Positions 1 through 64,000 of a stretch of 64,000 nucleotides of DNA are shown piece by piece. Each line of letters begins with the position of its first letter. Position 1 is the stretch's first letter. The DNA comes from Synechococcus sp. WH 8109 (GTDB lineage: Bacteria > Cyanobacteriota > Cyanobacteriia > PCC-6307 > Cyanobiaceae): positions 372,001 to 436,000 of the forward strand of contig NZ_CP006882.1 of NCBI RefSeq assembly GCF_000161795.2, in the 5' to 3' direction. The notes beneath the pieces are model-generated. The model had not been told where the DNA came from and did not search any database. It saw only the letters and a list, made by a program, of their open reading frames with translations. Made by a program: the position numbers and the translations under genes.

Positions 1-20
1 GTCACGTCGGCTGAACATCG

Positions 21-1097
21 TCAGACGGGCTGGGTGACTGCCTTGAGTACCGCTTCAGCAAGGCCTTTGAACTCGGCGGCGCTGGCGGAGTCGCTGCGGT
101 TGATCACGATCGGTCGTCCCGTGTCACCGCCTTCCTGCACGGGCATTTCCATGGGGATCTGAGCCAGCAGGGGAACGTCATAGTCGGCGGCCAGTTGGGC
201 GCCGCCGCCACTGCCGAAGAGGGCGTAGCGGCAGTCGGGACGGTCCGGAGGAATGAAGGCGCTCATGTTCTCCACCACGCCCAGAACGGGAATGCCCATC
301 TGCCGGAACATGGCGAGACCCCTTCGCGCATCCTGCAGCGACACCTGTTGTGGTGTGGTCACGATCACAACGCCCGCCATCGGCACCGCCTGGGCCAGGG
401 AGAGCTGTGCATCACCGGTGCCCGGTGGCAGATCAACGATGAGAATGTCCCGCTTACCCCATTCGGCCTGATACAGGAACTGCCGAATGATGCCGTTGAG
501 CATCGGACCGCGCCAGATCACAGGTTGGTGATCGTCGATCAGTAGACCCATCGACACCATGGCGATGCCGCAGGTCTCGATCGGGACAATCCGCTGCTGA
601 TCGCCGCTGCCCTGCACCTCAGGTGTTTGGTCAGCGACGCCCAGCATGGTGGGTGCGTTCGGCCCGTAGATATCGGCGTCCAGAAGTCCGACCCGCAGCC
701 CGGTCTGGGCGAGGGCGCAGGCCAGATTGACCGCGACGGTGCTCTTGCCGACGCCGCCCTTGCCGCTGCTCACTGCAATCACCTGGCGGACGCCGGGGAT
801 CGACTGGCGTTCCGCCGGCTGACCATGGCCGGCCTGGCCAATGCCCCCTTGGCTTGGCGGTTGGCCGATCTCGATCTGAACGTCGTCAATGCCATCGAGC
901 GCCATCAGAGCGCCCCGTGCTTCGGCCACGATTCGGTCACGCTGGCTTTGGGCGAAGCCAGGAAGGCTGAGGCGAAACACAGCCCGCGGCGGGGTGATGC
1001 GGATCTGTTCGATCCAGCCGAGCTCCAGGGCCGTTTTGCCACTGCCGGCATCTTTGACTTGCTGGAGGGCTTGGTTGGCCTGCTCGACCGGGGTCAT
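21..1097 (-). CDS. mrp: Mrp/ApbC-type Fe-S cluster carrier ATPase
   Basis: P-loop ATPase of the Mrp/NBP35 family, which carries or helps transfer iron-sulfur clusters to apoproteins in the cytoplasm. An N-terminal DUF59-like domain (about residues 1-90) is followed by the ATPase domain with the deviant Walker A motif SSGKGGVGKS and a DADIYGPN stretch typical of Mrp. The open frame extends upstream to 1268, but that would run across the start of divergent hemF, so I chose the ATG at 1097 (about 358 aa, the usual length). The ATG at 1106 is equally possible. The C-terminal CxxC of some Mrp proteins is not seen. Confidence 0.9.
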   Translation of the reverse strand: MTPVEQANQALQQVKDAGSGKTALELGWIEQIRITPPRAVFRLSLPGFAQSQRDRIVAEARGALMALDGIDDVQIEIGQPPSQGGIGQAGHGQPAERQSIPGVRQVIAVSSGKGGVGKSTVAVNLACALAQTGLRVGLLDADIYGPNAPTMLGVADQTPEVQGSGDQQRIVPIETCGIAMVSMGLLIDDHQPVIWRGPMLNGIIRQFLYQAEWGKRDILIVDLPPGTGDAQLSLAQAVPMAGVVIVTTPQQVSLQDARRGLAMFRQMGIPVLGVVENMSAFIPPDRPDCRYALFGSGGGAQLAADYDVPLLAQIPMEMPVQEGGDTGRPIVINRSDSASAAEFKGLAEAVLKAVTQPV

Positions 1098-1212
1098 CCG
1101 TTTCATCAAGGCAAGCTGGATCCTAGGGGCGCCGCCCGTGACAGTCCCTGACGGATGCTTGTCCAGGCCTGGGGTGGCCTGGTTAGGTTTCGATGTCTTC
1201 AGTCTCTGACAC

Positions 1213-2301
1213 ATGGTCCGCTCCCTGATTCGCCGCGTCCTTGGACGCCAGGACGTGGGTGTCAGCAAAGCTCCCCTTGAGTTGCCCCCCAGCGATTCCA
1301 GAGAGCGGGCTCGGGCGATGGTTATGGGGCTGCAGGACGAAATCTGTGCGGGCCTAGAAGCCCTCGACGGTGAAGGTCTCTTCGCTGAAGAGAGTTGGGT
1401 CAGGTCCGAAGGGGGTGGGGGGCGCTCCCGGGTGATGCGTGAGGGCCGCGTCTTTGAACAGGGCGGCGTGAATTTCTCCGAGGTTCAAGGCGAAGAACTG
1501 CCCCCGTCGATCCTCAAGCAGCGTCCTGAGGCGAAGGGGCATCCCTGGTTCGCCACGGGGACCTCGATGGTTCTGCATCCGCGCAACCCCTACATCCCGA
1601 CGGTTCACCTCAATTACCGCTATTTCGAGGCTGGCCCGGTGTGGTGGTTCGGCGGCGGTGCCGACCTCACGCCCTACTACCCGTTCCTTGACGATGCCCG
1701 TCTTTTCCATCGCACCCATCAGGCGGCCTGTGATTCGGTTCATCCGGATCTGCACAAGGTGTTTAAGCCTTGGTGCGATGAATATTTCTATTTGAAGCAC
1801 CGTGGTGAAACCCGCGGCGTTGGCGGCATCTTTTACGACTACCAAGACGCCAACGGCACCCTCTACAAGGGTCAGGATCCCTCCGGGCCTGCGGCTCAGG
1901 TGTCAGCTCGTTTGGGAGCTCGGCCGTTGAGCTGGGAGCAGCTGTTCTCCTTGGGGCAGGCCAATGGCAGAGCCTTCTTGCCCGCCTACGCCCCCATCGT
2001 GGAGAAGCGCCACCCGATGGCCTATGGCGATCGCGAAAGGGACTTTCAGCTCTATCGCCGAGGCCGTTATGTGGAGTTCAACCTGGTCTGGGACCGCGGC
2101 ACGATCTTCGGCCTGCAGACCAATGGACGCACGGAGTCGATTCTGATGTCTCTGCCCCCGCTGGTGCGTTGGGAGTACGGCTACACCGCCGAGGCTGGAT
2201 CACGGGAGGCCCTGCTGACCGAACTGTTCACCAAGCCGCAGGACTGGCTCGGTGATGCCTCGCTGGATGAGCGCTGCCGCCCCCATGGAGCGATCAATTA
2301 A
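1213..2301 (+). CDS. hemF: Oxygen-dependent coproporphyrinogen III oxidase
   Basis: Converts coproporphyrinogen III to protoporphyrinogen IX with O2, feeding heme, chlorophyll and bilin synthesis in the cytoplasm. The 362-aa protein has the HemF core: GGVNFSEV, the HPRNPY...HLNYRYFE region, the [13 protein letters not shown] signature and a C-terminal FNLVWDRGT block. Length is normal. It is divergent from mrp, about 115 bp apart. Supply of protoporphyrin and heme is relevant here because the phycobilin genes lie in the same window. Confidence 0.95.
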
Positions 2302-3131
2302 CTGATGCTTTGAAAGAGCGCGTTCACCACGCGCTCGGCCAGGCAATTCAACGTGTGCTTCCTTGAGCGTGGATCCCTCAGTTTCGTCTCGAGAGGGGGC
2401 TCAAGCATGGCGATTTCAAGTATTCCGATGCCGCGCCGCGGACCGCCAAGGCCTCCGCGGAACAAGCGTGGGTAGCGCCCAAATGCCTGGGCCAGGCTTT
2501 CATCGACGACATTCAGTTCACGCACATTTGGGAGTACCGGAATCAGGCCGGAGCCGAAGCCATGGGGCCGGTAGGCATCGAAATGGATCTCCAGAACGTA
2601 TTCACCACGCTCCGAAAAGACCTTGGCCTTCGACCAGTTGGTGCTGGGGTCGTCATCGTTCGCGATGCTGATTGACGGCGGGGTGTAGGCACGGATGTTC
2701 AAGCCACGGGCCTGGCCTTGGCTCACTACAGCGGTCTGAACTTTGCGGTTCCAGAACAGCTCATCGCGAATGCTCGGTTGCATCGGCGGTCGCTTCTGCT
2801 GATCCACGGCATATCCAGGGGTTCCTGGACTGGCGGTGCCCTGAGAGTCGGCATGTCCTGCCATGACGACGATTGGCAGGTTGCTTTGCACAGGGCTTCT
2901 CCCGACCCAGCTCCCGGGTTTCTTTGTGCGTGGGCCTAGCAGGGGATCTGGGGTGTCTGGCGAGGGGCAGGGGTCTGGCTGTTTCGGTGCTGTTTTTTTG
3001 CTGGGCTCGGCTGTGCCAAGCCAGTTGTGCTGTTCCGCAGCCTTGGTCATCGCCAGGGTTGCCAGTGACAGGCCTGTGATGGCAAGCCCTGAGGCAAAGC
3101 GACGCCGTCGCATCCAGACCGGCAGACGCAT
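2298..3131 (-). CDS. Putative secreted N-acetylmuramoyl-L-alanine amidase-like protein
   Basis: 277 aa with a basic N-terminus followed by a hydrophobic segment (about residues 13-30), so likely exported. After a proline-rich linker there is an amidase_3-like fold: [10 protein letters not shown] (first metal-binding His), EIHFDA (the second His in the Zn site) and a C-terminal GILEIAMLE block resembling the ILxE catalytic region. That suggests a zinc peptidoglycan amidase or a derivative. It converges on hemF with a 4-bp overlap and sits 3 bp downstream of the CCB-type gene, so the two are probably co-transcribed. Activity on peptidoglycan is inferred from motifs only. Confidence 0.6.
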
Positions 3132-3134
3132 GGT

Positions 3135-3689
3135 TCAGATGGGGGAGGAGAGCAGGGATCCCTCACTGGCGAGTTGCAGGGTCTCGGCCAGTTCCAGTTC
3201 GATGGCGATCAATTCGTCCCGATGAGCCCGCAGACGAATTGTGCTGCCGTCTCCCTCGGGAGCAGGAAGGAGTTGCAGTTCAAGTGCTTCTGTGCGAGCG
3301 GCCCGCCGCGTGTAAACAGCTCCCGCCAGAGGACCGAGGCCGATCAGCAGCAGAGGCCACCAGTGCAGTTGGGGTGCCAGCTGACGCAGGACCAGACCGA
3401 AGCAGGCGGAGCCAATGGCCGCCAGCACTGACAGCAACACCGCAAGGGGTTGGCTGGAGGCCACTTTTCCCTTGAAGCGGAGCACCTGGCGCTCAGCATC
3501 GCCGCCATCCCGGCTCCAGCCGCGGTCTTCCAGCCAAGTGCTGAGCCCGTTAAGCACGGTGATGGGGGGTTGGGGGGACATCACGTCCACCACCGTGGTT
3601 CGGTCCTTGCTGGCTGCACGCAGAAAGAAGACCAGACCAATCGCCAGCAGAACAGTCAGCAGGAGGGTGGATTGGAATCCTGCAGGCAT
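3135..3689 (-). CDS. Cofactor assembly of complex C subunit B-like membrane protein (CCB2/CCB4 family)
   Basis: 184-aa protein with an N-terminal membrane segment (about residues 6-24) and a hydrophobic hairpin near residues 80-125. The layout fits the CCB2/CCB4 (DUF2930) family, which helps attach heme c(n) to cytochrome b6 in cyanobacteria and chloroplasts. The family assignment rests on overall pattern and remembered similarity, not on a catalytic motif. It lies 3 bp upstream of the amidase-like gene on the same strand. Confidence 0.55.
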   Translation of the reverse strand: MPAGFQSTLLLTVLLAIGLVFFLRAASKDRTTVVDVMSPQPPITVLNGLSTWLEDRGWSRDGGDAERQVLRFKGKVASSQPLAVLLSVLAAIGSACFGLVLRQLAPQLHWWPLLLIGLGPLAGAVYTRRAARTEALELQLLPAPEGDGSTIRLRAHRDELIAIELELAETLQLASEGSLLSSPI

Positions 3690-3739
3690 GGCATCCCGGT
3701 GGTGTTCAACCTTTTTAAGCCTTGCGCTGGCTGAATCGC

Positions 3740-4123
3740 TTAGTTCAAGGCGAACCGGTGGGAGTTCAGCCAGCTGCGCCAGGGCTGCATCAGTCGCTCG
3801 GCTTCGCCGCGTGCATCGGATTCAAGGTGCAGCATGCGCCGTGGCCGTCCGCGACTCGGGCAGCGTTGGGTGTAGCTGCTGATCGAGCCCTGTTGCTCAA
3901 GGAACTCCAGGGCCTGTTGCAGCACGGTTTCAGATAGCCGCAGTTGAGGCTCCTCCCGGATCAGTTTCTGTAGGAGTCCGGAGGGGTAATTGTCGTTTTT
4001 GAGCAAGCACTCGAGGATCCAGCAGACAGCCAGCTCCAGGTCGAGGAATTGCGGAGGCGGCTGATGGAAGTACTGCTCGATGTCTGCCAGACAGGTGCGC
4101 GAAGGCTTTCTGCGAGAGAACAC
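3740..4123 (-). CDS. PadR-like winged-helix protein, conserved hypothetical
   Basis: 127 aa. The segment around residues 45-100 (YPSGLLQKL, then LSETVLQQALEFLEQQGSI, then RGRPRRMLHL) has the order of a winged-helix DNA-binding domain: two helices, a recognition helix, and a basic wing ending in a beta strand, as in PadR-type regulators. No partner gene indicates its target. It is divergent from the RNase D gene with a short shared upstream region. Confidence 0.55.
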   Translation of the reverse strand: MFSRRKPSRTCLADIEQYFHQPPPQFLDLELAVCWILECLLKNDNYPSGLLQKLIREEPQLRLSETVLQQALEFLEQQGSISSYTQRCPSRGRPRRMLHLESDARGEAERLMQPWRSWLNSHRFALN

Positions 4124-4238
4124 AGGCGCGGGACGACTTCACCAATCAAAAGCGATCTAATTTCGAGATTCAAGAGGAGAGTCTTGAGACTTGCTGTGGA
4201 GGTGGTTGGCCACACTGGCCCTATCCCTTCCTGAAGTC

Positions 4239-4883
4239 ATGGCTGAGAAGTCGTCATCCCCAGCGGAATTCGCCGTCTTTGATCGCGATCTCGATGCAGC
4301 TTGGACGGAGCGCTACCTGCAGTCCCCGCGGCTTGCTGTTGACACCGAAGCGATGGGGCTGATCCATGGGCGTGATCGGCTTTGCCTGGTTCAGATCGCC
4401 GACGCCGAGGACCGTGTGGCCTGCGTCCGCATTGGCCTGGGCCAGACCGAGGCACCGAATCTCAAGCGCCTGCTTGAGGCGCCCACGGTGGAGAAGGTGT
4501 TTCACTTCGCCCGTTTCGATGTGGCTGCGCTTGCCGCCGGTTTGGGGATCGAAGTGAACCCCGTGTTCTGCACCAAGGTCGGCAGTCGGCTCGGCCGCAC
4601 ATACACCCCCCGCCATGGCCTCAAGGATCTGGTGATGGAATTGGTCGGCGTTGAGCTGGACAAGGGCGCCCAGAGCAGTGACTGGGGCCGGGTGGACGAA
4701 CTCACGGATGCTCAGCTGGCCTATGCCGCCAACGATGTGCGCTACTTGCTTCCAGCCCGCGAGCGCCTGGAGAAGATGTTGCGGCGGGAAGGACGCTGGG
4801 ATCTAGCACAACGCTGCTTTCAATGCGTTCCGGTGGTTGCCGAGCTGGATCGGCTGCGCTTTCACCAGATCTTTGAGCACTGA
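4239..4883 (+). CDS. rnd: Ribonuclease D-type 3'-5' exonuclease
   Basis: About 214 aa, a short RNase D consisting of the DEDD exonuclease domain alone, without the C-terminal HRDC domains of the E. coli enzyme. Acidic catalytic motifs are visible: DTEAMG (Exo I), HFARFDV (Exo II) and the YAANDVRYL block (Exo III, DEDDy type with Tyr). It probably trims RNA 3' ends such as tRNA precursors. The frame is open from 4191, but the ATG at 4239 begins directly before the conserved region and was preferred. Confidence 0.88.
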   Translation: MAEKSSSPAEFAVFDRDLDAAWTERYLQSPRLAVDTEAMGLIHGRDRLCLVQIADAEDRVACVRIGLGQTEAPNLKRLLEAPTVEKVFHFARFDVAALAAGLGIEVNPVFCTKVGSRLGRTYTPRHGLKDLVMELVGVELDKGAQSSDWGRVDELTDAQLAYAANDVRYLLPARERLEKMLRREGRWDLAQRCFQCVPVVAELDRLRFHQIFEH

Positions 4884-4892
4884 GGCTGGAGC

Positions 4893-5150
4893 TCAGTCTT
4901 CCAGCATGAAGTTGCCGTCGCCTTCGCTGTTCTCGAGCAACGCGTCCAGCTGACGGGCGTGGTCACCGTTGTCCTTGTCGAGGGCGGCCAGCATGGATTC
5001 AGCCATTGCTCGCCGTCCCTCCACATCGCGATGGCCTTCTCGGGCCGCGGCCTGTTCCACCTGGCGTCGGGCACTAGCAAGGCTGATGCTCAGTCGACTC
5101 GCCAACTGGGCACAAAGTTTGACGAGAGTGGGGTCTTGAATCGCGGCCAT
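4893..5150 (-). CDS. Conserved cyanobacterial hypothetical protein
   Basis: About 85 aa, mostly helical and charged with an acidic C-terminus (NSEGDGNFMLED). I see no catalytic motif or membrane segment. An in-frame start at 5159 exists, but the ATG at 5150 gives MAAIQDP, which looks like the natural N-terminus. It converges closely with rnd (10 bp) and lies 20 bp downstream of the LpxB-related gene on the same strand. Function unknown. Confidence 0.55.
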   Translation of the reverse strand: MAAIQDPTLVKLCAQLASRLSISLASARRQVEQAAAREGHRDVEGRRAMAESMLAALDKDNGDHARQLDALLENSEGDGNFMLED

Positions 5151-5169
5151 CGCAACCAACCGGGGATCT

Positions 5170-6390
5170 TTAGTATCCGTTGAAGCGATCCAGGATCAGT
5201 TGTGCCAGCTGATCACTTCCCCCTGCTGGCCCCATCCGCTGCGACCCGATCCGTCCCAGGTGGGAGCGGAGTGCCGGGTTAGCCAGGAGAACTTCGAGCC
5301 GTCTAGTGAGTTCGGATTCATCAGAGCAGGGACGAACCGCTCCCCCCAGCAGGCGGCTCTGACGGCGGGCGAAGCCCGGCTTGAATTGCGGTCCTGGTCC
5401 CGGTAGGGACAGGGCCGGAATGCCCAGGCCCACCAGTTGTTCCGTCGCCGTTCCGGCGGTGGCGATGCCGGCTTCTGCCCAGCCGGCCCATTGGTCAAAG
5501 CAACCTCGCCCGATCAGCACCAGGCAGGCTTCTTTCACCCAGCAAGCTTCGGCACCCAGTTGGTCCGAAGGTGGAAGGCTGCGTCGAAACCCCAGTTGTT
5601 CAAGGCTGTGGCTCAGGGCCTCTGCATCGGGTTGGGCGCCCACGGCCACGAGCAGTGCCGTCGGCACACGGCCGGGCAGCGCCATGGCACCACGAACTAA
5701 CCGCTGCAGGTTGCGCTGGGCCTCTGGCATGCGACTTCCGCAGAGTAGGAGCACTCGGCGGCAGCGTTCCAGGGCCGATGGCAGCGGTTGGACTTGAAGG
5801 CCATCCATCATCGGATTGCCCGGCGCAAGGGCGCCCACGCCCTTGCGTTGCAAACCTCGGGCCGTGAGCCGATCACGCATGGCCACCAGTTGACAGCGGC
5901 GCGAGCGCATCAGGCGCCATTCCCAGGGATCCCACTCACTGCCTTTGAGCCGGTGGTAGCAGTCGCTTTTGGCCCGTCCGGGACCGCTGAGCCAGGTGTA
6001 GTCGCTTTTCGGAGTGCCGATGAAGCCGAAGGGGGCGCCACTGCTCCAGGCCATCAGCAGTGGCAGCAAATCACCCACAGCAACGATGGATTGGCGCTCA
6101 TGTCCCAGGCGGCGTACCAACTGCCATTGACTCCAGCTCAGACTGGGGAGCCCAGCCCTGATGTCTGCCAGAAGTCCTCTCAGGCTTTGGTTGCTGAAGC
6201 CACCACTGGGCAGGGCTGCTTTTGGCCCCAGGCGTGTCAGCCATCCCTGCTGAACTGCAGCATCAAACACACGTCCGGCACCCACCAGAGGAAGCACGGT
6301 CAGGGGGCGTCGAGGTGCGCGCCGATGCACGGCCTGGATGATCCGGAGGGTGATCAGGTCTTCGCCGTGGCCGTTGCAGAGAAACAGCAG
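5170..6390 (-). CDS. Lipid-A-disaccharide synthase-related glycosyltransferase
   Basis: About 400 aa, related to LpxB (the cyanobacterial LpxB-related family). The N-terminus carries the conserved LLFLCNGHGEDLI block, and the C-terminal half has a nucleotide-sugar-like region (GIATAGTATEQLVGLGIPAL). Substrate unknown. The start is a problem. There is no in-frame ATG, GTG or TTG between the conserved block and the tRNA-Cys gene on the opposite strand; the only standard start (TTG at 6480) lies inside the tRNA. I list from a CTG at 6390 as the minimal conserved extent. An ATG at about 6406 exists but is out of frame. Confidence 0.7.
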   Translation of the reverse strand: MLFLCNGHGEDLITLRIIQAVHRRAPRRPLTVLPLVGAGRVFDAAVQQGWLTRLGPKAALPSGGFSNQSLRGLLADIRAGLPSLSWSQWQLVRRLGHERQSIVAVGDLLPLLMAWSSGAPFGFIGTPKSDYTWLSGPGRAKSDCYHRLKGSEWDPWEWRLMRSRRCQLVAMRDRLTARGLQRKGVGALAPGNPMMDGLQVQPLPSALERCRRVLLLCGSRMPEAQRNLQRLVRGAMALPGRVPTALLVAVGAQPDAEALSHSLEQLGFRRSLPPSDQLGAEACWVKEACLVLIGRGCFDQWAGWAEAGIATAGTATEQLVGLGIPALSLPGPGPQFKPGFARRQSRLLGGAVRPCSDESELTRRLEVLLANPALRSHLGRIGSQRMGPAGGSDQLAQLILDRFNGY

Positions 6391-6444
6391 AGAGCCAGGG
6401 GCATGGCTGATACGATCCCCCGATGGGGACGGCTGTTCCCGGGC

Positions 6445-6515
6445 GGCGGCATGGCCAAGTGGTAAGGCAGAGGATTGCAAATCCTTTATCCCCAGTTCGA
6501 ATCTGGGTGCCGCCT
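6445..6515 (+). tRNA. trnC: tRNA-Cys (GCA anticodon)
   Basis: A 71-nt cloverleaf can be folded. The acceptor arms are GGCGGCA and TGCCGCC, with a D arm, an anticodon loop ATTGCAAAT giving anticodon GCA, and a T arm CCCAG-TTCGAAT-CTGGG. The discriminator base is U. CCA is not encoded. It overlaps, in antisense, the 5' extension of the LpxB-related reading frame. Confidence 0.96.
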
Positions 6516-6526
6516 TTGAATCCTCA

Positions 6527-7000
6527 TCACAGTTGAGCCTCCGCGCTCATTCCGGCAACGTTGCGTGAGTGACTCTCGCAGCTCATGGTGTCCGCATCAA
6601 TCCAGCGACGCCCCTGGGCTATGCGGGTTGCAGGGAGGCCTTTGGGGAGGCCTCTGGCATCAAAGCGAACCCATGATGTGCTGAGCAGGGTTGCACTCAA
6701 GCGGCGTGAATCCACGCGGCAGTCTGAGTTGTCGCAGCCGAGCGGACTGCTTTGATCTCCATCAAGACTGACGAAGCTCAACTGGTAGCTGCCCCCCGTT
6801 TTTTGATCGTCTCCGATGAATCGAAGCCGCAGTCCACGGCTTCCGTTCGCGCTGATCTTCAGGCGCTCGCAGGCCAAAGAACGCCCACCGACGACGAGGC
6901 GGCAATGCTCAGGCCTGTGCTCCAGACGGTTAAAAGCCTGGGCTGGATTGACCGTTGCCGGCACGACAAGCAGCAGTGGCGCCATCCAGAGATGAATCAT
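6527..7000 (-). CDS. Putative secreted protein of unknown function
   Basis: 157 aa with a typical signal peptide (MIHLWMAPLLLVVPATVNPAQA, cleavage likely after AQA near residue 21) and four or more cysteines in the mature part, suggesting a disulfide-stabilised extracytoplasmic protein. A much longer frame continues upstream, but it runs antisense through the aldo/keto reductase gene and is not real. The ATG at 7000 overlaps the stop codon of the preceding small gene as TGATG, which indicates translational coupling. No family recognised. Confidence 0.6.
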   Translation of the reverse strand: MIHLWMAPLLLVVPATVNPAQAFNRLEHRPEHCRLVVGGRSLACERLKISANGSRGLRLRFIGDDQKTGGSYQLSFVSLDGDQSSPLGCDNSDCRVDSRRLSATLLSTSWVRFDARGLPKGLPATRIAQGRRWIDADTMSCESHSRNVAGMSAEAQL

Positions 7001-7158
7001 CAGTAATCGCTGTCGGCAACGCACATGCCCAGGCAGCGAATGCCATTGCTGGCGGTTCTGCGGCAGTGGTTGCAGAGGATGCGCTCCGCATCGGCAGTCG
7101 ATCTCTCCACGGGTTGATCGGTCGATCTCGCAGGTTCCTGTGCGGGGGATGCGGTCAT
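7000..7158 (-). CDS. Small cysteine-motif protein (zinc-ribbon-like)
   Basis: 52-aa protein whose C-terminal half holds CNHC and CLGMC spaced like a zinc-binding knuckle pair. Its TGA overlaps the ATG of the downstream secreted-protein gene (TGATG), which supports it being translated. Its start lies in a palindromic TCATGA shared with a possible start of the divergent aldo/keto reductase. The small size means the call rests on the coupling and the cysteine pattern. Confidence 0.55.
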   Translation of the reverse strand: MTASPAQEPARSTDQPVERSTADAERILCNHCRRTASNGIRCLGMCVADSDY

Positions 7159-7186
7159 GACGCAACGGGACGAGCTGGTGGCGATC

Positions 7187-8173
7187 ATGGCTCGCAGCAG
7201 CATCGCCCTGTTGAGCAGCATCGGTTTCGGCACCTGGGCATGGGGCAACAAGGCGGTTTGGGGATACGACGCCCTGCGCGACGACGCTCGACTTCGTGCC
7301 ACGTTTCGTCAGGCCCTCAGCTCTGGGCTCAACTTGATCGACACGGCGGATTCCTATGGAACGGGGAGCCTGAATGGACGCAGTGAAGCGTTGCTTGGCG
7401 ACTTCATGGCCGAGTTGCCAGCCCTGCGCCGATCTCAGTTGATGGTGGCCACGAAGTTGGCCCCATTCCCCTGGCGATGGGGGCGTCGGGGCTTTGATGC
7501 CGCCTTTGAGGCCAGTCAAACGCGGCTCAAGGGGCAGCTTCGGCGGGTGCAGTTGCACTGGAGCACAGCGCGCTACGCACCCTGGCAGGAGACAGGCCTT
7601 CTTGATGGCTTGGCTGAGCTCGTTCTGTCTGGCCGGGTTGAGGAGTTGGGCCTGTCCAACCTGGGCCCCCAACGCCTGGTGTTGATCCATCGCCGTCTGT
7701 TGGAGAGGGGCGTTTCCCTGCGCAGCGTTCAGGTGCAGTGTTCGCTCTTGGCACCTGCGGATGATCAAATGCGCGAGTTGATTGCCGTCAGCAGGGAGCT
7801 TGGCGTGGAGGTGTTGGCCTACAGCCCTCTGGCTTTCGGCGTGCTGGGTTGTGCCCCCGGGTCTGAGGAGAGGCGTCCTGTCACCTGGTTGAGACAACGC
7901 CTGTTCCAGCGCCTCCTTCCGGCAAGTCTTGAGTTGCGCAGTGCGATGCAGGCCATCGCGATCGATCGCGGGGCATCGATGGTTCAAGTCGCTTTGAACT
8001 GGTGCAGAGCTCTTGGCACAACGCCGATTCCGGGGCTGCGAACTCCAGAGCAGGCCAGGGATGTCGCCGCTGCACTGCAGTGGTCATTGTCACCGCAGGA
8101 GTTTCAGCGGTTGGATGAGGCCCGGCTCCATTGCAGCGAACGGATGCCAGCCAATCCCTTCCAGAGCCGCTGA
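7187..8173 (+). CDS. Aldo/keto reductase family protein
   Basis: About 328 aa TIM-barrel oxidoreductase. Visible family features are GFGTWAWGN at the N-terminus, the catalytic DTADSYGTG motif (Asp and Tyr), the LSNLGPQRL block and the C-terminal PIPGLRTPEQARD nucleotide-binding region for NADPH. Physiological substrate unknown. A start at 7157 is also in frame, but it overlaps the start of the opposite-strand gene, so I favour the ATG at 7187. Confidence 0.85.
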   Translation: MARSSIALLSSIGFGTWAWGNKAVWGYDALRDDARLRATFRQALSSGLNLIDTADSYGTGSLNGRSEALLGDFMAELPALRRSQLMVATKLAPFPWRWGRRGFDAAFEASQTRLKGQLRRVQLHWSTARYAPWQETGLLDGLAELVLSGRVEELGLSNLGPQRLVLIHRRLLERGVSLRSVQVQCSLLAPADDQMRELIAVSRELGVEVLAYSPLAFGVLGCAPGSEERRPVTWLRQRLFQRLLPASLELRSAMQAIAIDRGASMVQVALNWCRALGTTPIPGLRTPEQARDVAAALQWSLSPQEFQRLDEARLHCSERMPANPFQSR

Positions 8174-8182
8174 GTGTTGTGC

Positions 8183-8815
8183 TCAGGCCTCCGAGGCGGA
8201 TTCAGGGGCTGGACTCACCACCACCGGGAGGCTGTCGCCGTCATTGCGAATCGGAACGACTTTGTCCTGCGAGGGGTCCAGGCGAGTGGGGGCTGGGGGA
8301 GTGTCCTGTTGCTGGGCACAGGCGGCGAGGGCTTCCTGCAGCAAGGAATCAAAGGTTGCCCCAGGTAGTCGATGCCGGGCGACCTCAAGAAAGGTTCGCG
8401 GAAGCGATTCGCCAGCAGCGCTCCTCAGAGCGGGGTTGTTCTGGCGATGCTCCTGCTCGTCCTGAATGGCGCGGATGAACCTGCGCGTTACGTCGCGCTT
8501 GGTGGACGCTTTGATCAGGGTGTCGCGCTCCTGAGGACCGTGACTGAGCTCCTGCTCCATGTCTTGAATCCGCCGTTCGAGGCTTTCCAAAACCTCCTGG
8601 GCTTCCTTGCCGATGTGAGCCAGTTGCCCATCCGAAAGGTGGGGCATGTCGGCCACGAACACCTTGCCGTGATCCCGGAGCGTGAGAAAAGTTGGTCGTG
8701 GACCCTGCCTGTAGCCCTGTTGCCTGTCCTGGCCTGAAGGCAAAGGACGCCTTGGAGGAACAGGACCTGCAGACGATCGACGGCGCGTAATGCGCTGGGG
8801 CTTATCAAAAGGCAT
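8183..8815 (-). CDS. Conserved picocyanobacterial hypothetical protein
   Basis: 210 aa. A basic, proline-rich N-terminal tail precedes a conserved-looking block (FLTLRDHGKVFVADMPHLSDGQ) and a long charged helix (residues about 65-105) that could be a coiled coil. The C-terminus is low complexity. No enzyme motif. It converges with the aldo/keto reductase gene (10 bp). Function unknown. Confidence 0.6.
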   Translation of the reverse strand: MPFDKPQRITRRRSSAGPVPPRRPLPSGQDRQQGYRQGPRPTFLTLRDHGKVFVADMPHLSDGQLAHIGKEAQEVLESLERRIQDMEQELSHGPQERDTLIKASTKRDVTRRFIRAIQDEQEHRQNNPALRSAAGESLPRTFLEVARHRLPGATFDSLLQEALAACAQQQDTPPAPTRLDPSQDKVVPIRNDGDSLPVVVSPAPESASEA

Positions 8816-8934
8816 TGAAAAAAAGATGTATTGACGCCGCTATCGGAAAGGTTTCCAATGTGCTTATAAGCAGCTTATTCGATCCCTTCTGGGCCAGTGC
8901 TCGACTGCATCAAACACTACTGAAACTGACGCAA

Positions 8935-9972
8935 TCAGGTGGGAACACCTTCCAGAACAGCGGCGCTGCCTGGGGTGTTGGAGGTCACTTTGCCAATCAC
9001 CCAAGCCCGATGGTTCTTGCCGCGGCAATGCTCGATCACAGCGGCCTCGCTTCCCGCCGGCACCACCAGGCAGAAACCGATTCCAAGGTTGAACGTGTGC
9101 CAAAGGTCCCTTTCGGGAATGTCTCCGGCCTCCTGCAGCCATCGGAACAGGGGTGGCCTTGTCCAGCTGGAGGCATCGATGCGCGCAGAGCAGCCGTCCG
9201 GCAGGCAGCGCGGGAGGTTTTCCGGGAGTCCTCCGCCGGTGATGTGGGCCATACCGTGGAGCTCGCATCCGCTCTGCAGCAGGTGCTGCACCAGTTCGGC
9301 ATACAGGGTTGTTGGCGCCAGCAGATCGCCGATTAGAGGGCGCTGGTCGTCGCCATAAAGAGTGTTCGCATTTGCGTTGGCCTTCTCCAGCACCTTGCGT
9401 ACCAGGCTGAAGCCGTTGCTGTGCACGCCGCTGCTGGCCACACCGATCACGCTGTCGCCAGGCTGGATGGGCTGGCCGTCAATGAGCTCGTCTTCTTCGA
9501 CGACGGCCACACAAAAGCCGGCGAGGTCGTAGCGCCCCTTCGGGTAAAACCCCGGCATCTCGGCCGTTTCGCCGCCGAGTAGGGCGCAGCCGCTCTGCCT
9601 GCAGCCATCCGCGATTCCTTCAACGACCTCGGCCATTGCCGATGGCGCTAAGGCCCCAGTGGCCATGTAATCCAGGAAGAAGAGCGGCGCGGCTCCTGAG
9701 GTGATCACGTCGTTGACGCACATCGCCACCAGGTCGATGCCCACGCCGTGATGGCTGCCATGCTCCTGGGCTAGCTCCAGTTTGGTTCCGACGCCATCGG
9801 TGCCTGAGACCAGCAGGGGCTTACGCAATCCGGCTGGAAGACGCATCAGCCCGCCAAAACCGCCAAGGCCGCCGATGACCTCCGGTCGGTGGGTGGCTTC
9901 CACAGACGCCTTGATGCGCTGCACGAACGCGCGCCCGGCCTCAACGTCAACTCCAGCGCTCTTGTAATCCAT
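8935..9972 (-). CDS. purM: Phosphoribosylformylglycinamidine cyclo-ligase (AIR synthetase)
   Basis: Fifth step of de novo purine synthesis: ATP-dependent ring closure of FGAM to AIR. The protein begins [13 protein letters not shown] and shows [35 protein letters not shown] and [11 protein letters not shown], all hallmarks of PurM. Chosen length 345 aa is normal. The frame is open to 9990, but MDYKSAGVD at 9972 is the conserved start. About 300 bp without recognised features lie upstream. Confidence 0.95.
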
Positions 9973-10274
9973 GGAACGAATCCGATGCATTGATCCTGCA
10001 ATGCCGCGGAGCCTGTGCTGATTGACCCGTCGGCACAGTATCCGATTGGCCGTGCTTATCGATTGTTTTCTCTCGGCTTATGCCCGCGGACTTGCTTTCC
10101 GGTGTTGATATGCCAGTCGGCACGCGGTTTAGCGGAAGAGGCGGGCTTGAGAGGCTGTGCCGATCGCGGTGATGGCGCCCAGTTTCTTTCCAAGAGCACC
10201 TTTTTTAAGTTCAGATAAATAATTTTTTGTGAGGCCTGCCAACGGCCGAGAACTGCGAGCTCAGTTCCAAGACC
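9973..10274. other. Intergenic region between purM and rlpA
   Basis: About 300 bp between the divergent purM and rlpA genes. It must contain both promoters, but I could not identify convincing -10/-35 elements or structured RNA. The short open frames here have no supporting features. Confidence 0.5.
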
Positions 10275-10292
10275 TTGGCCACGCCGCTCTGC

Positions 10293-10832
10293 ATGCGAGT
10301 CCTCCTGACTTTGGCCACGCTCTCCGGAGCGATCTCAGGCAGTGCGGCCATCCTGCCTGTTGTGGCCAGCGATTTCCGCTCTGTCAACGGTGCAGAGCCC
10401 CTTGACCCTCTGGATCTGGTGGTCGAGCCCCAAGCCCCTGAGCTGCAGGCAATACTTTCTCCGGCGGAGGTCAGATCGGTTCTTGCACCTCCTTCCCCTG
10501 AACTCCCCAAGCCGAAGCTGAAGGTCGTTCCAGAAGTTGTGAAGGTCATCACTGGTGAGGCCAGTTGGTATGGCCCCGGTTTTTATGGCAACCTCACCGC
10601 CAACGGTGAGATCTACAAGCCCGGCACGATGACGGCGGCCCACCGCTCTCTTCCCTTTGGAACCAAAGTGCGCGTCACCAACCTCTGGAACGGGCGTACA
10701 GCCGTGATCCGCATTAACGATCGCGGACCTTTCATAGATCACCGGGTGATTGACCTGGGCCATGGCGCCGCCTCTGATCTGGGACTGACTGCCTCTGGAA
10801 TTGCCCAGGTCATGCTTGAGGTGCTGCGCTGA
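10293..10832 (+). CDS. rlpA: RlpA-like septal ring lytic transglycosylase
   Basis: About 179 aa. It has an N-terminal signal peptide (MRVLLTLATLSGAISGSAA), a proline-rich linker, then a double-psi beta-barrel domain: GEASWYGPGFYG, MTAAHRSLPFGTKVRVTNL, RINDRGPF and VIDLGHGAA. RlpA proteins cleave denuded glycan strands; the Asp of NDRGPF corresponds to the expected active site. The SPOR domain of E. coli RlpA is absent. An in-frame start at 10275 exists; I prefer 10293 because it starts the signal peptide. Confidence 0.85.
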   Translation: MRVLLTLATLSGAISGSAAILPVVASDFRSVNGAEPLDPLDLVVEPQAPELQAILSPAEVRSVLAPPSPELPKPKLKVVPEVVKVITGEASWYGPGFYGNLTANGEIYKPGTMTAAHRSLPFGTKVRVTNLWNGRTAVIRINDRGPFIDHRVIDLGHGAASDLGLTASGIAQVMLEVLR

Positions 10833-12346
10833 GCTGCGTCGTTCTCTCCACCCAGGCCGAGCTGGAACGCTTCCTGGCCAACCTTTGTGGACCTCTGCAA
10901 TTCGTGCCCACCATGGGTGGGTTGCACCAGGGTCATGGTGAGCTGATCCGCCTCGCTGCGGCACGGGGTCCTGTGCTGGTGAGTGTGTTTGTTAACCCAC
11001 TCCAATTCGGTCCAGCTGAAGACTTTGATCGCTACCCGCGAACGCTAGAAGCGGATCGGCTTTTAGCCGAATGCTCTGGCGCCCATGCCCTTTGGGCTCC
11101 GAGTGTCGATGCCATCTATCCAAGTGGGTGTCAGTCAGCGGTGTCGCGCTCAGCACCTGCAGACCTGCAGACCCATCTTTGTGGAGCTTCCCGTCCCGGT
11201 CACTTTGATGGTGTGGTCACGGTCGTGGCCCGGCTGCTGCAGTTGGTGGAGCCGTCTTGCCTTTGGTTGGGTGAAAAGGACTGGCAGCAGCTGGTGATCC
11301 TGCGCCGGCTCGTAGCCGAACTTGATTTGGGCGTGGCGGTGCAGGGCGTTCCCACCATTCGTGAACCTGATGGTCTGGCCTTGAGTTCCCGCAACCAATA
11401 CCTGTCCTCCGCTGATCGGGCTCGAGCCGCTGCTCTGCCGGAGGCACTGCGTCGTGCCGATCCCAGCGATCCCGAGACTTCGGTGCGTCAGATCCTCGGT
11501 GAAGCAGGGCTTGAAGTGGAGTATGTAGAGAGGGTCGACCCCTTCACCCTTCAGCCCTGTGGCTCTGAAACGGCCACCTCACTGTTGGCCGCGGCAGTGC
11601 GTTGCGGGACGACCCGTTTGATTGATCACGTCTTCCTGATGACCCGCCAGCCCCTTGTTGCCATCGATGGCCCTGCCGGTGCTGGCAAAAGCACCGTTAC
11701 TCGCGCTTTTGCTGAGCGGATGGGGCTGGTCTACCTCGACACCGGCGCGATGTACCGCTCGGTGACCTGGTTGGTGCAACAGAACGGTGTGGAGCCCCAG
11801 GATGCGGCGTCAATTGAACCGCTGTTGAACGACCTCGACCTCCAGCTGAAGACCTTGCCCGGTGGCAGCCAGCAGGTGTTGGTCAATGGGCAGGACGTGA
11901 GTGACGCGATTCGCTCGCCGGAAATCACAGCGTCAGTTTCGGCAGTGGCCGCCCACCGTTGCGTCAGGCAAGCGCTGACCGCTCAACAGAAAGCGATGGG
12001 TGCCAAGGGTGGCTTGGTGGCAGAAGGCCGCGACATCGGCACCGCTGTTTTCCCGGATGCTGACCTGAAGGTATTCCTCACGGCCACGGTGGGCGAACGG
12101 GCCCGGCGCCGGGCTCTGGATATGGAGCAGCGGGGCTTCCCGGTGCCTGAGCGATCTGAGCTCGAAGCACAGATTGCCGAACGGGATCACCTCGACAGCA
12201 CCCGTGAGGAGGCTCCTCTGGTGCAGGCGGACGATGCCGTGGAGCTCGTGACCGATGGCATGAGCATTGAGGCTGTGATCGATGCCCTGGTGGGGCAGTT
12301 CCGGTCTCGGGTGGCTGAAGAGGTCTGGCCTACGCCGGCGGGCTGA
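10829..12346 (+). CDS. panC/cmk: Bifunctional pantothenate synthetase / cytidylate kinase
   Basis: A cyanobacterial fusion protein. The N-terminal PanC domain (VPTMGGLHQGH nucleotide-binding motif, GEKDWQQL, SSRNQYLS) joins pantoate and beta-alanine for coenzyme A synthesis. The C-terminal domain from about residue 270 is CMP kinase (AIDGPAGAGKSTV P-loop, LDTGAMYR, EGRDIGTAVFPDA). The first ATG/GTG/TTG in frame is a GTG at 10904, which would delete the first strand of PanC. Coding similarity continues upstream to a CTG at 10829 that overlaps the rlpA stop as CTGA, so a CTG start is proposed. Confidence 0.88.
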   Translation: MSCVVLSTQAELERFLANLCGPLQFVPTMGGLHQGHGELIRLAAARGPVLVSVFVNPLQFGPAEDFDRYPRTLEADRLLAECSGAHALWAPSVDAIYPSGCQSAVSRSAPADLQTHLCGASRPGHFDGVVTVVARLLQLVEPSCLWLGEKDWQQLVILRRLVAELDLGVAVQGVPTIREPDGLALSSRNQYLSSADRARAAALPEALRRADPSDPETSVRQILGEAGLEVEYVERVDPFTLQPCGSETATSLLAAAVRCGTTRLIDHVFLMTRQPLVAIDGPAGAGKSTVTRAFAERMGLVYLDTGAMYRSVTWLVQQNGVEPQDAASIEPLLNDLDLQLKTLPGGSQQVLVNGQDVSDAIRSPEITASVSAVAAHRCVRQALTAQQKAMGAKGGLVAEGRDIGTAVFPDADLKVFLTATVGERARRRALDMEQRGFPVPERSELEAQIAERDHLDSTREEAPLVQADDAVELVTDGMSIEAVIDALVGQFRSRVAEEVWPTPAG

Positions 12347-12809
12347 GTTCGTTGAGCAGGTTGGCGCAGGCATCCTCGAGCAGATCGAGCACATGCTCGA
12401 AGCCCGCCTCGCCCCCGTAATAGGGATCCGGTACCTCCGTTTCGGAGAATCTCCGTGCATAGCTGAGCATGGGCTTGATGCTTGCCGTTGCTCTTGGCCC
12501 GGCTTCGCGAGCCAGTCCTTGGACGGCCGTGAGATTGTCGGTGTCCATGGTCAGCACCAGATCGAAACTCGAGAAATCGTCGAGGCTGATCTGTCGTGCG
12601 CGGCTGGGCAGCTCAATGCCGCGACGGTTCGCGGCAGTCTGCATGCGTCGGTCCGCCGGATTGCCCACATGCCATCCGCCCGTTCCGGCGGAATCCACCA
12701 CGAACTGATCACTGAGGCCACGCTCTTCAAGCAGGTGCAGGAAGACGCCTTCGGCCGCTGGTGAGCGGCAGATGTTGCCGAGGCAGACGAACAACAGTTT
12801 CTGGGTCAT
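12330..12809 (-). CDS. Low-molecular-weight protein tyrosine phosphatase
   Basis: 159 aa. The active-site loop CLGNICRS (Cx5R-S) at residues 9-16 and the C-terminal general-acid segment VPDPYYGG are both present, so the protein should be a functional LMW phosphatase. Substrate unknown. It overlaps panC/cmk by 17 bp at the 3' end (convergent). Its ATG overlaps the rpcF stop by 4 bp, so it may be co-transcribed with the lyase genes. Confidence 0.88.
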   Translation of the reverse strand: MTQKLLFVCLGNICRSPAAEGVFLHLLEERGLSDQFVVDSAGTGGWHVGNPADRRMQTAANRRGIELPSRARQISLDDFSSFDLVLTMDTDNLTAVQGLAREAGPRATASIKPMLSYARRFSETEVPDPYYGGEAGFEHVLDLLEDACANLLNELSPPA

Positions 12810-13438
12810 CCGGCGTTAAGGCGTTGGAGGGCTTTCAGGGCCCGCAGCTGCACCACCCTTACACCTTCCGCATCCGATGCGAGCTGGTGCAGTGCAGCCC
12901 GGCCCTGTTCGGCCAGGTGCGCTGACAAAGCTGCGCTGTTCAAGCGTTGCTCGAGTCCGTAGGCCGCTGCGTAACGCACCACCCACTCGTCGTCTCGCAC
13001 GGCTTTGAGTAGTCCCTCGAAACAGCGCTCAAGCTGATCGTGCGCTGAGTCTTCACTTAGCTCCAAGTCCGCCAGGCCACGGGTTGCGGAGCGCCGCACG
13101 CTCGGAGCGATGTCGGCCTGAAGGGCATGCTCCAGGAGGTCAAGACCTCGTGGATCCCGCAAGGCGGCAATCACCTTTATCACCCAGGCCCTTGCGCCGT
13201 AATTGCGGTCATCCAGGCTCACCAGAAGGATGGGAACGATGTCCCGTCCCAGTTGAATCAGCCCCTGTGTTGCTGCGGCTGCCACCGCTGGATTGTTGAA
13301 CCCCAGCACCTTCACGAGCGGTTTGGCGGCCTCAAGGTCGTTCAGTGCACAAAGGGCTTGCGTGGCTTTGACTAGCTCTGGGGTGCTGGTGGCCCGCTCG
13401 AGAGTCTGAAGCGCCTGGTCCAATGCTGTGCTGGTCAT
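12806..13438 (-). CDS. rpcF: Phycobilin lyase subunit RpcF (E/F clan, HEAT repeat)
   Basis: 210 aa, composed of PBS-lyase HEAT repeats (PLVKVLGFNNPAVAAAATQGL, DDRNYGARAWVIKVIAALRDPRGL). Partner of RpcE in a heterodimeric lyase that attaches a bilin to Cys84 of the phycocyanin alpha subunit. It lies directly downstream of rpcE (1-bp overlap of stop and start). In strains that put phycourobilin on this site the two genes are fused as rpcG; here they are separate, so phycoerythrobilin is the expected chromophore. Confidence 0.85.
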   Translation of the reverse strand: MTSTALDQALQTLERATSTPELVKATQALCALNDLEAAKPLVKVLGFNNPAVAAAATQGLIQLGRDIVPILLVSLDDRNYGARAWVIKVIAALRDPRGLDLLEHALQADIAPSVRRSATRGLADLELSEDSAHDQLERCFEGLLKAVRDDEWVVRYAAAYGLEQRLNSAALSAHLAEQGRAALHQLASDAEGVRVVQLRALKALQRLNAG

Positions 13439-14211
13439 CAGAGCAGTCCGTCCATTGCGTCGAGAACGTCATTGGGGTCGTCGTTGCGTTCCGCCACCTC
13501 TCGGAGTGCAACCAGCTTGAGGCTGGGTTCCACCGCAGCCGAGCGGATCGAGGGCACGGCGGCGAGCCAGCCGGTGGCTCCGAGGTCGAGCAGCGCGCCA
13601 CGGCGCACCAGGGGTTCTGGATGGTTCAGCAGCTTTTTCAGTTCCGTACCCCACTGATCAAGACCGGTCAGCTGCAGCAATGCTCGGCAGGCCGCTGAAC
13701 GGATCAATGGCCGCGGGTGTTCCGTGAACGGCTGAATCACGGCGAGATTGCTGCTGCTGCCATCACCAATGTCACCGAGGGCTTCCAGCAACGCTTCACA
13801 GGGTTCGTTGAGCAAGGGGGATGAAGGTTGCTCAGCTCCTGCCCCTTGCAATCCACTGGCCAGCAAAGCGCGAATGCCCTCAATAGCCCCACAGCTGCCC
13901 ATGGCACCAAGCGTGCGGACCACCTCCTCCCGCACGGTGTAGTCGTTGGAGTGCAGCAGCGCCAGAAGAGGTTTTTCTGCTCTCGTATCCCTGAGCAGAC
14001 CTAGAGCACGGATCGCGTTGAGTGCGATACCGCGTTGTTCTGGATCAATCGGCGCGGCATTCAGTGCCTCAAGAGCTCTAAGCAGAAGAGGGATGGCATC
14101 AGGGTGCTGGCTGCGCATCTTCCCCAGCCACCAGGCGGCGTAGTACTGCGTCGAAGGATCCTTCGTTTGGCGGAGGTTCTTGATTACCTGCGTTTCACTC
14201 AGTGGTTCCAT
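13438..14211 (-). CDS. rpcE: Phycobilin lyase subunit RpcE (E/F clan, HEAT repeat)
   Basis: About 257 aa, larger subunit of the E/F-type lyase for RpcA Cys84. HEAT-like PBS-lyase repeats run through the protein (PSTQYYAAWWLGKM, GIALNAIRALGLLRD, NDYTVREEVVRTLGAMG, RPLIRSAACRALLQL). The start overlaps the rpcT stop (TGATG), and an in-frame GTG sits one codon upstream. Order rpcT-rpcE-rpcF with coupled starts points to one transcript downstream of rpcBA. Confidence 0.85.
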   Translation of the reverse strand: MEPLSETQVIKNLRQTKDPSTQYYAAWWLGKMRSQHPDAIPLLLRALEALNAAPIDPEQRGIALNAIRALGLLRDTRAEKPLLALLHSNDYTVREEVVRTLGAMGSCGAIEGIRALLASGLQGAGAEQPSSPLLNEPCEALLEALGDIGDGSSSNLAVIQPFTEHPRPLIRSAACRALLQLTGLDQWGTELKKLLNHPEPLVRRGALLDLGATGWLAAVPSIRSAAVEPSLKLVALREVAERNDDPNDVLDAMDGLL

Positions 14212-14804
14212 CACACCCAGGCCGCTGCCATGTCGGCCGTCCAGCTTTGGGTTCGCTTGAACCGGAATGGGCCTGCCACCGAGCCCCAGCAGCGCTCATT
14301 TGTGTCGGGGTCATGGCCGCGATCGAGGGTCGAAAGTGAGTCACCCTCTAAGTGAAAGCTGCTCACCAGCACAGTGTCTTCGCCATTCCGTTGCACGATG
14401 CACTTGCATCCGGGTTCAATTGCGCCGTGGTAGCCGTCTGGCTGTTCGAGCACTTGGTAGTGGCACTGATTCAGGCTGATCAGGTCTCTCTCCTGAATGG
14501 CGAGGCGTAGTTGCGGATCAAACGTGGCTCCGGCGAAGCGTTCCGGGTCACGAAAGATGTGATTCCAAAGCTTGATGGCGCCGGAGGCCTGCTCTTCAGC
14601 GCGGATCATGCGCAACCGGTAGGGATGCTTTGGATCAACGGCATAGGTCTGCTCGAGCAGGATTGATCCTGGACGTAGCTGTATGAGCGGGCGATACCTC
14701 AAAAAGATGTGGGCATACAGGGGAGGGTTGTCGAAGGCTTGCTGCTGGTTGCTGAATTCGCCACAGAGCAGGTTGAGAAAACGCCGAATGTTGGGGGTGA
14801 TCAC
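14211..14804 (-). CDS. rpcT: T-type phycobilin lyase for phycocyanin beta Cys153
   Basis: 197-aa CpcT/CpeT family protein. Family features are FSNQQQAF near the N-terminus, FLRYRPL, LEQTYAVDPKHPYRLR, a central GCKCIVQRNG strand, and DRGHDPDTNERCWGS (also found in CpeT below). T-type lyases fold as a lipocalin-like barrel and attach a bilin to the beta Cys153 site. Neighbours rpcBA upstream and rpcEF downstream support a phycocyanin target. Confidence 0.85.
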   Translation of the reverse strand: MITPNIRRFLNLLCGEFSNQQQAFDNPPLYAHIFLRYRPLIQLRPGSILLEQTYAVDPKHPYRLRMIRAEEQASGAIKLWNHIFRDPERFAGATFDPQLRLAIQERDLISLNQCHYQVLEQPDGYHGAIEPGCKCIVQRNGEDTVLVSSFHLEGDSLSTLDRGHDPDTNERCWGSVAGPFRFKRTQSWTADMAAAWV

Positions 14805-14829
14805 AGCGCTCTGATGGGGCCGAAAAAGA

Positions 14830-14863
14830 ACAATAAAAAAAGCCCCCCGAGGGGGGCTTGGAA
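14830..14863 (-). terminator. Rho-independent terminator after rpcBA
   Basis: Perfect GC hairpin AGCCCCCC-GAG-GGGGGCTT. Read on the minus strand it is followed by a run of seven T residues, 15 bp beyond the rpcA stop. It should end most rpcBA transcripts before rpcT and give strong subunit expression but weaker lyase expression. Confidence 0.9.
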
Positions 14864-14878
14864 CACAACGTCAACTGA

Positions 14879-15367
14879 TCAGATCAGGGCGTTAATGGCG
14901 TAGTCGATGTAGCTGTTGGCTTCTGTTGCAGCGTCGCCGCTGAGGCCGTGGTTGGCCTTGATGTGCTTCAGAGCTTCCACATACCAGGAGGGGGAGAGCT
15001 CGAAAGTGCGGTTGATCTCGTCTAAACCGGCGATCAGGTAGTCGTCCATGGGCCCGGTACCACCAGCGACCAGGCAGTAGGTGATCATTCGCAGGTAGTA
15101 ACCCACGTCACGGGAGCACTTGGCTTTGCCTTCGGGGGTGGCTGAATAGTTCGGCCCAGCCATCTGGGTGGTGTAGGGGAACTTGGCGTACACGGCCTGG
15201 GCAGCGCCGTTCACCAGGGAATCAGCCTTACTGGTGAGAGCCTTGGCAGCTTCGAGGCTGGCCTTGGCGCGATTGAAACGACCGGAGGCAGCTTGAACCT
15301 CGGTGTTGCTCAGGAAACGTCCCTGAGAATCAGCTGCTGCAACAGCTTCGGTGAGAGGGGTTTTCAT
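14879..15367 (-). CDS. rpcA: R-phycocyanin alpha subunit
   Basis: 162-aa phycobiliprotein alpha subunit, the base disc of the phycobilisome rod. It has the single bilin-binding Cys84 in KCSRDVGYY, and no second alpha cysteine. Co-transcribed with rpcB 37 bp upstream. With RpcE and RpcF as separate lyase subunits, Cys84 is predicted to carry phycoerythrobilin. Confidence 0.96.
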
Positions 15368-15404
15368 TGGTTAGGAGGAGTAAGACGTCGAATCAACGCG
15401 TCGA

Positions 15405-15923
15405 TCAGGCGACGGAAGCTGCGGCTTTGTCGAAGTAGGTGCCGATTTCGCTGCTCAGGGAGGCGCAGTCACCAGCTGAGATGCCAGCTTTGTCGTTGAC
15501 GAGTGCTAGAGCGGCTTCCTTCATCAGGTTGACTCCAGCTGCAACCGAAGCACCGGGAGTGCCAAGGGCCAGGTAGGTCTCGCGCAGGCCATTCAGGCAG
15601 CGGTCTTCCATAACGGAAGAATCACCTGTGAAAGCGGAGTAGGTGACGTAACGCAGGATGATCTCCATGTCGCGCAGGCAAGCAGCCATACGACGAGAGG
15701 TATAAGCGTTACCGCCAGGGGAAATCAGAGAAGGCTGTTGTGCAAACAGCTGACGAGCGGCCGAAGCAACGATGCTGGAGGCGTTGCCGGAGATGCGGTT
15801 AACGGCATCCAGACGCTTGTTGCTGTCGGAAACCATGGCAGCGAGGGCGTCGATCTCGCTGGTGCTGATGAATTGTCCCCGGGCATCGGCCTGGGCGACA
15901 ACCTTGGTGAAGGCGTCGAACAT
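15405..15923 (-). CDS. rpcB: R-phycocyanin beta subunit
   Basis: 172 aa, with bilin cysteines Cys82 (AACLRDME) and Cys153 (GDCASLS). The conserved Asn72 (PGGNAY), methylated in other beta subunits, is present. First gene of rpcBA. The 136 bp upstream to pebB hold its promoter, though I could not pin down -10/-35 boxes. Confidence 0.96.
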
Positions 15924-16059
15924 GGTTGTTGTTCCTGTGAACTACGTCTGGAGCGGGAATCTCAGACTTGAAAGGGATGGTTGAAGGCTATTGCCTCCAT
16001 CCCGTCGCCTGCGATTCTGGCCAACAGCTCGGGAGCGTCCCGAAAGCTGTTCATAATGC

Positions 16060-18196
<2,137 letters not shown>

Positions 18197-18256
18197 TGGT
18201 TTGCGCGTTGAAGAAAATTAATTAATACAGGCGAACCGGTAGATTTTTTTGGCAAT

Positions 18257-18490
18257 TCAAGACTTGACCTGCTGTGCATTTCTCTGTGCAACCAGCTGTG
18301 ACATCACTTCGTCGAGTCTTTGAAGCTCTGGATGTGCTGAAACAGTGGCGTCAATCTTTTTCTGCGATAAGCGCAGTTTTTTGCCCAAACCAACTACATC
18401 TTGAAATAGTCTTTCCCTATAGGCAGCTAATTCATCGATGGACTCTTGCAACTCTTCGAGGCTTGGTAAATCGGACGCTGCGTTGTCCAT
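18257..18490 (-). CDS. Small conserved PBS-region protein, unknown
   Basis: 77 aa, almost entirely helical with heptad-like leucines (LEELQESIDELAAYRERLFQDV), likely a coiled coil. No cofactor motif. It sits between the cpeU-pebAB operon and the divergent cpeBA promoter region, which suggests a role linked to phycoerythrin, but nothing in the sequence says what. Confidence 0.6.
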   Translation of the reverse strand: MDNAASDLPSLEELQESIDELAAYRERLFQDVVGLGKKLRLSQKKIDATVSAHPELQRLDEVMSQLVAQRNAQQVKS

Positions 18491-19354
<864 letters not shown>

Positions 19355-19406
19355 TCTACGGACGATCAAGTCTTCTTTCCTTACCTTCTCAGCACCTTTC
19401 ACCTAA

Positions 19407-19910
<504 letters not shown>

Positions 19911-19930
19911 TCTGTTCAAGATTTTAGGGA

Positions 19931-19963
19931 AAGGGGGGAGCAGTTGCTCCCCCCCTTTTTTTT
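19931..19963 (+). terminator. Rho-independent terminator after cpeBA
   Basis: GGGGGGAGCA paired with TGCTCCCCCC, followed by eight T residues, 20 bp after the cpeA stop codon. Confidence 0.93.
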
Positions 19964-20047
19964 GTGTCAGCAAGATGGAAGACCACTGATCATTCCATCA
20001 CAGACAAGCTGAAATTCCAGTAGATTGGCTCAAGGTGTATTTTTTTG

Positions 20048-20482
20048 ATGACGACGTTTGTTCTATCCCATAACTTGCAGGTTCAATCAGATCTCGTGCC
20101 TGCATTAAATTTTGAACTGCTTGCTCAAGAACTTAAATCTCTTTCGAAAAATATCTCTTCAACAGCAGTTCTTAATCATCCTCATTGGAAGCTCTCTATA
20201 TCAACTGATTTATCGCCGCAGGATATGGCTGTTGATTTAGTGCAAACTTGGTCTGAGCACCGTCGTCAACTCGGGCACGACATGAACCACGTTGTCCTGG
20301 CACTTGGTGGAAGGAAAGACTCCCAAGCATCTCCTGGAGCTCCACTCCAGGAGGGATATTGGGGTGTTGATTTGGTTGAAACGCCTGATGAAACCACTTT
20401 TCTTCAAGCAATCAACTGGGAGGCACTTAAAGCTGGCCGATCCGAAGATGCGATTTTTGAAGTCTCTTCGAGAGCTTCATAG
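20048..20482 (+). CDS. Conserved PBS-region hypothetical protein
   Basis: 144 aa, soluble. I do not recognise a family. The C-terminal half (GYWGVDLVETPDETTFLQAINWEALK) looks like a compact folded domain. Start chosen at the ATG at 20048, one codon after an in-frame TTG. Converges with the next gene (8-bp gap). Codon use is more AT-rich than in the flanking core genes. Confidence 0.55.
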   Translation: MTTFVLSHNLQVQSDLVPALNFELLAQELKSLSKNISSTAVLNHPHWKLSISTDLSPQDMAVDLVQTWSEHRRQLGHDMNHVVLALGGRKDSQASPGAPLQEGYWGVDLVETPDETTFLQAINWEALKAGRSEDAIFEVSSRAS

Positions 20483-20489
20483 TTCTTGA

Positions 20490-20846
20490 TCAGGCTTGTT
20501 TCCGTCGATTCCTACGGCGGCTAGAGGTACTTTTACGTTTGTTGGCCTCTGGCTTGTCAGAATCTGCTTTTTCTTTCTTGTCAGGAGTGGGTTCTTTTTG
20601 GGGTGTTAATTTCTCTACTAGTTTCCGAACCTTGGATGTAGACGGTTGCTGTTTAGGTGCTGGTATCGAAGGCTGATCTGCTGCGCACCAGCCAACAGAT
20701 ATTATCGGTGTATTGCAACTTCTAAAGGATTTCATCCATTGCGCCATGAACCGGGTGTCAACGCAAACTGTGTGGGAAGTTGAGGGCCTGCAGCCGTCCA
20801 TCACACCAGTGGAAACATGGATCAATCGTCCGGGGAAAGGTCCCAT
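20490..20846 (-). CDS. Hypothetical protein with basic C-terminal tail
   Basis: 118 aa. Four cysteines lie in the first 55 residues (GC, VC, SC, WC). The second half is low complexity, rich in Lys, Pro and Glu, ending KRKSTSSRRRNRRKQA, a strongly basic tail that could bind nucleic acid or acidic protein. No family recognised. Position between two PE-I-related genes is the only functional hint. Confidence 0.45.
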   Translation of the reverse strand: MGPFPGRLIHVSTGVMDGCRPSTSHTVCVDTRFMAQWMKSFRSCNTPIISVGWCAADQPSIPAPKQQPSTSKVRKLVEKLTPQKEPTPDKKEKADSDKPEANKRKSTSSRRRNRRKQA

Positions 20847-20980
20847 ATTTTTTTTAGTGGTTCAGAAGAATTTTGCCTCCGGTATCGTCTGATGGCAAGC
20901 TTGCTATTACTTTCTTATTCCAACAGGCCCCATTGAATTACGTACCTCAAGTAGAATCGTGTAAATATTGACCATTACTG

Positions 20981-22306
20981 ATGACTGGTCTTTTCGATAA
21001 TATTCATGCTGGCTTGGATCAACAGGGAGCAATTGATATCTTGTCTAAAGAAGTTGGTATTCTGGAAAGTGAGAGTGATTATTATATGGCTGTTTCTCAT
21101 TTAATTAATTTTCCAGGCTCGAAAACCAGTCAAGCCTTATTGGCTTTTCTAGATAAGTGTTCTGCGGATGTACCTGTAGGTCTTGCACAACGAAAAGCTG
21201 TAGAAGTTCTTGCGCGATTAGGGGTTGCAGAGGCGACGTCCAAAATTGCAAGTTTTTTAAGTAGCTCTGATGTGTATATGGTTGAGAATGCTGCTTGGGC
21301 ATTGTCTCGTTTGAACTGTCAAGATCCTGAAGTTCACCAACATATGATCGATTTGTTAGATGATGCTAGCCAGAATCAAAGAGTCTTAATTCAAAGTCTC
21401 TCAAAGCTTTCTGTTGAATCAGCAATTTCTACTATTTCAGTACACACAGCCCATGAAAAGACTTCGGTCCGTGGTGCTGCCATCGCTGCCATGATTCATC
21501 TATCTGGAGATCAATCCCATCTGGCTGATCTTTCGGATCATTTGTACGCCTCCAATCAAATGGATCGCCAGTCGGCCGTTCAGGATGTGATCGATGCGAA
21601 TGCTGTTGAGCTTTTGTCTGATTTGATGCAAGCACCAATATCGCCTGCATTTCGGATGCGAGCTGTAAGATCTCTCTTGAATAACCCGTCAAACAAACTC
21701 TCAGACCATGATTTACTATCAGCGGTAGATCAAGTTTTGTTTGACGATCCTCGTTTGATCACTGTCCTACATCATTACGGCGATCCTTTGCCTACAGAGC
21801 TACTGATTGATGGCTTGTTCCATCCCGATTTTAGTCGTTGTTATCTTGCTATGCAGGCACTAATAAAACGTGATGCTCAAGAGATTTGGAGTGCTATTGA
21901 GAATTGCTGGCAAGATAAAGCCCACAATGACTATGGTGCACACTATTTTTTGATGCGTTTGTTTGGCCTTGCTGAAGGTTGGACAGACGAAGCATTACTT
22001 GATATTCGCAAAATTCTCTCAGATGCTATTGCAGATAAGCGTCCTCAATTTAGAAAATCACCCCCAGCTGCTTTGCTGTCATTCGCCATACTATTTCCTG
22101 GCCAATACGATAGTTTTCTGGATAATTGTTTGTATTTAGAAAATAATCTTAGTTGGGATATGCGTTACGCAGGCCTCCTCTTGATTCAATCTGATCAAAC
22201 CGAGCATCTTCAACTTCGATTTCAACGTCAACTACAACAGCTTGTCGAGTCTGATGGCGACAGTTTGCTGCGACTAAAAGCACAGAGCATTCTGGATCGT
22301 GGTTGA
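20981..22306 (+). CDS. cpeY: Phycoerythrobilin lyase subunit CpeY
   Basis: 441-aa E/F-clan lyase made of PBS-lyase HEAT repeats. N-terminus MTGLFDNIHAGLDQQGAIDILSKE matches the FDN..G...QAI pattern also seen in MpeY and MpeZ. CpeY, with CpeZ, attaches PEB to CpeA Cys82. cpeZ follows 73 bp downstream. The DNA is clearly AT-richer than the housekeeping genes. Confidence 0.88.
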   Translation: MTGLFDNIHAGLDQQGAIDILSKEVGILESESDYYMAVSHLINFPGSKTSQALLAFLDKCSADVPVGLAQRKAVEVLARLGVAEATSKIASFLSSSDVYMVENAAWALSRLNCQDPEVHQHMIDLLDDASQNQRVLIQSLSKLSVESAISTISVHTAHEKTSVRGAAIAAMIHLSGDQSHLADLSDHLYASNQMDRQSAVQDVIDANAVELLSDLMQAPISPAFRMRAVRSLLNNPSNKLSDHDLLSAVDQVLFDDPRLITVLHHYGDPLPTELLIDGLFHPDFSRCYLAMQALIKRDAQEIWSAIENCWQDKAHNDYGAHYFLMRLFGLAEGWTDEALLDIRKILSDAIADKRPQFRKSPPAALLSFAILFPGQYDSFLDNCLYLENNLSWDMRYAGLLLIQSDQTEHLQLRFQRQLQQLVESDGDSLLRLKAQSILDRG

Positions 22307-22379
22307 GAACTAAGTGGCAATTCTTCATGTCCCATGACTTGAAATGCTAGTATTGAAAGATAATGATTAAGGCTTTTAA

Positions 22380-23018
22380 ATGAGTGGCGATTCGAACATT
22401 CCTTCAGTTGATGCATTGTTTGAAGATCTAATGCATCCCAACCCTAGGATTCAAGAAGAAGCTTGTTTAATTCTTTCTGAGAACTATCGGGAAGAGGCAT
22501 TGCCAACATTATTGGATCTCTTCTGTCATCATGATCCTAAAGTCTACAGAGCGGCTGTTAAAGGTGTTGGCTTTTTTGGGAGCTCTGCGTTTGCTCCCTT
22601 GATCGAACTTTATGCAACAACAGAGAATCAAACTGCAAGGCGTTGCTGCCCTAAGGCCTTTGTGCAGGTGTTCAAAAACTTCCCAGATCAGCCGTTTCCT
22701 GATTCAGTCATGGAAATGCTGGAACAAGGGATAGATGATTCCGATATGGTTGTCGTGCAGGGTGCACTGATGTGTCTTGGTCAGATCGGTAAGCAACAAT
22801 TTAAGTCTGAAGAGGCAATCCAAATTTTGGCCAAGTCTCTCAGCAGCCAAAATGTTGCTTTGATTTTCAGTGCATCTCAGGCTCTTGCCGATATTCCCAA
22901 TCCTTTGGCAGAAGATGCTTTACGTTCATTGCAGAACAATAATGATGATCCCTTGATACAGGAGGCTGCACAGTCTGCATTGGCACGACTTCAGAATCTG
23001 CTCAATTCAAAGCGTTAG
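22380..23018 (+). CDS. cpeZ: Phycoerythrobilin lyase subunit CpeZ
   Basis: 212 aa, HEAT-repeat partner of CpeY (VDALFEDLMHPNPRIQEEACLILSENYREEALPTLLDLF, then DPKVYRAAVKGVGFFG). CpeZ is known to act as a chaperone-like subunit for phycoerythrin lyases. It is downstream of cpeY on the same strand and converges with the Nif11-like gene (8-bp gap), which marks the start of the CA4 island. Confidence 0.86.
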   Translation: MSGDSNIPSVDALFEDLMHPNPRIQEEACLILSENYREEALPTLLDLFCHHDPKVYRAAVKGVGFFGSSAFAPLIELYATTENQTARRCCPKAFVQVFKNFPDQPFPDSVMEMLEQGIDDSDMVVVQGALMCLGQIGKQQFKSEEAIQILAKSLSSQNVALIFSASQALADIPNPLAEDALRSLQNNNDDPLIQEAAQSALARLQNLLNSKR

Positions 23019-23026
23019 ATTGCTTT

Positions 23027-23371
23027 TTATCGAGCTACAGTTTCTACACCTTTGTAGTAGCCTCCAGCGCGGAAATCAAAACGTTCTACTTTGTCTTCTT
23101 TTGCGCATGTTGTCTGTGAATAGTGCAGCAGAGTATTAAACCCTTCGGGCACCATCTTGGGGCACAGCCTCCCAACATCATTGGCAAATGGGCAGAAGTA
23201 CACCCCTGCCCATCGATTAAGAAAACGTCCTTTTATTTCATCAGAAAAGATAAATCCATGTTGATTAGCGAGCTTGAGGATCTCCTCGGGCTCAGCTTCT
23301 TTGAAAAGGGATCTGAACGATAGGTCTTCTTCTAGAACCTGAAGAAAGCGGATAAACTCAGCACGAGACAT
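23027..23371 (-). CDS. Nif11-like protein at the edge of the CA4 island
   Basis: 114 aa. The first 50 residues (MSRAEFIRFLQVLEEDLSFRSLF, then EEILKLANQHGFIFSDEI) are a Nif11 domain; the C-terminal half is distinct and has three cysteines. Nif11 domains occur in leader peptides of some RiPPs, but this protein lacks a leader-core layout. It is divergent from mpeZ across 358 bp and is probably the small unknown gene (unk10 in the literature) that goes with CA4-A islands; that match is from memory. Confidence 0.65.
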   Translation of the reverse strand: MSRAEFIRFLQVLEEDLSFRSLFKEAEPEEILKLANQHGFIFSDEIKGRFLNRWAGVYFCPFANDVGRLCPKMVPEGFNTLLHYSQTTCAKEDKVERFDFRAGGYYKGVETVAR

Positions 23372-23729
23372 GATGCATCATCGGAATATCCAGATCTTAT
23401 CAGCAAGTGTCCGGTTCTTATCAGGGTTGTTTTGCTTATTGACCGCTCAGCATCCTGTTAAACAATCTTGATGCCAATATAACTTTCTTATGAAATGTCT
23501 TTTCCTTGACGAAAAAGTTCATGCAGATCTATTTAGACGACTAGGAATTCTCTAGTGTTTTGCCTTTGTAGGCAAATTGTCTCTGCTTTATGCGCCGAAC
23601 ATACTAATTTATTCTTCTTAAAGTATATGTCCACTAATTATCAATCCCTCTGCCGTGCGGGTCACTTCTTACCAAATCGGATTTGCCGATCAATTTTGCT
23701 GTAAAAATTGAATATACGCATGTTGCATT
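23372..23729. promoter_or_regulatory. Divergent control region of mpeZ and the Nif11-like gene
   Basis: 358 bp with repeated boxes. CTTATCAG occurs at 23396 and 23417 (21 bp apart, two helical turns). CACTAATTATCAA is at 23632-23644 and the related CACTTCTTACCAA at 23663-23675. ATTGTCTCTGCTT at 23576-23588 is repeated exactly upstream of the AraC genes (27069-27081). These are candidate binding sites for the adjacent AraC-type regulators. Confidence 0.6.
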
Positions 23730-24920
23730 GTGCCAAGTTCACAGCGATTTGATAATCTTTTTTCATGGATGGGTGAACAGCAAGCAATTGAGTTGCTTTC
23801 GCAAAACGTTAGTACTCTTGATAATCCTGGCATTAAATATATAGCTGCAACACGGTTGGGAGCTTGTTCTTCACGAGATTCTTTGGATGCATTAGTCGCA
23901 GCGGCTACCGGGGATAGAGATAATATTTTCGATTCCATTACGCGTCGTAAGTCCATTGAAGCGCTAGGGCGTCGTCGCGACCTTAGTACTCTGCCAACCA
24001 TTTATGAAGCTATGCATAGTAGTGATGAGCAGACGATTGTGAATTCAGTAGATACGCTAATTCATTTTGGCATACCTCTTGATGCTCAGTTTAAATCATC
24101 TCTTTTGAAGATTATTCAAAATGGCTCCGATATACTCAAGCGTGTTGCCATTCAATGCTTCACTCGTTTGGAGATGCATGAGTGTAATGGTATTATTCAT
24201 GAGCAAGAGAGTAATCCAAATATATTGGTTAATGGCGCATCAATCGCTTATTCAATAAGGGTTGAAGATGACAAGCATAAATTGCATATTCTTGAAAATC
24301 ATCTCAACGATTTGAATGTCATACATAGACGTTCGTCCGTCATTGATATTGGTGACGCTGGAGACCCTTCTCTTTTGTCAAGTATTTCGAAAGCAGCGGT
24401 GTCAATGCCGTTGAGAGCTAAAAGTGCGTTCAAGATGACTTCTAAAATTAAAACTAAATCACAAAGAACATTAATCAATCAAATGTTGAAGGATGATTCT
24501 CGACATTTGTATTTTACGCAGAAATTTGATGCACCAAATGATTTAGAAAAAGTTTGCGATTTCCTTAAGCATAGAGATGAAGAGCACCAGTACTTTGGTG
24601 CTAAGACCGTATTGAGTTGGCCAGCTTCAACTGTAACTGACGCAATTAAGTCTATTTGGGACCATCATGGATCTGATTATGGTGTTCACTATCAAGTAAA
24701 TTGCTTGGTGTCTCAACTCGGCTTAAAAGAGTTGTCTTACATAATAAAGGAATCATTATTGGAGCCGGCTCCGCAGTATGCAAAATCAAAAATAGCTGCG
24801 ACTTGGGGATGTTTAACTTTAGGTTTAATGGAATGTCGTAGTGATATTGAAAATCTACTTTTAAAATCCACTTGGGAGCCCCTACGATGGACATGCGCGG
24901 AAGTCTTGCGTGAACTATAG
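23730..24920 (+). CDS. mpeZ: Phycoerythrobilin lyase-isomerase MpeZ
   Basis: 396-aa HEAT-repeat lyase of the E/F clan, paralogous along its whole length to MpeY at 30.7 kb (shared QRFDNL/ERFDNL, RRKSIEALGRR, RRSSVIDIGDAGD, SMPLRAKSAF, WGCLTLGL). MpeZ attaches PEB to MpeA Cys83 and isomerises it to phycourobilin, and is induced in blue light in CA4 strains. GTG start at 23730 with no obvious Shine-Dalgarno. Identity as mpeZ rather than mpeQ or mpeW rests on synteny with the paired AraC genes and the presence of a separate mpeY. Confidence 0.87.
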   Translation: MPSSQRFDNLFSWMGEQQAIELLSQNVSTLDNPGIKYIAATRLGACSSRDSLDALVAAATGDRDNIFDSITRRKSIEALGRRRDLSTLPTIYEAMHSSDEQTIVNSVDTLIHFGIPLDAQFKSSLLKIIQNGSDILKRVAIQCFTRLEMHECNGIIHEQESNPNILVNGASIAYSIRVEDDKHKLHILENHLNDLNVIHRRSSVIDIGDAGDPSLLSSISKAAVSMPLRAKSAFKMTSKIKTKSQRTLINQMLKDDSRHLYFTQKFDAPNDLEKVCDFLKHRDEEHQYFGAKTVLSWPASTVTDAIKSIWDHHGSDYGVHYQVNCLVSQLGLKELSYIIKESLLEPAPQYAKSKIAATWGCLTLGLMECRSDIENLLLKSTWEPLRWTCAEVLREL

Positions 24921-24945
24921 AAAATTATTTCTGGATGCAATGCAC

Positions 24946-25911
24946 CTATATTGGCAATCTATATCTTCTCGACTTTTCGATAGTCTGACTTGGGAGTTCT
25001 CCGAATGCAGTGTAATAGCGCCGTGCATATCTCCCTTGATGCTTAAACCCATATTTAATTGCAATATCTCGAATTGAATATAGATTTAGTTTTCGACGAG
25101 CGTCTTGGTTAAGCATAATTCTTCTGGATTCTTCAAGTCTAATTTGTGTCATCAATTCAATGATTCCCATTCCAAAGTACTCCTGACATATGCGATATAA
25201 TGATGCTTGGCTTGTATTTATATATTTGCATACTTCAAGCAATGATAGAGGGGATTCCATCGTCTTCTCACTATGTGCAAGATCAATGATTTCTCTTAAT
25301 TGATCGATATGTTTTGGATCTTGACTATTTTGCTCAGTCATTGGCTCTTCTAGACATGCGATTGCAAGATCAAAATATTTTTCTGGGTTCTGAATTCCCG
25401 CAGATACTTCTCTGGCAGCTAATCTCTTAAGTTGGTTTAGAGCTGTATTATTGCAATAAATCCCCTGATCACTCGTGAGTCGTTCAAGTCCATCATATGC
25501 TTTGCAATTTTCGAGTAATTCAAATAGGAGCTGCTTTTCTAGCATGCAACCAGTACTAGAACATTCGTTGTTATATTTTCCCCATGCGTTTCCTGGTACT
25601 GAATTAATCGTGCCAAATCCAGCCAGGCTATTTTTTGTCATTTTAAATCCATCACAACAGCCAAAGACTCCTTGAGTATTAGCTTTTGGCGTAATCCAAT
25701 TGAAATCAATAGTTATACCATTCCCCCACCCCTCGTACAATAATGTTTTGTTGGCAGATATTTCTGCAAGTGCGACTTTATTAGTATTTGCTGCTTGCAT
25801 AGTATAGAAACCACTGCCACCTTCCAGTTGCGTTATTTTTGTAAGCTGACCGAGTTTTGCAAGCTCTTCAGAGAGCTCCAGTGGATCACGATATTCAATA
25901 GATGTTTTCAT
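24946..25911 (-). CDS. AraC-family regulator of type IV chromatic acclimation (FciA or FciB), downstream gene
   Basis: 321 aa. The C-terminal third (about residues 215-320) is an AraC-type double HTH: CKYINTSQASLYRICQEYFGMGIIELMTQIRLEESRRIML, then IRDIAIKYGFKHQGRYARRYYTAFGELPSQTI. The N-terminal part is a sensor-type region without a recognised ligand motif. Three bp downstream of a second AraC gene, so one operon. In CA4 strains one of the pair activates and the other represses mpeZ in response to light colour. I cannot tell which is FciA and which FciB from the sequence. Confidence 0.85.
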   Translation of the reverse strand: MKTSIEYRDPLELSEELAKLGQLTKITQLEGGSGFYTMQAANTNKVALAEISANKTLLYEGWGNGITIDFNWITPKANTQGVFGCCDGFKMTKNSLAGFGTINSVPGNAWGKYNNECSSTGCMLEKQLLFELLENCKAYDGLERLTSDQGIYCNNTALNQLKRLAAREVSAGIQNPEKYFDLAIACLEEPMTEQNSQDPKHIDQLREIIDLAHSEKTMESPLSLLEVCKYINTSQASLYRICQEYFGMGIIELMTQIRLEESRRIMLNQDARRKLNLYSIRDIAIKYGFKHQGRYARRYYTAFGELPSQTIEKSRRYRLPI

Positions 25912-25914
25912 GTA

Positions 25915-26946
25915 TTACTCTCCCTGCCATGCACTAAATGAATACAAATTTTTATTGGATCGATCTATTGTTTGGCTGGGTGATTCCCCAAAGTATGTGG
26001 AGTAGGAGGCTTCGAATTTTTTCCAGTTCGTAAAACCGTAGTAAAGTGCTGTTCTCTTTTTTGTAAAATCTTTGAGACCTGTTGAGGAATGTGGAGTTAA
26101 AAAAGCCTTGCGAGTCTGTTCTAGGCGTACTCTTCTTACAAGCTCAATCACATCCATATTAAAGTTTTTTCGGCATATAGTATTGAGAGACTCTGTATTT
26201 GAATTCAAGTATTCAGTAATTTCGTCAAGTGTTATTGGTGGCATGCCAGCCCTATCTTCGTGAATTAGTCTAACCATGTCTTCTATTAGATCCGTTGACT
26301 CGCATCGATGTGCGTCATAGGTTGATTCATTATTTTCGTTGTCTAGGAATATAATTGCTAGATCGTAAAATGAATTTGGTTTCGTTGATGGCTGGCCATT
26401 AAAATGTCCGCTAAATAATTTTTTGAGCTGAGCACATGCATGATCATGCGAGTCAATTCCAATGCATTCCTCAAGCCTCGCATAGGCATTAAATGCGTTC
26501 AATTTGTTGATTCTCTCTTGTAATTTATTCCATTTCAGGCTCATGCAGCAAAGCTCTTCGTTTGCTCCTACAATGTCCCAGATATTTCCTCCTGTTTTGT
26601 TTATCCGGTTGAAGCCAGCAATGCTATCTTTTGTCATTTGGTGGCCGCTAATGATTGTCTGTGCCTCCGTATCGTTTGTCGGTAATGTGTCTAGCCAGCA
26701 GAATGATACTGATTTTGTGTTGGCTTCTTCCTCGTAGAGCAGAGTTTGGTTCGATTTAAAAATTTCAAGATGTACATCTTGAATAGGTGAGCAAGTGGTC
26801 TTCGTTTCGAGAAGGCCGGTGCTTAGTTGAGTTACATTGCATCCGAAGCTGGATGTTGAGTGATATTCCTCGAAATGTGCTTTGCAAAATTCCTCCATCT
26901 CGAGCGTATCCGAAAACACATAATTTCGCGATCGTTTTTTTCGCAA
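25915..26946 (-). CDS. AraC-family regulator of type IV chromatic acclimation (FciA or FciB), upstream gene
   Basis: 343 aa, with the same architecture as its neighbour: a divergent N-terminal region (about residues 1-235) and a C-terminal AraC HTH (LDEITEYLNSNTESLNTICRKNFNMDVIELVRRVRLEQTRKAF, YYGFTNWKKFEASYSTYFGESPSQTI). The two proteins align over the middle as well (KMTKNSLAGFGTIN versus QMTKDSIAGFNRIN), so they arose by tandem duplication. First gene of the operon. The upstream 200 bp carries the same boxes as the mpeZ promoter region. Confidence 0.85.
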   Translation of the reverse strand: MRKKRSRNYVFSDTLEMEEFCKAHFEEYHSTSSFGCNVTQLSTGLLETKTTCSPIQDVHLEIFKSNQTLLYEEEANTKSVSFCWLDTLPTNDTEAQTIISGHQMTKDSIAGFNRINKTGGNIWDIVGANEELCCMSLKWNKLQERINKLNAFNAYARLEECIGIDSHDHACAQLKKLFSGHFNGQPSTKPNSFYDLAIIFLDNENNESTYDAHRCESTDLIEDMVRLIHEDRAGMPPITLDEITEYLNSNTESLNTICRKNFNMDVIELVRRVRLEQTRKAFLTPHSSTGLKDFTKKRTALYYGFTNWKKFEASYSTYFGESPSQTIDRSNKNLYSFSAWQGE

Positions 26947-27160
26947 ACTTCTTCCGCGTATTTATGTACTCTATTGTTTTCCTGGACTTGCGTGTGGAAC
27001 GCTTAATGTTTTGCTGAGAGATTGCTTTTTTCTCTTATTCGTATCCACTTCTTATCAATTTAGTAGATATTGTCTCTGCTTGTGTTATCCACTTGATTGT
27101 GTCCAGAGTGGTAGCTTGCTTTTTAATTCTTTTCTTGGCATTCTATGTTTTTAGTTGCGC
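26947..27160. promoter_or_regulatory. Upstream region of the AraC (fci) operon
   Basis: AT-rich region between the AraC genes and mpeU. It contains CACTTCTTATCAA at 27046-27058 and ATTGTCTCTGCTT at 27069-27081, both matching boxes upstream of mpeZ, and a partial third copy starting CACTTGATTGT at 27090. The shared elements suggest the island regulates itself. Confidence 0.6.
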
Positions 27161-28057
27161 TTATAAATCTCGGCTTAGTATATTAATTGCTGCATTGAAT
27201 ACTGCTTGGACTGACTCATCTGATTCTTTCGATTTCGCTTTTTCTATGCTTTTGATGCTGTTAATTGCCTCGAGCTTCATGAGTGCCATTGCTGTATTTT
27301 TGCGTACCTGAGTGTCTGTGTCGATTAATTTTTTGATAAGCATTTGTTCAACATCTTCGGCATCACATGATTTTCCTATGAGAGTTACCGCTTCTGCTCT
27401 CACCTCTGCTGAGATGTCATTGAGCGCTTGAAAGACTCTGTTTTGTGCCCGCAGATCATCACTCTTCTGTATTTGATCTCCCAAGGCTGAAATTGCAGCA
27501 ACTCGAACTTCTGCCACGTCTGAACTGGCAGCCTCGAGCAATGCTTCCGGTGCTTTTGCGCCGATGAAACTCAGAGCAAGGTTGATCAAACCAACCTGGA
27601 ATGGTGTGCAATCTGGATTTTTGAGGATTCCAAGCAACGAATCCATTGCGTCGGGGCCAATGGTTGCCATCGCTCCAGCAGACGACCCGAGTACAACTGG
27701 ATCACTATCTTCTAAAAAGGCTTCAAGCAGATAAGGCAACGCGTCCTTGTTGCCAATCAAATTCAGTGTTTTGGCTGATGCTCTTCTTACGATCACATTC
27801 TGGTGCTGGCGAAGTGCTTTACAAAGAATGGGTAGAGCTTCGTTACCTACCGCCCCAAGACTTTTTGCAAAGGTGAGTCGTAAAGCGCCTCTCGCATCCC
27901 CAAGTCCGGCGACCATACGTTTGAGTGACTCGGCGTCAGATCTTGGGATCTCACCTTCGCTTAATTTTGCACTGAGTTCATCAGCGAGTTGGAGAGCTTC
28001 TTCTTCCGTGAGTTGGCTTTCGCTGATTGATGAGATATCGGTGAAATCCTGGAGCAC
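27161..28057 (-). CDS. mpeU: Phycobilin lyase (lyase-isomerase family) MpeU
   Basis: 298-aa E/F-clan HEAT-repeat lyase, the standard MpeU length. N-terminal acidic helix (SQLTEEEALQLADELSAKL) is followed by repeats ARGALRLTFAKSLGAVGNEALPIL, NVIVRRASAKTLNLIGNKDALPYL and AEVRVAAISALGD. MpeU is needed for full blue-light chromophorylation in a related strain; its precise target cysteine is not readable here. It shares the strand of mpeC and mpeBA, whose genes lie upstream. Confidence 0.83.
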   Translation of the reverse strand: MLQDFTDISSISESQLTEEEALQLADELSAKLSEGEIPRSDAESLKRMVAGLGDARGALRLTFAKSLGAVGNEALPILCKALRQHQNVIVRRASAKTLNLIGNKDALPYLLEAFLEDSDPVVLGSSAGAMATIGPDAMDSLLGILKNPDCTPFQVGLINLALSFIGAKAPEALLEAASSDVAEVRVAAISALGDQIQKSDDLRAQNRVFQALNDISAEVRAEAVTLIGKSCDAEDVEQMLIKKLIDTDTQVRKNTAMALMKLEAINSIKSIEKAKSKESDESVQAVFNAAINILSRDL

Positions 28058-28148
28058 GGTGGATGTCCAACTTCGTTGAGTCGCAATCTAAGCGACTCTC
28101 ATCAGGCGCCTACCGGCTTGTGGTGCTTTGCAGTGTCACCGCAGGACA

Positions 28149-28177
28149 CAAAAATGCCCCCTTCCTGGAAAGGGGGC
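28149..28177 (-). terminator. Terminator after mpeC
   Basis: GCCCCCTTTCC hairpin with GGAAGGGGGC, followed on the minus strand by ATTTTTGT, 37 bp beyond the mpeC stop. It separates mpeC from mpeU. Confidence 0.85.
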
Positions 28178-28213
28178 AGAAGTGATGGCACTTCGGTGCC
28201 TAACCCATCTTCA

Positions 28214-29083
28214 TCAAAATGGCAGTGGCTTAACGCCGAAGGGACGGAAGGGAGCAGCGCCGGTTCTCCTGGGAGGCTGATGTCCTCCGTACTTTTGTTG
28301 GGGCAGCGTTGGTGCGCCCTTAAAGATCGGCTTCATCATGCTGATCGCTGCTGCAGCCAGTTGCATCGTGGTGCGACTCCGACGTCCTTGTGCGTTGTCA
28401 CTAACGGCAACCTTTGTGCCGGCAAGCTCGCGCATCATGTTGAAGGAGCTGGTCATCATTCCTGCGTAGGAATCGCCTGCTCGCATGTAAGGAACGATGT
28501 CTGATCCAAACACCTCGGCATATTCTGCGCAATCTGTGAGGCTGTCAATCAGAGCATCAAATCCCTCTTCTGCTTGAAGTTTGATGCTGTTTTGAACTTC
28601 TTCTTGAGTGAGGGGTGCCCGTCCAAGCAGGTGTTTGAAGTTCAGTTCAATCCCCCGTTGAGGGGCGACACTATGGAAATAATTTTCCTTGTAGAAAGGA
28701 GATTTTGCTAGGCCGTTCACAAAGTCGCGAACTGTAATTTCTCCGTTCATCAAGCGAGCCTCAAGGGATGTGCAACGCTCGTTTTCAGTGGGAGGTAGGT
28801 TTCCGTAGACCTGCCTGTAGGCGGAAATGATTGTCCGCTCTAGTGCTTCACTGCTGCTTGGGTGATACTCGTCGAAAGTCACTGCGAAGGGACATTCACT
28901 ATGCAGCCTTGGGCCAATGCCAAGTCCCATTTGGGAACAGGTGTTGCGCTTAAATTCAGCGATGGCTCCAGCAACAGTCCGATGGACGGTGTTTTTGCCA
29001 GCTTTGCTGGATATCGCGTAAGACGCTGGTTTGGTGCGGCTAGCAGCAGCCATTCCAGCCGGGCTCGTTTGTGTACTGAGCAT
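28214..29083 (-). CDS. mpeC: Phycoerythrin II-associated rod linker MpeC
   Basis: 289 aa. N-terminal extension with Cys49 (RNTCSQMG), the known phycourobilin attachment site of MpeC, then a Pfam00427-type linker domain (ALERTIISAYRQVYGN, GLAKSPFYKENYF, ELNFKHLLGRAP). The C-terminal tail is basic and proline-rich and lacks a CpcD domain. MpeC joins distal PE-II hexamers at the rod end and is reported to fall at high light. Confidence 0.9.
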   Translation of the reverse strand: MLSTQTSPAGMAAASRTKPASYAISSKAGKNTVHRTVAGAIAEFKRNTCSQMGLGIGPRLHSECPFAVTFDEYHPSSSEALERTIISAYRQVYGNLPPTENERCTSLEARLMNGEITVRDFVNGLAKSPFYKENYFHSVAPQRGIELNFKHLLGRAPLTQEEVQNSIKLQAEEGFDALIDSLTDCAEYAEVFGSDIVPYMRAGDSYAGMMTSSFNMMRELAGTKVAVSDNAQGRRSRTTMQLAAAAISMMKPIFKGAPTLPQQKYGGHQPPRRTGAAPFRPFGVKPLPF

Positions 29084-29412
29084 GGGGTTAGTGAGGGGAG
29101 GTGAATTGCGGTGACTATTCCCTACATGCTTAAAGCAACAAATTGTTGTTGCTCATAGGCTTAATAGAGGCTTTTTGTGAACTGTGAGCATTAATTTTGC
29201 TCTCATGGTTCACTCAATGTCACCTTGAGTAAACATTGCGTCTGTCATTGTGGCTAAATTTTTTGTTGAATAGCCCCAATTTTCCTGGGTTATTCCAGAA
29301 TTGTTTACTCTCGATTTTCAAGAAGTTTGTTTTTTGACTTTTAAAACAAAAAGGGGTGGGCTTTTGGCCCACCCCTTGGTTAGATCAAAAAATCACTCAG
29401 GTTGACTGTTGA
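29084..29412. other. Intergenic region between mpeA and mpeC
   Basis: About 330 bp holding the mpeBA terminator (29344-29377) and, on the minus strand, the mpeC promoter. A roughly 50-bp AT-rich tract with repeated TTTGT and TTGTT words lies near 29140-29170. No gene seen. Confidence 0.55.
29344..29377 (-). terminator. Terminator after mpeBA
   Basis: AAGGGGTGGGC paired with GCCCACCCCTT around a TTTT loop, followed on the minus strand by a T-rich tract, 36 bp past the mpeA stop. Confidence 0.88.
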
Positions 29413-29928
<516 letters not shown>

Positions 29929-29956
29929 TCAGGTGTGCAGAAAATCGATACCTGGC

Positions 29957-30568
<612 letters not shown>

Positions 30569-30673
30569 TTACTGAAGGAGGACGTCAGGACACACAAGTT
30601 GACAAAGGCGAAATCAGTAAGGCCGTGTCTTCAACCAATGTCCGACAGTTCACCTTATTTATGGTTCGTTTTT

Positions 30674-31930
<1,257 letters not shown>

Positions 31931-32118
31931 TTAGAGCAGCTGACCTGATTCTGTTGAATCTGCAGTGACGTTGAAATTCCATCTTCTCTTTGACCATAGC
32001 ATCCACGTCTGAATATCAGTGATGATTTATGACTGGTTGATTGTCTTCTCTGATTTGCGCCGTCTTTTTATGAATACGTTCTCGCCGTCTGTTATCGTAA
32101 GAGGAGGGTTTTTGTATC

Positions 32119-32439
32119 ATGCCAGTCTCTCCCGAGCTCGAACAGGCTCTTTCTAGATTTGTTGAAGCTGTCCAGAAGTCAGCAGATGTCCAAGATCAAT
32201 TGAATCTCGTTTCTGACTTGGAGCAATTAAAAGCAATCGTTAATGATGTTGCACCTTCATTAACTGGCTCGGCATTGATTCCCTATGAACAGGCGACGAG
32301 CCCTCCAAAAATTACCATCGATTCAGGTATTTTAGAAAAAAATATTCCATGGCGGTTGTTGCGTTGCCCGGGTGGTCCTTTGGTTCTGCAGATGATATGT
32401 GAGAAGGTGAATTTTGCGCTTTGGATTGAAAGCTGCTAA
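32119..32439 (+). CDS. Nif11-like small protein 1
   Basis: 106 aa. Residues 6-60 form a Nif11-type helical region (ELEQALSRFVEAVQKSADVQDQLNLVSDLEQLKAIV). The C-terminal half is unrelated to known domains. Its stop overlaps the next start (TAATG), so the first two genes of the trio are coupled. Divergent from mpeY. Confidence 0.6.
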   Translation: MPVSPELEQALSRFVEAVQKSADVQDQLNLVSDLEQLKAIVNDVAPSLTGSALIPYEQATSPPKITIDSGILEKNIPWRLLRCPGGPLVLQMICEKVNFALWIESC

Positions 32440-32723
32440 TGATGTCTGATTCTGCTATTGATGATTTTGTCCAGATGGTCATTTATGATCATTCTGTTGC
32501 AACTGGATTGAAGTCTTGCAAGACAGATCAAGACATCGTTGATTTTGCGGCTTCCCGCGATTATTTTTTTTCAATTGCGGCTTGGCTTCAGTATGTTGAA
32601 TCAGATTCAGCTTGTTTATCTGAATCTGAAGTCTTGGGGATGCAAGCCATCGCAAACGATCACTGGTCATGGGCATTCCGTAAAATCGCCCCATGGAGAG
32701 CTCTGTTGATGGATGGTGCCTAG
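32439..32723 (+). CDS. Nif11-like small protein 2
   Basis: 94 aa. DDFVQMVIYDHSVATGLKSCKTDQDIVDFAASRDYFFSIAAW follows the Nif11 helix-turn pattern, with the A..R.Y.FS motif at the end of the domain. The remainder is tryptophan-rich. Start overlaps the preceding stop; a second ATG follows directly. Confidence 0.58.
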   Translation: MMSDSAIDDFVQMVIYDHSVATGLKSCKTDQDIVDFAASRDYFFSIAAWLQYVESDSACLSESEVLGMQAIANDHWSWAFRKIAPWRALLMDGA

Positions 32724-32782
32724 TTTTACGGTCTGCTGATGGAAGTTTCGTTTAGAATTGCCTTGTGATTCCATGGCCTTTG

Positions 32783-33016
32783 ATGACCGGTTCTGCTCTT
32801 AGCGCCAATCAAGATCAAGTCTTAGAGGCTTTTATCTCTTTAGTTCGACAAAAGCCAGATCTAAAAGCTCAAATTAAGGCTGCCCTTAATCAGGATCAAG
32901 TCATTGAGATCGCAGCTTCTAATGGTTTCGATATCGATTCCTCCGCTATTTTAAGAAAATGGAGTAAACATACTGATTTCAGTCAAGACACCTGGATGGG
33001 TTGGTTTGAAGAATGA
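32783..33016 (+). CDS. Nif11-like small protein 3
   Basis: About 77 aa and the clearest Nif11 domain of the trio: QDQVLEAFISLVRQKPDLKAQIKAALNQDQVIEIAASNGFDIDSSAIL. Ends in an acidic, Trp-rich tail. An upstream in-frame start at 32765 is possible. It converges with cpeR (8-bp gap). Confidence 0.62.
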   Translation: MTGSALSANQDQVLEAFISLVRQKPDLKAQIKAALNQDQVIEIAASNGFDIDSSAILRKWSKHTDFSQDTWMGWFEE

Positions 33017-33024
33017 ATTTTTAT

Positions 33025-33330
33025 TCAAGAATTAATTTCTGAATATCTTGTTGTTTTACTACCTTTTTTTGCCCAATAAGTGACAAGATCTTCCCCTCCT
33101 GGTCTTGGTACGCTTGCTGTGGCCTGCAGTATTTTGAACGACCGTCTTGGTCCCATCGGCCAATTTCCAATTGCTTTGACTGTCCTTATTCTTCCCCCAA
33201 TAGCCTGTACAGAAGCCTCAAACTTATCGAGTTGAGTTTGATCGACTGTTTCGAAGATAAAGTCTGTACCAACACATATTAAATGCTGTGAGCGTATCCA
33301 AGACTTCATTTGTTTTTTGACGTCTTCCAT
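33025..33330 (-). CDS. cpeR: CpeR, phycoerythrin operon activator
   Basis: 101 aa; MEDVKKQMKSWIRSQHLICVG and the C-terminal GGRIRTVKAIGNWPMGPRRSFKILQATASVPRPGGEDLVTYW match CpeR. In freshwater cyanobacteria CpeR is an activator needed for phycoerythrin gene expression. Last gene of cpeS-cpeT-cpeR, 1 bp after cpeT. Confidence 0.83.
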   Translation of the reverse strand: MEDVKKQMKSWIRSQHLICVGTDFIFETVDQTQLDKFEASVQAIGGRIRTVKAIGNWPMGPRRSFKILQATASVPRPGGEDLVTYWAKKGSKTTRYSEINS

Positions 33331-33331
33331 T

Positions 33332-33946
33332 CTAGATCTTCGATTTCAGCCACTCATCGTTGACTTCTTCTGAGAAGCTTTGGATCCTTTTGAATCTGAG
33401 AAGGCCGTGTTCAGAGCCCCAAATCTGTTCGTCTGTGCTTGGATCAAAGCCTCTATCTCGACTTATCCAATTTTCTTGGTCCACTTCAACTTCACTTACC
33501 AGATAAGTGAGTTTTCCGTCTCGTGGAACCAAGCAGTTTTTCCCTGGCTCAACTTTTCCGATGTAATGCCCTTTTTCTTTACAATGAAAGTGCATGGCAC
33601 ACCCACAACGTTCTGTTAGGGTTGTGGATTTGATTGCATTCATGATTTGGGGATCTCGACCAGCTCCCGCTAATCTTCTGGGGTTTGTGAACCCATAGTT
33701 CTCAACCACAAAAGTATCTTCATGCGTAGTTAATCGGTGAATACCCTGTCGATAGGGATCCCATGGTGCATAGTCATAACATTGTTCTGAATAAAAACCA
33801 GGACCTTCGAAAATATGCCAGGGTAATGGTCGAAAGAAGATATTGATCCGTGCAAAATCTTTCGGGTCTTTTTGTGACTGTTCGATGTTGTCGTAGACGC
33901 CTGCAAGAGTTTTTGCAAACTCGGCTATGGCTAAATTCTTGTTCAT
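33332..33946 (-). CDS. cpeT: T-type phycobilin lyase CpeT
   Basis: 204 aa, CpeT/CpcT family, likely ligating PEB at the beta-subunit Cys159/165 site of phycoerythrin. Shared family features with RpcT: PWHIFEGPGFYSEQCYDYAPWDPYRQGIHR, GCAMHF, GKNCLVPRDGKLTYLVSEV and DRGFDPSTDEQIWGSEHG. 9 bp downstream of cpeS. Confidence 0.86.
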   Translation of the reverse strand: MNKNLAIAEFAKTLAGVYDNIEQSQKDPKDFARINIFFRPLPWHIFEGPGFYSEQCYDYAPWDPYRQGIHRLTTHEDTFVVENYGFTNPRRLAGAGRDPQIMNAIKSTTLTERCGCAMHFHCKEKGHYIGKVEPGKNCLVPRDGKLTYLVSEVEVDQENWISRDRGFDPSTDEQIWGSEHGLLRFKRIQSFSEEVNDEWLKSKI

Positions 33947-33955
33947 CTTTAGTGA

Positions 33956-34498
33956 CTATGCATTAATTCGTCTAACTTCTGAGGCAAACGATGTTTGGAG
34001 CACGCCTGATCCAGCTGAAGTTCTTAGAACTGATGATCTACAGCGTACATTCTCTGAGACAAACCAAATTTTTTCTTCAGTAATTGACTGCTCGTAGTTT
34101 GTTGTGAGCGTGAATGTACCGTCGTTAGAAAAGTTGTATTCTGAGATTGCCGCCTGAGCTTCTGCATATCCAATACTTCTGATCAACGTCCCCGAAGAAA
34201 TATCTTTGACAAAAGGAATAATAATGCAAGATCCAGATGACACTTCTGATGGGTCATCAGGTTCCCAGTCACTTTCTGCGCACCATTCCATTTTGAATGG
34301 AGACGAAATCGTATCTAAATTATGTTTATTGGCTAGGGATGATTCAAGCAACTGTTTAACGGCAGAATCATCTTTGCTGACCTCTTCGATTGTAACTTCG
34401 CTCAGAACCTCTTCAAACTGTTGGAAGGCCAAAGAATGACCCGAACGCATTGAGCGCCATTTGCCTGAACTTTGAGCAACAAATTGCTCAATCGTCAT
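33956..34498 (-). CDS. cpeS: S-type phycobilin lyase CpeS
   Basis: About 180 aa. MTIEQFVAQSSGKWRSMRSGHSLAFQQFEE is the standard CpeS start, and SPFKMEWCAES, RSIGYAEAQ, TLTTNYEQSITEEKIWFVSENVR and TSFASEVRR follow. CpeS ligates PEB at beta Cys82 of phycoerythrins. An upstream ATG at 34531 would add 11 residues; MTIEQF is preferred. It overlaps the Met-rich small frame upstream by 11 bp. Confidence 0.86.
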   Translation of the reverse strand: MTIEQFVAQSSGKWRSMRSGHSLAFQQFEEVLSEVTIEEVSKDDSAVKQLLESSLANKHNLDTISSPFKMEWCAESDWEPDDPSEVSSGSCIIIPFVKDISSGTLIRSIGYAEAQAAISEYNFSNDGTFTLTTNYEQSITEEKIWFVSENVRCRSSVLRTSAGSGVLQTSFASEVRRINA

Positions 34499-34673
34499 GC
34501 AGGCTTTGGTTGTTTTCTGAGCTGAGCTCATCCAGCGAAGGAGAGTTGATGTGCATCATGTTAACCATGGAGTCGACCATCATGGACATAGCCATGGGCG
34601 TTGATGCAACTGACTGGAGGAATGTGTTGTTCCTGTTTGGTTTTTCGCTGGATGGCGGTCGAAGGATAGGCAT
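34488..34673 (-). CDS. Possible small Met-rich protein ahead of cpeS
   Basis: 61 aa with a methionine-rich middle (TPMAMSMMVDSMVNMMHIN) and acidic C-terminus. It fills the gap between cpeE and cpeS and overlaps the cpeS start by 11 bp, which suits translational coupling, but there is no family support. It may instead be a leader sequence of the cpeSTR transcript. Confidence 0.35.
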   Translation of the reverse strand: MPILRPPSSEKPNRNNTFLQSVASTPMAMSMMVDSMVNMMHINSPSLDELSSENNQSLHDD

Positions 34674-34777
34674 CGTTAGAAGGTTTGTTTGACGCGATTT
34701 TTAAGCCGAATCGCTGAAACGATCAAATTTGAATTCCCTCCATCATCACTGATGAGCTAGAAGAAATTCCGAGATTT

Positions 34778-35521
34778 TCAAAAGGAGTTAGCCTTCGCAA
34801 TAGAAAGGATCTGGCCGCCTTGCGAGAGGATTGACTTGATCGTGGCTGACATCGACGTTTGGGTTACCACCGATTTCTGCACAGCGCGCCGGTTGGCGCC
34901 TACCTGGCGGCGTGATGTCCAGTTGATGGTCAACGATTTGGCGTTGCCAACGCCTCTACGGTCTTGGGCCTCTGGTGAACTATCAGTGCAGAGACTATTC
35001 AAGAGTTTTGAATCAGTTTCTGCATTGTCGTATCCGGCAAAACCGGCATCCAAAGCTTTTGCCCGTGTGAAGAAAAGCGTGCTTCCACCAACCAGGGTCT
35101 GAGTGGCACGATTGTACGGAACTTGGTCGATGCCAAAGGCAGACAGGTATTCATCGCTGTATGTGTAACTTGCGATTTCTGCTTCGTATCCCTCTTCCTG
35201 CAGCAGCCGAACATGGCCCATCAACTCGGCTTGGTCACGGGGTGGGCGGCCCAGAAGATGTTTGAAATTCAGTTCAACAAAGCGGTAGGGGCTGTTGTTT
35301 TCCAGAAAAAGCTTTTTATAGGTTTCAGACTGGGCGAGAGCTGTCACCAATCCCTGAACTGTCAGATCCCCATTGATGAACAACGCCTCAATTGAGGGGT
35401 TCACATCGAGTTCCATCAGGTGTCTATTACCAAACACCTGTCGGTACGTTTGGCGAATCACATCTGCAGCATGTGACGTGTCAACGTTGGCGGCTGAGGA
35501 AAGGGTTGTTGGCTCAGTCAT
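34778..35521 (-). CDS. cpeE: Phycoerythrin-associated rod linker CpeE
   Basis: 247 aa. Linker domain (ADVIRQTYRQVFGNRHLMELD, GLVTALAQSETYKKLF, RFVELNFKHLLGRPP, EIASYTYSDEYLSAFG) followed by a basic C-terminal region ending VVTQTSMSATIKSILSQGGQILSIAKANSF, a CpcD-like tail. Last of the linker operon cpeC-mpeD-cpeE. Confidence 0.87.
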   Translation of the reverse strand: MTEPTTLSSAANVDTSHAADVIRQTYRQVFGNRHLMELDVNPSIEALFINGDLTVQGLVTALAQSETYKKLFLENNSPYRFVELNFKHLLGRPPRDQAELMGHVRLLQEEGYEAEIASYTYSDEYLSAFGIDQVPYNRATQTLVGGSTLFFTRAKALDAGFAGYDNAETDSKLLNSLCTDSSPEAQDRRGVGNAKSLTINWTSRRQVGANRRAVQKSVVTQTSMSATIKSILSQGGQILSIAKANSF

Positions 35522-35597
35522 TTTGTTCTGATTGGAGGGTGATGTGAGTGAGCCACCTCTTCATGAAGTGGCTCCCTAGTGCAGCAATCGAATGCTT

Positions 35598-37244
35598 TTA
35601 CATCACCTCAGTGATGGAAACGATCTTGCCCCCGCGTGCATGGATGTACTTCATTTGGCTGCTCATGTCTTTTCCGGACACGACGTAGCTGTTACCAGCC
35701 GTGCGTTGACGCGAACGAGCAGCCTGAGAAGCAACAACAATGCGGAAACGCTTCTTGGTGGGATCAGGTGCGCCAGATTGAGTGCCAGTTCGGTTTGCCC
35801 GGCTGGTGGTTTTGCTCCAGCCACTGGGCGCGAGCCCTGTCGCAACCGAACTCACCAAAGCGGAGGTGCCGAGAACCGTATCGCTTGCGGCATACCCTTC
35901 TGCCAGGCTCAGTTGACGGTTGAAGTCAACTTGAGAGCGGCCGCTTTCGGTGAGGATTCGAGCGAACGGAACTGTGTCTTCACCAAAGGTGTTCTGATAT
36001 TCAGCGCTATCGACATAGCTGGAGATTTCAGCCTCATACCCACCTTCGGCAAGGATCTTGGTGTGTTCGCTGATTTCGGCTTGGGACCGTGGCGCTCTTC
36101 CCAGGAAATGTTTGAAGTTCAGTTCGATGAATCGATACGGCGCGCTGGTTTCGAAGAAACGACGCTTGTATTCGGCTGAAAGGCCCACAGCACGAACGAA
36201 TTCACGTGTGCTCAGATAGCCATCGATGAATTTGCTTTCCGCAGAGATAACCCGCTCGAATTCCATCAGATGGGGATTGCCCATCACCTGTTTGTAGGTG
36301 GAACGAATCAGCGCGGCGAGCTGATCCGGGCCGTCACCAGGGCAACGTTGGAAAGTTTCTTGCTCTCTCTGGCCGAGGCCGAAGGTGACATACACATCAC
36401 CACGCATGGGCGCAGAGTCTTTGCCTGAGGTGATACCAGGTGCCTTGCTGCTGAACTGCGTGGCCGTGAAACTTCCAGAGGAGGGACGCAGACCGATGGG
36501 CTGACTTGGCAGGCTGATCCTTGGAGCCACTCCATTCGCGAGGCTGCGCGTCAGCGCAGGACTTCCGCCGCGGGCACTATCACTGCCGGCAAAACTCTTT
36601 TGAAGAGCGGCCAGCATTGGGAAGGCTGCTGTTGATAGGTCTGCTGGCGAACTCCATGAACGCGCATAGGGCACCACGTCGCTACCGAAGACTTCGAGGT
36701 ACTCCGCGGAGTCAACGATGCTGTCTACCAAGCCGTTGTGACCGTGTTCTGCCTGCAGGGCGATTTTCGCTGAGATCTCGGCCTGTGTTTCAGGTGCTCG
36801 GCCCAACAGGTGCTTGAACGTCAGCTCGACACCCCGCTGTGGGGCCACGCTTCTGAAGAAACGGTCCTTGTAGAAACTGGACTTGGCCAGACCACGAACG
36901 AATTCACGCACGGTCAAACGACCGTCCCGAAGCTGAGCTTCCAATTCCGAGCAACGCTCGAAATCCATCACGTGGGCGTTGCCAAAAACCTGTCGATATG
37001 ACGCACTGATTACCGTTTCCAGTGACGCCACATCTTCTGGGCTATAGCACTCGCTCGTGACGCGATGGGGGCAGTCCTCATGAGTGCGTGGACCAACCCC
37101 ATTCGCCATCTGATCACACGACTGCTTCAGGAACTCACCAATGGTGAGGGCAGCGGTTTTGGCTACCCCCTTGCGCTGGAAGCGAACGGGATCACTCCAC
37201 TTGGTGGTTGTGCCGAAGCCAAGAGAAGATTGTGTGCTGGCCAT
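35598..37244 (-). CDS. mpeD: Double-domain phycoerythrin II linker MpeD
   Basis: 548 aa, the characteristic length of the marine Synechococcus fusion linker. The N-terminal half is an MpeC paralogue with Cys43 (QSCDQMANG), equivalent to the PUB-bearing Cys49 of MpeC. The second half is a PE-I-type linker domain (AALIRSTYKQVMGNPHLMEFE, ELNFKHFLGRAP) with a C-terminal CpcD-like domain (KKRFRIVVAS, SQMKYIHARGGKIVSITEV). It probably bridges PE-I and PE-II discs. Confidence 0.92.
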   Translation of the reverse strand: MASTQSSLGFGTTTKWSDPVRFQRKGVAKTAALTIGEFLKQSCDQMANGVGPRTHEDCPHRVTSECYSPEDVASLETVISASYRQVFGNAHVMDFERCSELEAQLRDGRLTVREFVRGLAKSSFYKDRFFRSVAPQRGVELTFKHLLGRAPETQAEISAKIALQAEHGHNGLVDSIVDSAEYLEVFGSDVVPYARSWSSPADLSTAAFPMLAALQKSFAGSDSARGGSPALTRSLANGVAPRISLPSQPIGLRPSSGSFTATQFSSKAPGITSGKDSAPMRGDVYVTFGLGQREQETFQRCPGDGPDQLAALIRSTYKQVMGNPHLMEFERVISAESKFIDGYLSTREFVRAVGLSAEYKRRFFETSAPYRFIELNFKHFLGRAPRSQAEISEHTKILAEGGYEAEISSYVDSAEYQNTFGEDTVPFARILTESGRSQVDFNRQLSLAEGYAASDTVLGTSALVSSVATGLAPSGWSKTTSRANRTGTQSGAPDPTKKRFRIVVASQAARSRQRTAGNSYVVSGKDMSSQMKYIHARGGKIVSITEVM

Positions 37245-37299
37245 TGTTTTGTGAGGGGAGATGGGGTCGTGTGCGTCGAGATAAGAGCGGATGAAGCGT

Positions 37300-38184
37300 T
37301 TAGGTCACCGGCGTAATGCTGGCGATTTTGCCGCCTTCGTTATGGATGCGTTTGAACTGCTCTGAGAGCTTGTCGAACGGCACGTAGAAGATGCGGTTGC
37401 TTCGGGTGTAGCGGGAAATCCGCCTGACATTGTTGGCTTTGTAGGCCGTGACCTCGACCCGATACGTGATGCCTTGATCGCCTGCGCCAACCCCAAGACG
37501 TGTGGGTGCGTCCTGAAGGTTGGTAGAGGGACGGAAACTCCAGCCAGCGGTCTCTTTGGAGGATGGGGGAACCACTGCGATGGCTCGGTTCAGATAAGCC
37601 GAACCACCCAGCTTGCTCTTGTTGCCTGCAAGATCACCCTTGAGGCTGCTGCTGCTGTTGCCTCGCAGCAGCTGGAAGCTCCAGGTGAATTCCTGCAAGG
37701 TGGCACAGCTTTCGGTCTTCCAGCCCCGCTGATAGGGCACGGTCCATTCGCCGAAGGTGTTTTGGTATTCCGCGCTGTTCAGGAAGCTGTCGATATCAGC
37801 CTCATACCCTTGGCTGTCCAGGCGATCGGCGTGCTCACGCATTTCCGCGTAGTCAGCAGGTGCTCTCCCGAGAAGATGGCGGAAGGCCAGCTCGATGTAG
37901 CGGTATCGCGCGCAGCTATCAAAGAAGCGGCTGCGGTACAGGTCGCTTTTGGCAATGCGGCCCACCAGCTCACGGACGCTGATTTCACCGAGCTTGAACT
38001 GTGACTCTTCGACGATCTGCCGCTCGCTGTCCATCACGTAAGCGTTGCCAAGCACTTGCTTGTACACAGCACGGATGATCTGTTCTTTCCTGGCGTCCTC
38101 ATCGCCTGGGATCAGCTCGAGAGGGGCTTCACTCTCCTCAGAGAAGCGTTCGACCCCCAGAAGCGAGGCTGGACCGAAAGGCAT
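37300..38184 (-). CDS. cpeC: Phycoerythrin I-associated rod linker CpeC
   Basis: 294 aa. One linker domain (EQIIRAVYKQVLGNAYVMDSE, RYIELAFRHLLGRAP, DIDSFLNSAEYQNTFGEWTVPYQRG) and a C-terminal CpcD domain (TYRVEVTAYKANNVRRISRYTRSNRIFYVPFDKLSEQFKRIHNEGGKIASIT). 55 bp ahead of mpeD. No N-terminal Cys extension, so not chromophorylated like MpeC or MpeD. Confidence 0.9.
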   Translation of the reverse strand: MPFGPASLLGVERFSEESEAPLELIPGDEDARKEQIIRAVYKQVLGNAYVMDSERQIVEESQFKLGEISVRELVGRIAKSDLYRSRFFDSCARYRYIELAFRHLLGRAPADYAEMREHADRLDSQGYEADIDSFLNSAEYQNTFGEWTVPYQRGWKTESCATLQEFTWSFQLLRGNSSSSLKGDLAGNKSKLGGSAYLNRAIAVVPPSSKETAGWSFRPSTNLQDAPTRLGVGAGDQGITYRVEVTAYKANNVRRISRYTRSNRIFYVPFDKLSEQFKRIHNEGGKIASITPVT

Positions 38185-38356
38185 GAATTCACACGCATTG
38201 GTTCGACTAATAGTCCTTCAGAAGCTCACGCCCGAAGAGCATTCTTTATAAACCTCAATCAATTGTGTCCGACTGTTGCGTCACGGCCTGATTCCTACGC
38301 CGTGACGGCGATCTCGGCGGGTTCTGTAGGAAAAGTTTGGATGCAAATGGCTCGCT

Positions 38357-39076
38357 TTAAGCGTCCTGCCCTTGCCCCTTGATCAGGGACTCAAGGCTCG
38401 CTCTTGTCGTGGAGCGTGTCATCGGATTCCAGCAGTCGAGTTCCTGGACGGATCGACTGAGAAGAGCGCCAATTTGATCCTCCAGTCCGGTGCAGAGCGA
38501 AAAGTCCGCCCCGCGAATCGACGTAACGGTTTCGAGAGCTGCTCCCTCAAGGTTGGCGCCGCGAAGATCGGCCATGTCCATCTCGCAGGTTCCGAAGCGG
38601 GTCCCCCGGCACATGGCTCCGCGAAACGTGGCTGATCGCAGGTCAGCACCTGCTAGAGAAACGCCATCGAGCAAAGCTCCACTCAGATCTGAACCACTCA
38701 GATAGGCGCCCATCAACACGCTCCCCCTGAGATCCATCCCGCGCAGATCTGTGCTGTTGAGAAATGCCCCATTCAGCTTCGCCCCGGGGCCAACGGCACC
38801 GCTTGTGTTCAGTGCAAAGCCCTCAGGCACCAGGGTGGTCTGGTCGTAACGGGCCAGGCGTAGATCAGCGCCTTCGAGTTGGCACTGGCTGAGGTTTGTG
38901 CCGCGCAGATCACAGCGACAGAGCTTGGCGTCTCTTAGGTCGAGTTCCCCCAAGTCCTTACCGCTCCAGTCAGCCCCCCGAGCATCGACTGGATTTGTGG
39001 CTGAGCTTGTTGCGCCGCACGTTTCCGGTGCCGTCCACTCACGCAGATTTAGAGCCCCAGATTTGGGCATCGACAT
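38357..39076 (-). CDS. Pentapeptide-repeat protein of the PBS region
   Basis: 239 aa. After about 25 residues it becomes a run of A(D/N)LXX pentapeptides (LDLRDAKLCRCDLRGTNLSQCQLEGADLRLA; then LRGMDLRGSVLMGAYLSGSDLSGALLDGVSLAGADLRS), which fold as a right-handed quadrilateral helix. The ATG at 39076 follows the cpcL stop by one base, so the two are coupled; the longer open frame upstream overlaps cpcL and is discarded. Function unknown, consistently placed with linkers. Confidence 0.75.
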   Translation of the reverse strand: MSMPKSGALNLREWTAPETCGATSSATNPVDARGADWSGKDLGELDLRDAKLCRCDLRGTNLSQCQLEGADLRLARYDQTTLVPEGFALNTSGAVGPGAKLNGAFLNSTDLRGMDLRGSVLMGAYLSGSDLSGALLDGVSLAGADLRSATFRGAMCRGTRFGTCEMDMADLRGANLEGAALETVTSIRGADFSLCTGLEDQIGALLSRSVQELDCWNPMTRSTTRASLESLIKGQGQDA

Positions 39077-39077
39077 C

Positions 39078-39836
39078 TCAGTTTCGCAGCATCGCGACAA
39101 CGATGGTAAGGAGCACCCGCGCGATTTCGAATCCACCGACGGCAAACAGGCCGAGCCAGAGCTTAAGAGCGAAAGCAGGGGGTTCCTCGTTGACCCAAGT
39201 GGTAGCAACCTCCAGTCGCTCTGACTGCGCACCTTGATGGATAGGCGCCCGATCTTGAAGGGCGTCGCGCCAGTCGGTTCCGTAGCGCGGGAATTGTTGG
39301 TAGATCGGGATTTCCCCAAGGGGCCGCCCGGGCAGAACTCGTGAACGTTGCTGAGGAACCAGGTCGTACCCGAAGCAGTTCATGTATTCCTGGCTGTCGA
39401 GCAGGGCGTCGACGAAGGTGGTAAAGCCCTTTTCGCCGATCACGATCGACCAGGCCCGGCGTTCGGCGTCGCCATGGGTCGGGCGCCCAAGCACGCGTCC
39501 CACCACCTGATCCACCATCCGGTAGTTCGAGTTGCACTGGTAGTAGCCCTGCTGGAAGCGTTCTGACAGCAGCAGACCACGTATGAAATCCCGAACCGTG
39601 ATGTTGCCGCTCCGGAGCTGTGATTCCAGGAATGGTTCGCGATCACTTCGCATCGCATGGAAGAAGACCTGGCGATATGCCTGTTCGATCAAGCTGTCCA
39701 TCTCTGTTCTGGCGCTGTCATCGCCTGCTGCAGAGGAGGCATAGGTTTGGGGCTTGATGGTGCTGTTGTCGCCTGCGAGATTGCTAACGCGGCCGTTTTG
39801 GGTGTTGAGCGGGTACCCAAGAAGCGGGATGGCCAT
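39078..39836 (-). CDS. cpcL: Membrane-anchored rod-core linker CpcL (CpcG2)
   Basis: 252 aa. Starts MAIPLLGYPLNTQNGRVSNL, as CpcG linkers do, has the linker domain (DSLIEQAYRQVFFHAMRSDREPFLES, YRMVDQVVGRVLGRP), then a hydrophobic C-terminal segment (AFALKLWLGLFAVGGFEIARVLLTIVVAML), a transmembrane anchor. CpcL supports rod-only phycobilisomes that deliver energy to photosystem I. Confidence 0.9.
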   Translation of the reverse strand: MAIPLLGYPLNTQNGRVSNLAGDNSTIKPQTYASSAAGDDSARTEMDSLIEQAYRQVFFHAMRSDREPFLESQLRSGNITVRDFIRGLLLSERFQQGYYQCNSNYRMVDQVVGRVLGRPTHGDAERRAWSIVIGEKGFTTFVDALLDSQEYMNCFGYDLVPQQRSRVLPGRPLGEIPIYQQFPRYGTDWRDALQDRAPIHQGAQSERLEVATTWVNEEPPAFALKLWLGLFAVGGFEIARVLLTIVVAMLRN

Positions 39837-39907
39837 TAGGGGCTCCGTGAGTAGAAATACTTGGGTGTGATCCTCTCTTGATCAAAAGGTTTTGGTGGTT
39901 GTGCTTA

Positions 39908-40483
39908 TCAGCTCTTAACTGCAGATTTGTTGAGCTCGGCGTGTAGGTGCTGGAAGCAGTCGCGGATTAACTGCCGGTCGTTCGATCGCGAGACCCCCTC
40001 CAGGGCATTCTCTTTGAGCTGACCGAGGGCGATGTTCATCCCCTCGATGGGCACGTTCATTCGTCTGTACAGCTCCCGTAGGGCAGCCATGCCACTCGGG
40101 TTTGTAAAGCAGCTCTGGTTGCAGGCCACCGCATACGTGATCACGCGAAGAAAGTTCCAACAGTCGCGCCAGCAGGCATCCGCTCTGTCTTCCGGGTGAA
40201 GAGCCCCGCCCGGTTGCACCAAATGCGGCTGGGTTTCAATGAGATGTGCCCGTGCCTGGTTCACCAATTGATCCGATCGTTGGATCAGGTTGTCGGCGAT
40301 CGATCCATCAATGCCGGAGACCTGGCAGATCGTTGTGAGCTCATCGCTCGAGAGCTGGCGTTGGGCTTGGTCAGCACGCTCAAGAATGCTTCGCGTGGCC
40401 TGCGGCAACTCCTGGTTGAGGCTCAATCCTTGAACCTGTGCGGTCTGCACCAGGGTCTTGAAGTCGGTGTTTTGAAAGTTCAA
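39908..40483 (-). CDS. Phycobiliprotein-like protein with a conserved bilin-type cysteine
   Basis: 191 aa from a TTG start that overlaps the upstream stop (TTGA). The segment QPHLVQPGGALHPEDRADACWRDCWNFLRVITYAVA aligns with the globin-like core of beta subunits (PGG..., AACLRD, LRYVTY), and Cys104 matches the bilin site Cys82/84. A second Cys108 and an ACNQSCF cluster follow. It is not any standard rod subunit. It may be a bilin-binding sensor or assembly factor; function unknown. A longer frame to 40546 overlaps the preceding gene and is not used. Confidence 0.72.
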   Translation of the reverse strand: MNFQNTDFKTLVQTAQVQGLSLNQELPQATRSILERADQAQRQLSSDELTTICQVSGIDGSIADNLIQRSDQLVNQARAHLIETQPHLVQPGGALHPEDRADACWRDCWNFLRVITYAVACNQSCFTNPSGMAALRELYRRMNVPIEGMNIALGQLKENALEGVSRSNDRQLIRDCFQHLHAELNKSAVKS

Positions 40484-40905
40484 GGGTTGATGCTGGCCAC
40501 AGGCGTGGCGATCAGCCAGCCGTGGCGTTCCAGGTAGAAGGCCCACACCAGGTCATCCCCCAACCCAGGGCAACGGGTGATGGCTGCTTCCGTGAGTTCT
40601 GTTGGTACCCCCAACTGCGACAACAGCCAGCCGACGGCGTCTGGGCTTGAGGCCGTCGCTGTACGGATTGCAGATCCCACCACCCAGGTCAGGCGGGTGT
40701 CCTTGAGATCACCATTGCTTCCTTCGCAAGCCAGCAGAAGGTTGGCCGCCGTGGTGTGTTGATCAAATGTCTCCTGCCAGAGCGCGATGTTTTCATCACG
40801 GAGGTTGATCCGAAAACAGCCGTCTCCCACAGGTAGATCAAGCTCACCGCTGCTACCGGCCTGGTTCTGCAGAACAGCAATTCTCGGATCTGCCAGTGCG
40901 CTCAT
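40480..40905 (-). CDS. Conserved PBS-region protein, unknown
   Basis: 141 aa, soluble, no recognised domain. The stop overlaps the TTG start of the phycobiliprotein-like gene, so the pair is translationally coupled and the proteins may work together. The sequence GLGDDLVWAFYLERHGWLIATP near the end looks like a folded core. Confidence 0.6.
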   Translation of the reverse strand: MSALADPRIAVLQNQAGSSGELDLPVGDGCFRINLRDENIALWQETFDQHTTAANLLLACEGSNGDLKDTRLTWVVGSAIRTATASSPDAVGWLLSQLGVPTELTEAAITRCPGLGDDLVWAFYLERHGWLIATPVASINP

Positions 40906-41014
40906 CGAGAAACGCCGATCAACTCGAATGTATCTAGTGTCCAGGAATTTCCTCGACCCCGGCAGCGGTTCGTGGGAATCGACATGGATCGGCCGTCATC
41001 CCCGAAAGATCCTG

Positions 41015-41671
41015 TCAGGAGTGGTTGTCGGAGGGCGCCTCTGAGGATTTCTTTTTCAGCACACCGGTGATGGTGGCAAGAGCAAACATGGCCAGCAGAG
41101 CCAATCCCAGGGTGAGGCTGGCGCCCTGAGCGGCTCCTGCTCCTACGGCAACGAGGATCGAATCGCTGATCAGCACACTGATCAGCAGGGCCGGAGCGAA
41201 CAGACGCCAGTGGGTGCGGCTGATCCCGATGGCATAGCTGAGGAAATCAAACAGTCCGGTCATCAGCAGGCCGGTCATCAAAAAGAAGTTGCCCTCCAGC
41301 TGGTTCTTGCTGAAGCCATCGATGCGTTTCATTGCGCTGGCCCCCACCAGGCGGCTCACCGGTCCGCGTCCCCAGCGGCGGGCGATGGAGAAGGCCGCAC
41401 TGCAGAACACCAGGTCCGACAGGATGATCGTGAGATAACCCGCTTTGAAGCCCAGCAGCGAGCCGGCCAGCAGGGAATACACCGAACTTGGCAGTGCCGG
41501 CAGGATGATGCTGACCCCTCGCAGTAGGAACAGGCCGAGTGGGGCCCAGATGCCCATGTCGTTCACGGCGCTTTGCAGCGGAGCAATGCCATATCGCTGC
41601 AAATAAACGACGGCAACAATGAAGACAGCGACCCAGGCGCTGACCTTCAGCCCTGTCTTCAGCCTGGACAT
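41015..41671 (-). CDS. DedA/TVP38 (TMEM64) family membrane protein
   Basis: 218 aa with about five hydrophobic segments. The SNARE-associated/VTT domain core is visible (LPSSVYSLLAGSLLGFKAGYLTIILSDLVFCSAAFSIARRWG, FFLMTGLLMTGLFDFLSYAIGISR). Proteins of this family move lipids or undecaprenyl phosphate across membranes. It diverges from the acidic gene at 41740. Confidence 0.8.
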   Translation of the reverse strand: MSRLKTGLKVSAWVAVFIVAVVYLQRYGIAPLQSAVNDMGIWAPLGLFLLRGVSIILPALPSSVYSLLAGSLLGFKAGYLTIILSDLVFCSAAFSIARRWGRGPVSRLVGASAMKRIDGFSKNQLEGNFFLMTGLLMTGLFDFLSYAIGISRTHWRLFAPALLISVLISDSILVAVGAGAAQGASLTLGLALLAMFALATITGVLKKKSSEAPSDNHS

Positions 41672-41739
41672 CTCTTCAATCGTTCGTTAGCCCTGGGGAA
41701 TGTAGGCCAGTCGTGGCTTTCCCCAGGGCCGTGGACAGG

Positions 41740-42231
41740 ATGCTCAGCATCGATACCATCAGCGAAATTTCTCAACACGAGGCCAGCCCGGTGACCACCA
41801 CCTCCCCGCGCACCACGTTCGAGCAACAGCTGTGCACCCACCTGCTCAGCCTCAGTGAAGTCGTGGAAACGCTGGCGGATCGGTTGATGGAACTGGAAAC
41901 GCGGTTGGCCGCCGTTGAGGGCCAGCAGCTGGTGGATGCAGAGATCGCGGCGGTCAGTGATGACGCCGGTGAACTGCTCCTGGCCAGCGAAGAGAAGGTG
42001 CGGATGCTTCGGGATCGTCTGAGCCCAGGCGAGGTCGTCGAGCTTCATGCTGATTCTCACGCCGAGGAGGCTTCAGCAGCGCACGATCACGAAATCTCAG
42101 AAGCTCCTGAAATGGAAATGGAAATGGAAATGGACGACGACCGAGTCGAGGACGAGGCCTTCGGTGATGAGCCCCTCAGCGATGACATGGAATACGTGGA
42201 TGATCCCCAGATCGATCTGCTCTCCGCCTGA
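41740..42231 (+). CDS. Acidic coiled-coil hypothetical protein
   Basis: About 163 aa. A helix with heptad spacing (QQLCTHLLSLSEVVETLADRLMELETRLAAVEGQQL) is followed by a very acidic tail containing a Glu-Met repeat (MEMEMEMD) encoded by an ATGGAA tandem repeat near 42110-42133. Function unknown. An upstream GTG at 41713 is in frame; the ATG at 41740 is preferred. It abuts the next gene tail to tail. Confidence 0.6.
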   Translation: MLSIDTISEISQHEASPVTTTSPRTTFEQQLCTHLLSLSEVVETLADRLMELETRLAAVEGQQLVDAEIAAVSDDAGELLLASEEKVRMLRDRLSPGEVVELHADSHAEEASAAHDHEISEAPEMEMEMEMDDDRVEDEAFGDEPLSDDMEYVDDPQIDLLSA

Positions 42232-42471
42232 TCAGGCCAGCTCCAGCAGCCTGATCCGGAATGCGGCCACCTGGCGTGCCATCTCCGGGGAACTGATCAG
42301 AAAGGGGTGATCGGCCATCGCCTCGATTACGGCTTCGAGATGCTCCTCTTGACTGAGTTCAGCCTTGCTGCTGCTTCGGAGTTGCTTCCAGGTGCGGTCG
42401 AACACCATGGCAAAGCTGTCCGCGTTGTCGAAAACCCGATCTGTGCCTGCATCTGGGGAGATGAATGACAC
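42232..42471 (-). CDS. Small conserved hypothetical protein next to the integration site
   Basis: 79 aa from a GTG at 42471 (M-SFISPDAGTDRVFD, then a helical region FDRTWKQLRSSSKAELSQEEHLEAVIEAMADHPF). The open frame extends to 42531, but those extra codons are the tRNA-Phe fragment at the left end of the inserted element, so the longer start is an artefact of integration. Confidence 0.55.
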   Translation of the reverse strand: MSFISPDAGTDRVFDNADSFAMVFDRTWKQLRSSSKAELSQEEHLEAVIEAMADHPFLISSPEMARQVAAFRIRLLELA

Positions 42472-42495
42472 GGCAGTTTTGGAATCAATGTGATA

Positions 42496-42521
42496 CCAGG
42501 ACCCAGATTTGAACTGGGGAC
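42496..42521 (-). repeat. Left att site (tRNA-Phe 3' fragment)
   Basis: 26-bp sequence identical to 51045-51070, covering the T arm and 3' acceptor strand of tRNA-Phe. It continues neither into a complete tRNA nor a cloverleaf, so it marks the element boundary rather than a second tRNA gene. Confidence 0.92.
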
Positions 42522-42569
42522 GTTGCGACAATTTGCCCCTTTAAGCGCTCAATCTGTATAGCGTTGATA

Positions 42570-42596
42570 CAAAAATGCCCTTTTTGGGCGTTTTTG
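42570..42596 (+). terminator. Possible terminator inside the left end
   Basis: Short stem GCCC-TTTTT-GGGC followed by GTTTTTG, between the att site and the arm-like repeats. The four-pair stem is weak, so the call is tentative. Confidence 0.35.
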
Positions 42597-42602
42597 CTTG
42601 CT

Positions 42603-42624
42603 GCTCCCATACCGCTCCCATACC
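42603..42624 (+). repeat. Left tandem arm-type repeats
   Basis: Two perfect tandem copies of GCTCCCATACC (42603-42613 and 42614-42624), 82 bp from the left att core. Near-identical tandem copies are at the right end. Likely arm-type binding sites for the recombinase. Confidence 0.7.
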
Positions 42625-42685
42625 ATCGGGATGATTTGCGGTAGGTCCGAACCACTCCTGGAAGGTGTTTCGGTAGGGGAACTCT

Positions 42686-44113
42686 ATGGGACGGTCGCTG
42701 CCACAGGAATGGATAGACGGCACCCTTCACACCCTCAACGTGGTGCGCGACCTGGGGGGCAAAGGGAACATCCCCCACACCTCTCTATCGGTCGTCCGTC
42801 AGAAACCCAGCGCGAACAGCAGAAAGACCAAGAACCTCCAGTGGCGCTTCCTGCCGGAGAAAGCAGATGACCCTCGTCCGTTTGCTGGCAAAACCAATCG
42901 GGGGCGGGGAAAGCGCATCTATATAGAAGGGACTTGCGGGACCACCGACCCCTGGGAAGCAGCAAAGGTCGCGGTTGCTGCCTCTCAAAAGAAGTGGCAG
43001 GACCTCCTTTCACAGTCCCAAGTGCGGGAAGTGGAGAAGCAACACGCTCTGTCGGTCTATTGGGAGCGTTGGTATGCCAAAGGGGAACTGGAACCACGGA
43101 ACAACCGAAGTCGTTGGTTGAGCGACAAGCGGAATCTTTGGAACGGGACCACAGGCATAGGCGTTCAGCCCTGGGCGACTGTCAAAAGCATTCAGGCGAT
43201 CACGAGCAACGACTTTTTGGAGTTCTTCCGTCTCGTCAGGGAGAACTGTGAAGCGAAGGGCAACTCAGGAGAAGAGACCAGAAGGCAATACAAGACTCTT
43301 ATCCGCAACCTGTTCAAAGAGGCGAAGGCAGATTTCCCCGCTCTGTCCTGCCCTGAGTTTCCTGCGATAAAAAAGAGCGTGCTTCAGAAGAGGCACTTCA
43401 CCCATCAGGAGTGGGATCAATTGGTTCGCATTGCCTCCGAACTGTCTGGTGGTGCTGCTCGCCGCTCTCTGACGGAGGAGGAATACCGGGAACTGCCTTG
43501 GACCCCGACGAACCGTCAGAACTCACGCAACTGGGTTGATTTGTATGACGCGCTCCACATGGAGTGGTTCTATTACCTCCGAAGTGAGGATGCTCCTCGG
43601 TTGAGAAGTGAGTGGTTCAGCGATCAACTGACCGATGCGGGAGAACCACAGGTCATCTGTTTCCTTGAGAAAACAAAGGGTGACAGGGAAAAGCACGACA
43701 CCTATGCCTACCGACCAGATGCGTTGGAGAACGTCCGCCGCATTCTTAAGAGGAAACCACAGGGGTGGTTGAACTTTCCCCACATCAAGAGAACGGAAGG
43801 CAACGAAAACGAGAGCAACGTTGGAGAGACAATCAACTTCCTTCTCAAGAAGGCATGTGAGAAGGCAGGAATCTCAACCAAAGGGATTGATTGGACCACC
43901 TGTCGCCATACCGCGTTCCGCTTGACCTTGGAGGACTACCCAGAACTTGGGACCACGCAATACATCCGGGATTTTGCAGACAACGGTCATACGTCGCCAA
44001 AGATGTTGGAGGAGCGTTATTTGCGCTTTATCCAGCGTGAGAAGACAGCAGCAAAGGCGCGGGCAGCAACCACTCCAGGGAAGTGGTCACTAATAAGCAG
44101 AACGAAGAATTAA
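42686..44113 (+). CDS. Tyrosine recombinase (integrase) of the element
   Basis: 475 aa. The C-terminal catalytic domain has the expected residues: first Arg in RSEDAPRLRSEW, the HxxR pair as CRHTAFRL, a downstream His in NGHTSPKM and the nucleophilic Tyr in EERYLRF. The N-terminal 250 residues form arm-binding and core-binding domains. The ATG at 42686 has a GGGGAA ribosome-binding site. It reads into the element from the left att. Function: excision and integration at tRNA-Phe. Confidence 0.92.
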   Translation: MGRSLPQEWIDGTLHTLNVVRDLGGKGNIPHTSLSVVRQKPSANSRKTKNLQWRFLPEKADDPRPFAGKTNRGRGKRIYIEGTCGTTDPWEAAKVAVAASQKKWQDLLSQSQVREVEKQHALSVYWERWYAKGELEPRNNRSRWLSDKRNLWNGTTGIGVQPWATVKSIQAITSNDFLEFFRLVRENCEAKGNSGEETRRQYKTLIRNLFKEAKADFPALSCPEFPAIKKSVLQKRHFTHQEWDQLVRIASELSGGAARRSLTEEEYRELPWTPTNRQNSRNWVDLYDALHMEWFYYLRSEDAPRLRSEWFSDQLTDAGEPQVICFLEKTKGDREKHDTYAYRPDALENVRRILKRKPQGWLNFPHIKRTEGNENESNVGETINFLLKKACEKAGISTKGIDWTTCRHTAFRLTLEDYPELGTTQYIRDFADNGHTSPKMLEERYLRFIQREKTAAKARAATTPGKWSLISRTKN

Positions 44114-44550
44114 GAGCAATTGATTTGATTATGCTCTGATGTTAATTAAAACTTGACTAGATATTGATTAAACTGTAGAATTGCCTTTGTGGAGGTTGGC
44201 GAAGAATTTCCAGGTTCTTATATTCTTTGTGTCTCAATTGTTGCGTAATACGTTAGTCAAACTCCTGAAATGCATAACTAGGTTTGTGACCTTTGATCTT
44301 AAGGGTGTGTCTAAGTAGGTTCTAAAGGGATGAAAAACAACAGAATCAGATCCCGAAGGGATCAATCCACGAAGTGGATTATATTTTAATCGTTCCAAAA
44401 AACATAGGTGTCTTCTTCGCTTAAGACCGCAAGAGAGCGAGAAAGCCAGCCCACCACTAGGAAGTCCCATTAAATTAACCACCAACCAAACCCCCTATAC
44501 CTCCCCCCTAATCAAACACGTTGAGGAAGCCAAATAGTCAAAGATTTAAC
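44114..44550. other. Non-coding stretch after the integrase, with twin hairpins
   Basis: About 440 AT-rich bp without a gene. It contains two perfect back-to-back hairpins with the same GAA loop: GATCCC-GAA-GGGATC at 44349-44363 and AATCCAC-GAA-GTGGATT at 44364-44380, followed by ATATTTTAAT. They may be an integrase terminator or a protein-binding site. A promoter for the small downstream genes is expected here but was not located. Confidence 0.55.
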
Positions 44551-44700
44551 ATGACCTATACCAAGAGAGAAGCGCCAATCTTGGTTCCCATTGAGCACAA
44601 ACTTTGTTCTGAACTGGGGCTTGATCGCTCTGAACTCCATAAGACGGTAATTAAAGAGTTCTGGAATCGCCGTCAGCAATCCACCTTGTTGTTGATTTGA
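44551..44700 (+). CDS. Tiny element protein, possible ribbon-helix-helix partner
   Basis: 49 aa starting MTYTKREAPILVPIEHKLCSELGL with a helical, basic C-terminal part (SELHKTVIKEFWNRRQQ). The strand-helix-helix order suits a small RHH-type DNA-binding protein but is not diagnostic. Followed 7 bp later by another tiny gene. Confidence 0.45.
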   Translation: MTYTKREAPILVPIEHKLCSELGLDRSELHKTVIKEFWNRRQQSTLLLI

Positions 44701-44707
44701 GGAAGAT

Positions 44708-44848
44708 ATGTCCACAAAAGTATTAATAGACAGCGTTCACGAAACGATGCTGAAGGAACTCGCCAAGAAATTTCGGGCAACCCAGCAGGACTTGGTGGAG
44801 GAATACATCCGCGTCAATTGTAATATCGTCTTTAAAAAGAAGAGGTGA
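44708..44848 (+). CDS. Tiny ribbon-helix-helix-like protein
   Basis: 46 aa, MSTKVLIDSVHETMLKELAKKFRATQQDLVEEYI, with a short beta strand followed by two helices as in CopG/Arc-type regulators, and a basic end (FKKKR). Good ribosome-binding site GAGGAAG six bases before the ATG, partly inside the stop of the preceding gene. Could regulate integrase or the array; inference only. Confidence 0.5.
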   Translation: MSTKVLIDSVHETMLKELAKKFRATQQDLVEEYIRVNCNIVFKKKR

Positions 44849-44877
44849 GAGGTTTTTGTTTCACTGAACTATTAAAT

Positions 44878-45132
44878 TTAAGAGACCTGAAGGAGTTGGA
44901 TTAGATCCGGTAATTCGTCGATCTGAGCAGGTTGTTTGTCTCTGTCATCAACAAAGGTCACTTCATATCCCTCGTAGTTCTTCATTAAATCCAGTTCGAC
45001 GACGTCACCGTTCAGGAACATCCGCACGTTGATCCCCCAGTCAGCGCACTGAACTAGGAGTGACTCAACCTTGTCCTCCTTCAAGTCGGTTAGGAGAGAG
45101 CGGATGGTTTCTTCGGTTTGCGCTGCGTCCAT
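44878..45132 (-). CDS. Element hypothetical protein
   Basis: 84 aa, acidic, with an N-terminal helix (EETIRSLLTDLKEDKVESLLVQCA) and a beta-rich middle (VRMFLNGDVVELDLMKNYEGYEVTFVDD). No family recognised. Same strand as the following small genes. Confidence 0.5.
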   Translation of the reverse strand: MDAAQTEETIRSLLTDLKEDKVESLLVQCADWGINVRMFLNGDVVELDLMKNYEGYEVTFVDDRDKQPAQIDELPDLIQLLQVS

Positions 45133-45146
45133 TGGTCCCTCGGGCG

Positions 45147-45341
45147 TCAGGGAATATCCCCGGAGTCTGAATCCTGCGGCAGGGGACTGGAGTTCAGAGT
45201 CGTTCCGTCTGACCCTTTTGACTCCTGTTCTGCTCTGGTCAATCTCTCCACCAGGTTCAGGGTGTCGTGAGGGGACAAATCACCGTCATCGCCCCACTTG
45301 AGACTGGAAAGATCAGGCGGGCACATGAGGGGGTAAGGCAT
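45147..45341 (-). CDS. Element hypothetical protein
   Basis: 64 aa from the ATG at 45341 (MPYPLMCPPDLSSLKWGDDGD). Central helix (PHDTLNLVERLTRAEQE) and a polar, low-complexity C-terminus. 14 bp upstream of the 84-aa gene on the same strand, so likely co-transcribed. No family. Confidence 0.42.
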   Translation of the reverse strand: MPYPLMCPPDLSSLKWGDDGDLSPHDTLNLVERLTRAEQESKGSDGTTLNSSPLPQDSDSGDIP

Positions 45342-45456
45342 GTATCTGCGCAACCTACGGACGTTGAGATCGCTGTTGCGGCAATGCTCCCCGAAGATTC
45401 ATGGAAGAAATGCTGAATTGAGTGCCTTTGCGATACCGAACTGGTTGGGAGTGGTT

Positions 45457-45921
45457 TTAACCACGCACAATCCGACCACCCAGGCATTGCTCAGAGATGC
45501 TCCAGAACCCCGCCGCTGCTTTCAGGAGTTCTCGATTTGGAGCGAACTCCTCTGTTCGCCAAAAAAGGAGCGCACTGTCCAGCCCAACAAAAATCACTCG
45601 ATTGACGTCCTGGGATTTGGGGACTCGCTTGTGCGGGTTCCATACAAGGTCGTTCTCAAATAGCAGAGCAGTTCCTGAATTAGCGGCGTCCTTGGTGAAG
45701 AAGGACCAAGTGGTTTGGCGGTATTGCTTGGGTTTACTGGACATAAATATTCCAAGTCGTTTGTCCTCCTGGATCAGAACCCCTCGAAGTGCCATAGGAG
45801 TTCGCTCTTCCAAGCGAATGGAAATGGTGGGGACCTCTTCACTGGTTACTTCGCAGACCAAGGGCAGTGGGACTGCACTCGCAGGCATTGCTGACAGAAG
45901 CAGAAGGAGTAATGCCCTCAT
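45457..45921 (-). CDS. Putative secreted protein of the element
   Basis: 154 aa with a clear signal peptide MRALLLLLLSAMPASAVPLP (cleavage after ASA). Mature part is mixed strand/helix with two cysteines (LVCEVT and SEQCLGG) that could pair. No family recognised. The start at 45921 was chosen because it begins the signal peptide. Confidence 0.55.
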   Translation of the reverse strand: MRALLLLLLSAMPASAVPLPLVCEVTSEEVPTISIRLEERTPMALRGVLIQEDKRLGIFMSSKPKQYRQTTWSFFTKDAANSGTALLFENDLVWNPHKRVPKSQDVNRVIFVGLDSALLFWRTEEFAPNRELLKAAAGFWSISEQCLGGRIVRG

Positions 45922-45946
45922 TCGTCCCTCATCAAACACGGCATTC

Positions 45947-46126
45947 TCATGGATTCACCTCAGTTAGGACTTCTCCGTCTTCGCTCAGCACTCGGGTTTT
46001 CCTGCCGATCATCTTGGCGATCCTCTTTGCTTCTTCAGAGGCGACCTCTAATGACGCTGCTCTCGCGTGGAGGTGCCATTCCAAAAAGGGGTTCAGTTCT
46101 TGGATTTGGAACTGATTCCCTGCCAT
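45947..46126 (-). CDS. Small element protein
   Basis: 59 aa, MAGNQFQIQELNPFLEWHLHARAASLEVASEEAKRIAKMIGRKTRVL with an acidic tail. Compact alpha/beta pattern, no family. It lies 25 bp upstream of the secreted-protein gene and 4 bp after the 55-aa gene on the same strand. Confidence 0.45.
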   Translation of the reverse strand: MAGNQFQIQELNPFLEWHLHARAASLEVASEEAKRIAKMIGRKTRVLSEDGEVLTEVNP

Positions 46127-46130
46127 CCCC

Positions 46131-46298
46131 TTAGTCGCCTACCAAGACTTCGTTGATCCGATTTTCGAGCGTCTTCTCCTCCAAGGCGGGGGCAAGCGCG
46201 TCTCCTGTCGCTCTGAGTAGATCAGCAGTGATCTGTCTTGCCTCTGGGTTGGCGTAGATGAAGACCCCAATGGCAATACCCAGCAGAACTCTCAGCAC
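46131..46298 (-). CDS. Small picocyanobacterial membrane-associated protein
   Basis: 55 aa from a GTG start with the ribosome-binding site GAAGG. It begins with a hydrophobic helix (LRVLLGIAIGVFIYANPEARQITADLLRATGDALAP), a pattern I recall from small proteins common in marine Synechococcus, Prochlorococcus and their phages. Function unknown. First gene of the minus-strand run down to 44.9 kb. Confidence 0.5.
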   Translation of the reverse strand: MLRVLLGIAIGVFIYANPEARQITADLLRATGDALAPALEEKTLENRINEVLVGD

Positions 46299-46433
46299 GG
46301 CACCTTCACCTGTTGCTAAATGATCCGACGAACCATCGATGTTGTCATCCCCATCGCCGATGCGATTTTGCCGTATCCACCTCCTCTCTTGCGTATCTCC
46401 ATAACTGCTACTTCCCTTTCCGGTGGTGCCTTT

Positions 46434-46613
46434 TTAATGACCACCTTCCAGTGATCGAGATGTAATTACATCAAACTCTTGAAGTAGAGCGTACGCATCT
46501 TCGAACCGCTCAGCATCTCTGAGTTCTTGGACCTTGTGATTCCACCAAATTCCAGTGTCGATAATTGCTTGGAGTTGTTCAGGCGAGGGGTTGAACCCTG
46601 ATCCTCCAGACAT
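46434..46613 (-). CDS. Small element hypothetical protein
   Basis: 59 aa from MSGGSGFNPSPEQLQAIIDTGIWWNHKVQELRDAERFEDAYALLQEF, helical and acidic. The frame is open to 46706, but MSGGSGF is the more natural start. No family. Confidence 0.45.
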   Translation of the reverse strand: MSGGSGFNPSPEQLQAIIDTGIWWNHKVQELRDAERFEDAYALLQEFDVITSRSLEGGH

Positions 46614-46940
46614 AAACGCCTTTCTGATTTCACGGAAGAGTATCTGCTGAGAACAGGAACGCAAGTAAATCAGGATAAAGGGAGTTTTACCTATGGATCT
46701 GATCATTGAGATAGATATGATAAGTCCTTTGCACTTAATCGTTAGGTCCTTTCAAACTGCACAGGTAGTGCTTGGCAAGAGTGGTATTCCGATCCACTTT
46801 CTGAAAAAATATCCGCTCAGAAATGTTGACTGCAGGAGATTGTGTGTGCCGAGTTGAACCAAAATCTGTAAAGTTGTTTGTGCTTTTAGTGCTCCTTTCC
46901 CCACTCCCCTCAAGCATGTGGAGGAACTTCCCTTCCAGGC
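46614..46940. other. Intergenic stretch within the element
   Basis: About 330 bp with no supported gene. Several short open frames show no start signal or composition support. Promoters for the divergent small genes on either side are expected. Confidence 0.4.
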
Positions 46941-47120
46941 ATGACCCTTTACTGCTACATGCTTTTGGAAGGTCAGAAGGTCTCTTTGGGAGTCCATCCT
47001 GATTCTGTTCTTACTCAGGACTACTCCCTTCCGGATGGCACAGCAGTCCATGTGATTGTTGGGGAGGAGGAGCAGGACAAGTTGTTTGCTCTACAAGGAA
47101 TCCTTGATGAGGAAGAGTGA
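46941..47120 (+). CDS. Small element hypothetical protein
   Basis: 59 aa, MTLYCYMLLEGQKVSLGVHPDSVLTQDYSLPDGTAVHVIVGEEE, beta-rich with an acidic tail. No ribosome-binding site of note and no family; it converges with the 66-aa secreted-protein gene. Confidence 0.4.
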   Translation: MTLYCYMLLEGQKVSLGVHPDSVLTQDYSLPDGTAVHVIVGEEEQDKLFALQGILDEEE

Positions 47121-47136
47121 TTGCTCCACCGAAGAA

Positions 47137-47337
47137 CTAACGGCAAGCAGGATTCCGACTAATGATCTTGGTGTGAGGGTTCCTTGCCATCGCTGCTCTT
47201 TCAGCTTCTTGCCTATTGCTGGCGATTATCTCCTCCTTCCAGGTCTTGCCGCCTGAATAGAGGGTGATTTCCCATTTCCAGGTGCATGGCATTGCTGGTC
47301 CTCCGATTAGTAGAAGTGCAAGGAGCAGTGCTCTCAT
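47137..47337 (-). CDS. Putative small secreted protein
   Basis: 66 aa with a signal peptide (MRALLLALLLIGGPAMPCTW). The mature part is about 48 residues with two cysteines. It overlaps the LprI-like gene start by 4 bp and follows it on the same strand. The N-terminus resembles those of two other element proteins, so the signal sequences may share an origin. Confidence 0.55.
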   Translation of the reverse strand: MRALLLALLLIGGPAMPCTWKWEITLYSGGKTWKEEIIASNRQEAERAAMARNPHTKIISRNPACR

Positions 47338-47648
47338 CCGCCAAGACCCTTGAGTTCTTCCAATAGAACTCGGTTCAGGCGGTCATCGCATCCGACAACC
47401 ATCTGGGGATAGATCGTCCCTTGTCGGTATGGGGCATAGGCAGCGGCACAGGCCTCCTGTGTTGCTGCTTTCCACTTCTCCAGGGTCGCTTGGGGTAGTT
47501 GATCCTTCAGTGCTTGGTTCGACCGTTCCCAACTCTGTGAGGCACAGAACCTCATTTCGTAGGTCGTCAGACCAGGGCACTGGATCTCTCGTTCCTCTGC
47601 CTTCGCAGGCATGAGAGGCAGAAGCAGCAACAGGAGAAGTGTCCTCAT
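47334..47648 (-). CDS. LprI-like (DUF1311) secreted protein
   Basis: 104 aa. Signal peptide MRTLLLLLLLPLMPAKA, then a cysteine-bearing helical domain: QCPGLTTYEMRFCASQSWERSNQALKDQLP, WKAATQEACAAAYAPYRQGTIYPQM, CDDRLNRVLLEEL. Cysteine and tryptophan spacing matches LprI/DUF1311 lysozyme-inhibitor-like proteins. Its ATG overlaps the stop of the 43-aa gene (ATGA), so both are translated from one message. A lysozyme-inhibitor role is inference. Confidence 0.68.
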   Translation of the reverse strand: MRTLLLLLLLPLMPAKAEEREIQCPGLTTYEMRFCASQSWERSNQALKDQLPQATLEKWKAATQEACAAAYAPYRQGTIYPQMVVGCDDRLNRVLLEELKGLGG

Positions 47649-47776
47649 CGCGCCACCTCCTGCTCGCCCTCAGAGTTCAGCCAGTGGAAGAGTGTTTCTC
47701 GGAAAGTTCGCACGACGACTGGACTTTGCCCGCACTCATCTTGTTCGTGCTCATCGTTCAGCGCCACCAGCGGCAC
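47645..47776 (-). CDS. Tiny protein coupled to the LprI-like gene
   Basis: 43 aa, VPLVALNDEHEQDECGQSPVVVRTFRETLFHWLNSEGEQEVAR from a GTG start with GGAAG five bases upstream. The stop overlaps the next ATG, which supports translation. No family. Confidence 0.45.
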   Translation of the reverse strand: MPLVALNDEHEQDECGQSPVVVRTFRETLFHWLNSEGEQEVAR

Positions 47777-47852
47777 TTTCTTCCGTTTTCGCCCTTGGCC
47801 AATCCCTGCGAGCTAGGAGTAGAACGTATGAACTACTTGCAAGGAGGGTTCG

Positions 47853-48083
47853 ATGTCGGAAGAGGAATGGGGCTTTGTGGATGGTCTGAAGCAGAGCAGG
47901 TCCTCATGTGTCTGCATGACGTGCCAGCACTTCTCCTATGTCTGTGACCAGCACTGCCACACGTTGCTGACCTGTGGTCTTCAGCGTCGTCAGGTTCCAC
48001 ACGGCGAGCATCTGACGAAGAGGTGCCGCAACTGGATGGTCCGCAGGGAGACGGAAATGGGTTGGTGCCCGGAGGTGGCGTGA
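47853..48083 (+). CDS. Small cysteine-rich (zinc-binding-like) protein
   Basis: 76 aa with CVCMTC, CDQHC, CGL and RCRNW cysteines arranged as two possible zinc knuckles. Ribosome-binding site AAGGAGGG six bases before the ATG is the strongest in the element. Its stop overlaps the next ATG (TGATG). Similar small proteins are common in marine picocyanobacteria; role unknown. Confidence 0.65.
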   Translation: MSEEEWGFVDGLKQSRSSCVCMTCQHFSYVCDQHCHTLLTCGLQRRQVPHGEHLTKRCRNWMVRRETEMGWCPEVA

Positions 48084-48328
48084 TGCAAGAGGGATGGTTG
48101 ATCGATGCCAATGACCATTGGGTCTGGCGGTTTCACCGGGACAACTCCGCCTGGGTAAAAGATCCGAAGGTCTTTATCGACCGAGGGCGTCAGATGCCCG
48201 AAGGTCCGCCGCTGCTCAAGGAGCGTCGATATCTGAGGAAAGACGCCGCAGAGCAGTTGTGGAGGTCTCTTCAGACGCAGGGGTGGAAGAAGACGAGACC
48301 GCTTTGGGGCGCAACTGCCGAACCCTGA
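48083..48328 (+). CDS. DUF1651-type small protein
   Basis: 81 aa. WLIDANDHWVWRFHRDNSAWVKDPKVFIDRGRQMPEGPPLLKERRYLRKDAAEQLWRSLQTQGWKKTRPLW has the DUF1651 order (WxxD..., FHRD.SW, LLK.RR...A..LW..L...GW). The family is largely restricted to marine Synechococcus and Prochlorococcus. Translationally coupled to the Cys-rich gene. Confidence 0.72.
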   Translation: MQEGWLIDANDHWVWRFHRDNSAWVKDPKVFIDRGRQMPEGPPLLKERRYLRKDAAEQLWRSLQTQGWKKTRPLWGATAEP

Positions 48329-48425
48329 TCAGGTCTTTCTGCGGATGGCGTGCCTTCCCTGAATCTCTAGAAAGAGAACACGACACCTACGGAACCGCAC
48401 TTCATTAGGACGGGGTTAGGTGCCA

Positions 48426-48452
48426 AGGGGCGGGTAACTCCCGCCCTTCTTC
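48426..48452 (+). terminator. Terminator after the DUF1651 operon
   Basis: GGGGCGGG-TAACT-CCCGCCC followed by TTCTTC, 98 bp downstream of the DUF1651 stop. The T tract is short. Confidence 0.6.
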
Positions 48453-48593
48453 ATGGGTAGGCATCTTTAGAGGCAGGGTTGGAAACCTCTGAAGACGCCT
48501 GACTGGGGCATTTCTGCTGAAGAACCTTGAAGCAGCGTCTGACGAGTTGCTTTCTCCGGGATTAGACAGTTGGAAGATCGTCACCCTCTTTGA

Positions 48594-48743
48594 ATGCCTT
48601 CTAGGTGCGTCAACTGCAAGAACTTCCAGGGAGAACCTGGTTTCAATGGGATTTGTCGTGTGTGGCAGCACATAGTTCCTGCCTGGCGCTCTCATTTCTT
48701 CAGATGCGAGCACTGGACGCCCCAGCGGTTCGGCAACCCGTAA
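48594..48743 (+). CDS. Small Cys-motif protein
   Basis: 49 aa: MPSRCVNCKNFQGEPGFNGICRVWQHIVPAWRSHFFRCEHWTPQRFGNP, with CVNC, C and C spaced like a zinc ribbon. Related in style to the 76-aa protein upstream. No clear ribosome-binding site. Confidence 0.5.
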   Translation: MPSRCVNCKNFQGEPGFNGICRVWQHIVPAWRSHFFRCEHWTPQRFGNP

Positions 48744-48798
48744 GCACAAATGCTTATTAGGTGGTGTTAGAACTGTCGTATCGCATGAGAGCGAGGAA

Positions 48799-48830
48799 CC
48801 CAGGAGGGCAAACACTCCTGGGTCTTTTCT
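48799..48830 (+). terminator. Terminator after the 49-aa gene
   Basis: CCCAGGAG paired with CTCCTGGG (7-8 bp stem, loop of 8) followed by TCTTTTCTT. Confidence 0.82.
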
Positions 48831-48927
48831 TGGAAAACGCTCACGGCACCCACGGCAGTCCCTCCTCATCGGTGATGGTGGTCATCGCTGGGCGTCGTCC
48901 CGCCCAGCGGCACTTTCAGTTTCCGAA

Positions 48928-48957
48928 GGAGCGATAGGGATACCGCTCCTTTTTTTG
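48928..48957 (+). terminator. Terminator ahead of the repeat array
   Basis: GGAGCG paired with CGCTCC around a 10-base loop, followed by eight T residues. It insulates the array from upstream transcription. Confidence 0.85.
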
Positions 48958-49154
48958 TGCCTTTGGGATACAAACGGGTGAGCAGTTCCGCTCATGCCCT
49001 GGTGCTCTGAAGCGCCTTAGAACGGGAATGAGGTCAGAGACCGATAGGAACTACACAACCAGGTCTCAAGGATCTTCAGGGGGGGCGCAACGCCCCCCTT
49101 CTCAATGGGCGCTTCTACGGATGGCGGCAAAGGCGTGGATAGCGAGTATTAGGT

Positions 49155-49218
49155 CAACCCTCCGTAAGAGGGTGCAATGCGTCGAACACAGGCAGAGGGT
49201 GGGACCTCTGCTTTTTCT
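49155..49218 (+). ncRNA. Module B copy 1, candidate small RNA
   Basis: Stem CCCTC-CGTAA-GAGGG, unpaired TGCAATGCGTCGAACACAG, then terminator GCAGAGG-GTGGGA-CCTCTGC with TTTTTCTT. The hairpin-linker-terminator layout is that of a trans-acting small RNA. Confidence 0.55.
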
Positions 49219-49243
49219 TGGGTTGTTGACCCCAGTATTCGTT

Positions 49244-49264
49244 TGGTCGTAATGGCGACGACCA
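49244..49264 (+). repeat. Module C hairpin copy 1
   Basis: TGGTCGT-AATGGCG-ACGACCA: a perfect 7-bp stem with a 7-base loop. The identical 21 bases occur at 50486-50506. Confidence 0.75.
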
Positions 49265-49294
49265 GTAGGTGAACCCCGAGTGATCCTTCGGTTG

Positions 49295-49353
49295 CTTCTT
49301 CGATGAAGGGGCAATGCGTCGAACTGGGAGGGGGTGGGACCCCTCTTTTTTTT
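49295..49353 (+). ncRNA. Module B copy 2, candidate small RNA
   Basis: CTTC/GAAG stem, then ATGCGTCGAACTG, then GAGGGG-GTGGGA-CCCCTC followed by eight T residues. Differs from copy 1 in both stems with pairing kept. Confidence 0.55.
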
Positions 49354-49714
49354 GCCGTTTCGTAAAGAGTGCTCTCGCCTTTGCCTTTGGAGCGGTGATG
49401 CTGTCTACGGACCTACTCCCTTGGTTCGACGCATTACCTCCCTTCGTTGGCGGCATTCCCTGCCGCCTTTTTTATTGCCTGTGGGCAACCGAACACGGAA
49501 CGGTCGCCACTAACTGTTTTGAAGGTTCTCCTACTCCACACGGGAGAACGCCACGAGGAAGGTGATGGGGCGTCAGAACGAGAGGACGGGACCCCTGGGG
49601 TGTGGGCACTCCAGGGGTTTTTATTGAGGACCCCTGTAGGGCGGTTATCCCATCAGCAATGTGTCTTCAAGGCACATTCAGAGTCCATAGCGTTTTCCCA
49701 GTCATTTCTTATCC

Positions 49715-49960
49715 ATGACAGAAGAGAACGCCAGCAAGGAAAACTCCAGCAAGTGCGGCGGCAAGAACAAAGCGATGCTCGCCTATGGAGTCATCCAAAT
49801 CTCCGCCACCGTCGTTTCCGCCATCTCCTTGGCAGCAATCGCGCTTGGTCTCTGCGCTGTGAAGCAGGAGAGCAAAGCATTTAACGGTTGCGTTCAAGAG
49901 GTCATCGCTGAGGGCAAGACCAACGCTGCAGCAGTTCGCTTCTGCAACGGCGGAAACTAA
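49715..49960 (+). CDS. Small single-pass membrane protein between array units
   Basis: 81 aa. A polar N-terminus (MTEENASKENSSKCGGKNKA) precedes one long hydrophobic helix (MLAYGVIQISATVVSAISLAAIALGLCAV) and a short C-terminal domain with cysteines (GCVQEVI, RFCNGG). It sits directly between repeat unit 1 and the second module A. No family; it might use the terminator-flanked position as a cassette. Confidence 0.6.
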   Translation: MTEENASKENSSKCGGKNKAMLAYGVIQISATVVSAISLAAIALGLCAVKQESKAFNGCVQEVIAEGKTNAAAVRFCNGGN

Positions 49961-49964
49961 GCAG

Positions 49965-50197
49965 TAGTTCAGCTCATGCCCTGGTGCTCTGAAGCGCCTT
50001 AGAACGGAAATGAGGTCAGAGACCGCTGAAGCAGTAACCAGGTCTCAATGACCTTTAGGGGGGCGCCGCTTGCCCCCCTTCTTAATGGGCGCTTTTACGG
50101 ATGGCGGCGCGTCTGTTGCGTCGCGAATATCTGTTCATCCCTCGTAATAGGGGGAAGGATGCGTCATGAGGGGAGCGGGTGGGACCGCTCCTTTTTT
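49965..50197 (+). ncRNA. Partial repeat unit (modules A-B)
   Basis: Module A (49965-50108) matches unit 1 closely through CTCATGCCCTGGTGCTCTGA and the GAGGTCAGAGACC hairpin. Its GC hairpin is GGGGGGC/GCCCCCC. Module B follows to 50197 with terminator GGAGCGG-GTGGGA-CCGCTCC and six T residues. Modules C, D and E are missing. Confidence 0.62.
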
Positions 50198-50400
50198 GTG
50201 CTCCGTCGATACAGAAAGCGGTAGTTCCGCTCATGCCTCACTGCTCTGACCCGCCTTAAAACAGGGATGAGGTCAGAGACCGAACAGGTCGGAAACCAGG
50301 TCTCAACGACCTTCAGGGGGGGGATGTCTGCTCATCCCCCTTCTTAATGAGCGGTTCTACCGATGGTGGAAGTGTTTGTAGCGGAGCGAACATAAAAGAG

Positions 50401-50460
50401 CATCATCCGTAAGAGATGAATGCGTCGAACACAGCAGAGGGTGGGACCTCTGCTTTTTTT
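50401..50460 (+). ncRNA. Module B copy 4, candidate small RNA
   Basis: First stem is CATC...GATG instead of CCCTC...GAGGG, a compensated replacement. The conserved ATGCGTCGAACACAG linker and the GCAGAGG-GTGGGA-CCTCTGC terminator are identical to copy 1. Confidence 0.55.
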
Positions 50461-50485
50461 TGGGTTGCTCACCTAAGTAGTCGTT

Positions 50486-50506
50486 TGGTCGTAATGGCGA
50501 CGACCA
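50486..50506 (+). repeat. Module C hairpin copy 2
   Basis: Identical 21-base hairpin to 49244-49264 (TGGTCGT stem, AATGGCG loop). Confidence 0.75.
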
Positions 50507-50538
50507 GTAAGTATTTCTTCGGTCACCCTGCTGATGTT

Positions 50539-50598
50539 CCCTTCGGTGAGGGGACGATGCGTCGAACTGGGAGCGGGTGGGACCGCTCCTTTTTTTTG
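50539..50598 (+). ncRNA. Module B copy 5, candidate small RNA
   Basis: CCCT...AGGG stem, ATGCGTCGAACTG linker, then GAGCGG-GTGGGA-CCGCTC followed by nine T residues. Confidence 0.55.
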
Positions 50599-50922
50599 GC
50601 AGTTCGTTAACGGCACCCACGACACCACTGACTGCCTGAAGAGGGTGGTGTCGCTGGTACCCCAGCGTTTTCGACGCGTTCGTCCCCTTGTTTCTGGCGG
50701 CACTCCCTCCCGCCTTTTTTATTTCCTGGGGCATACGAACCTGATCGGCACGCACTACCAAAACTGTCGGATCCCCTACTCCTCACAGGAGCACGCCTGG
50801 AGGAAGGTGAATGGGTCGAGTAATCGAGGGGATTGACCCCTGAGGGTGGGAATACCTCAGGGGTCTTTTTTCTTGTGGGTAGGGGAAATCTGGGGACCTT
50901 TCCCGTCTGACCAACAGGGCGT

Positions 50923-50944
50923 GCTCCCCTACTGCTCCCCTACC
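50923..50944 (+). repeat. Right tandem arm-type repeats
   Basis: GCTCCCCTACT and GCTCCCCTACC in tandem, matching the left-end repeats (GCTCCCATACC) with one or two changes. They lie 101 bp from the right att core. Confidence 0.7.
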
Positions 50945-50980
50945 GGTTCGGCAAAAGTCAATTAGGTGCTTGAAGTACTA

Positions 50981-51026
50981 AAAAGGCACGTAACAACACC
51001 AGATATGGTGCTTTCACGTGCCTTTT
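50981..51026. terminator. Long hairpin downstream of tRNA-Phe, likely bidirectional terminator
   Basis: Perfect 11-bp inverted repeat AAAAGGCACGT/ACGTGCCTTTT enclosing a second small stem (ACACCA/TGGTGC). It lies 17 bp from the tRNA-Phe 3' end, on the element side. It can end tRNA transcription and stop element transcripts entering the tRNA. Confidence 0.75.
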
Positions 51027-51042
51027 GAGGCGTTTCGGGAGA

Positions 51043-51115
51043 TGCCAGGACCCAGATTTGAACTGGGGACACGGCGATTTTCAGTCGCCTGCTCTACCAA
51101 CTGAGCTATCCCGGC
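51043..51115 (-). tRNA. trnF: tRNA-Phe (GAA anticodon), integration target
   Basis: 73-nt cloverleaf on the minus strand. Acceptor GCCGGGA/TCCTGGC with one G-T pair, anticodon loop ACTGAAAAT giving GAA, T arm CCCAG-TTCAAAT-CTGGG, discriminator A. The last 26 bases (51045-51070) are the att repeat, so its 3' end is probably supplied by the element while the 5' part is chromosomal. Confidence 0.96.
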
Positions 51116-51145
51116 GCGCCGCCGAAGCGACACCGGAATCTTAAA

Positions 51146-51786
51146 TCACCGCCTGCGCTCCCTAGCGGGGATTCGTCCAAGGCAGATCAATCCAGCCATG
51201 TGGTGGCCGGCAGCTTCAAGGGCCTGACGGGCAGTCAAAGCGGTGGACCCGGTCGTGAGGATGTCGTCCACGAGCCAGACCGAGCTGAGGGCACCTTGTT
51301 TTTGAGGGGGCTGGCTTGGAAGGCACCCCTCAGGTTGGTTTGGCGTTGGCGTCTGTTCAGATAGTGCTGGCTTACCCCGGGACGGATGCCGTGCAGCAGA
51401 TCTGCCGTCGGCCGGCCCAATCCCAGGGCGATGCGCTGCGGCAGGGGGGTGTAGCGTTGCCGCTTCCAGCATGGAATCGGCACCAGCACTGCTGTTTCAG
51501 GCAAGGCAAAGCACTCAGACAACAGCTGAACCAAGGCCCCAAGCGCTTTGCCTTGGCGTGGTTGACGCAGTTTCAGCAGCAGCAGGCGCAGCGGGCCTGC
51601 GTAAGGCCCGAGAGCACACCAAGGCAAGGGCAGCAAGCCCCAGTCCCTGACAAGGGAGAGCAAGTGCATAAGGCACGTGGTGCAGGGTGTCGTCGGCAGC
51701 AGTTGGCTGTCCCAAGGTCCATCGCAGATCGGGCAGCGGGGCTCGATCAGAAGGGTTTGGGCAAAGCTCAGGAGCGCGCGATACAA
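51146..51786 (-). pseudogene. comF: comF, interrupted by a frameshift
   Basis: The first frame (from 51786) encodes a ComF N-terminus with a zinc-finger-like CPICDGPW...CTTC, then VPIPCWKRQRYTPLPQRIALGL and QTNLRGAFQAS. The second frame continues with PPQKQGALSSVWLVDDILTTGSTA, the PRPP-binding motif. The switch falls near 51296-51312 in a CCCCC run followed by AAAAA; one extra base would restore the frame. ComF is a phosphoribosyltransferase-like competence protein. It could be a real mutation, a sequencing slip or programmed slippage. Confidence 0.8.
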
Positions 51787-51840
51787 ATCAGGTCGGTCGC
51801 TGCAACGAGCGTTCCACTATTGGATTGAATCGCTCCGAGA

Positions 51841-52116
51841 TCAGGCGCCTTCTTTGGGCATCGCCCGCAGCATCGCCACCAAGGTGCGGTGGGCGTCTTC
51901 GCTGTCAGTGAGGGCGTGATCGAAGGCAATGCTGACGCTGGCGCCATCCACCTCCAGTTCCATTGTTTCTGCTTTCACAGACACCATGCGTGCTGCAGCG
52001 GGATTGCTGACGCCGCCGTAGTGCTTGGCGTAGGCCAGCACCGCTTCGGCATGGTCGTCGTTCATGTGTTTGCAGATCCGTGTGCTGACGGCATCAGTAA
52101 GGGGGTCTGCAGGCAT
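51841..52116 (-). CDS. DUF2470 domain protein (HugZ-like)
   Basis: About 91 aa. VSTRICKHMNDDHAEAVLAYAKHYGG is the DUF2470 signature found at the end of heme-oxygenase-like HugZ proteins, and MELEVDGASVSIAFDHALTDSEDAHRTLVAML completes the domain. Stand-alone versions are common in cyanobacteria and may bind heme or tetrapyrroles. Start chosen at MPADPL. Confidence 0.78.
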   Translation of the reverse strand: MPADPLTDAVSTRICKHMNDDHAEAVLAYAKHYGGVSNPAAARMVSVKAETMELEVDGASVSIAFDHALTDSEDAHRTLVAMLRAMPKEGA

Positions 52117-52156
52117 TGGGATCAAACATGTGAGTGCAATCTTTGCAGTGATCGGC

Positions 52157-52270
52157 TCAAGCGAAGCGCTCGATCAACAAAAGACCGAGGTGAATGCCAC
52201 TGAAGCCCACATATCCGGCCAGCACGACGAAAAGGCCGATGGCCAGAACATCGCGGAGATTGCTGGGCAT
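52157..52270 (-). CDS. Small single-pass membrane protein
   Basis: 37 aa, MPSNLRDVLAIGLFVVLAGYVGFSGIHLGLLLIERFA, one transmembrane helix with few charges, in the size class of photosystem or NDH small subunits. I cannot assign it to a named subunit. It is conserved-looking but that is an impression, not a search. Confidence 0.5.
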   Translation of the reverse strand: MPSNLRDVLAIGLFVVLAGYVGFSGIHLGLLLIERFA

Positions 52271-52296
52271 GGGGGTTGGGCGTGATGCCGGGATTC

Positions 52297-53535
52297 TCAC
52301 CCGGCCAGGGCCTGTTGGGCCAGTCGTGCCACCCCTGCAGCGGGGGGTGTTTGGCAACTCGTTACAAAGCAGCCGAGACGGCGCTCTCGCAGCCGTCGCC
52401 ATTGGGGATTGCATGCTCCACCGCCGATGCTGATGATTCTTTGGGGTGCGGCAGCACCCAGCTCATTCAGGCGGTGCCACCCCTGCACTTCGATCTCGGC
52501 GAGACCCTCCAGCAGTCCATGGAGGTAGAGGGCATCGCTCACCGGACGCGGCTCAAGCACCGGCACTAGTTCTGGATCATCCACAGGGAAGCGTTCTCCT
52601 GGAGCGGGAAGTGGCCGCAGGCGGAGTCCGCTGTCGGTGTCTGGGTTGATCTGGCGGCTCAGTTCGCTGAGTTGGTCGTCGCTGTAAAAACGCCGCAGCA
52701 CACCGGCCCCTGCATTGGAGGCGCCTCCACAGAGCCAGCGTCCACCCACGCGATGGCTGGTGACGCCCGGGGCGTGGAGGGGCTTTTCGGTGAAGCACTT
52801 CATCACCAGCGTGGTTCCCAGTACGGTGATCCCATCTCCGGGCCCCGGATCGGCGGCGAGCACGGCGGCATTGGAATCCGTTGTGCCGGCAACGACGATC
52901 AGATCGTTCGCCAGGCCCAAGGCCTTGGCCTGCTCCGGTGCGATCGTCCCGAGAATGCTGCCGCTGGGACGGATCTCAGGCAGTGACTGCCTCCAGGGCT
53001 GTTCGGCAAAACGGGCTGGCCAGCTGTTCGTGATCAGATCCCAACCCAGACGCAGATTGTTGCCTTCTTCCCCCCAGCGCCAATCGTTCAGCAGCCATCC
53101 GCTGATCCAGTCGGCTTGATGCCGCAGCAGGATCGCCTCGCCATGGCAGTTGAGCAGACGCAAGGCTCGGGCCAGGCTGCCGCTGCAGCTGGCCGCCGGA
53201 CTGCTGGGATCCACCAAAGGCTGCAGAGCTGACTGCAGCTCAGGGCAGCTCTGGGAGTAGGCCAGTGCTTTTCCCAGTGGGGACCCATCGCGATCACAGG
53301 CCAGCAGTGTGCCGGAGGTGCCATCCACGGCAAGTGCTTTCAGCAGGCATCTCAGCTGGGCTGGGATTGCCCTGATTAGGTTCCCACAGCCTTCGCGCCA
53401 GCTATGGGGGTTGGCGAAGTCTCCGCCGTAGGCCTGGGATCTGCTGTCGAGAACCGCGCCGTTAGCGGCCACAACGGCTGTGCGGATGCCGCTGGTGCCC
53501 AGGTCGATTCCGAGCACCAGCGGTGAATCCGTCAT
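52297..53535 (-). CDS. FGGY-family carbohydrate kinase
   Basis: 412 aa. N-terminal ATPase motif GIDLGTSGIRTAVVAANG, central VVAGTTDSNAAVLAA (the second conserved FGGY block) and GAGVLRRFY, C-terminal IISIGGGACNPQWRRLRE (adenosine-binding). Cyanobacterial proteins of this type include D-ribulose/xylulose kinases. The substrate cannot be read from sequence. 4 bp downstream of metK. Confidence 0.85.
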   Translation of the reverse strand: MTDSPLVLGIDLGTSGIRTAVVAANGAVLDSRSQAYGGDFANPHSWREGCGNLIRAIPAQLRCLLKALAVDGTSGTLLACDRDGSPLGKALAYSQSCPELQSALQPLVDPSSPAASCSGSLARALRLLNCHGEAILLRHQADWISGWLLNDWRWGEEGNNLRLGWDLITNSWPARFAEQPWRQSLPEIRPSGSILGTIAPEQAKALGLANDLIVVAGTTDSNAAVLAADPGPGDGITVLGTTLVMKCFTEKPLHAPGVTSHRVGGRWLCGGASNAGAGVLRRFYSDDQLSELSRQINPDTDSGLRLRPLPAPGERFPVDDPELVPVLEPRPVSDALYLHGLLEGLAEIEVQGWHRLNELGAAAPQRIISIGGGACNPQWRRLRERRLGCFVTSCQTPPAAGVARLAQQALAG

Positions 53536-53539
53536 GGCT

Positions 53540-54775
53540 TCAGGCCGCGGCGACCTGCTTCAGCTCCAGGCTTTTCGCTGTCACGTCTTCCCAGGGAGCG
53601 TTGAGGTCGTTGCGTCCGAAATGGCCGTAAGCAGCAGTGTCCTGATAGAAACGGCCGCCCCGTTGCTGGGGAAGGTTGCGCAGACCGAAGGTCTCGATGA
53701 TGGCGCCGGGGCGCAGATCGAAGTGCTCCTGCACCAAGGCGGTAAGGGCATCATTGGCGAGTGCGCTGGTGCCGAAGGATTCCACCAGGATCGACACGGG
53801 CTGAGCCACGCCGATGGCGTAGCTCAGCTGCACTTCGGCCCGTTCGGCGAGCCCTGCGGCCACAAGGCACTTGGCTACGTAGCGCGCGGCGTAGGCGGCC
53901 GAACGGTCCACCTTGGTGGGGTCCTTGCCAGAGAAAGCACCACCGCCGTGGCGGGCATAGCCGCCGTAGGTGTCCACGATGATCTTGCGGCCTGTGAGAC
54001 CGGCATCGCCCTGAGGGCCGCCCACAACGAACTTGCCGGTGGGGTTCACCAGATACTTGGTGGCCTCGCGGGAGGGTTTGAGGGCCAGATCGGCGGTCGC
54101 CGGCTCCACCACATGGGTCCAGAGGTCTTCGGTGATGCGCTCGCGGATGCCCTGCTCATCACTGATCCCGTCAACTTCAGCGGTGTGCTGGGTGGAGATC
54201 AGGATCGTGTCGATCGAGACGGGCTTGTCGTTTTCGTAGACGACGCTCACCTGGGTTTTGCCATCGGGAAGCAGGTAACCCAGGGTTCCGTTGTGGCGCG
54301 CTTCCGCCAGGCGGCGCGACAGTCTGTGGGCCAGGCTGATTGGCAACGGCATCAGCTCGGGGGTCTCGTTGCAGGCGTAGCCGAACATGATTCCCTGGTC
54401 GCCGGCACCCACTAGATCAAGGGGATCACCGGCGTGGTCGTCGGCCTCGTTCACGCCCTGGGCAATGTCGGGGGACTGTTGGTCGAGAGCCACCAGCACC
54501 GCACAGCTGTTGGCATCGAATCCACCGGCCCGGGCTCCGCTGTAACCGATCTCCTTAATCACGTTGCGCACCAGGTGGATGAAATCCACCTGCGCCTTGG
54601 AGGTCACCTCACCGGTGATCATGCAGAGCCCCGTGTTCACAACGGTCTCGCAGGCCACACGGCTGGCGGGATCCTGGGCTAGCAGAGCATCGAGAACAGC
54701 GTCGCTTACTTGGTCGCAGATCTTGTCGGGATGCCCTTCCGTGACGGACTCGGACGTAAAGACGTATCGGCTCAT
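53540..54775 (-). CDS. metK: S-adenosylmethionine synthetase
   Basis: 411 aa from [25 protein letters not shown] and Met sites are clear: [52 protein letters not shown]. The frame is open upstream to 54994, but the conserved start is at 54775. The protein supplies SAM to methylations and, in cyanobacteria, chlorophyll synthesis. Confidence 0.96.
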
Positions 54776-54798
54776 TCGGTGCTCCAGATCGCGCGACT

Positions 54799-55572
54799 TT
54801 ACGTGGCTGTGCAGAGGGCGAGGTCGGTCCAGCTGTGGAGAAGATGCTGTGCTGATGGCAGTTCCGGAGCACGTTTCCAGCCACCGGTGAAGCCGATCAC
54901 GCCGCCGATACCGGCCTCGAGGGCCATCTGAAGGTCGGTCTCCGCATCGCCAACCAATGCACATCTTTGGGGTGGTAGGCCAAGCCTGCCGCACAGCTCC
55001 AGAACGGCCTGTGGATCCGGTTTGCGCGGATGGTCATCAGCACTCCAGATGCCGGCGAAGCCTCCGCTGAGCTGATGGTGAGCCAGGAAGTCTGCAATCC
55101 CGGATCGGGTGTCATTGCTGATCACAGCAGCGGTGACGCCCTGCTGGTGCAGGTCCTGCAGCAGGTGCCTAGCACCGATGATCAATGGGCTTTGCGTGCT
55201 GTTGATCATGCCGTCCTGGTCAACCGCGTCGAAGCAGGTGTGGGCCAGGTAGAGAGCCTGGGGCCATGAGCAGCCCAACAGGCAGAACACCGTTGCAGTC
55301 GAGGCGATGTTGTCCTGCCTGGAAGCAACCGCCAGTGTGCCGCCGGGATCGAGCATGCCTTGATCAACACCAAATGTTCTGCGCAGGGTGTTGATCAGCT
55401 CAGAGGATTTCAGCGCAGGGGCCTGTTCCTGAGCAATATTGACGGCTTTGTTGATCCGTGCGTCTGCCAAGGCCAGCAGATGCGGCTCGCTATGGGAAAG
55501 GGTGCCGTCCTTATCGAACAGCACCCCTTGGAAATTGCCAATGGGATGTCCCTTCAGCAGAAGTTGGGCCAT
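54799..55572 (-). CDS. HAD-superfamily hydrolase
   Basis: 257 aa. Motif I is [12 protein letters not shown] (nucleophile Asp, then Asp), motif II VISNDTR (Ser/Thr), and the C-terminal [15 protein letters not shown] and [17 protein letters not shown] are motifs III and IV. Resembles phosphoglycolate phosphatase-like enzymes, substrate unproven. It lies 5 bp downstream of rpsA. Confidence 0.85.
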
Positions 55573-55577
55573 CAGGC

Positions 55578-56669
55578 TCAGATCATCATGGAGCTGATCG
55601 GATCTTCGCCCTCTTCGGCCTGCTCCATCAGCATCTGCTTGTAGCGAGCAGCCATTTCCTCGGCCTTTTCGAACACCTTCTGGGGGTCTGTGAGCATGTC
55701 GCCGGGTTCTGGCTCGAGAGCCTTCGTGGACAACGAAATCCGGCCGCGCTCGGCATCCAGATCGATAATCATCACTTTCATCTGATCATTCACGTTCAGC
55801 ACCGAGTGGGGAGTCTCGATGTGCTCGTGGCTGATCTCAGAAATGTGCAGCAGACCGCTGACACCACCGATGTCGATGAAGGCGCCGTAGGGCTTGATGC
55901 CGCGGACGGTACCCACCACAACTTCGCCCACTTCCAGGCGATTCATCTTCCGCTCCACCAGGGCGCGGCGGTGGCTGAGCACCAGGCGGTTGCGCTCTTC
56001 GTCCACCTCGAGGAACTTCAGAGGCAGGAAGTCGGCAACCAGTTCTTCCTTCGGCTTGCGGGTGCTGATGTGGGATCCGGGGATGAAGCCCCGAAGACCT
56101 TCCACGCGCACCAAGGCACCACCACGGTTGGTGGCAAACACTTCGGAGTAGATGGTGGCGTCTTCCTTCTGGAGCTGGCGGACCCGCTCCCATGCCCGCT
56201 GGTATTCGATCCGACGGATCGACAGCGCCAGCTGACCATCTTCGTTCTCCTCACTCATGATGAAGAACTCACGGATCTCGCCGGGCTGGAGCACGTCGCT
56301 CAGACCTTCGACCCGGTTGATCGACACCTCTTGCAGAGGCATGAAGGCAGCCGTCTTGGCGCCGATGTCGATCATGGCGCCCTTCGATTCCAGGGCGAAG
56401 ACCGTGCCGTTGACGATGTCGCCAGGCTTGAAGTTGTAGTCGTACTTGCTGAGGAGAGCCGCGAACTCATCCAGGGTGAATCCGGCGTCGTCCAGGCTGC
56501 GGCTAGCTGCGCGGCTGCTTGGATCATCCGCGGTGGGGACGTCTTCAGGAATGCTGAGGTCCTCAGCCTCAAACGCCTGTTCGGCGGCGGCGGTTTCTGC
56601 AGAGGCTTCTGTGGCGTTCGCGTCCTGAACCTGATCCTGGATCTGATCTTCTGTCGGAGTCGCAGACAT
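55578..56669 (-). CDS. rpsA: 30S ribosomal protein S1
   Basis: 363 aa with three S1 RNA-binding domains (GDIVNGTVFALESKGAMIDIGAKTAAFMP; DATIYSEVFATNRGGALVRVEGLRGFIPGS; GEVVVGTVRGIKPYGAFIDIGGVSGLLHIS), the usual number for cyanobacterial S1. An acidic, glutamine/alanine-rich N-terminus precedes them. A longer frame to 56738 exists; MSATPTEDQ is the natural start. Confidence 0.95.
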   Translation of the reverse strand: MSATPTEDQIQDQVQDANATEASAETAAAEQAFEAEDLSIPEDVPTADDPSSRAASRSLDDAGFTLDEFAALLSKYDYNFKPGDIVNGTVFALESKGAMIDIGAKTAAFMPLQEVSINRVEGLSDVLQPGEIREFFIMSEENEDGQLALSIRRIEYQRAWERVRQLQKEDATIYSEVFATNRGGALVRVEGLRGFIPGSHISTRKPKEELVADFLPLKFLEVDEERNRLVLSHRRALVERKMNRLEVGEVVVGTVRGIKPYGAFIDIGGVSGLLHISEISHEHIETPHSVLNVNDQMKVMIIDLDAERGRISLSTKALEPEPGDMLTDPQKVFEKAEEMAARYKQMLMEQAEEGEDPISSMMI

Positions 56670-56816
56670 GGGGGGCTGGCGGTCTACCTCAGGTGGGTAG
56701 TTCGAGAAAATCGCATGGAACGCCCGCCGACGTTTCACGGAGAACTACCGACTTTACAGACACGACCGACGGCTTTTTTTGCGCAGCGATGCTGTGCACG
56801 GGTTCAACGAACCGAT

Positions 56817-57299
56817 TCAACGCACGGTGGCCAGATGGTTCTGTTCCTGATCGGCGTTCAGTGTTTCCAGGGTCGACACGAAATCGTCAATGCCACGGAA
56901 CTGGCGGTAGACGGATGCGAACCGGATGTAGGCGACTTCGCTGATCTGCTTGAGATCACTCAGCACGAATTCACCGATCTCAGTGCTGCTGACTTCTTTG
57001 CCGGTGCGTTGCTGGAGTTTCAGTTCGAGTTCTTCCACGAGGGATTCGAGCCGAGAGGTGTCCAAGCCCGTTTTCTCGCAAGCTCGATTCAAGCCATGCA
57101 GCAATTTGCTGCGACTGAAGATTTCCCGGTTGCCGTTGCGTTTGATCACCGTGATCGGAACGGTCTCCACCCGTTCGTAGGTGGTGAAGCGAAATTCACA
57201 GTTGAGGCATTCACGCCGTCGTCTCACGCTGCGTCCACCATCCGCTGCCCTGGATTCGAGAACGCGACTATCTGTGTTTTGGCAGGAGGGACACTGCAT
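56817..57299 (-). CDS. nrdR: Transcriptional repressor NrdR
   Basis: 160 aa: N-terminal zinc ribbon [15 protein letters not shown]...[14 protein letters not shown] and an ATP-cone domain ([26 protein letters not shown]). NrdR represses ribonucleotide reductase genes according to dNTP/ATP levels. MQCPSCQ at 57299 is the conserved start. Confidence 0.94.
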
Positions 57300-57474
57300 C
57301 CCCGAGGGCATCAATTAGTTACACCAACTGTAGACAGTGATTTGAGACTTGAGAAGGGCCTCGTGGACATCAGTCTCATTTGAGTATTCCGTCGACAGCT
57401 GTTGCTGACGTGAGACTGCTGTGAACCGCTCGCGCGGACGAGACCGGCTTGCGACGGTGGGTGATGGAAAGCAT

Positions 57475-57502
57475 GAAAAAACCCCGCCGAGGCGGGGTTT
57501 TG
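57475..57502 (-). terminator. Terminator after psbB-psbT
   Basis: ACCCCGCC-GA-GGCGGGGT with a T run on the minus strand, 11 bp past the psbT stop. Confidence 0.9.
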
Positions 57503-57512
57503 GGAGATCAAA

Positions 57513-57608
57513 TCACTTACCGATTTTCGGCGGATCGCGGAAGGCGATTGCGAAGAAGAGGGTTGCAATCGCAAGGGTAAGGATGAGGACGTAAGCGAAG
57601 CTTTCCAT
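57513..57608 (-). CDS. psbT: Photosystem II reaction centre protein T
   Basis: 31 aa, [31 protein letters not shown], a single transmembrane helix and the standard PsbT sequence. 21 bp downstream of psbB in the usual psbB-psbT order. Confidence 0.95.
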
Positions 57609-57629
57609 CGTGTTGTTCCTAGAGGGCGA

Positions 57630-59189
57630 TCAGTTGAGGGGAGTTCCAGCGGGGGGAACGTAGCCCTCGGGCAGGCGACGGGTGGTTTTGTCACCGAGCT
57701 TGGCGAAGAGGCCAAACTCCACCTGATCTCCGAGGTCGGGATCAATTCCAGCAAACACGTCGCGGTACAGGGTGCGGGCACCGTGCCAGATGTGGCCGAA
57801 GAAGAACAACAGCGCGAAGGTGGCGTGGCCAAAGGTGAACCAGCCGCGTGGCGAGCTGCGGAACGTACCGTCAGAGTTGTAGGTCTCACGGTCGAAGTCG
57901 AAGGCTTCACCCAGCTGAGCCTTACGTGCTAGGCGCTTCACGTCGGCAGGGTCAGTGAAGGTCTGGCCATCCAGTGCGCCACCGAACACCTTGGCGATCA
58001 CGCCCTGTTGTTCGAAGGAGAACTTGGCTTCCGCACGACGGTAAGGAATGTCGGCACGGACGATGCCCTGCTCATCCTCAAGAACGACAGGGAAGTTCTC
58101 GAAGAAATTCGGAAGGCGACGTACCTCGAGATTGCGACCTTCGCTGTCGCTGAATGCGATGTGACCAACCCAAGCGGTTGCCAGACCATCGCCGTTCACC
58201 ATCGGACCCACGCGGAACAGACCGCCCTTGGCAGGGCTATTACCGACGTAGTCATAGAAGGCGAGCTTCTCAGGGATGGCCTCGAAGGCTTCTTCCTGGG
58301 TGGCGCCGTCGTCAATCGCGGTTTGAACGCGACGGTTGATTTCAGTTTTGAAGTAACTCTGATCCCACTGATAACGAGTGGGGCCAAACAGTTCGACGGG
58401 GGTTGCAGCAGAGCCGTACCACATGGTTCCAGCCACGATGAAGGCGGCGAAGAACACGGCTGCGATGGCACTGGCCAGAACTGTTTCGATGTTGCCCATC
58501 CGAAGCGCTTTGTAGAGGCGCTCGGGCGGACGAGTGGTGATGTGGAAAATGCCGGCGATGATCCCCACGATGCCAGCAGCAATGTGGTGAGCAACAATGC
58601 CGCCAGGGTTGAAGGGATTGAAGCCTTCGGGTCCCCATGACGGTTGAACCGCCTCGAGATGACCGGTTAATGCATATGGATCAGAGATCCACATGCCTGG
58701 CCCGAATACGCCAGTGAGGTGGAAAGCACCGAAACCGAAGCAGCCGAGTCCAGCGAGAAGCAGGTGGATGCCAAAGATCTTTGGCAGATCTAGAGCGGGT
58801 TCGCCGGTGCGGGGATCTTGCCAAATCTCAAGATCCCAGTAAGTCCAGTGCCAGATGGCGGCCAGCATCATTAGGCCGGAGAAAACGATGTGAGCGGCAG
58901 CGACGCCCTCGAAACTCCAGAAACCGGGATCAACACCCGTTTCGCCGGTGATGCTCCATCCACCCCAGCTGCCTGTCACGCCAAGGCGGGACATGAAGGG
59001 CATCACGAACATGCCCTGACGCCACATTGGGTTCAGGACAGGATCAGACGGATCGAAAATGGCCAGCTCGTAGAGAGCCATGGAGCCGGCCCAGCCGGCT
59101 ACGAGGGCTGTATGCATGAGGTGCACAGCCAGAAGGCGGCCCGGGTCATTAATGACAACGGTGTGCACCCGATACCAGGGCAATCCCAT
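57630..59189 (-). CDS. psbB: Photosystem II core antenna protein CP47
   Basis: 519 aa. Starts [35 protein letters not shown], six transmembrane helices with chlorophyll-ligand histidines, and a large lumenal loop between helices V and VI. Full, normal length. Last residues [13 protein letters not shown]. Confidence 0.97.
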
Positions 59190-59371
59190 GGGTCAGGTTC
59201 GGGGGACAAGACTGCATAAGCAGTCAGACATGGGCGATCGTAAGGGCTTCAGTCCATGGGGCGGGGGAAAAGTGATCTGCCCGCAACGGTCAGTGACATG
59301 AAAGTCAGTGCCCTGACGTTCACAAAACGCAATGCTTCGTCCCATGATGGGGGTTGGTTGCTTGTGAGCTC

Positions 59372-59848
59372 ATGCCCGTTATCAGGTTCGTTCGCGAAGG
59401 GCGTGATGTGGAGTGTTACCCCGGCGAGAATCTGCGTGAGGTAGCCCGGCGCGAGGGCATCGAGCTCTACGGACTTAAGGGGCAGCTGGGCAACTGCGGA
59501 GGGTGTGGACAATGCATCACCTGCTTCGTCTCCGTGGTCGACGAAGACAACGCAGATGCGCTGACGGCACGCACTGCCGTCGAAGACAGCAAGTTGCGCC
59601 GCAGACCCCAGGAGTGGCGTCTGGCATGCCAGGCCCTGGTGGAAAAGTCCGTCATGGTTCTCACCCGGCCTCAGGTGAGGCTCGCCAATGCCGATTCGAG
59701 ACTGGCTGCGGCCAGGCAGGCGCCGCTGCCGGCGGGTCCCACGGCATGGCCAGCGCCTCCGGTAAGTGAGCTCGATGAGGAGGACCAGGATGCGGTCGAT
59801 GAGGACGGCCGAGATGCCAAGGCTGCTACCGCCGGTGACGAGGCCTAA
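59372..59848 (+). CDS. 2Fe-2S ferredoxin-like protein
   Basis: About 158 aa. MPVIRFVREGRDVECYPGENLREVARREGIELYG is a beta-grasp fold, with the cluster ligands in LGNCGGCGQCITC. A long acidic C-terminal tail is unlike photosynthetic ferredoxin. It lies directly upstream of psbM, a conserved neighbourhood in cyanobacteria. Start chosen at MPVIRF. Confidence 0.82.
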   Translation: MPVIRFVREGRDVECYPGENLREVARREGIELYGLKGQLGNCGGCGQCITCFVSVVDEDNADALTARTAVEDSKLRRRPQEWRLACQALVEKSVMVLTRPQVRLANADSRLAAARQAPLPAGPTAWPAPPVSELDEEDQDAVDEDGRDAKAATAGDEA

Positions 59849-59907
59849 GGCAGACGCTCGCCAGGCCTCTTGTCGGTGATACCTTCGCGTGGACCCCTCC
59901 AACGGCC

Positions 59908-60012
59908 ATGGAAACCAACGATCTCGGATTCGTCGCCAGCCTCCTGTTCATCCTGGTTCCGGCGATCTTCCTGATCGTGCTCTACATCGGCACGCAGAAC
60001 AACGAGGCCTGA
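59908..60012 (+). CDS. psbM: Photosystem II protein M
   Basis: 34 aa: METNDLGFVASLLFILVPAIFLIVLYIGTQNNEA, a single helix at the PSII dimer interface and the standard PsbM sequence. 59 bp after the ferredoxin-like gene. Confidence 0.96.
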   Translation: METNDLGFVASLLFILVPAIFLIVLYIGTQNNEA

Positions 60013-60013
60013 T

Positions 60014-60862
60014 TCAGCCCTGTTCAGGCTCACGCACCAGCAGCACAGGGGCTGGTGCGTGCACTCGGATGTAGTCGCTGACTGATCCGCCCAGAAGCTT
60101 GTCCAAATCCACCAGCCCTCTGGCGACAAGAGGACGTCGGTCCTGAGAGGCGATGACCACGAGGTCGGCGTTGCATTCCGATGCAGCCAAGCAAACGCTG
60201 CGACCGATGTCCTTCCCTTCGGTGTGGATGGCTTTCATGTCAACACCGAAACCCCTGGCCCGCTGAACAGCGGCGTCAAGGACCTCGTCTGCTTTTGTGC
60301 GGCCTCCCCGGGAGGGTGCTGACTCCTGGCGTACGACATGAACACCGGTGAGTGTTCCGCCAGGGATTTCACGCACCAGTTCGCAGGCCGTCCGCAGAGC
60401 GTCGTCCCCAACGCCTGTTCCGTCGATCGTCACCATCACGCGGTTGACATGCTTGACGTAGAGGTCATCCCGCACGAGCAGCATCGGCCGCGTGGACAGC
60501 TGAAAGACGTATTGGCTGGTGCTGTTGGCCAGGATCGATTGAAGGCGTCCCAGTCCGCGGGATCCCATCACGATCAGGTCGGCCTGAACGTCATCGGCAA
60601 CCTTGAGCACGGTCTGCTTGGTGTCGCCCTCGCGAATCAAGGTGCTCACGCTTGATGGGCTGAGTCCCATGCGTGTGATTGCGCTGTTCAAGAGGTTTTC
60701 TGCTTCGTCGCGATGGCCGTCGGATTGCGACTTGCTTTGTTCCGAGACCACATGCAGCAAATTGATTTTTGCGGCCTTCAAGCTGGGAATGTCCTGGAGC
60801 ATCCGGATCATTTCCTCGACGTGACCCTTGCCCGAGTCGGCAATCAGAAGGTTCCTGAACAC
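60014..60862 (-). CDS. Tandem universal stress protein
   Basis: 282 aa, two USP domains. First: FRNLLIADSGKGHVEEM..., VSTLIREGDTK, DLIVMGSRGLGRLQSILANSTSQYV (ATP-type G2xG9GS motif). Second: NRVMVTIDGTGVGDDAL..., DLVVIASQDRRPLVARGLVDLDKLLGGSVSDYIRVHAPAPVLLV. Probably ATP-binding. Converges with psbM with one base between them. Confidence 0.87.
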   Translation of the reverse strand: MFRNLLIADSGKGHVEEMIRMLQDIPSLKAAKINLLHVVSEQSKSQSDGHRDEAENLLNSAITRMGLSPSSVSTLIREGDTKQTVLKVADDVQADLIVMGSRGLGRLQSILANSTSQYVFQLSTRPMLLVRDDLYVKHVNRVMVTIDGTGVGDDALRTACELVREIPGGTLTGVHVVRQESAPSRGGRTKADEVLDAAVQRARGFGVDMKAIHTEGKDIGRSVCLAASECNADLVVIASQDRRPLVARGLVDLDKLLGGSVSDYIRVHAPAPVLLVREPEQG

Positions 60863-60944
60863 AGGGAGATGAAGCAGCCTCTGCGGAAGCCTATGGGTGG
60901 TTGCCTCCGTGGAGAGAAGCTGATGTCACAGCGTTACGCGGATC

Positions 60945-61349
60945 ATGTACACCCTGACCAAGTGTGTGCTCCCGCATCACACCGATTACGCCGGTGTGAT
61001 GTGGCATGGGGCCTATGTGCAGTGGCTTGAGGAGGCCAGGGTTGAGGCCCTCCAGGCTGCGGGCCTTGGCTATGCCGCCATGACCGCGATGGGTGTCGAT
61101 ATGCCGGTGGTGTCCCTTCACCTGGATTACCGCCATCCGCTGCGGCACGGCGACGAAGTGTGTGTTGAAAGCCGATGCCCTGGTCAGCAGGGGGTGCGCT
61201 GGCCATGGGTCTCTCGCTTTGTCTGCAGAAACACTGTGGTTGCGGAGGCGTCGGTAAATCTGGTGATGGTGCGTGAGGGGCGCGTGCTCAGGCGCGTGCC
61301 GGCGCAGCTGCAGGAGGTGATGGATCAGCTGGTGCGCCAAGCGCCCTGA
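60945..61349 (+). CDS. Hotdog-fold thioesterase (DHNA-CoA hydrolase type)
   Basis: 134 aa. LPHHTDYAGVMWHGAYVQWLEEARVEAL has the 4HBT signature Asp-Tyr-x-x-x-x-x-His. In cyanobacteria such a protein hydrolyses 1,4-dihydroxy-2-naphthoyl-CoA in phylloquinone synthesis; whether this one does is inference. Followed at once by the decayed dprA. Confidence 0.78.
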   Translation: MYTLTKCVLPHHTDYAGVMWHGAYVQWLEEARVEALQAAGLGYAAMTAMGVDMPVVSLHLDYRHPLRHGDEVCVESRCPGQQGVRWPWVSRFVCRNTVVAEASVNLVMVREGRVLRRVPAQLQEVMDQLVRQAP

Positions 61350-61404
61350 ATCGACCCCTGAGATGCCGCTGCCGTTTTAGTGCGCATGTACTTATTCGGA
61401 ACTG

Positions 61405-62472
61405 GTGCGGGGGTGGTGGTCGCTCTGGACCTGTTGCCCTGGCTTGGGCAACGCACGAATAGCCGATCTGCGCAAGCTTTGCCGCGATCAAGCCATCGGC
61501 CCTGATCAGCTCTGGGGTTGGCCGATCGAACGCTTAAGCCAGGAGCTGGCTTAGCCGGCGTACTGTTTGAGTGACGTTGAGCTTTACAGGGTCGAGCACG
61601 GGTCTGCTCCGAAGCTTGACGTGCCTGCTTGTGCCCTTTTGCCGGGTGATCCTGATTGGCCTCGTTGCTTGGATGATGTGCACTCACCCTCTTCCGGGCT
61701 CTACGTCGAAGGGGATCGATCGCTGCTTCGGCACATCCATGCCCGTACAGCCATTGCGATGGTGGGCACGCGTTCCGCCTCGGATCATGGTCTTGCCATA
61801 GCTGAAGAACTGGGCCGTGTTCTGACCAAAGCGGGTTGGCCCGTCCTTAGTGTTCTTGCTTAAGGGATTGATGCTGCAGGCCATCGCTGCTGTTGGCCAG
61901 AAACGGTGCACCCATCGCGGTGTTGGGGACACCCTTGGACAGTGTCTATCCAGCCCACCACAGATCGTTGCAACAGCAGGTCGGCAGGCAAGGGCTGTTG
62001 ATCAGTCCGAGTCGGTCCGGCTGCCGTGTGCGCCCAGGGCACTTGGCGGCGCGGAAGCGTTGGTTGGTGGCCTTTGCCCAAGCGCTCGTGGTGGTGGAGT
62101 GTCCGCAACGAAGCGGGGCACTGATTTCGGCCCGCTTGGCGAACCGGATGTAGTGCCCCGTGTGGGTGGTTCCGGGGGATGCCCGCCGTTGGTCCTGTCG
62201 GGGCAGCAATGCCCTGCTTCGGGATGGTGCGACTGCCTTGGTTCACGCTAAGGATCTGCTCGCTTCCATTGGCGCGGGCCCTTTGAGGTCAGAGCAGTCA
62301 CGCGGCAAGCATTAACGGTTAATGGAGGCCATTGGCTCGGTGCGACCTTTGATCAGCTGGTGCTTCGTTTGCAGGGTTCCCCTGCTGAGCTGACCCCCAG
62401 CTTTTGGCCCTTGAGTGTCGGCGCGAACTGCTGTGTGATTCTGGATTGCATTGGCGCAAGCCTCGGCCTTGA
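61405..62472 (+). pseudogene. dprA: dprA, degraded DNA processing protein A
   Basis: DprA can be followed in pieces: RGWWSLWTCCPGLGNARIADL to a TAG at 61552; then YRVEHGSAPKLDVPACALLPGDPDWP, IAMVGTRSASDHG and GWPVLS to a TAA at 61861; GIDAAGH just beyond; a one-base loss in a TGTTGG run near 61890; then NGAPIAVLGTPLDSVYPAHH, RPGHLAARKRWLVAFAQALVVVECPQRSGALISARLA to a TAG at 62151; then CPVWVVPGDARRWSCRGSN. A winged-helix remnant runs to 62472. At least three stops and one frameshift make it a clear pseudogene. Confidence 0.9.
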
Positions 62473-63356
62473 GAGACTGCACAACCGTTGTCGGCACTGA
62501 TGTGTTGCAGTGGCGGCGCCAACAACTCGCCCGGGGTGGCACCTCGGCTGATCTGGATTGGTTGCTTGATCTGGCCGGTGGTCTTCGTTGGGCCAGCCTG
62601 CAACGGCTGTTGCTGGACCCCACGCGCACCGTCGCCCTGGAGCAGTCCCTTGAGGTGCTCTCTGAGCTGTGGGAGCGTCACCTTCACGGGAATGTTCCCC
62701 TCCAGCACCTGGTTGGGCTCTGTCCCTGGCGGGATGTGCTGCTTGAGTCGTCGCCTGCCGCATTGATTCCCCGTCAGGAAACGGAACTGCTGGTGGATCT
62801 GGCCATGAGCCAGTTCAAAACCACCCCTCCCGCTCGTTGGGCTGACCTCGGCACTGGTTCAGGGGCCATCGCTGTGGCTCTGGCCCGTGCCTGGCCGACG
62901 GCACCAGGGCATGGCGTCGACCTCAGTCCCGATGCCTTGCAGTTGGCAGAACACAATCTTCAGGGTTGCGCCCCGCATCACAACTGTTCGCTGCACCTCG
63001 GTTCGTGGTGGTCTCCCCTCAAGAGCTGGTGGGGAAGCCTGGATTTGGTGGTCAGCAATCCTCCATACATCCCCTGTGCTGTGGTTGACGGTCTTGAGGC
63101 TGTGGTTCGTGACCACGAACCTCACTTGGCGTTGCTTGGAGGAGCGGATGGCTTGGATGCGATCCGAACGGTGGTGGATGGAGCACCAACGGGGCTGTCG
63201 CCTGGGGGCTGGCTTCTGCTCGAACACCACTACGACCAGAGCGTTCAGGTGATCCAGCTGCTGCAGGATGCCGGCTTGGTGGAAGTCAGAGCGGCCGCTG
63301 ATCTTGAAGGGACCCTTCGCTTCGCGCTTGCTCGCAAACCTGCCGCATCAAGCTGA
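62469..63356 (+). CDS. prmC: Peptide chain release factor N5-glutamine methyltransferase
   Basis: About 295 aa. Motifs: PLQHLVGLCPWRD, LIPRQETELLVD, ADLGTGSGAIAVALA (SAM), LDLVVSNPPYIP (the NPPY active site for Gln methylation). It modifies RF1/RF2. A TTG start at 62469 overlaps the old dprA stop (TTGA); a GTG at 62499 would shorten the N-terminus. Upstream dprA is decayed, so expression may use read-through transcription. Confidence 0.92.
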   Translation: MRDCTTVVGTDVLQWRRQQLARGGTSADLDWLLDLAGGLRWASLQRLLLDPTRTVALEQSLEVLSELWERHLHGNVPLQHLVGLCPWRDVLLESSPAALIPRQETELLVDLAMSQFKTTPPARWADLGTGSGAIAVALARAWPTAPGHGVDLSPDALQLAEHNLQGCAPHHNCSLHLGSWWSPLKSWWGSLDLVVSNPPYIPCAVVDGLEAVVRDHEPHLALLGGADGLDAIRTVVDGAPTGLSPGGWLLLEHHYDQSVQVIQLLQDAGLVEVRAAADLEGTLRFALARKPAASS

Positions 63357-63384
63357 TGCAACTCCTGCGATGAAGGAAGGATTC

Positions 63385-63984
63385 ATGCCTGCTCCGGTTC
63401 TGGCCGCCTCCGACCTGGCGCTGCGGCTTCGTGCCGGTGAAGCCGCCATTATTCCCACCGATACGCTGCCGGGACTGGCGGTCCGTCCCGATCAAGCCCA
63501 GACCCTCTGGCGCTTGAAACGTCGACCAGCCGATAAGCCCCTCATTCTGATGGGAGCATCAGTCAAAGATTTGCTCCACGACGTGGCAGTTCCGTGCCAT
63601 CGGGAGGTTGCAGCGTTGGCTGAGCGCTATTGGCCTGGAGCGCTCACCCTGGTGTTGCCTGCCCGTGATGGCGGTGCGGGCCGGTATCTCAACCCAGGTG
63701 GCACAACGCTGGGCTGCCGCATTCCGGCCTGGGAGCAGACCCGCGCGCTGCTTCAGATCAGCGGGCCGTTGGCCACTACCAGTGCCAATCGCTCCGGTGA
63801 ACCCGCCAGCATGACCGCAGCAGAGGCGGCTCTGGTTTTCCCTGATGTCGCGCAGCTAGGTCCGCAGCCCTGGCCTCAACCCTCGGGCCAGGCCAGCACG
63901 GTGTTGGTCTGGGTCGAGGAAGGACGCTGGCGCCTGGTGCGCCGGGGTGCTGTGATTCCAGCAGGGGTTGAGGTGCTCGAGTGA
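63385..63984 (+). CDS. tsaC: L-threonylcarbamoyladenylate synthase (YrdC/Sua5 family)
   Basis: About 199 aa. AAIIPTDTLPGLAV, KRRPADKPLIL, YWPGALTLVLPA and GPLATTSANRSGEPA are the YrdC core; the protein makes threonylcarbamoyl-AMP for t6A tRNA modification. The ATG at 63385 has AAGGAAGG just upstream, a strong ribosome-binding site, so it is preferred over 63370. Ends 16 bp before the window edge. Confidence 0.92.
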   Translation: MPAPVLAASDLALRLRAGEAAIIPTDTLPGLAVRPDQAQTLWRLKRRPADKPLILMGASVKDLLHDVAVPCHREVAALAERYWPGALTLVLPARDGGAGRYLNPGGTTLGCRIPAWEQTRALLQISGPLATTSANRSGEPASMTAAEAALVFPDVAQLGPQPWPQPSGQASTVLVWVEEGRWRLVRRGAVIPAGVEVLE

Positions 63985-64000
63985 TCTCGCTTGTTGGGCT

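Follow-up and report, generated by a model that had tools for sequence, protein, structure and literature searches.

A predicted small-RNA cassette on a tRNA-Phe integrative element of marine Synechococcus

An ordered and partly duplicated array of short structured modules was identified in marine Synechococcus sp. WH 8109, within a 64,000-nucleotide stretch of DNA, hereafter the window (contig NZ_CP006882.1, positions 372,001 to 436,000; the coordinates below count from its first letter). The array is borne by an integrative element of about 8.6 kb (42496-51070), of which it occupies the tRNA end, and on balance we favour the view that it represents a multi-gene cassette of predicted small regulatory RNAs. 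The prediction draws on the conservation, structure and complementarity of the modules among related genomes.

The element and the layout of its array

The carriage of the array by an integrative element, as proposed in the initial annotation, was borne out by the flanking sequences. The 3' end of the tRNA-Phe gene is repeated directly at both ends of the element (26/26 bp), and the left flank abuts tRNA-Phe, with the site uninterrupted, in seven relatives, among them genome G002, of which the right flank is interrupted further on. The occupied site was found in four genomes (G000, G012, G027 and G028; the region of G027 falls short of the left flank). The att repeat together with the empty sites thus defines the element, for which the following features were recognized.

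42496-42521, no strand assigned: attL-like copy of the tRNA-Phe 3' end, CCAGGACCCAGATTTGAACTGGGGAC, identical at 26/26 positions to 51045-51070
42686-44113, plus strand: tyrosine recombinase candidate of 475 aa, with C-terminal RHTAFR...GHTSPKMLEERY boxes read by eye
48023-48328, plus strand: gene for a DUF1651 protein (PF07864, E 6e-23), directly upstream of the array
51045-51070, minus strand: attR-like repeat within the 3' end of tRNA-Phe (gene 51043-51115, minus strand)

To judge from these boxes, the 475-aa gene probably encodes the tyrosine recombinase of the element. Its copies in other tRNA-Phe elements are 94-97% identical; profile searches of Pfam, PHROGs and PDB gave no match, and the AlphaFold model is poor (pLDDT 32.7). 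A tRNA site, a duplicated tRNA end, a recombinase and a small variable cargo are the marks of tycheposons and similar elements of marine picocyanobacteria; the present element shares the site, the duplicated end, a recombinase-like gene and the small variable cargo, its recombinase type resting on the motifs read by eye. No mention of an RNA array of such kind in tycheposons or tRNA-flanked elements was found in the open literature.

Using profile searches, we placed the array at 48751-50871, with the modules in the order T1-T2-A-B-C-D-E, a small open reading frame, A-B, and again A-B-C-D-E.

48751-48835, plus strand: T1 module, conserved ATCGCATGAGAGCGA hairpin region plus terminator
48863-48961, plus strand: T2 module, conserved CACTTTCAGTTTCCGAAGGAGCGATAGGGATACCGCTCC plus T-run
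48983-49107, plus strand: A module of unit 1, GAGGTCAGAGACC...GGTCTCAA-GACCTT stem and G-run/C-run hairpin
49106-49221, plus strand: B module of unit 1, seed ATGCGTCGAAC at 49177-49187, terminator
49226-49352, plus strand: C module of unit 1, homologous to a chromosomal RNA, seed at 49314-49324
49361-49478, plus strand: D module of unit 1, anti-seed GTTCGACGCAT at 49424-49434, invariant GGCGGCATTCCCTGCCGCC terminator
49484-49625, plus strand: E module of unit 1, CUCCUACUCC(U)CAC motif, covarying terminator
49715-49960, plus strand: 81-aa open reading frame between the units, one hydrophobic stretch
49964-50087, plus strand: A module, extra copy
50086-50197, plus strand: B module, extra copy, variant seed ATGCGTCATGA
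50221-50349, plus strand: A module of unit 2
50348-50463, plus strand: B module of unit 2, seed at 50420-50430
50467-50595, plus strand: C module of unit 2, seed at 50557-50567
50605-50723, plus strand: D module of unit 2, anti-seed TTCGACGCGTTCGTCCCC at about 50670-50687
50730-50871, plus strand: E module of unit 2, CTACTCCTCAC, terminator

The repeats described in the initial annotation were all recovered, with the direct repeat of A at 48981, 49963 and 50220, the seed and terminator of B at 49161, 50143 and 50406, C at 49223 and 50465, D at 49361 and 50605, and E at 49484 and 50730. Unit 2 matches unit 1 from end to end with 73% identity (E 1e-83); for the additional A-B copy the figure is 78%. 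Some details of that description had to be changed: the order A-B-C-B-D-E had been given a second B, which turned out to belong to a single RNA, C, as its 3' half, with a seed and terminator paralogous to B, and the array begins earlier than had been supposed, with T1 and T2.

The modules are about 85-140 nt long, each ends in an intrinsic terminator, and they abut almost without gaps. A ViennaRNA-based scan of 48300-50900 detected 10 terminator-like hairpins on the plus strand, in agreement with the nine or more predicted earlier, and no hairpin followed by a T-run on the minus strand. Elsewhere in the window the density is 0.10 (plus) and 0.14 (minus) per kb, so that terminators are enriched about 30-fold in the 2.6-kb array region, on the plus strand only. 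A separate consensus scan gave 15 terminator-like sites against 3.5 +/- 2.2 in shuffled sequences. The search for sigma-70-like promoters in 47800-51050 found none, 0.8 being expected by chance. Possible ways past ten serial terminators, with no recognizable promoter between them, are a processed precursor, leaky termination, an element-specific promoter and antitermination.

At the gathering score, Rfam matches in the window were confined to tRNAs and to a ribosomal S1 leader, which is unrelated, and no family was assigned to the array; with the limit relaxed to E values up to 5, a weak match to mir-4788 appeared, but no credible family emerged for the array. The S1 leader, Cyano-S1 (RF03151; 56676-56761, minus strand), is an ordinary feature.

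The statement that no plausible protein fits the array holds for the RNA modules but not for the array as a whole, which includes the 81-aa open reading frame between the units. This frame is 93-99% identical in two further genomes (loci L043 and L041), has weaker relatives at L183 and L193, and gave no match in Pfam or PHROGs. In other genomes it is conserved both beside arrays and near tRNA-Phe or tRNA-Ser. Strings of the AGGA/GGTG...ATG type occur in several modules, for instance GAGGAAGGTGATGGGG in E, and would fit modules that encode very short peptides instead of regulatory RNAs. That reading is nevertheless very improbable, as no frame of more than 40 codons is kept open in 80% of the sequences of any module and the gaps between copies break the frame. 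Protein-coding repeats were likewise rejected, for lack of a long conserved open frame in any module.

Distribution, conservation and folding of the modules

Among the 34 genomes of the genus, 17 contain a match to the array unit; a few genomes of other genera gave weak or partial matches. The same succession of modules is seen in more than ten further genomes of marine Synechococcus (array carriers include Synechococcus sp. MU1642, AG-670-A05 and ARS1019), often on different islands, and in several of them the arrays lie near tRNA-Phe, tRNA-Ser or tRNA-Cys, as well as at other sites. The order is kept across islands at different tRNAs, and modules are reshuffled, duplicated or lost between arrays. 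The genome of the window itself carries a further C-D-E copy at 846092, with flanks common to genome G023 and a PIN-PhoH gene about 3.4 kb away, and a lone C at 1647659. At loci L034 (6107-6506 and 9862-11250) and L048 (8822-9086 and 3443-4831), a chromosomal C-D-E or D-E copy lies 3-4 kb from a PIN-PhoH gene; the distance from the copy to a Cyano-2 RNA (RF01702) is about 2.2 kb in L034 and 7 kb in L048. Genome G002 has arrays at 778598-779406 and 829452-830089, a D-E at 1423947-1424159 and a chromosomal C at 1932293-1932410.

In a neighbouring genus, two genomes have smaller arrays (L182, minus strand, 5872-6664; L183, 1174-1614), which include an E and a seed RNA and lie close to a DUF1651 gene. 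Genes of the DUF1651 family thus accompany arrays in two genera, in other genomes as well as in the window. The RNAs of these arrays are preceded by a repeated block like CCTACAAATAGGTTCCGCTTGATACA, a promoter candidate, and their A modules have GTTCCGCTC in common.

Module C folds into three hairpins with an unpaired AUGCGUCGAAC stretch, referred to as the seed, ahead of the terminator. Within it, GCGUC is invariant in all 21 C sequences compared and unpaired in the consensus structure, and its flanks are nearly invariant. The covariation score of C (0.269, against 0.167 in shuffled alignments) was reached by none of 500 shuffles and exceeds that of every slid register, with 95% of cells paired; since shuffling leaves the relatedness of the sequences in place, this covariation is support and not proof. 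For the terminator of E, covariation again lies above all 500 shuffles and every slid register. In both C and the E terminator, the pairs retained through compensatory changes are of the RNA type, G-U among them.

The initial annotation had suggested a family of structured RNAs and had named a lack of copies elsewhere and of preserved pairing as grounds for abandoning it; both copies and pairing were found. Half of the genomes of the genus have copies, and compensatory changes preserve the pairing in the hairpins of both C and E. In addition, C occupies a syntenic place on the chromosome of at least five genomes, where the lone C is flanked by a leucyl aminopeptidase gene on one side and by a glutamine-II riboswitch / msrA / lpxB region on the other. 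The C covariance model recognized 30 of 271 family genomes at E <= 0.001, all in two genera.

Two further readings are to be weighed against this conservation. An old duplication of terminator-containing sequence, by now decayed and without present function, would account for degraded copies such as the B with ATGCGTCATGA and the D terminator of unit 2, which has a mismatch; but sequence blocks are conserved and pairs covary across diverged copies, and module order is kept between islands at different tRNAs, which makes decay quite improbable. The modules could also act as DNA, folding as single strands into sites at which the island recombines, replicates or is packaged, comparable to integron attC sites or a packaging signal. 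The reshuffling, duplication and loss of modules and the position of the array at an att end of the element agree with such a role. However, only one strand has T-runs behind its hairpins, the compensatory changes preserve G-U and other RNA-type pairs, C and C-D-E are also retained at fixed places in the chromosome that are distant from att sites, and no array match was obtained in phage records or, with three patterns, in viral contigs, so that we regard action as DNA as improbable. The pattern GATGCGTCGAACTNGGG is over-specific, and little can be concluded from its search. The 'structured cassette system' of the initial annotation, if understood as a recombination cassette, finds no support. 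Integron attC arrays were rejected, as was CRISPR, the repeats being structured and long and having no spacers.

Module B has the same seed as C, in the form (GGGG..)AUGCGUCGAAC just ahead of the terminator. Weaker matches of the C model share mainly the GGGG-AUGCGUCGA-terminator end and differ in their 5' parts, which suggests a wider group of RNAs with one seed. Further RNAs with GCGTCG ahead of a terminator and other 5' parts were seen at loci L119, L123, L124, L126 and L128-L131, possibly several core small-RNA genes with one seed. A map of transcription start sites exists for Synechococcus CC9605 (PMC5069720).

Module E has a conserved GGUU-UCC-nCUCC block and resembles in part the Yfr RNAs. 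Yfr1 and Yfr10, two RNAs that pair with mRNAs, are defined by the ACUCCUCACAC motif, and both are blocked by the complementary Yfr2 (PMC6778093). At least 9 of the 11 bases of this motif are present in 10 of 25 E copies, against 1.4% of shuffles; the full Yfr1 motif is absent from most E copies, and its loop position is not conserved in all of them. The Yfr1 covariance model (RF01116) had no match in the array region even at E up to 5, and the chromosomal Yfr1 was found elsewhere in the same genome. So was a Cyano-1 RNA (RF01701) with both sequence features described for Yfr2, for the motifs of which the modules showed no enrichment.

Complementarity between module D and the common seed

The weak mir-4788 match drew our attention to a complementarity between C and D. 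Nearly every D examined contains an antisense of the B/C seed of the TCGACGC type, two of them with TTGACGC; in most, CGTCCCC comes next, which is complementary to the bases preceding the seed. When antisense scores of 19 module pairs were compared with those of shuffled sequences, C-D (mean z 4.1) and B-D (3.0) were the sole pairs with clear complementarity, all others remaining at 1.6 or below. Strong scores for the D family were obtained in 11 genomes of the genus and in one of another genus, and strong matches are confined to genomes that also have C.

A duplex of C with the D of its own array is not stronger than one formed across arrays (-37.6 versus -38.1 kcal/mol), indicating that D is not tuned to its own neighbouring C. 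Such parity is expected if D acts on the whole family, chromosomal copies included, and equally if D was inherited from an inverted C, which it resembles and from which the seed match could come. Co-variation of D with the neighbouring C is not required of a trans-acting sponge. Several shuffled versions of D gave stronger duplexes than D itself, probably due to G+C-rich strings, so that duplex energies alone are no proof of pairing by D. The terminator hairpin of D, GGCGGCATTCCCTGCCGCC (49449-49467 in the window, and in D of other loci), is nearly invariant, unlike the covarying terminators of C and E, and may do more than end transcription.

The same complementarity could operate in cis. The array would then be one long leader-like RNA with serial terminators that serve as an attenuator or insulator at the end of the island, in which D pairs with C and B and thereby alters termination, and no free small RNAs would be made. 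The lack of an internal sigma-70-like promoter, the nearly gapless modules and, in unit 1, a pairing of the D anti-seed that reaches into the 5' arm of the C terminator are in accord with a long leader. We consider it unlikely all the same: there is no protein gene between the array and tRNA-Phe, which lies on the opposite strand, C occurs alone on the chromosome, and the pairing that reaches into the C terminator is no general feature of the arrays.

A predicted riboregulatory cassette and its relation to known systems

Under the favoured interpretation of the array as a cassette of small regulatory RNAs, each module would give rise to a short structured RNA. Since B and C have the seed and fold of an RNA fixed on the chromosome, they should hit the targets of this host RNA, whereas D, by virtue of its complementarity, is predicted to bind B, C and the host RNA and to neutralize them as a sponge or anti-sRNA. 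E would expose a CUCC-rich motif like that of Yfr1 and Yfr10, which pairs with mRNA leaders (PMC6778093), and may in this way block ribosome-binding sites. Jointly the modules could let the island adjust the post-transcriptional control of the host. What the sequences show is the element itself and the conservation, folding and complementarity of its modules; transcription of the modules, binding between their RNAs and an effect on the host are inferred. The DUF1651 neighbour hints, without proof, at such adjustment during stress or phage infection, as DUF1651 genes respond to cyanophage infection in several marine Synechococcus and Prochlorococcus strains (PMC5490813). More speculatively, the element might carry a complete riboregulatory circuit, made up of copies of a host-type small RNA, an antisense 'off' RNA and a Yfr-type RNA. 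Such a circuit would be turned on as a whole, by other means than ordinary promoters and perhaps in phage infection, and would override the host post-transcriptional network via RNA alone; we put this forward as a tentative possibility.

Complementary small-RNA pairs and island-borne non-coding RNAs are already known in picocyanobacteria. In Prochlorococcus, the complementary Yfr10 and Yfr2 are adjacent and co-transcribed as a common precursor within a genomic island, and the non-coding RNAs Yfr8-Yfr20 are concentrated in genomic islands, some of them being phage-responsive (PMC2518516). The Yfr1/Yfr10/Yfr2 system resembles the array in that picocyanobacterial small RNAs with a common short seed, and otherwise different, are accompanied by a second RNA complementary to the seed, and its CUCC-rich motif is approached by E. 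It differs in that the B/C seed AUGCGUCGAAC and the D anti-seed are other sequences and that here seven module types without an Rfam match form an ordered, duplicated array. Yfr8-Yfr20 are scattered single genes, in contrast to the ordered, terminator-delimited array described here. Among RNA antagonists of small RNAs, CJnc180 acts against CJnc190 (PMC8687705). Cis- and trans-encoded antagonists of this type pair with a small RNA and block it, as is predicted for D; but D is encoded beside and not opposite its partner, and travels with mimics of that partner on a mobile island. No paper on the array or on its seed sequence was found in the open literature (subscription papers lay outside the search), and what appears to be new is the variant in which an ordered, duplicated, mobile array joins homologues of a host small RNA with an anti-seed RNA.

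If this reading is correct, marine Synechococcus would possess an unnamed small-RNA family (C, with its chromosomal homologue), an antagonist of it (D) and a mobile vehicle that carries both between genomes. A direct way would be at hand to ask how islands alter host regulation in a major primary producer of the ocean. Disruption of a PIN-PhoH-type gene in strain WH8102 raised phage yield (PMC5490813), and with DUF1651 genes beside the arrays and PIN-PhoH genes near chromosomal C-D-E copies, a link of these RNAs to the phage response could also be sought.
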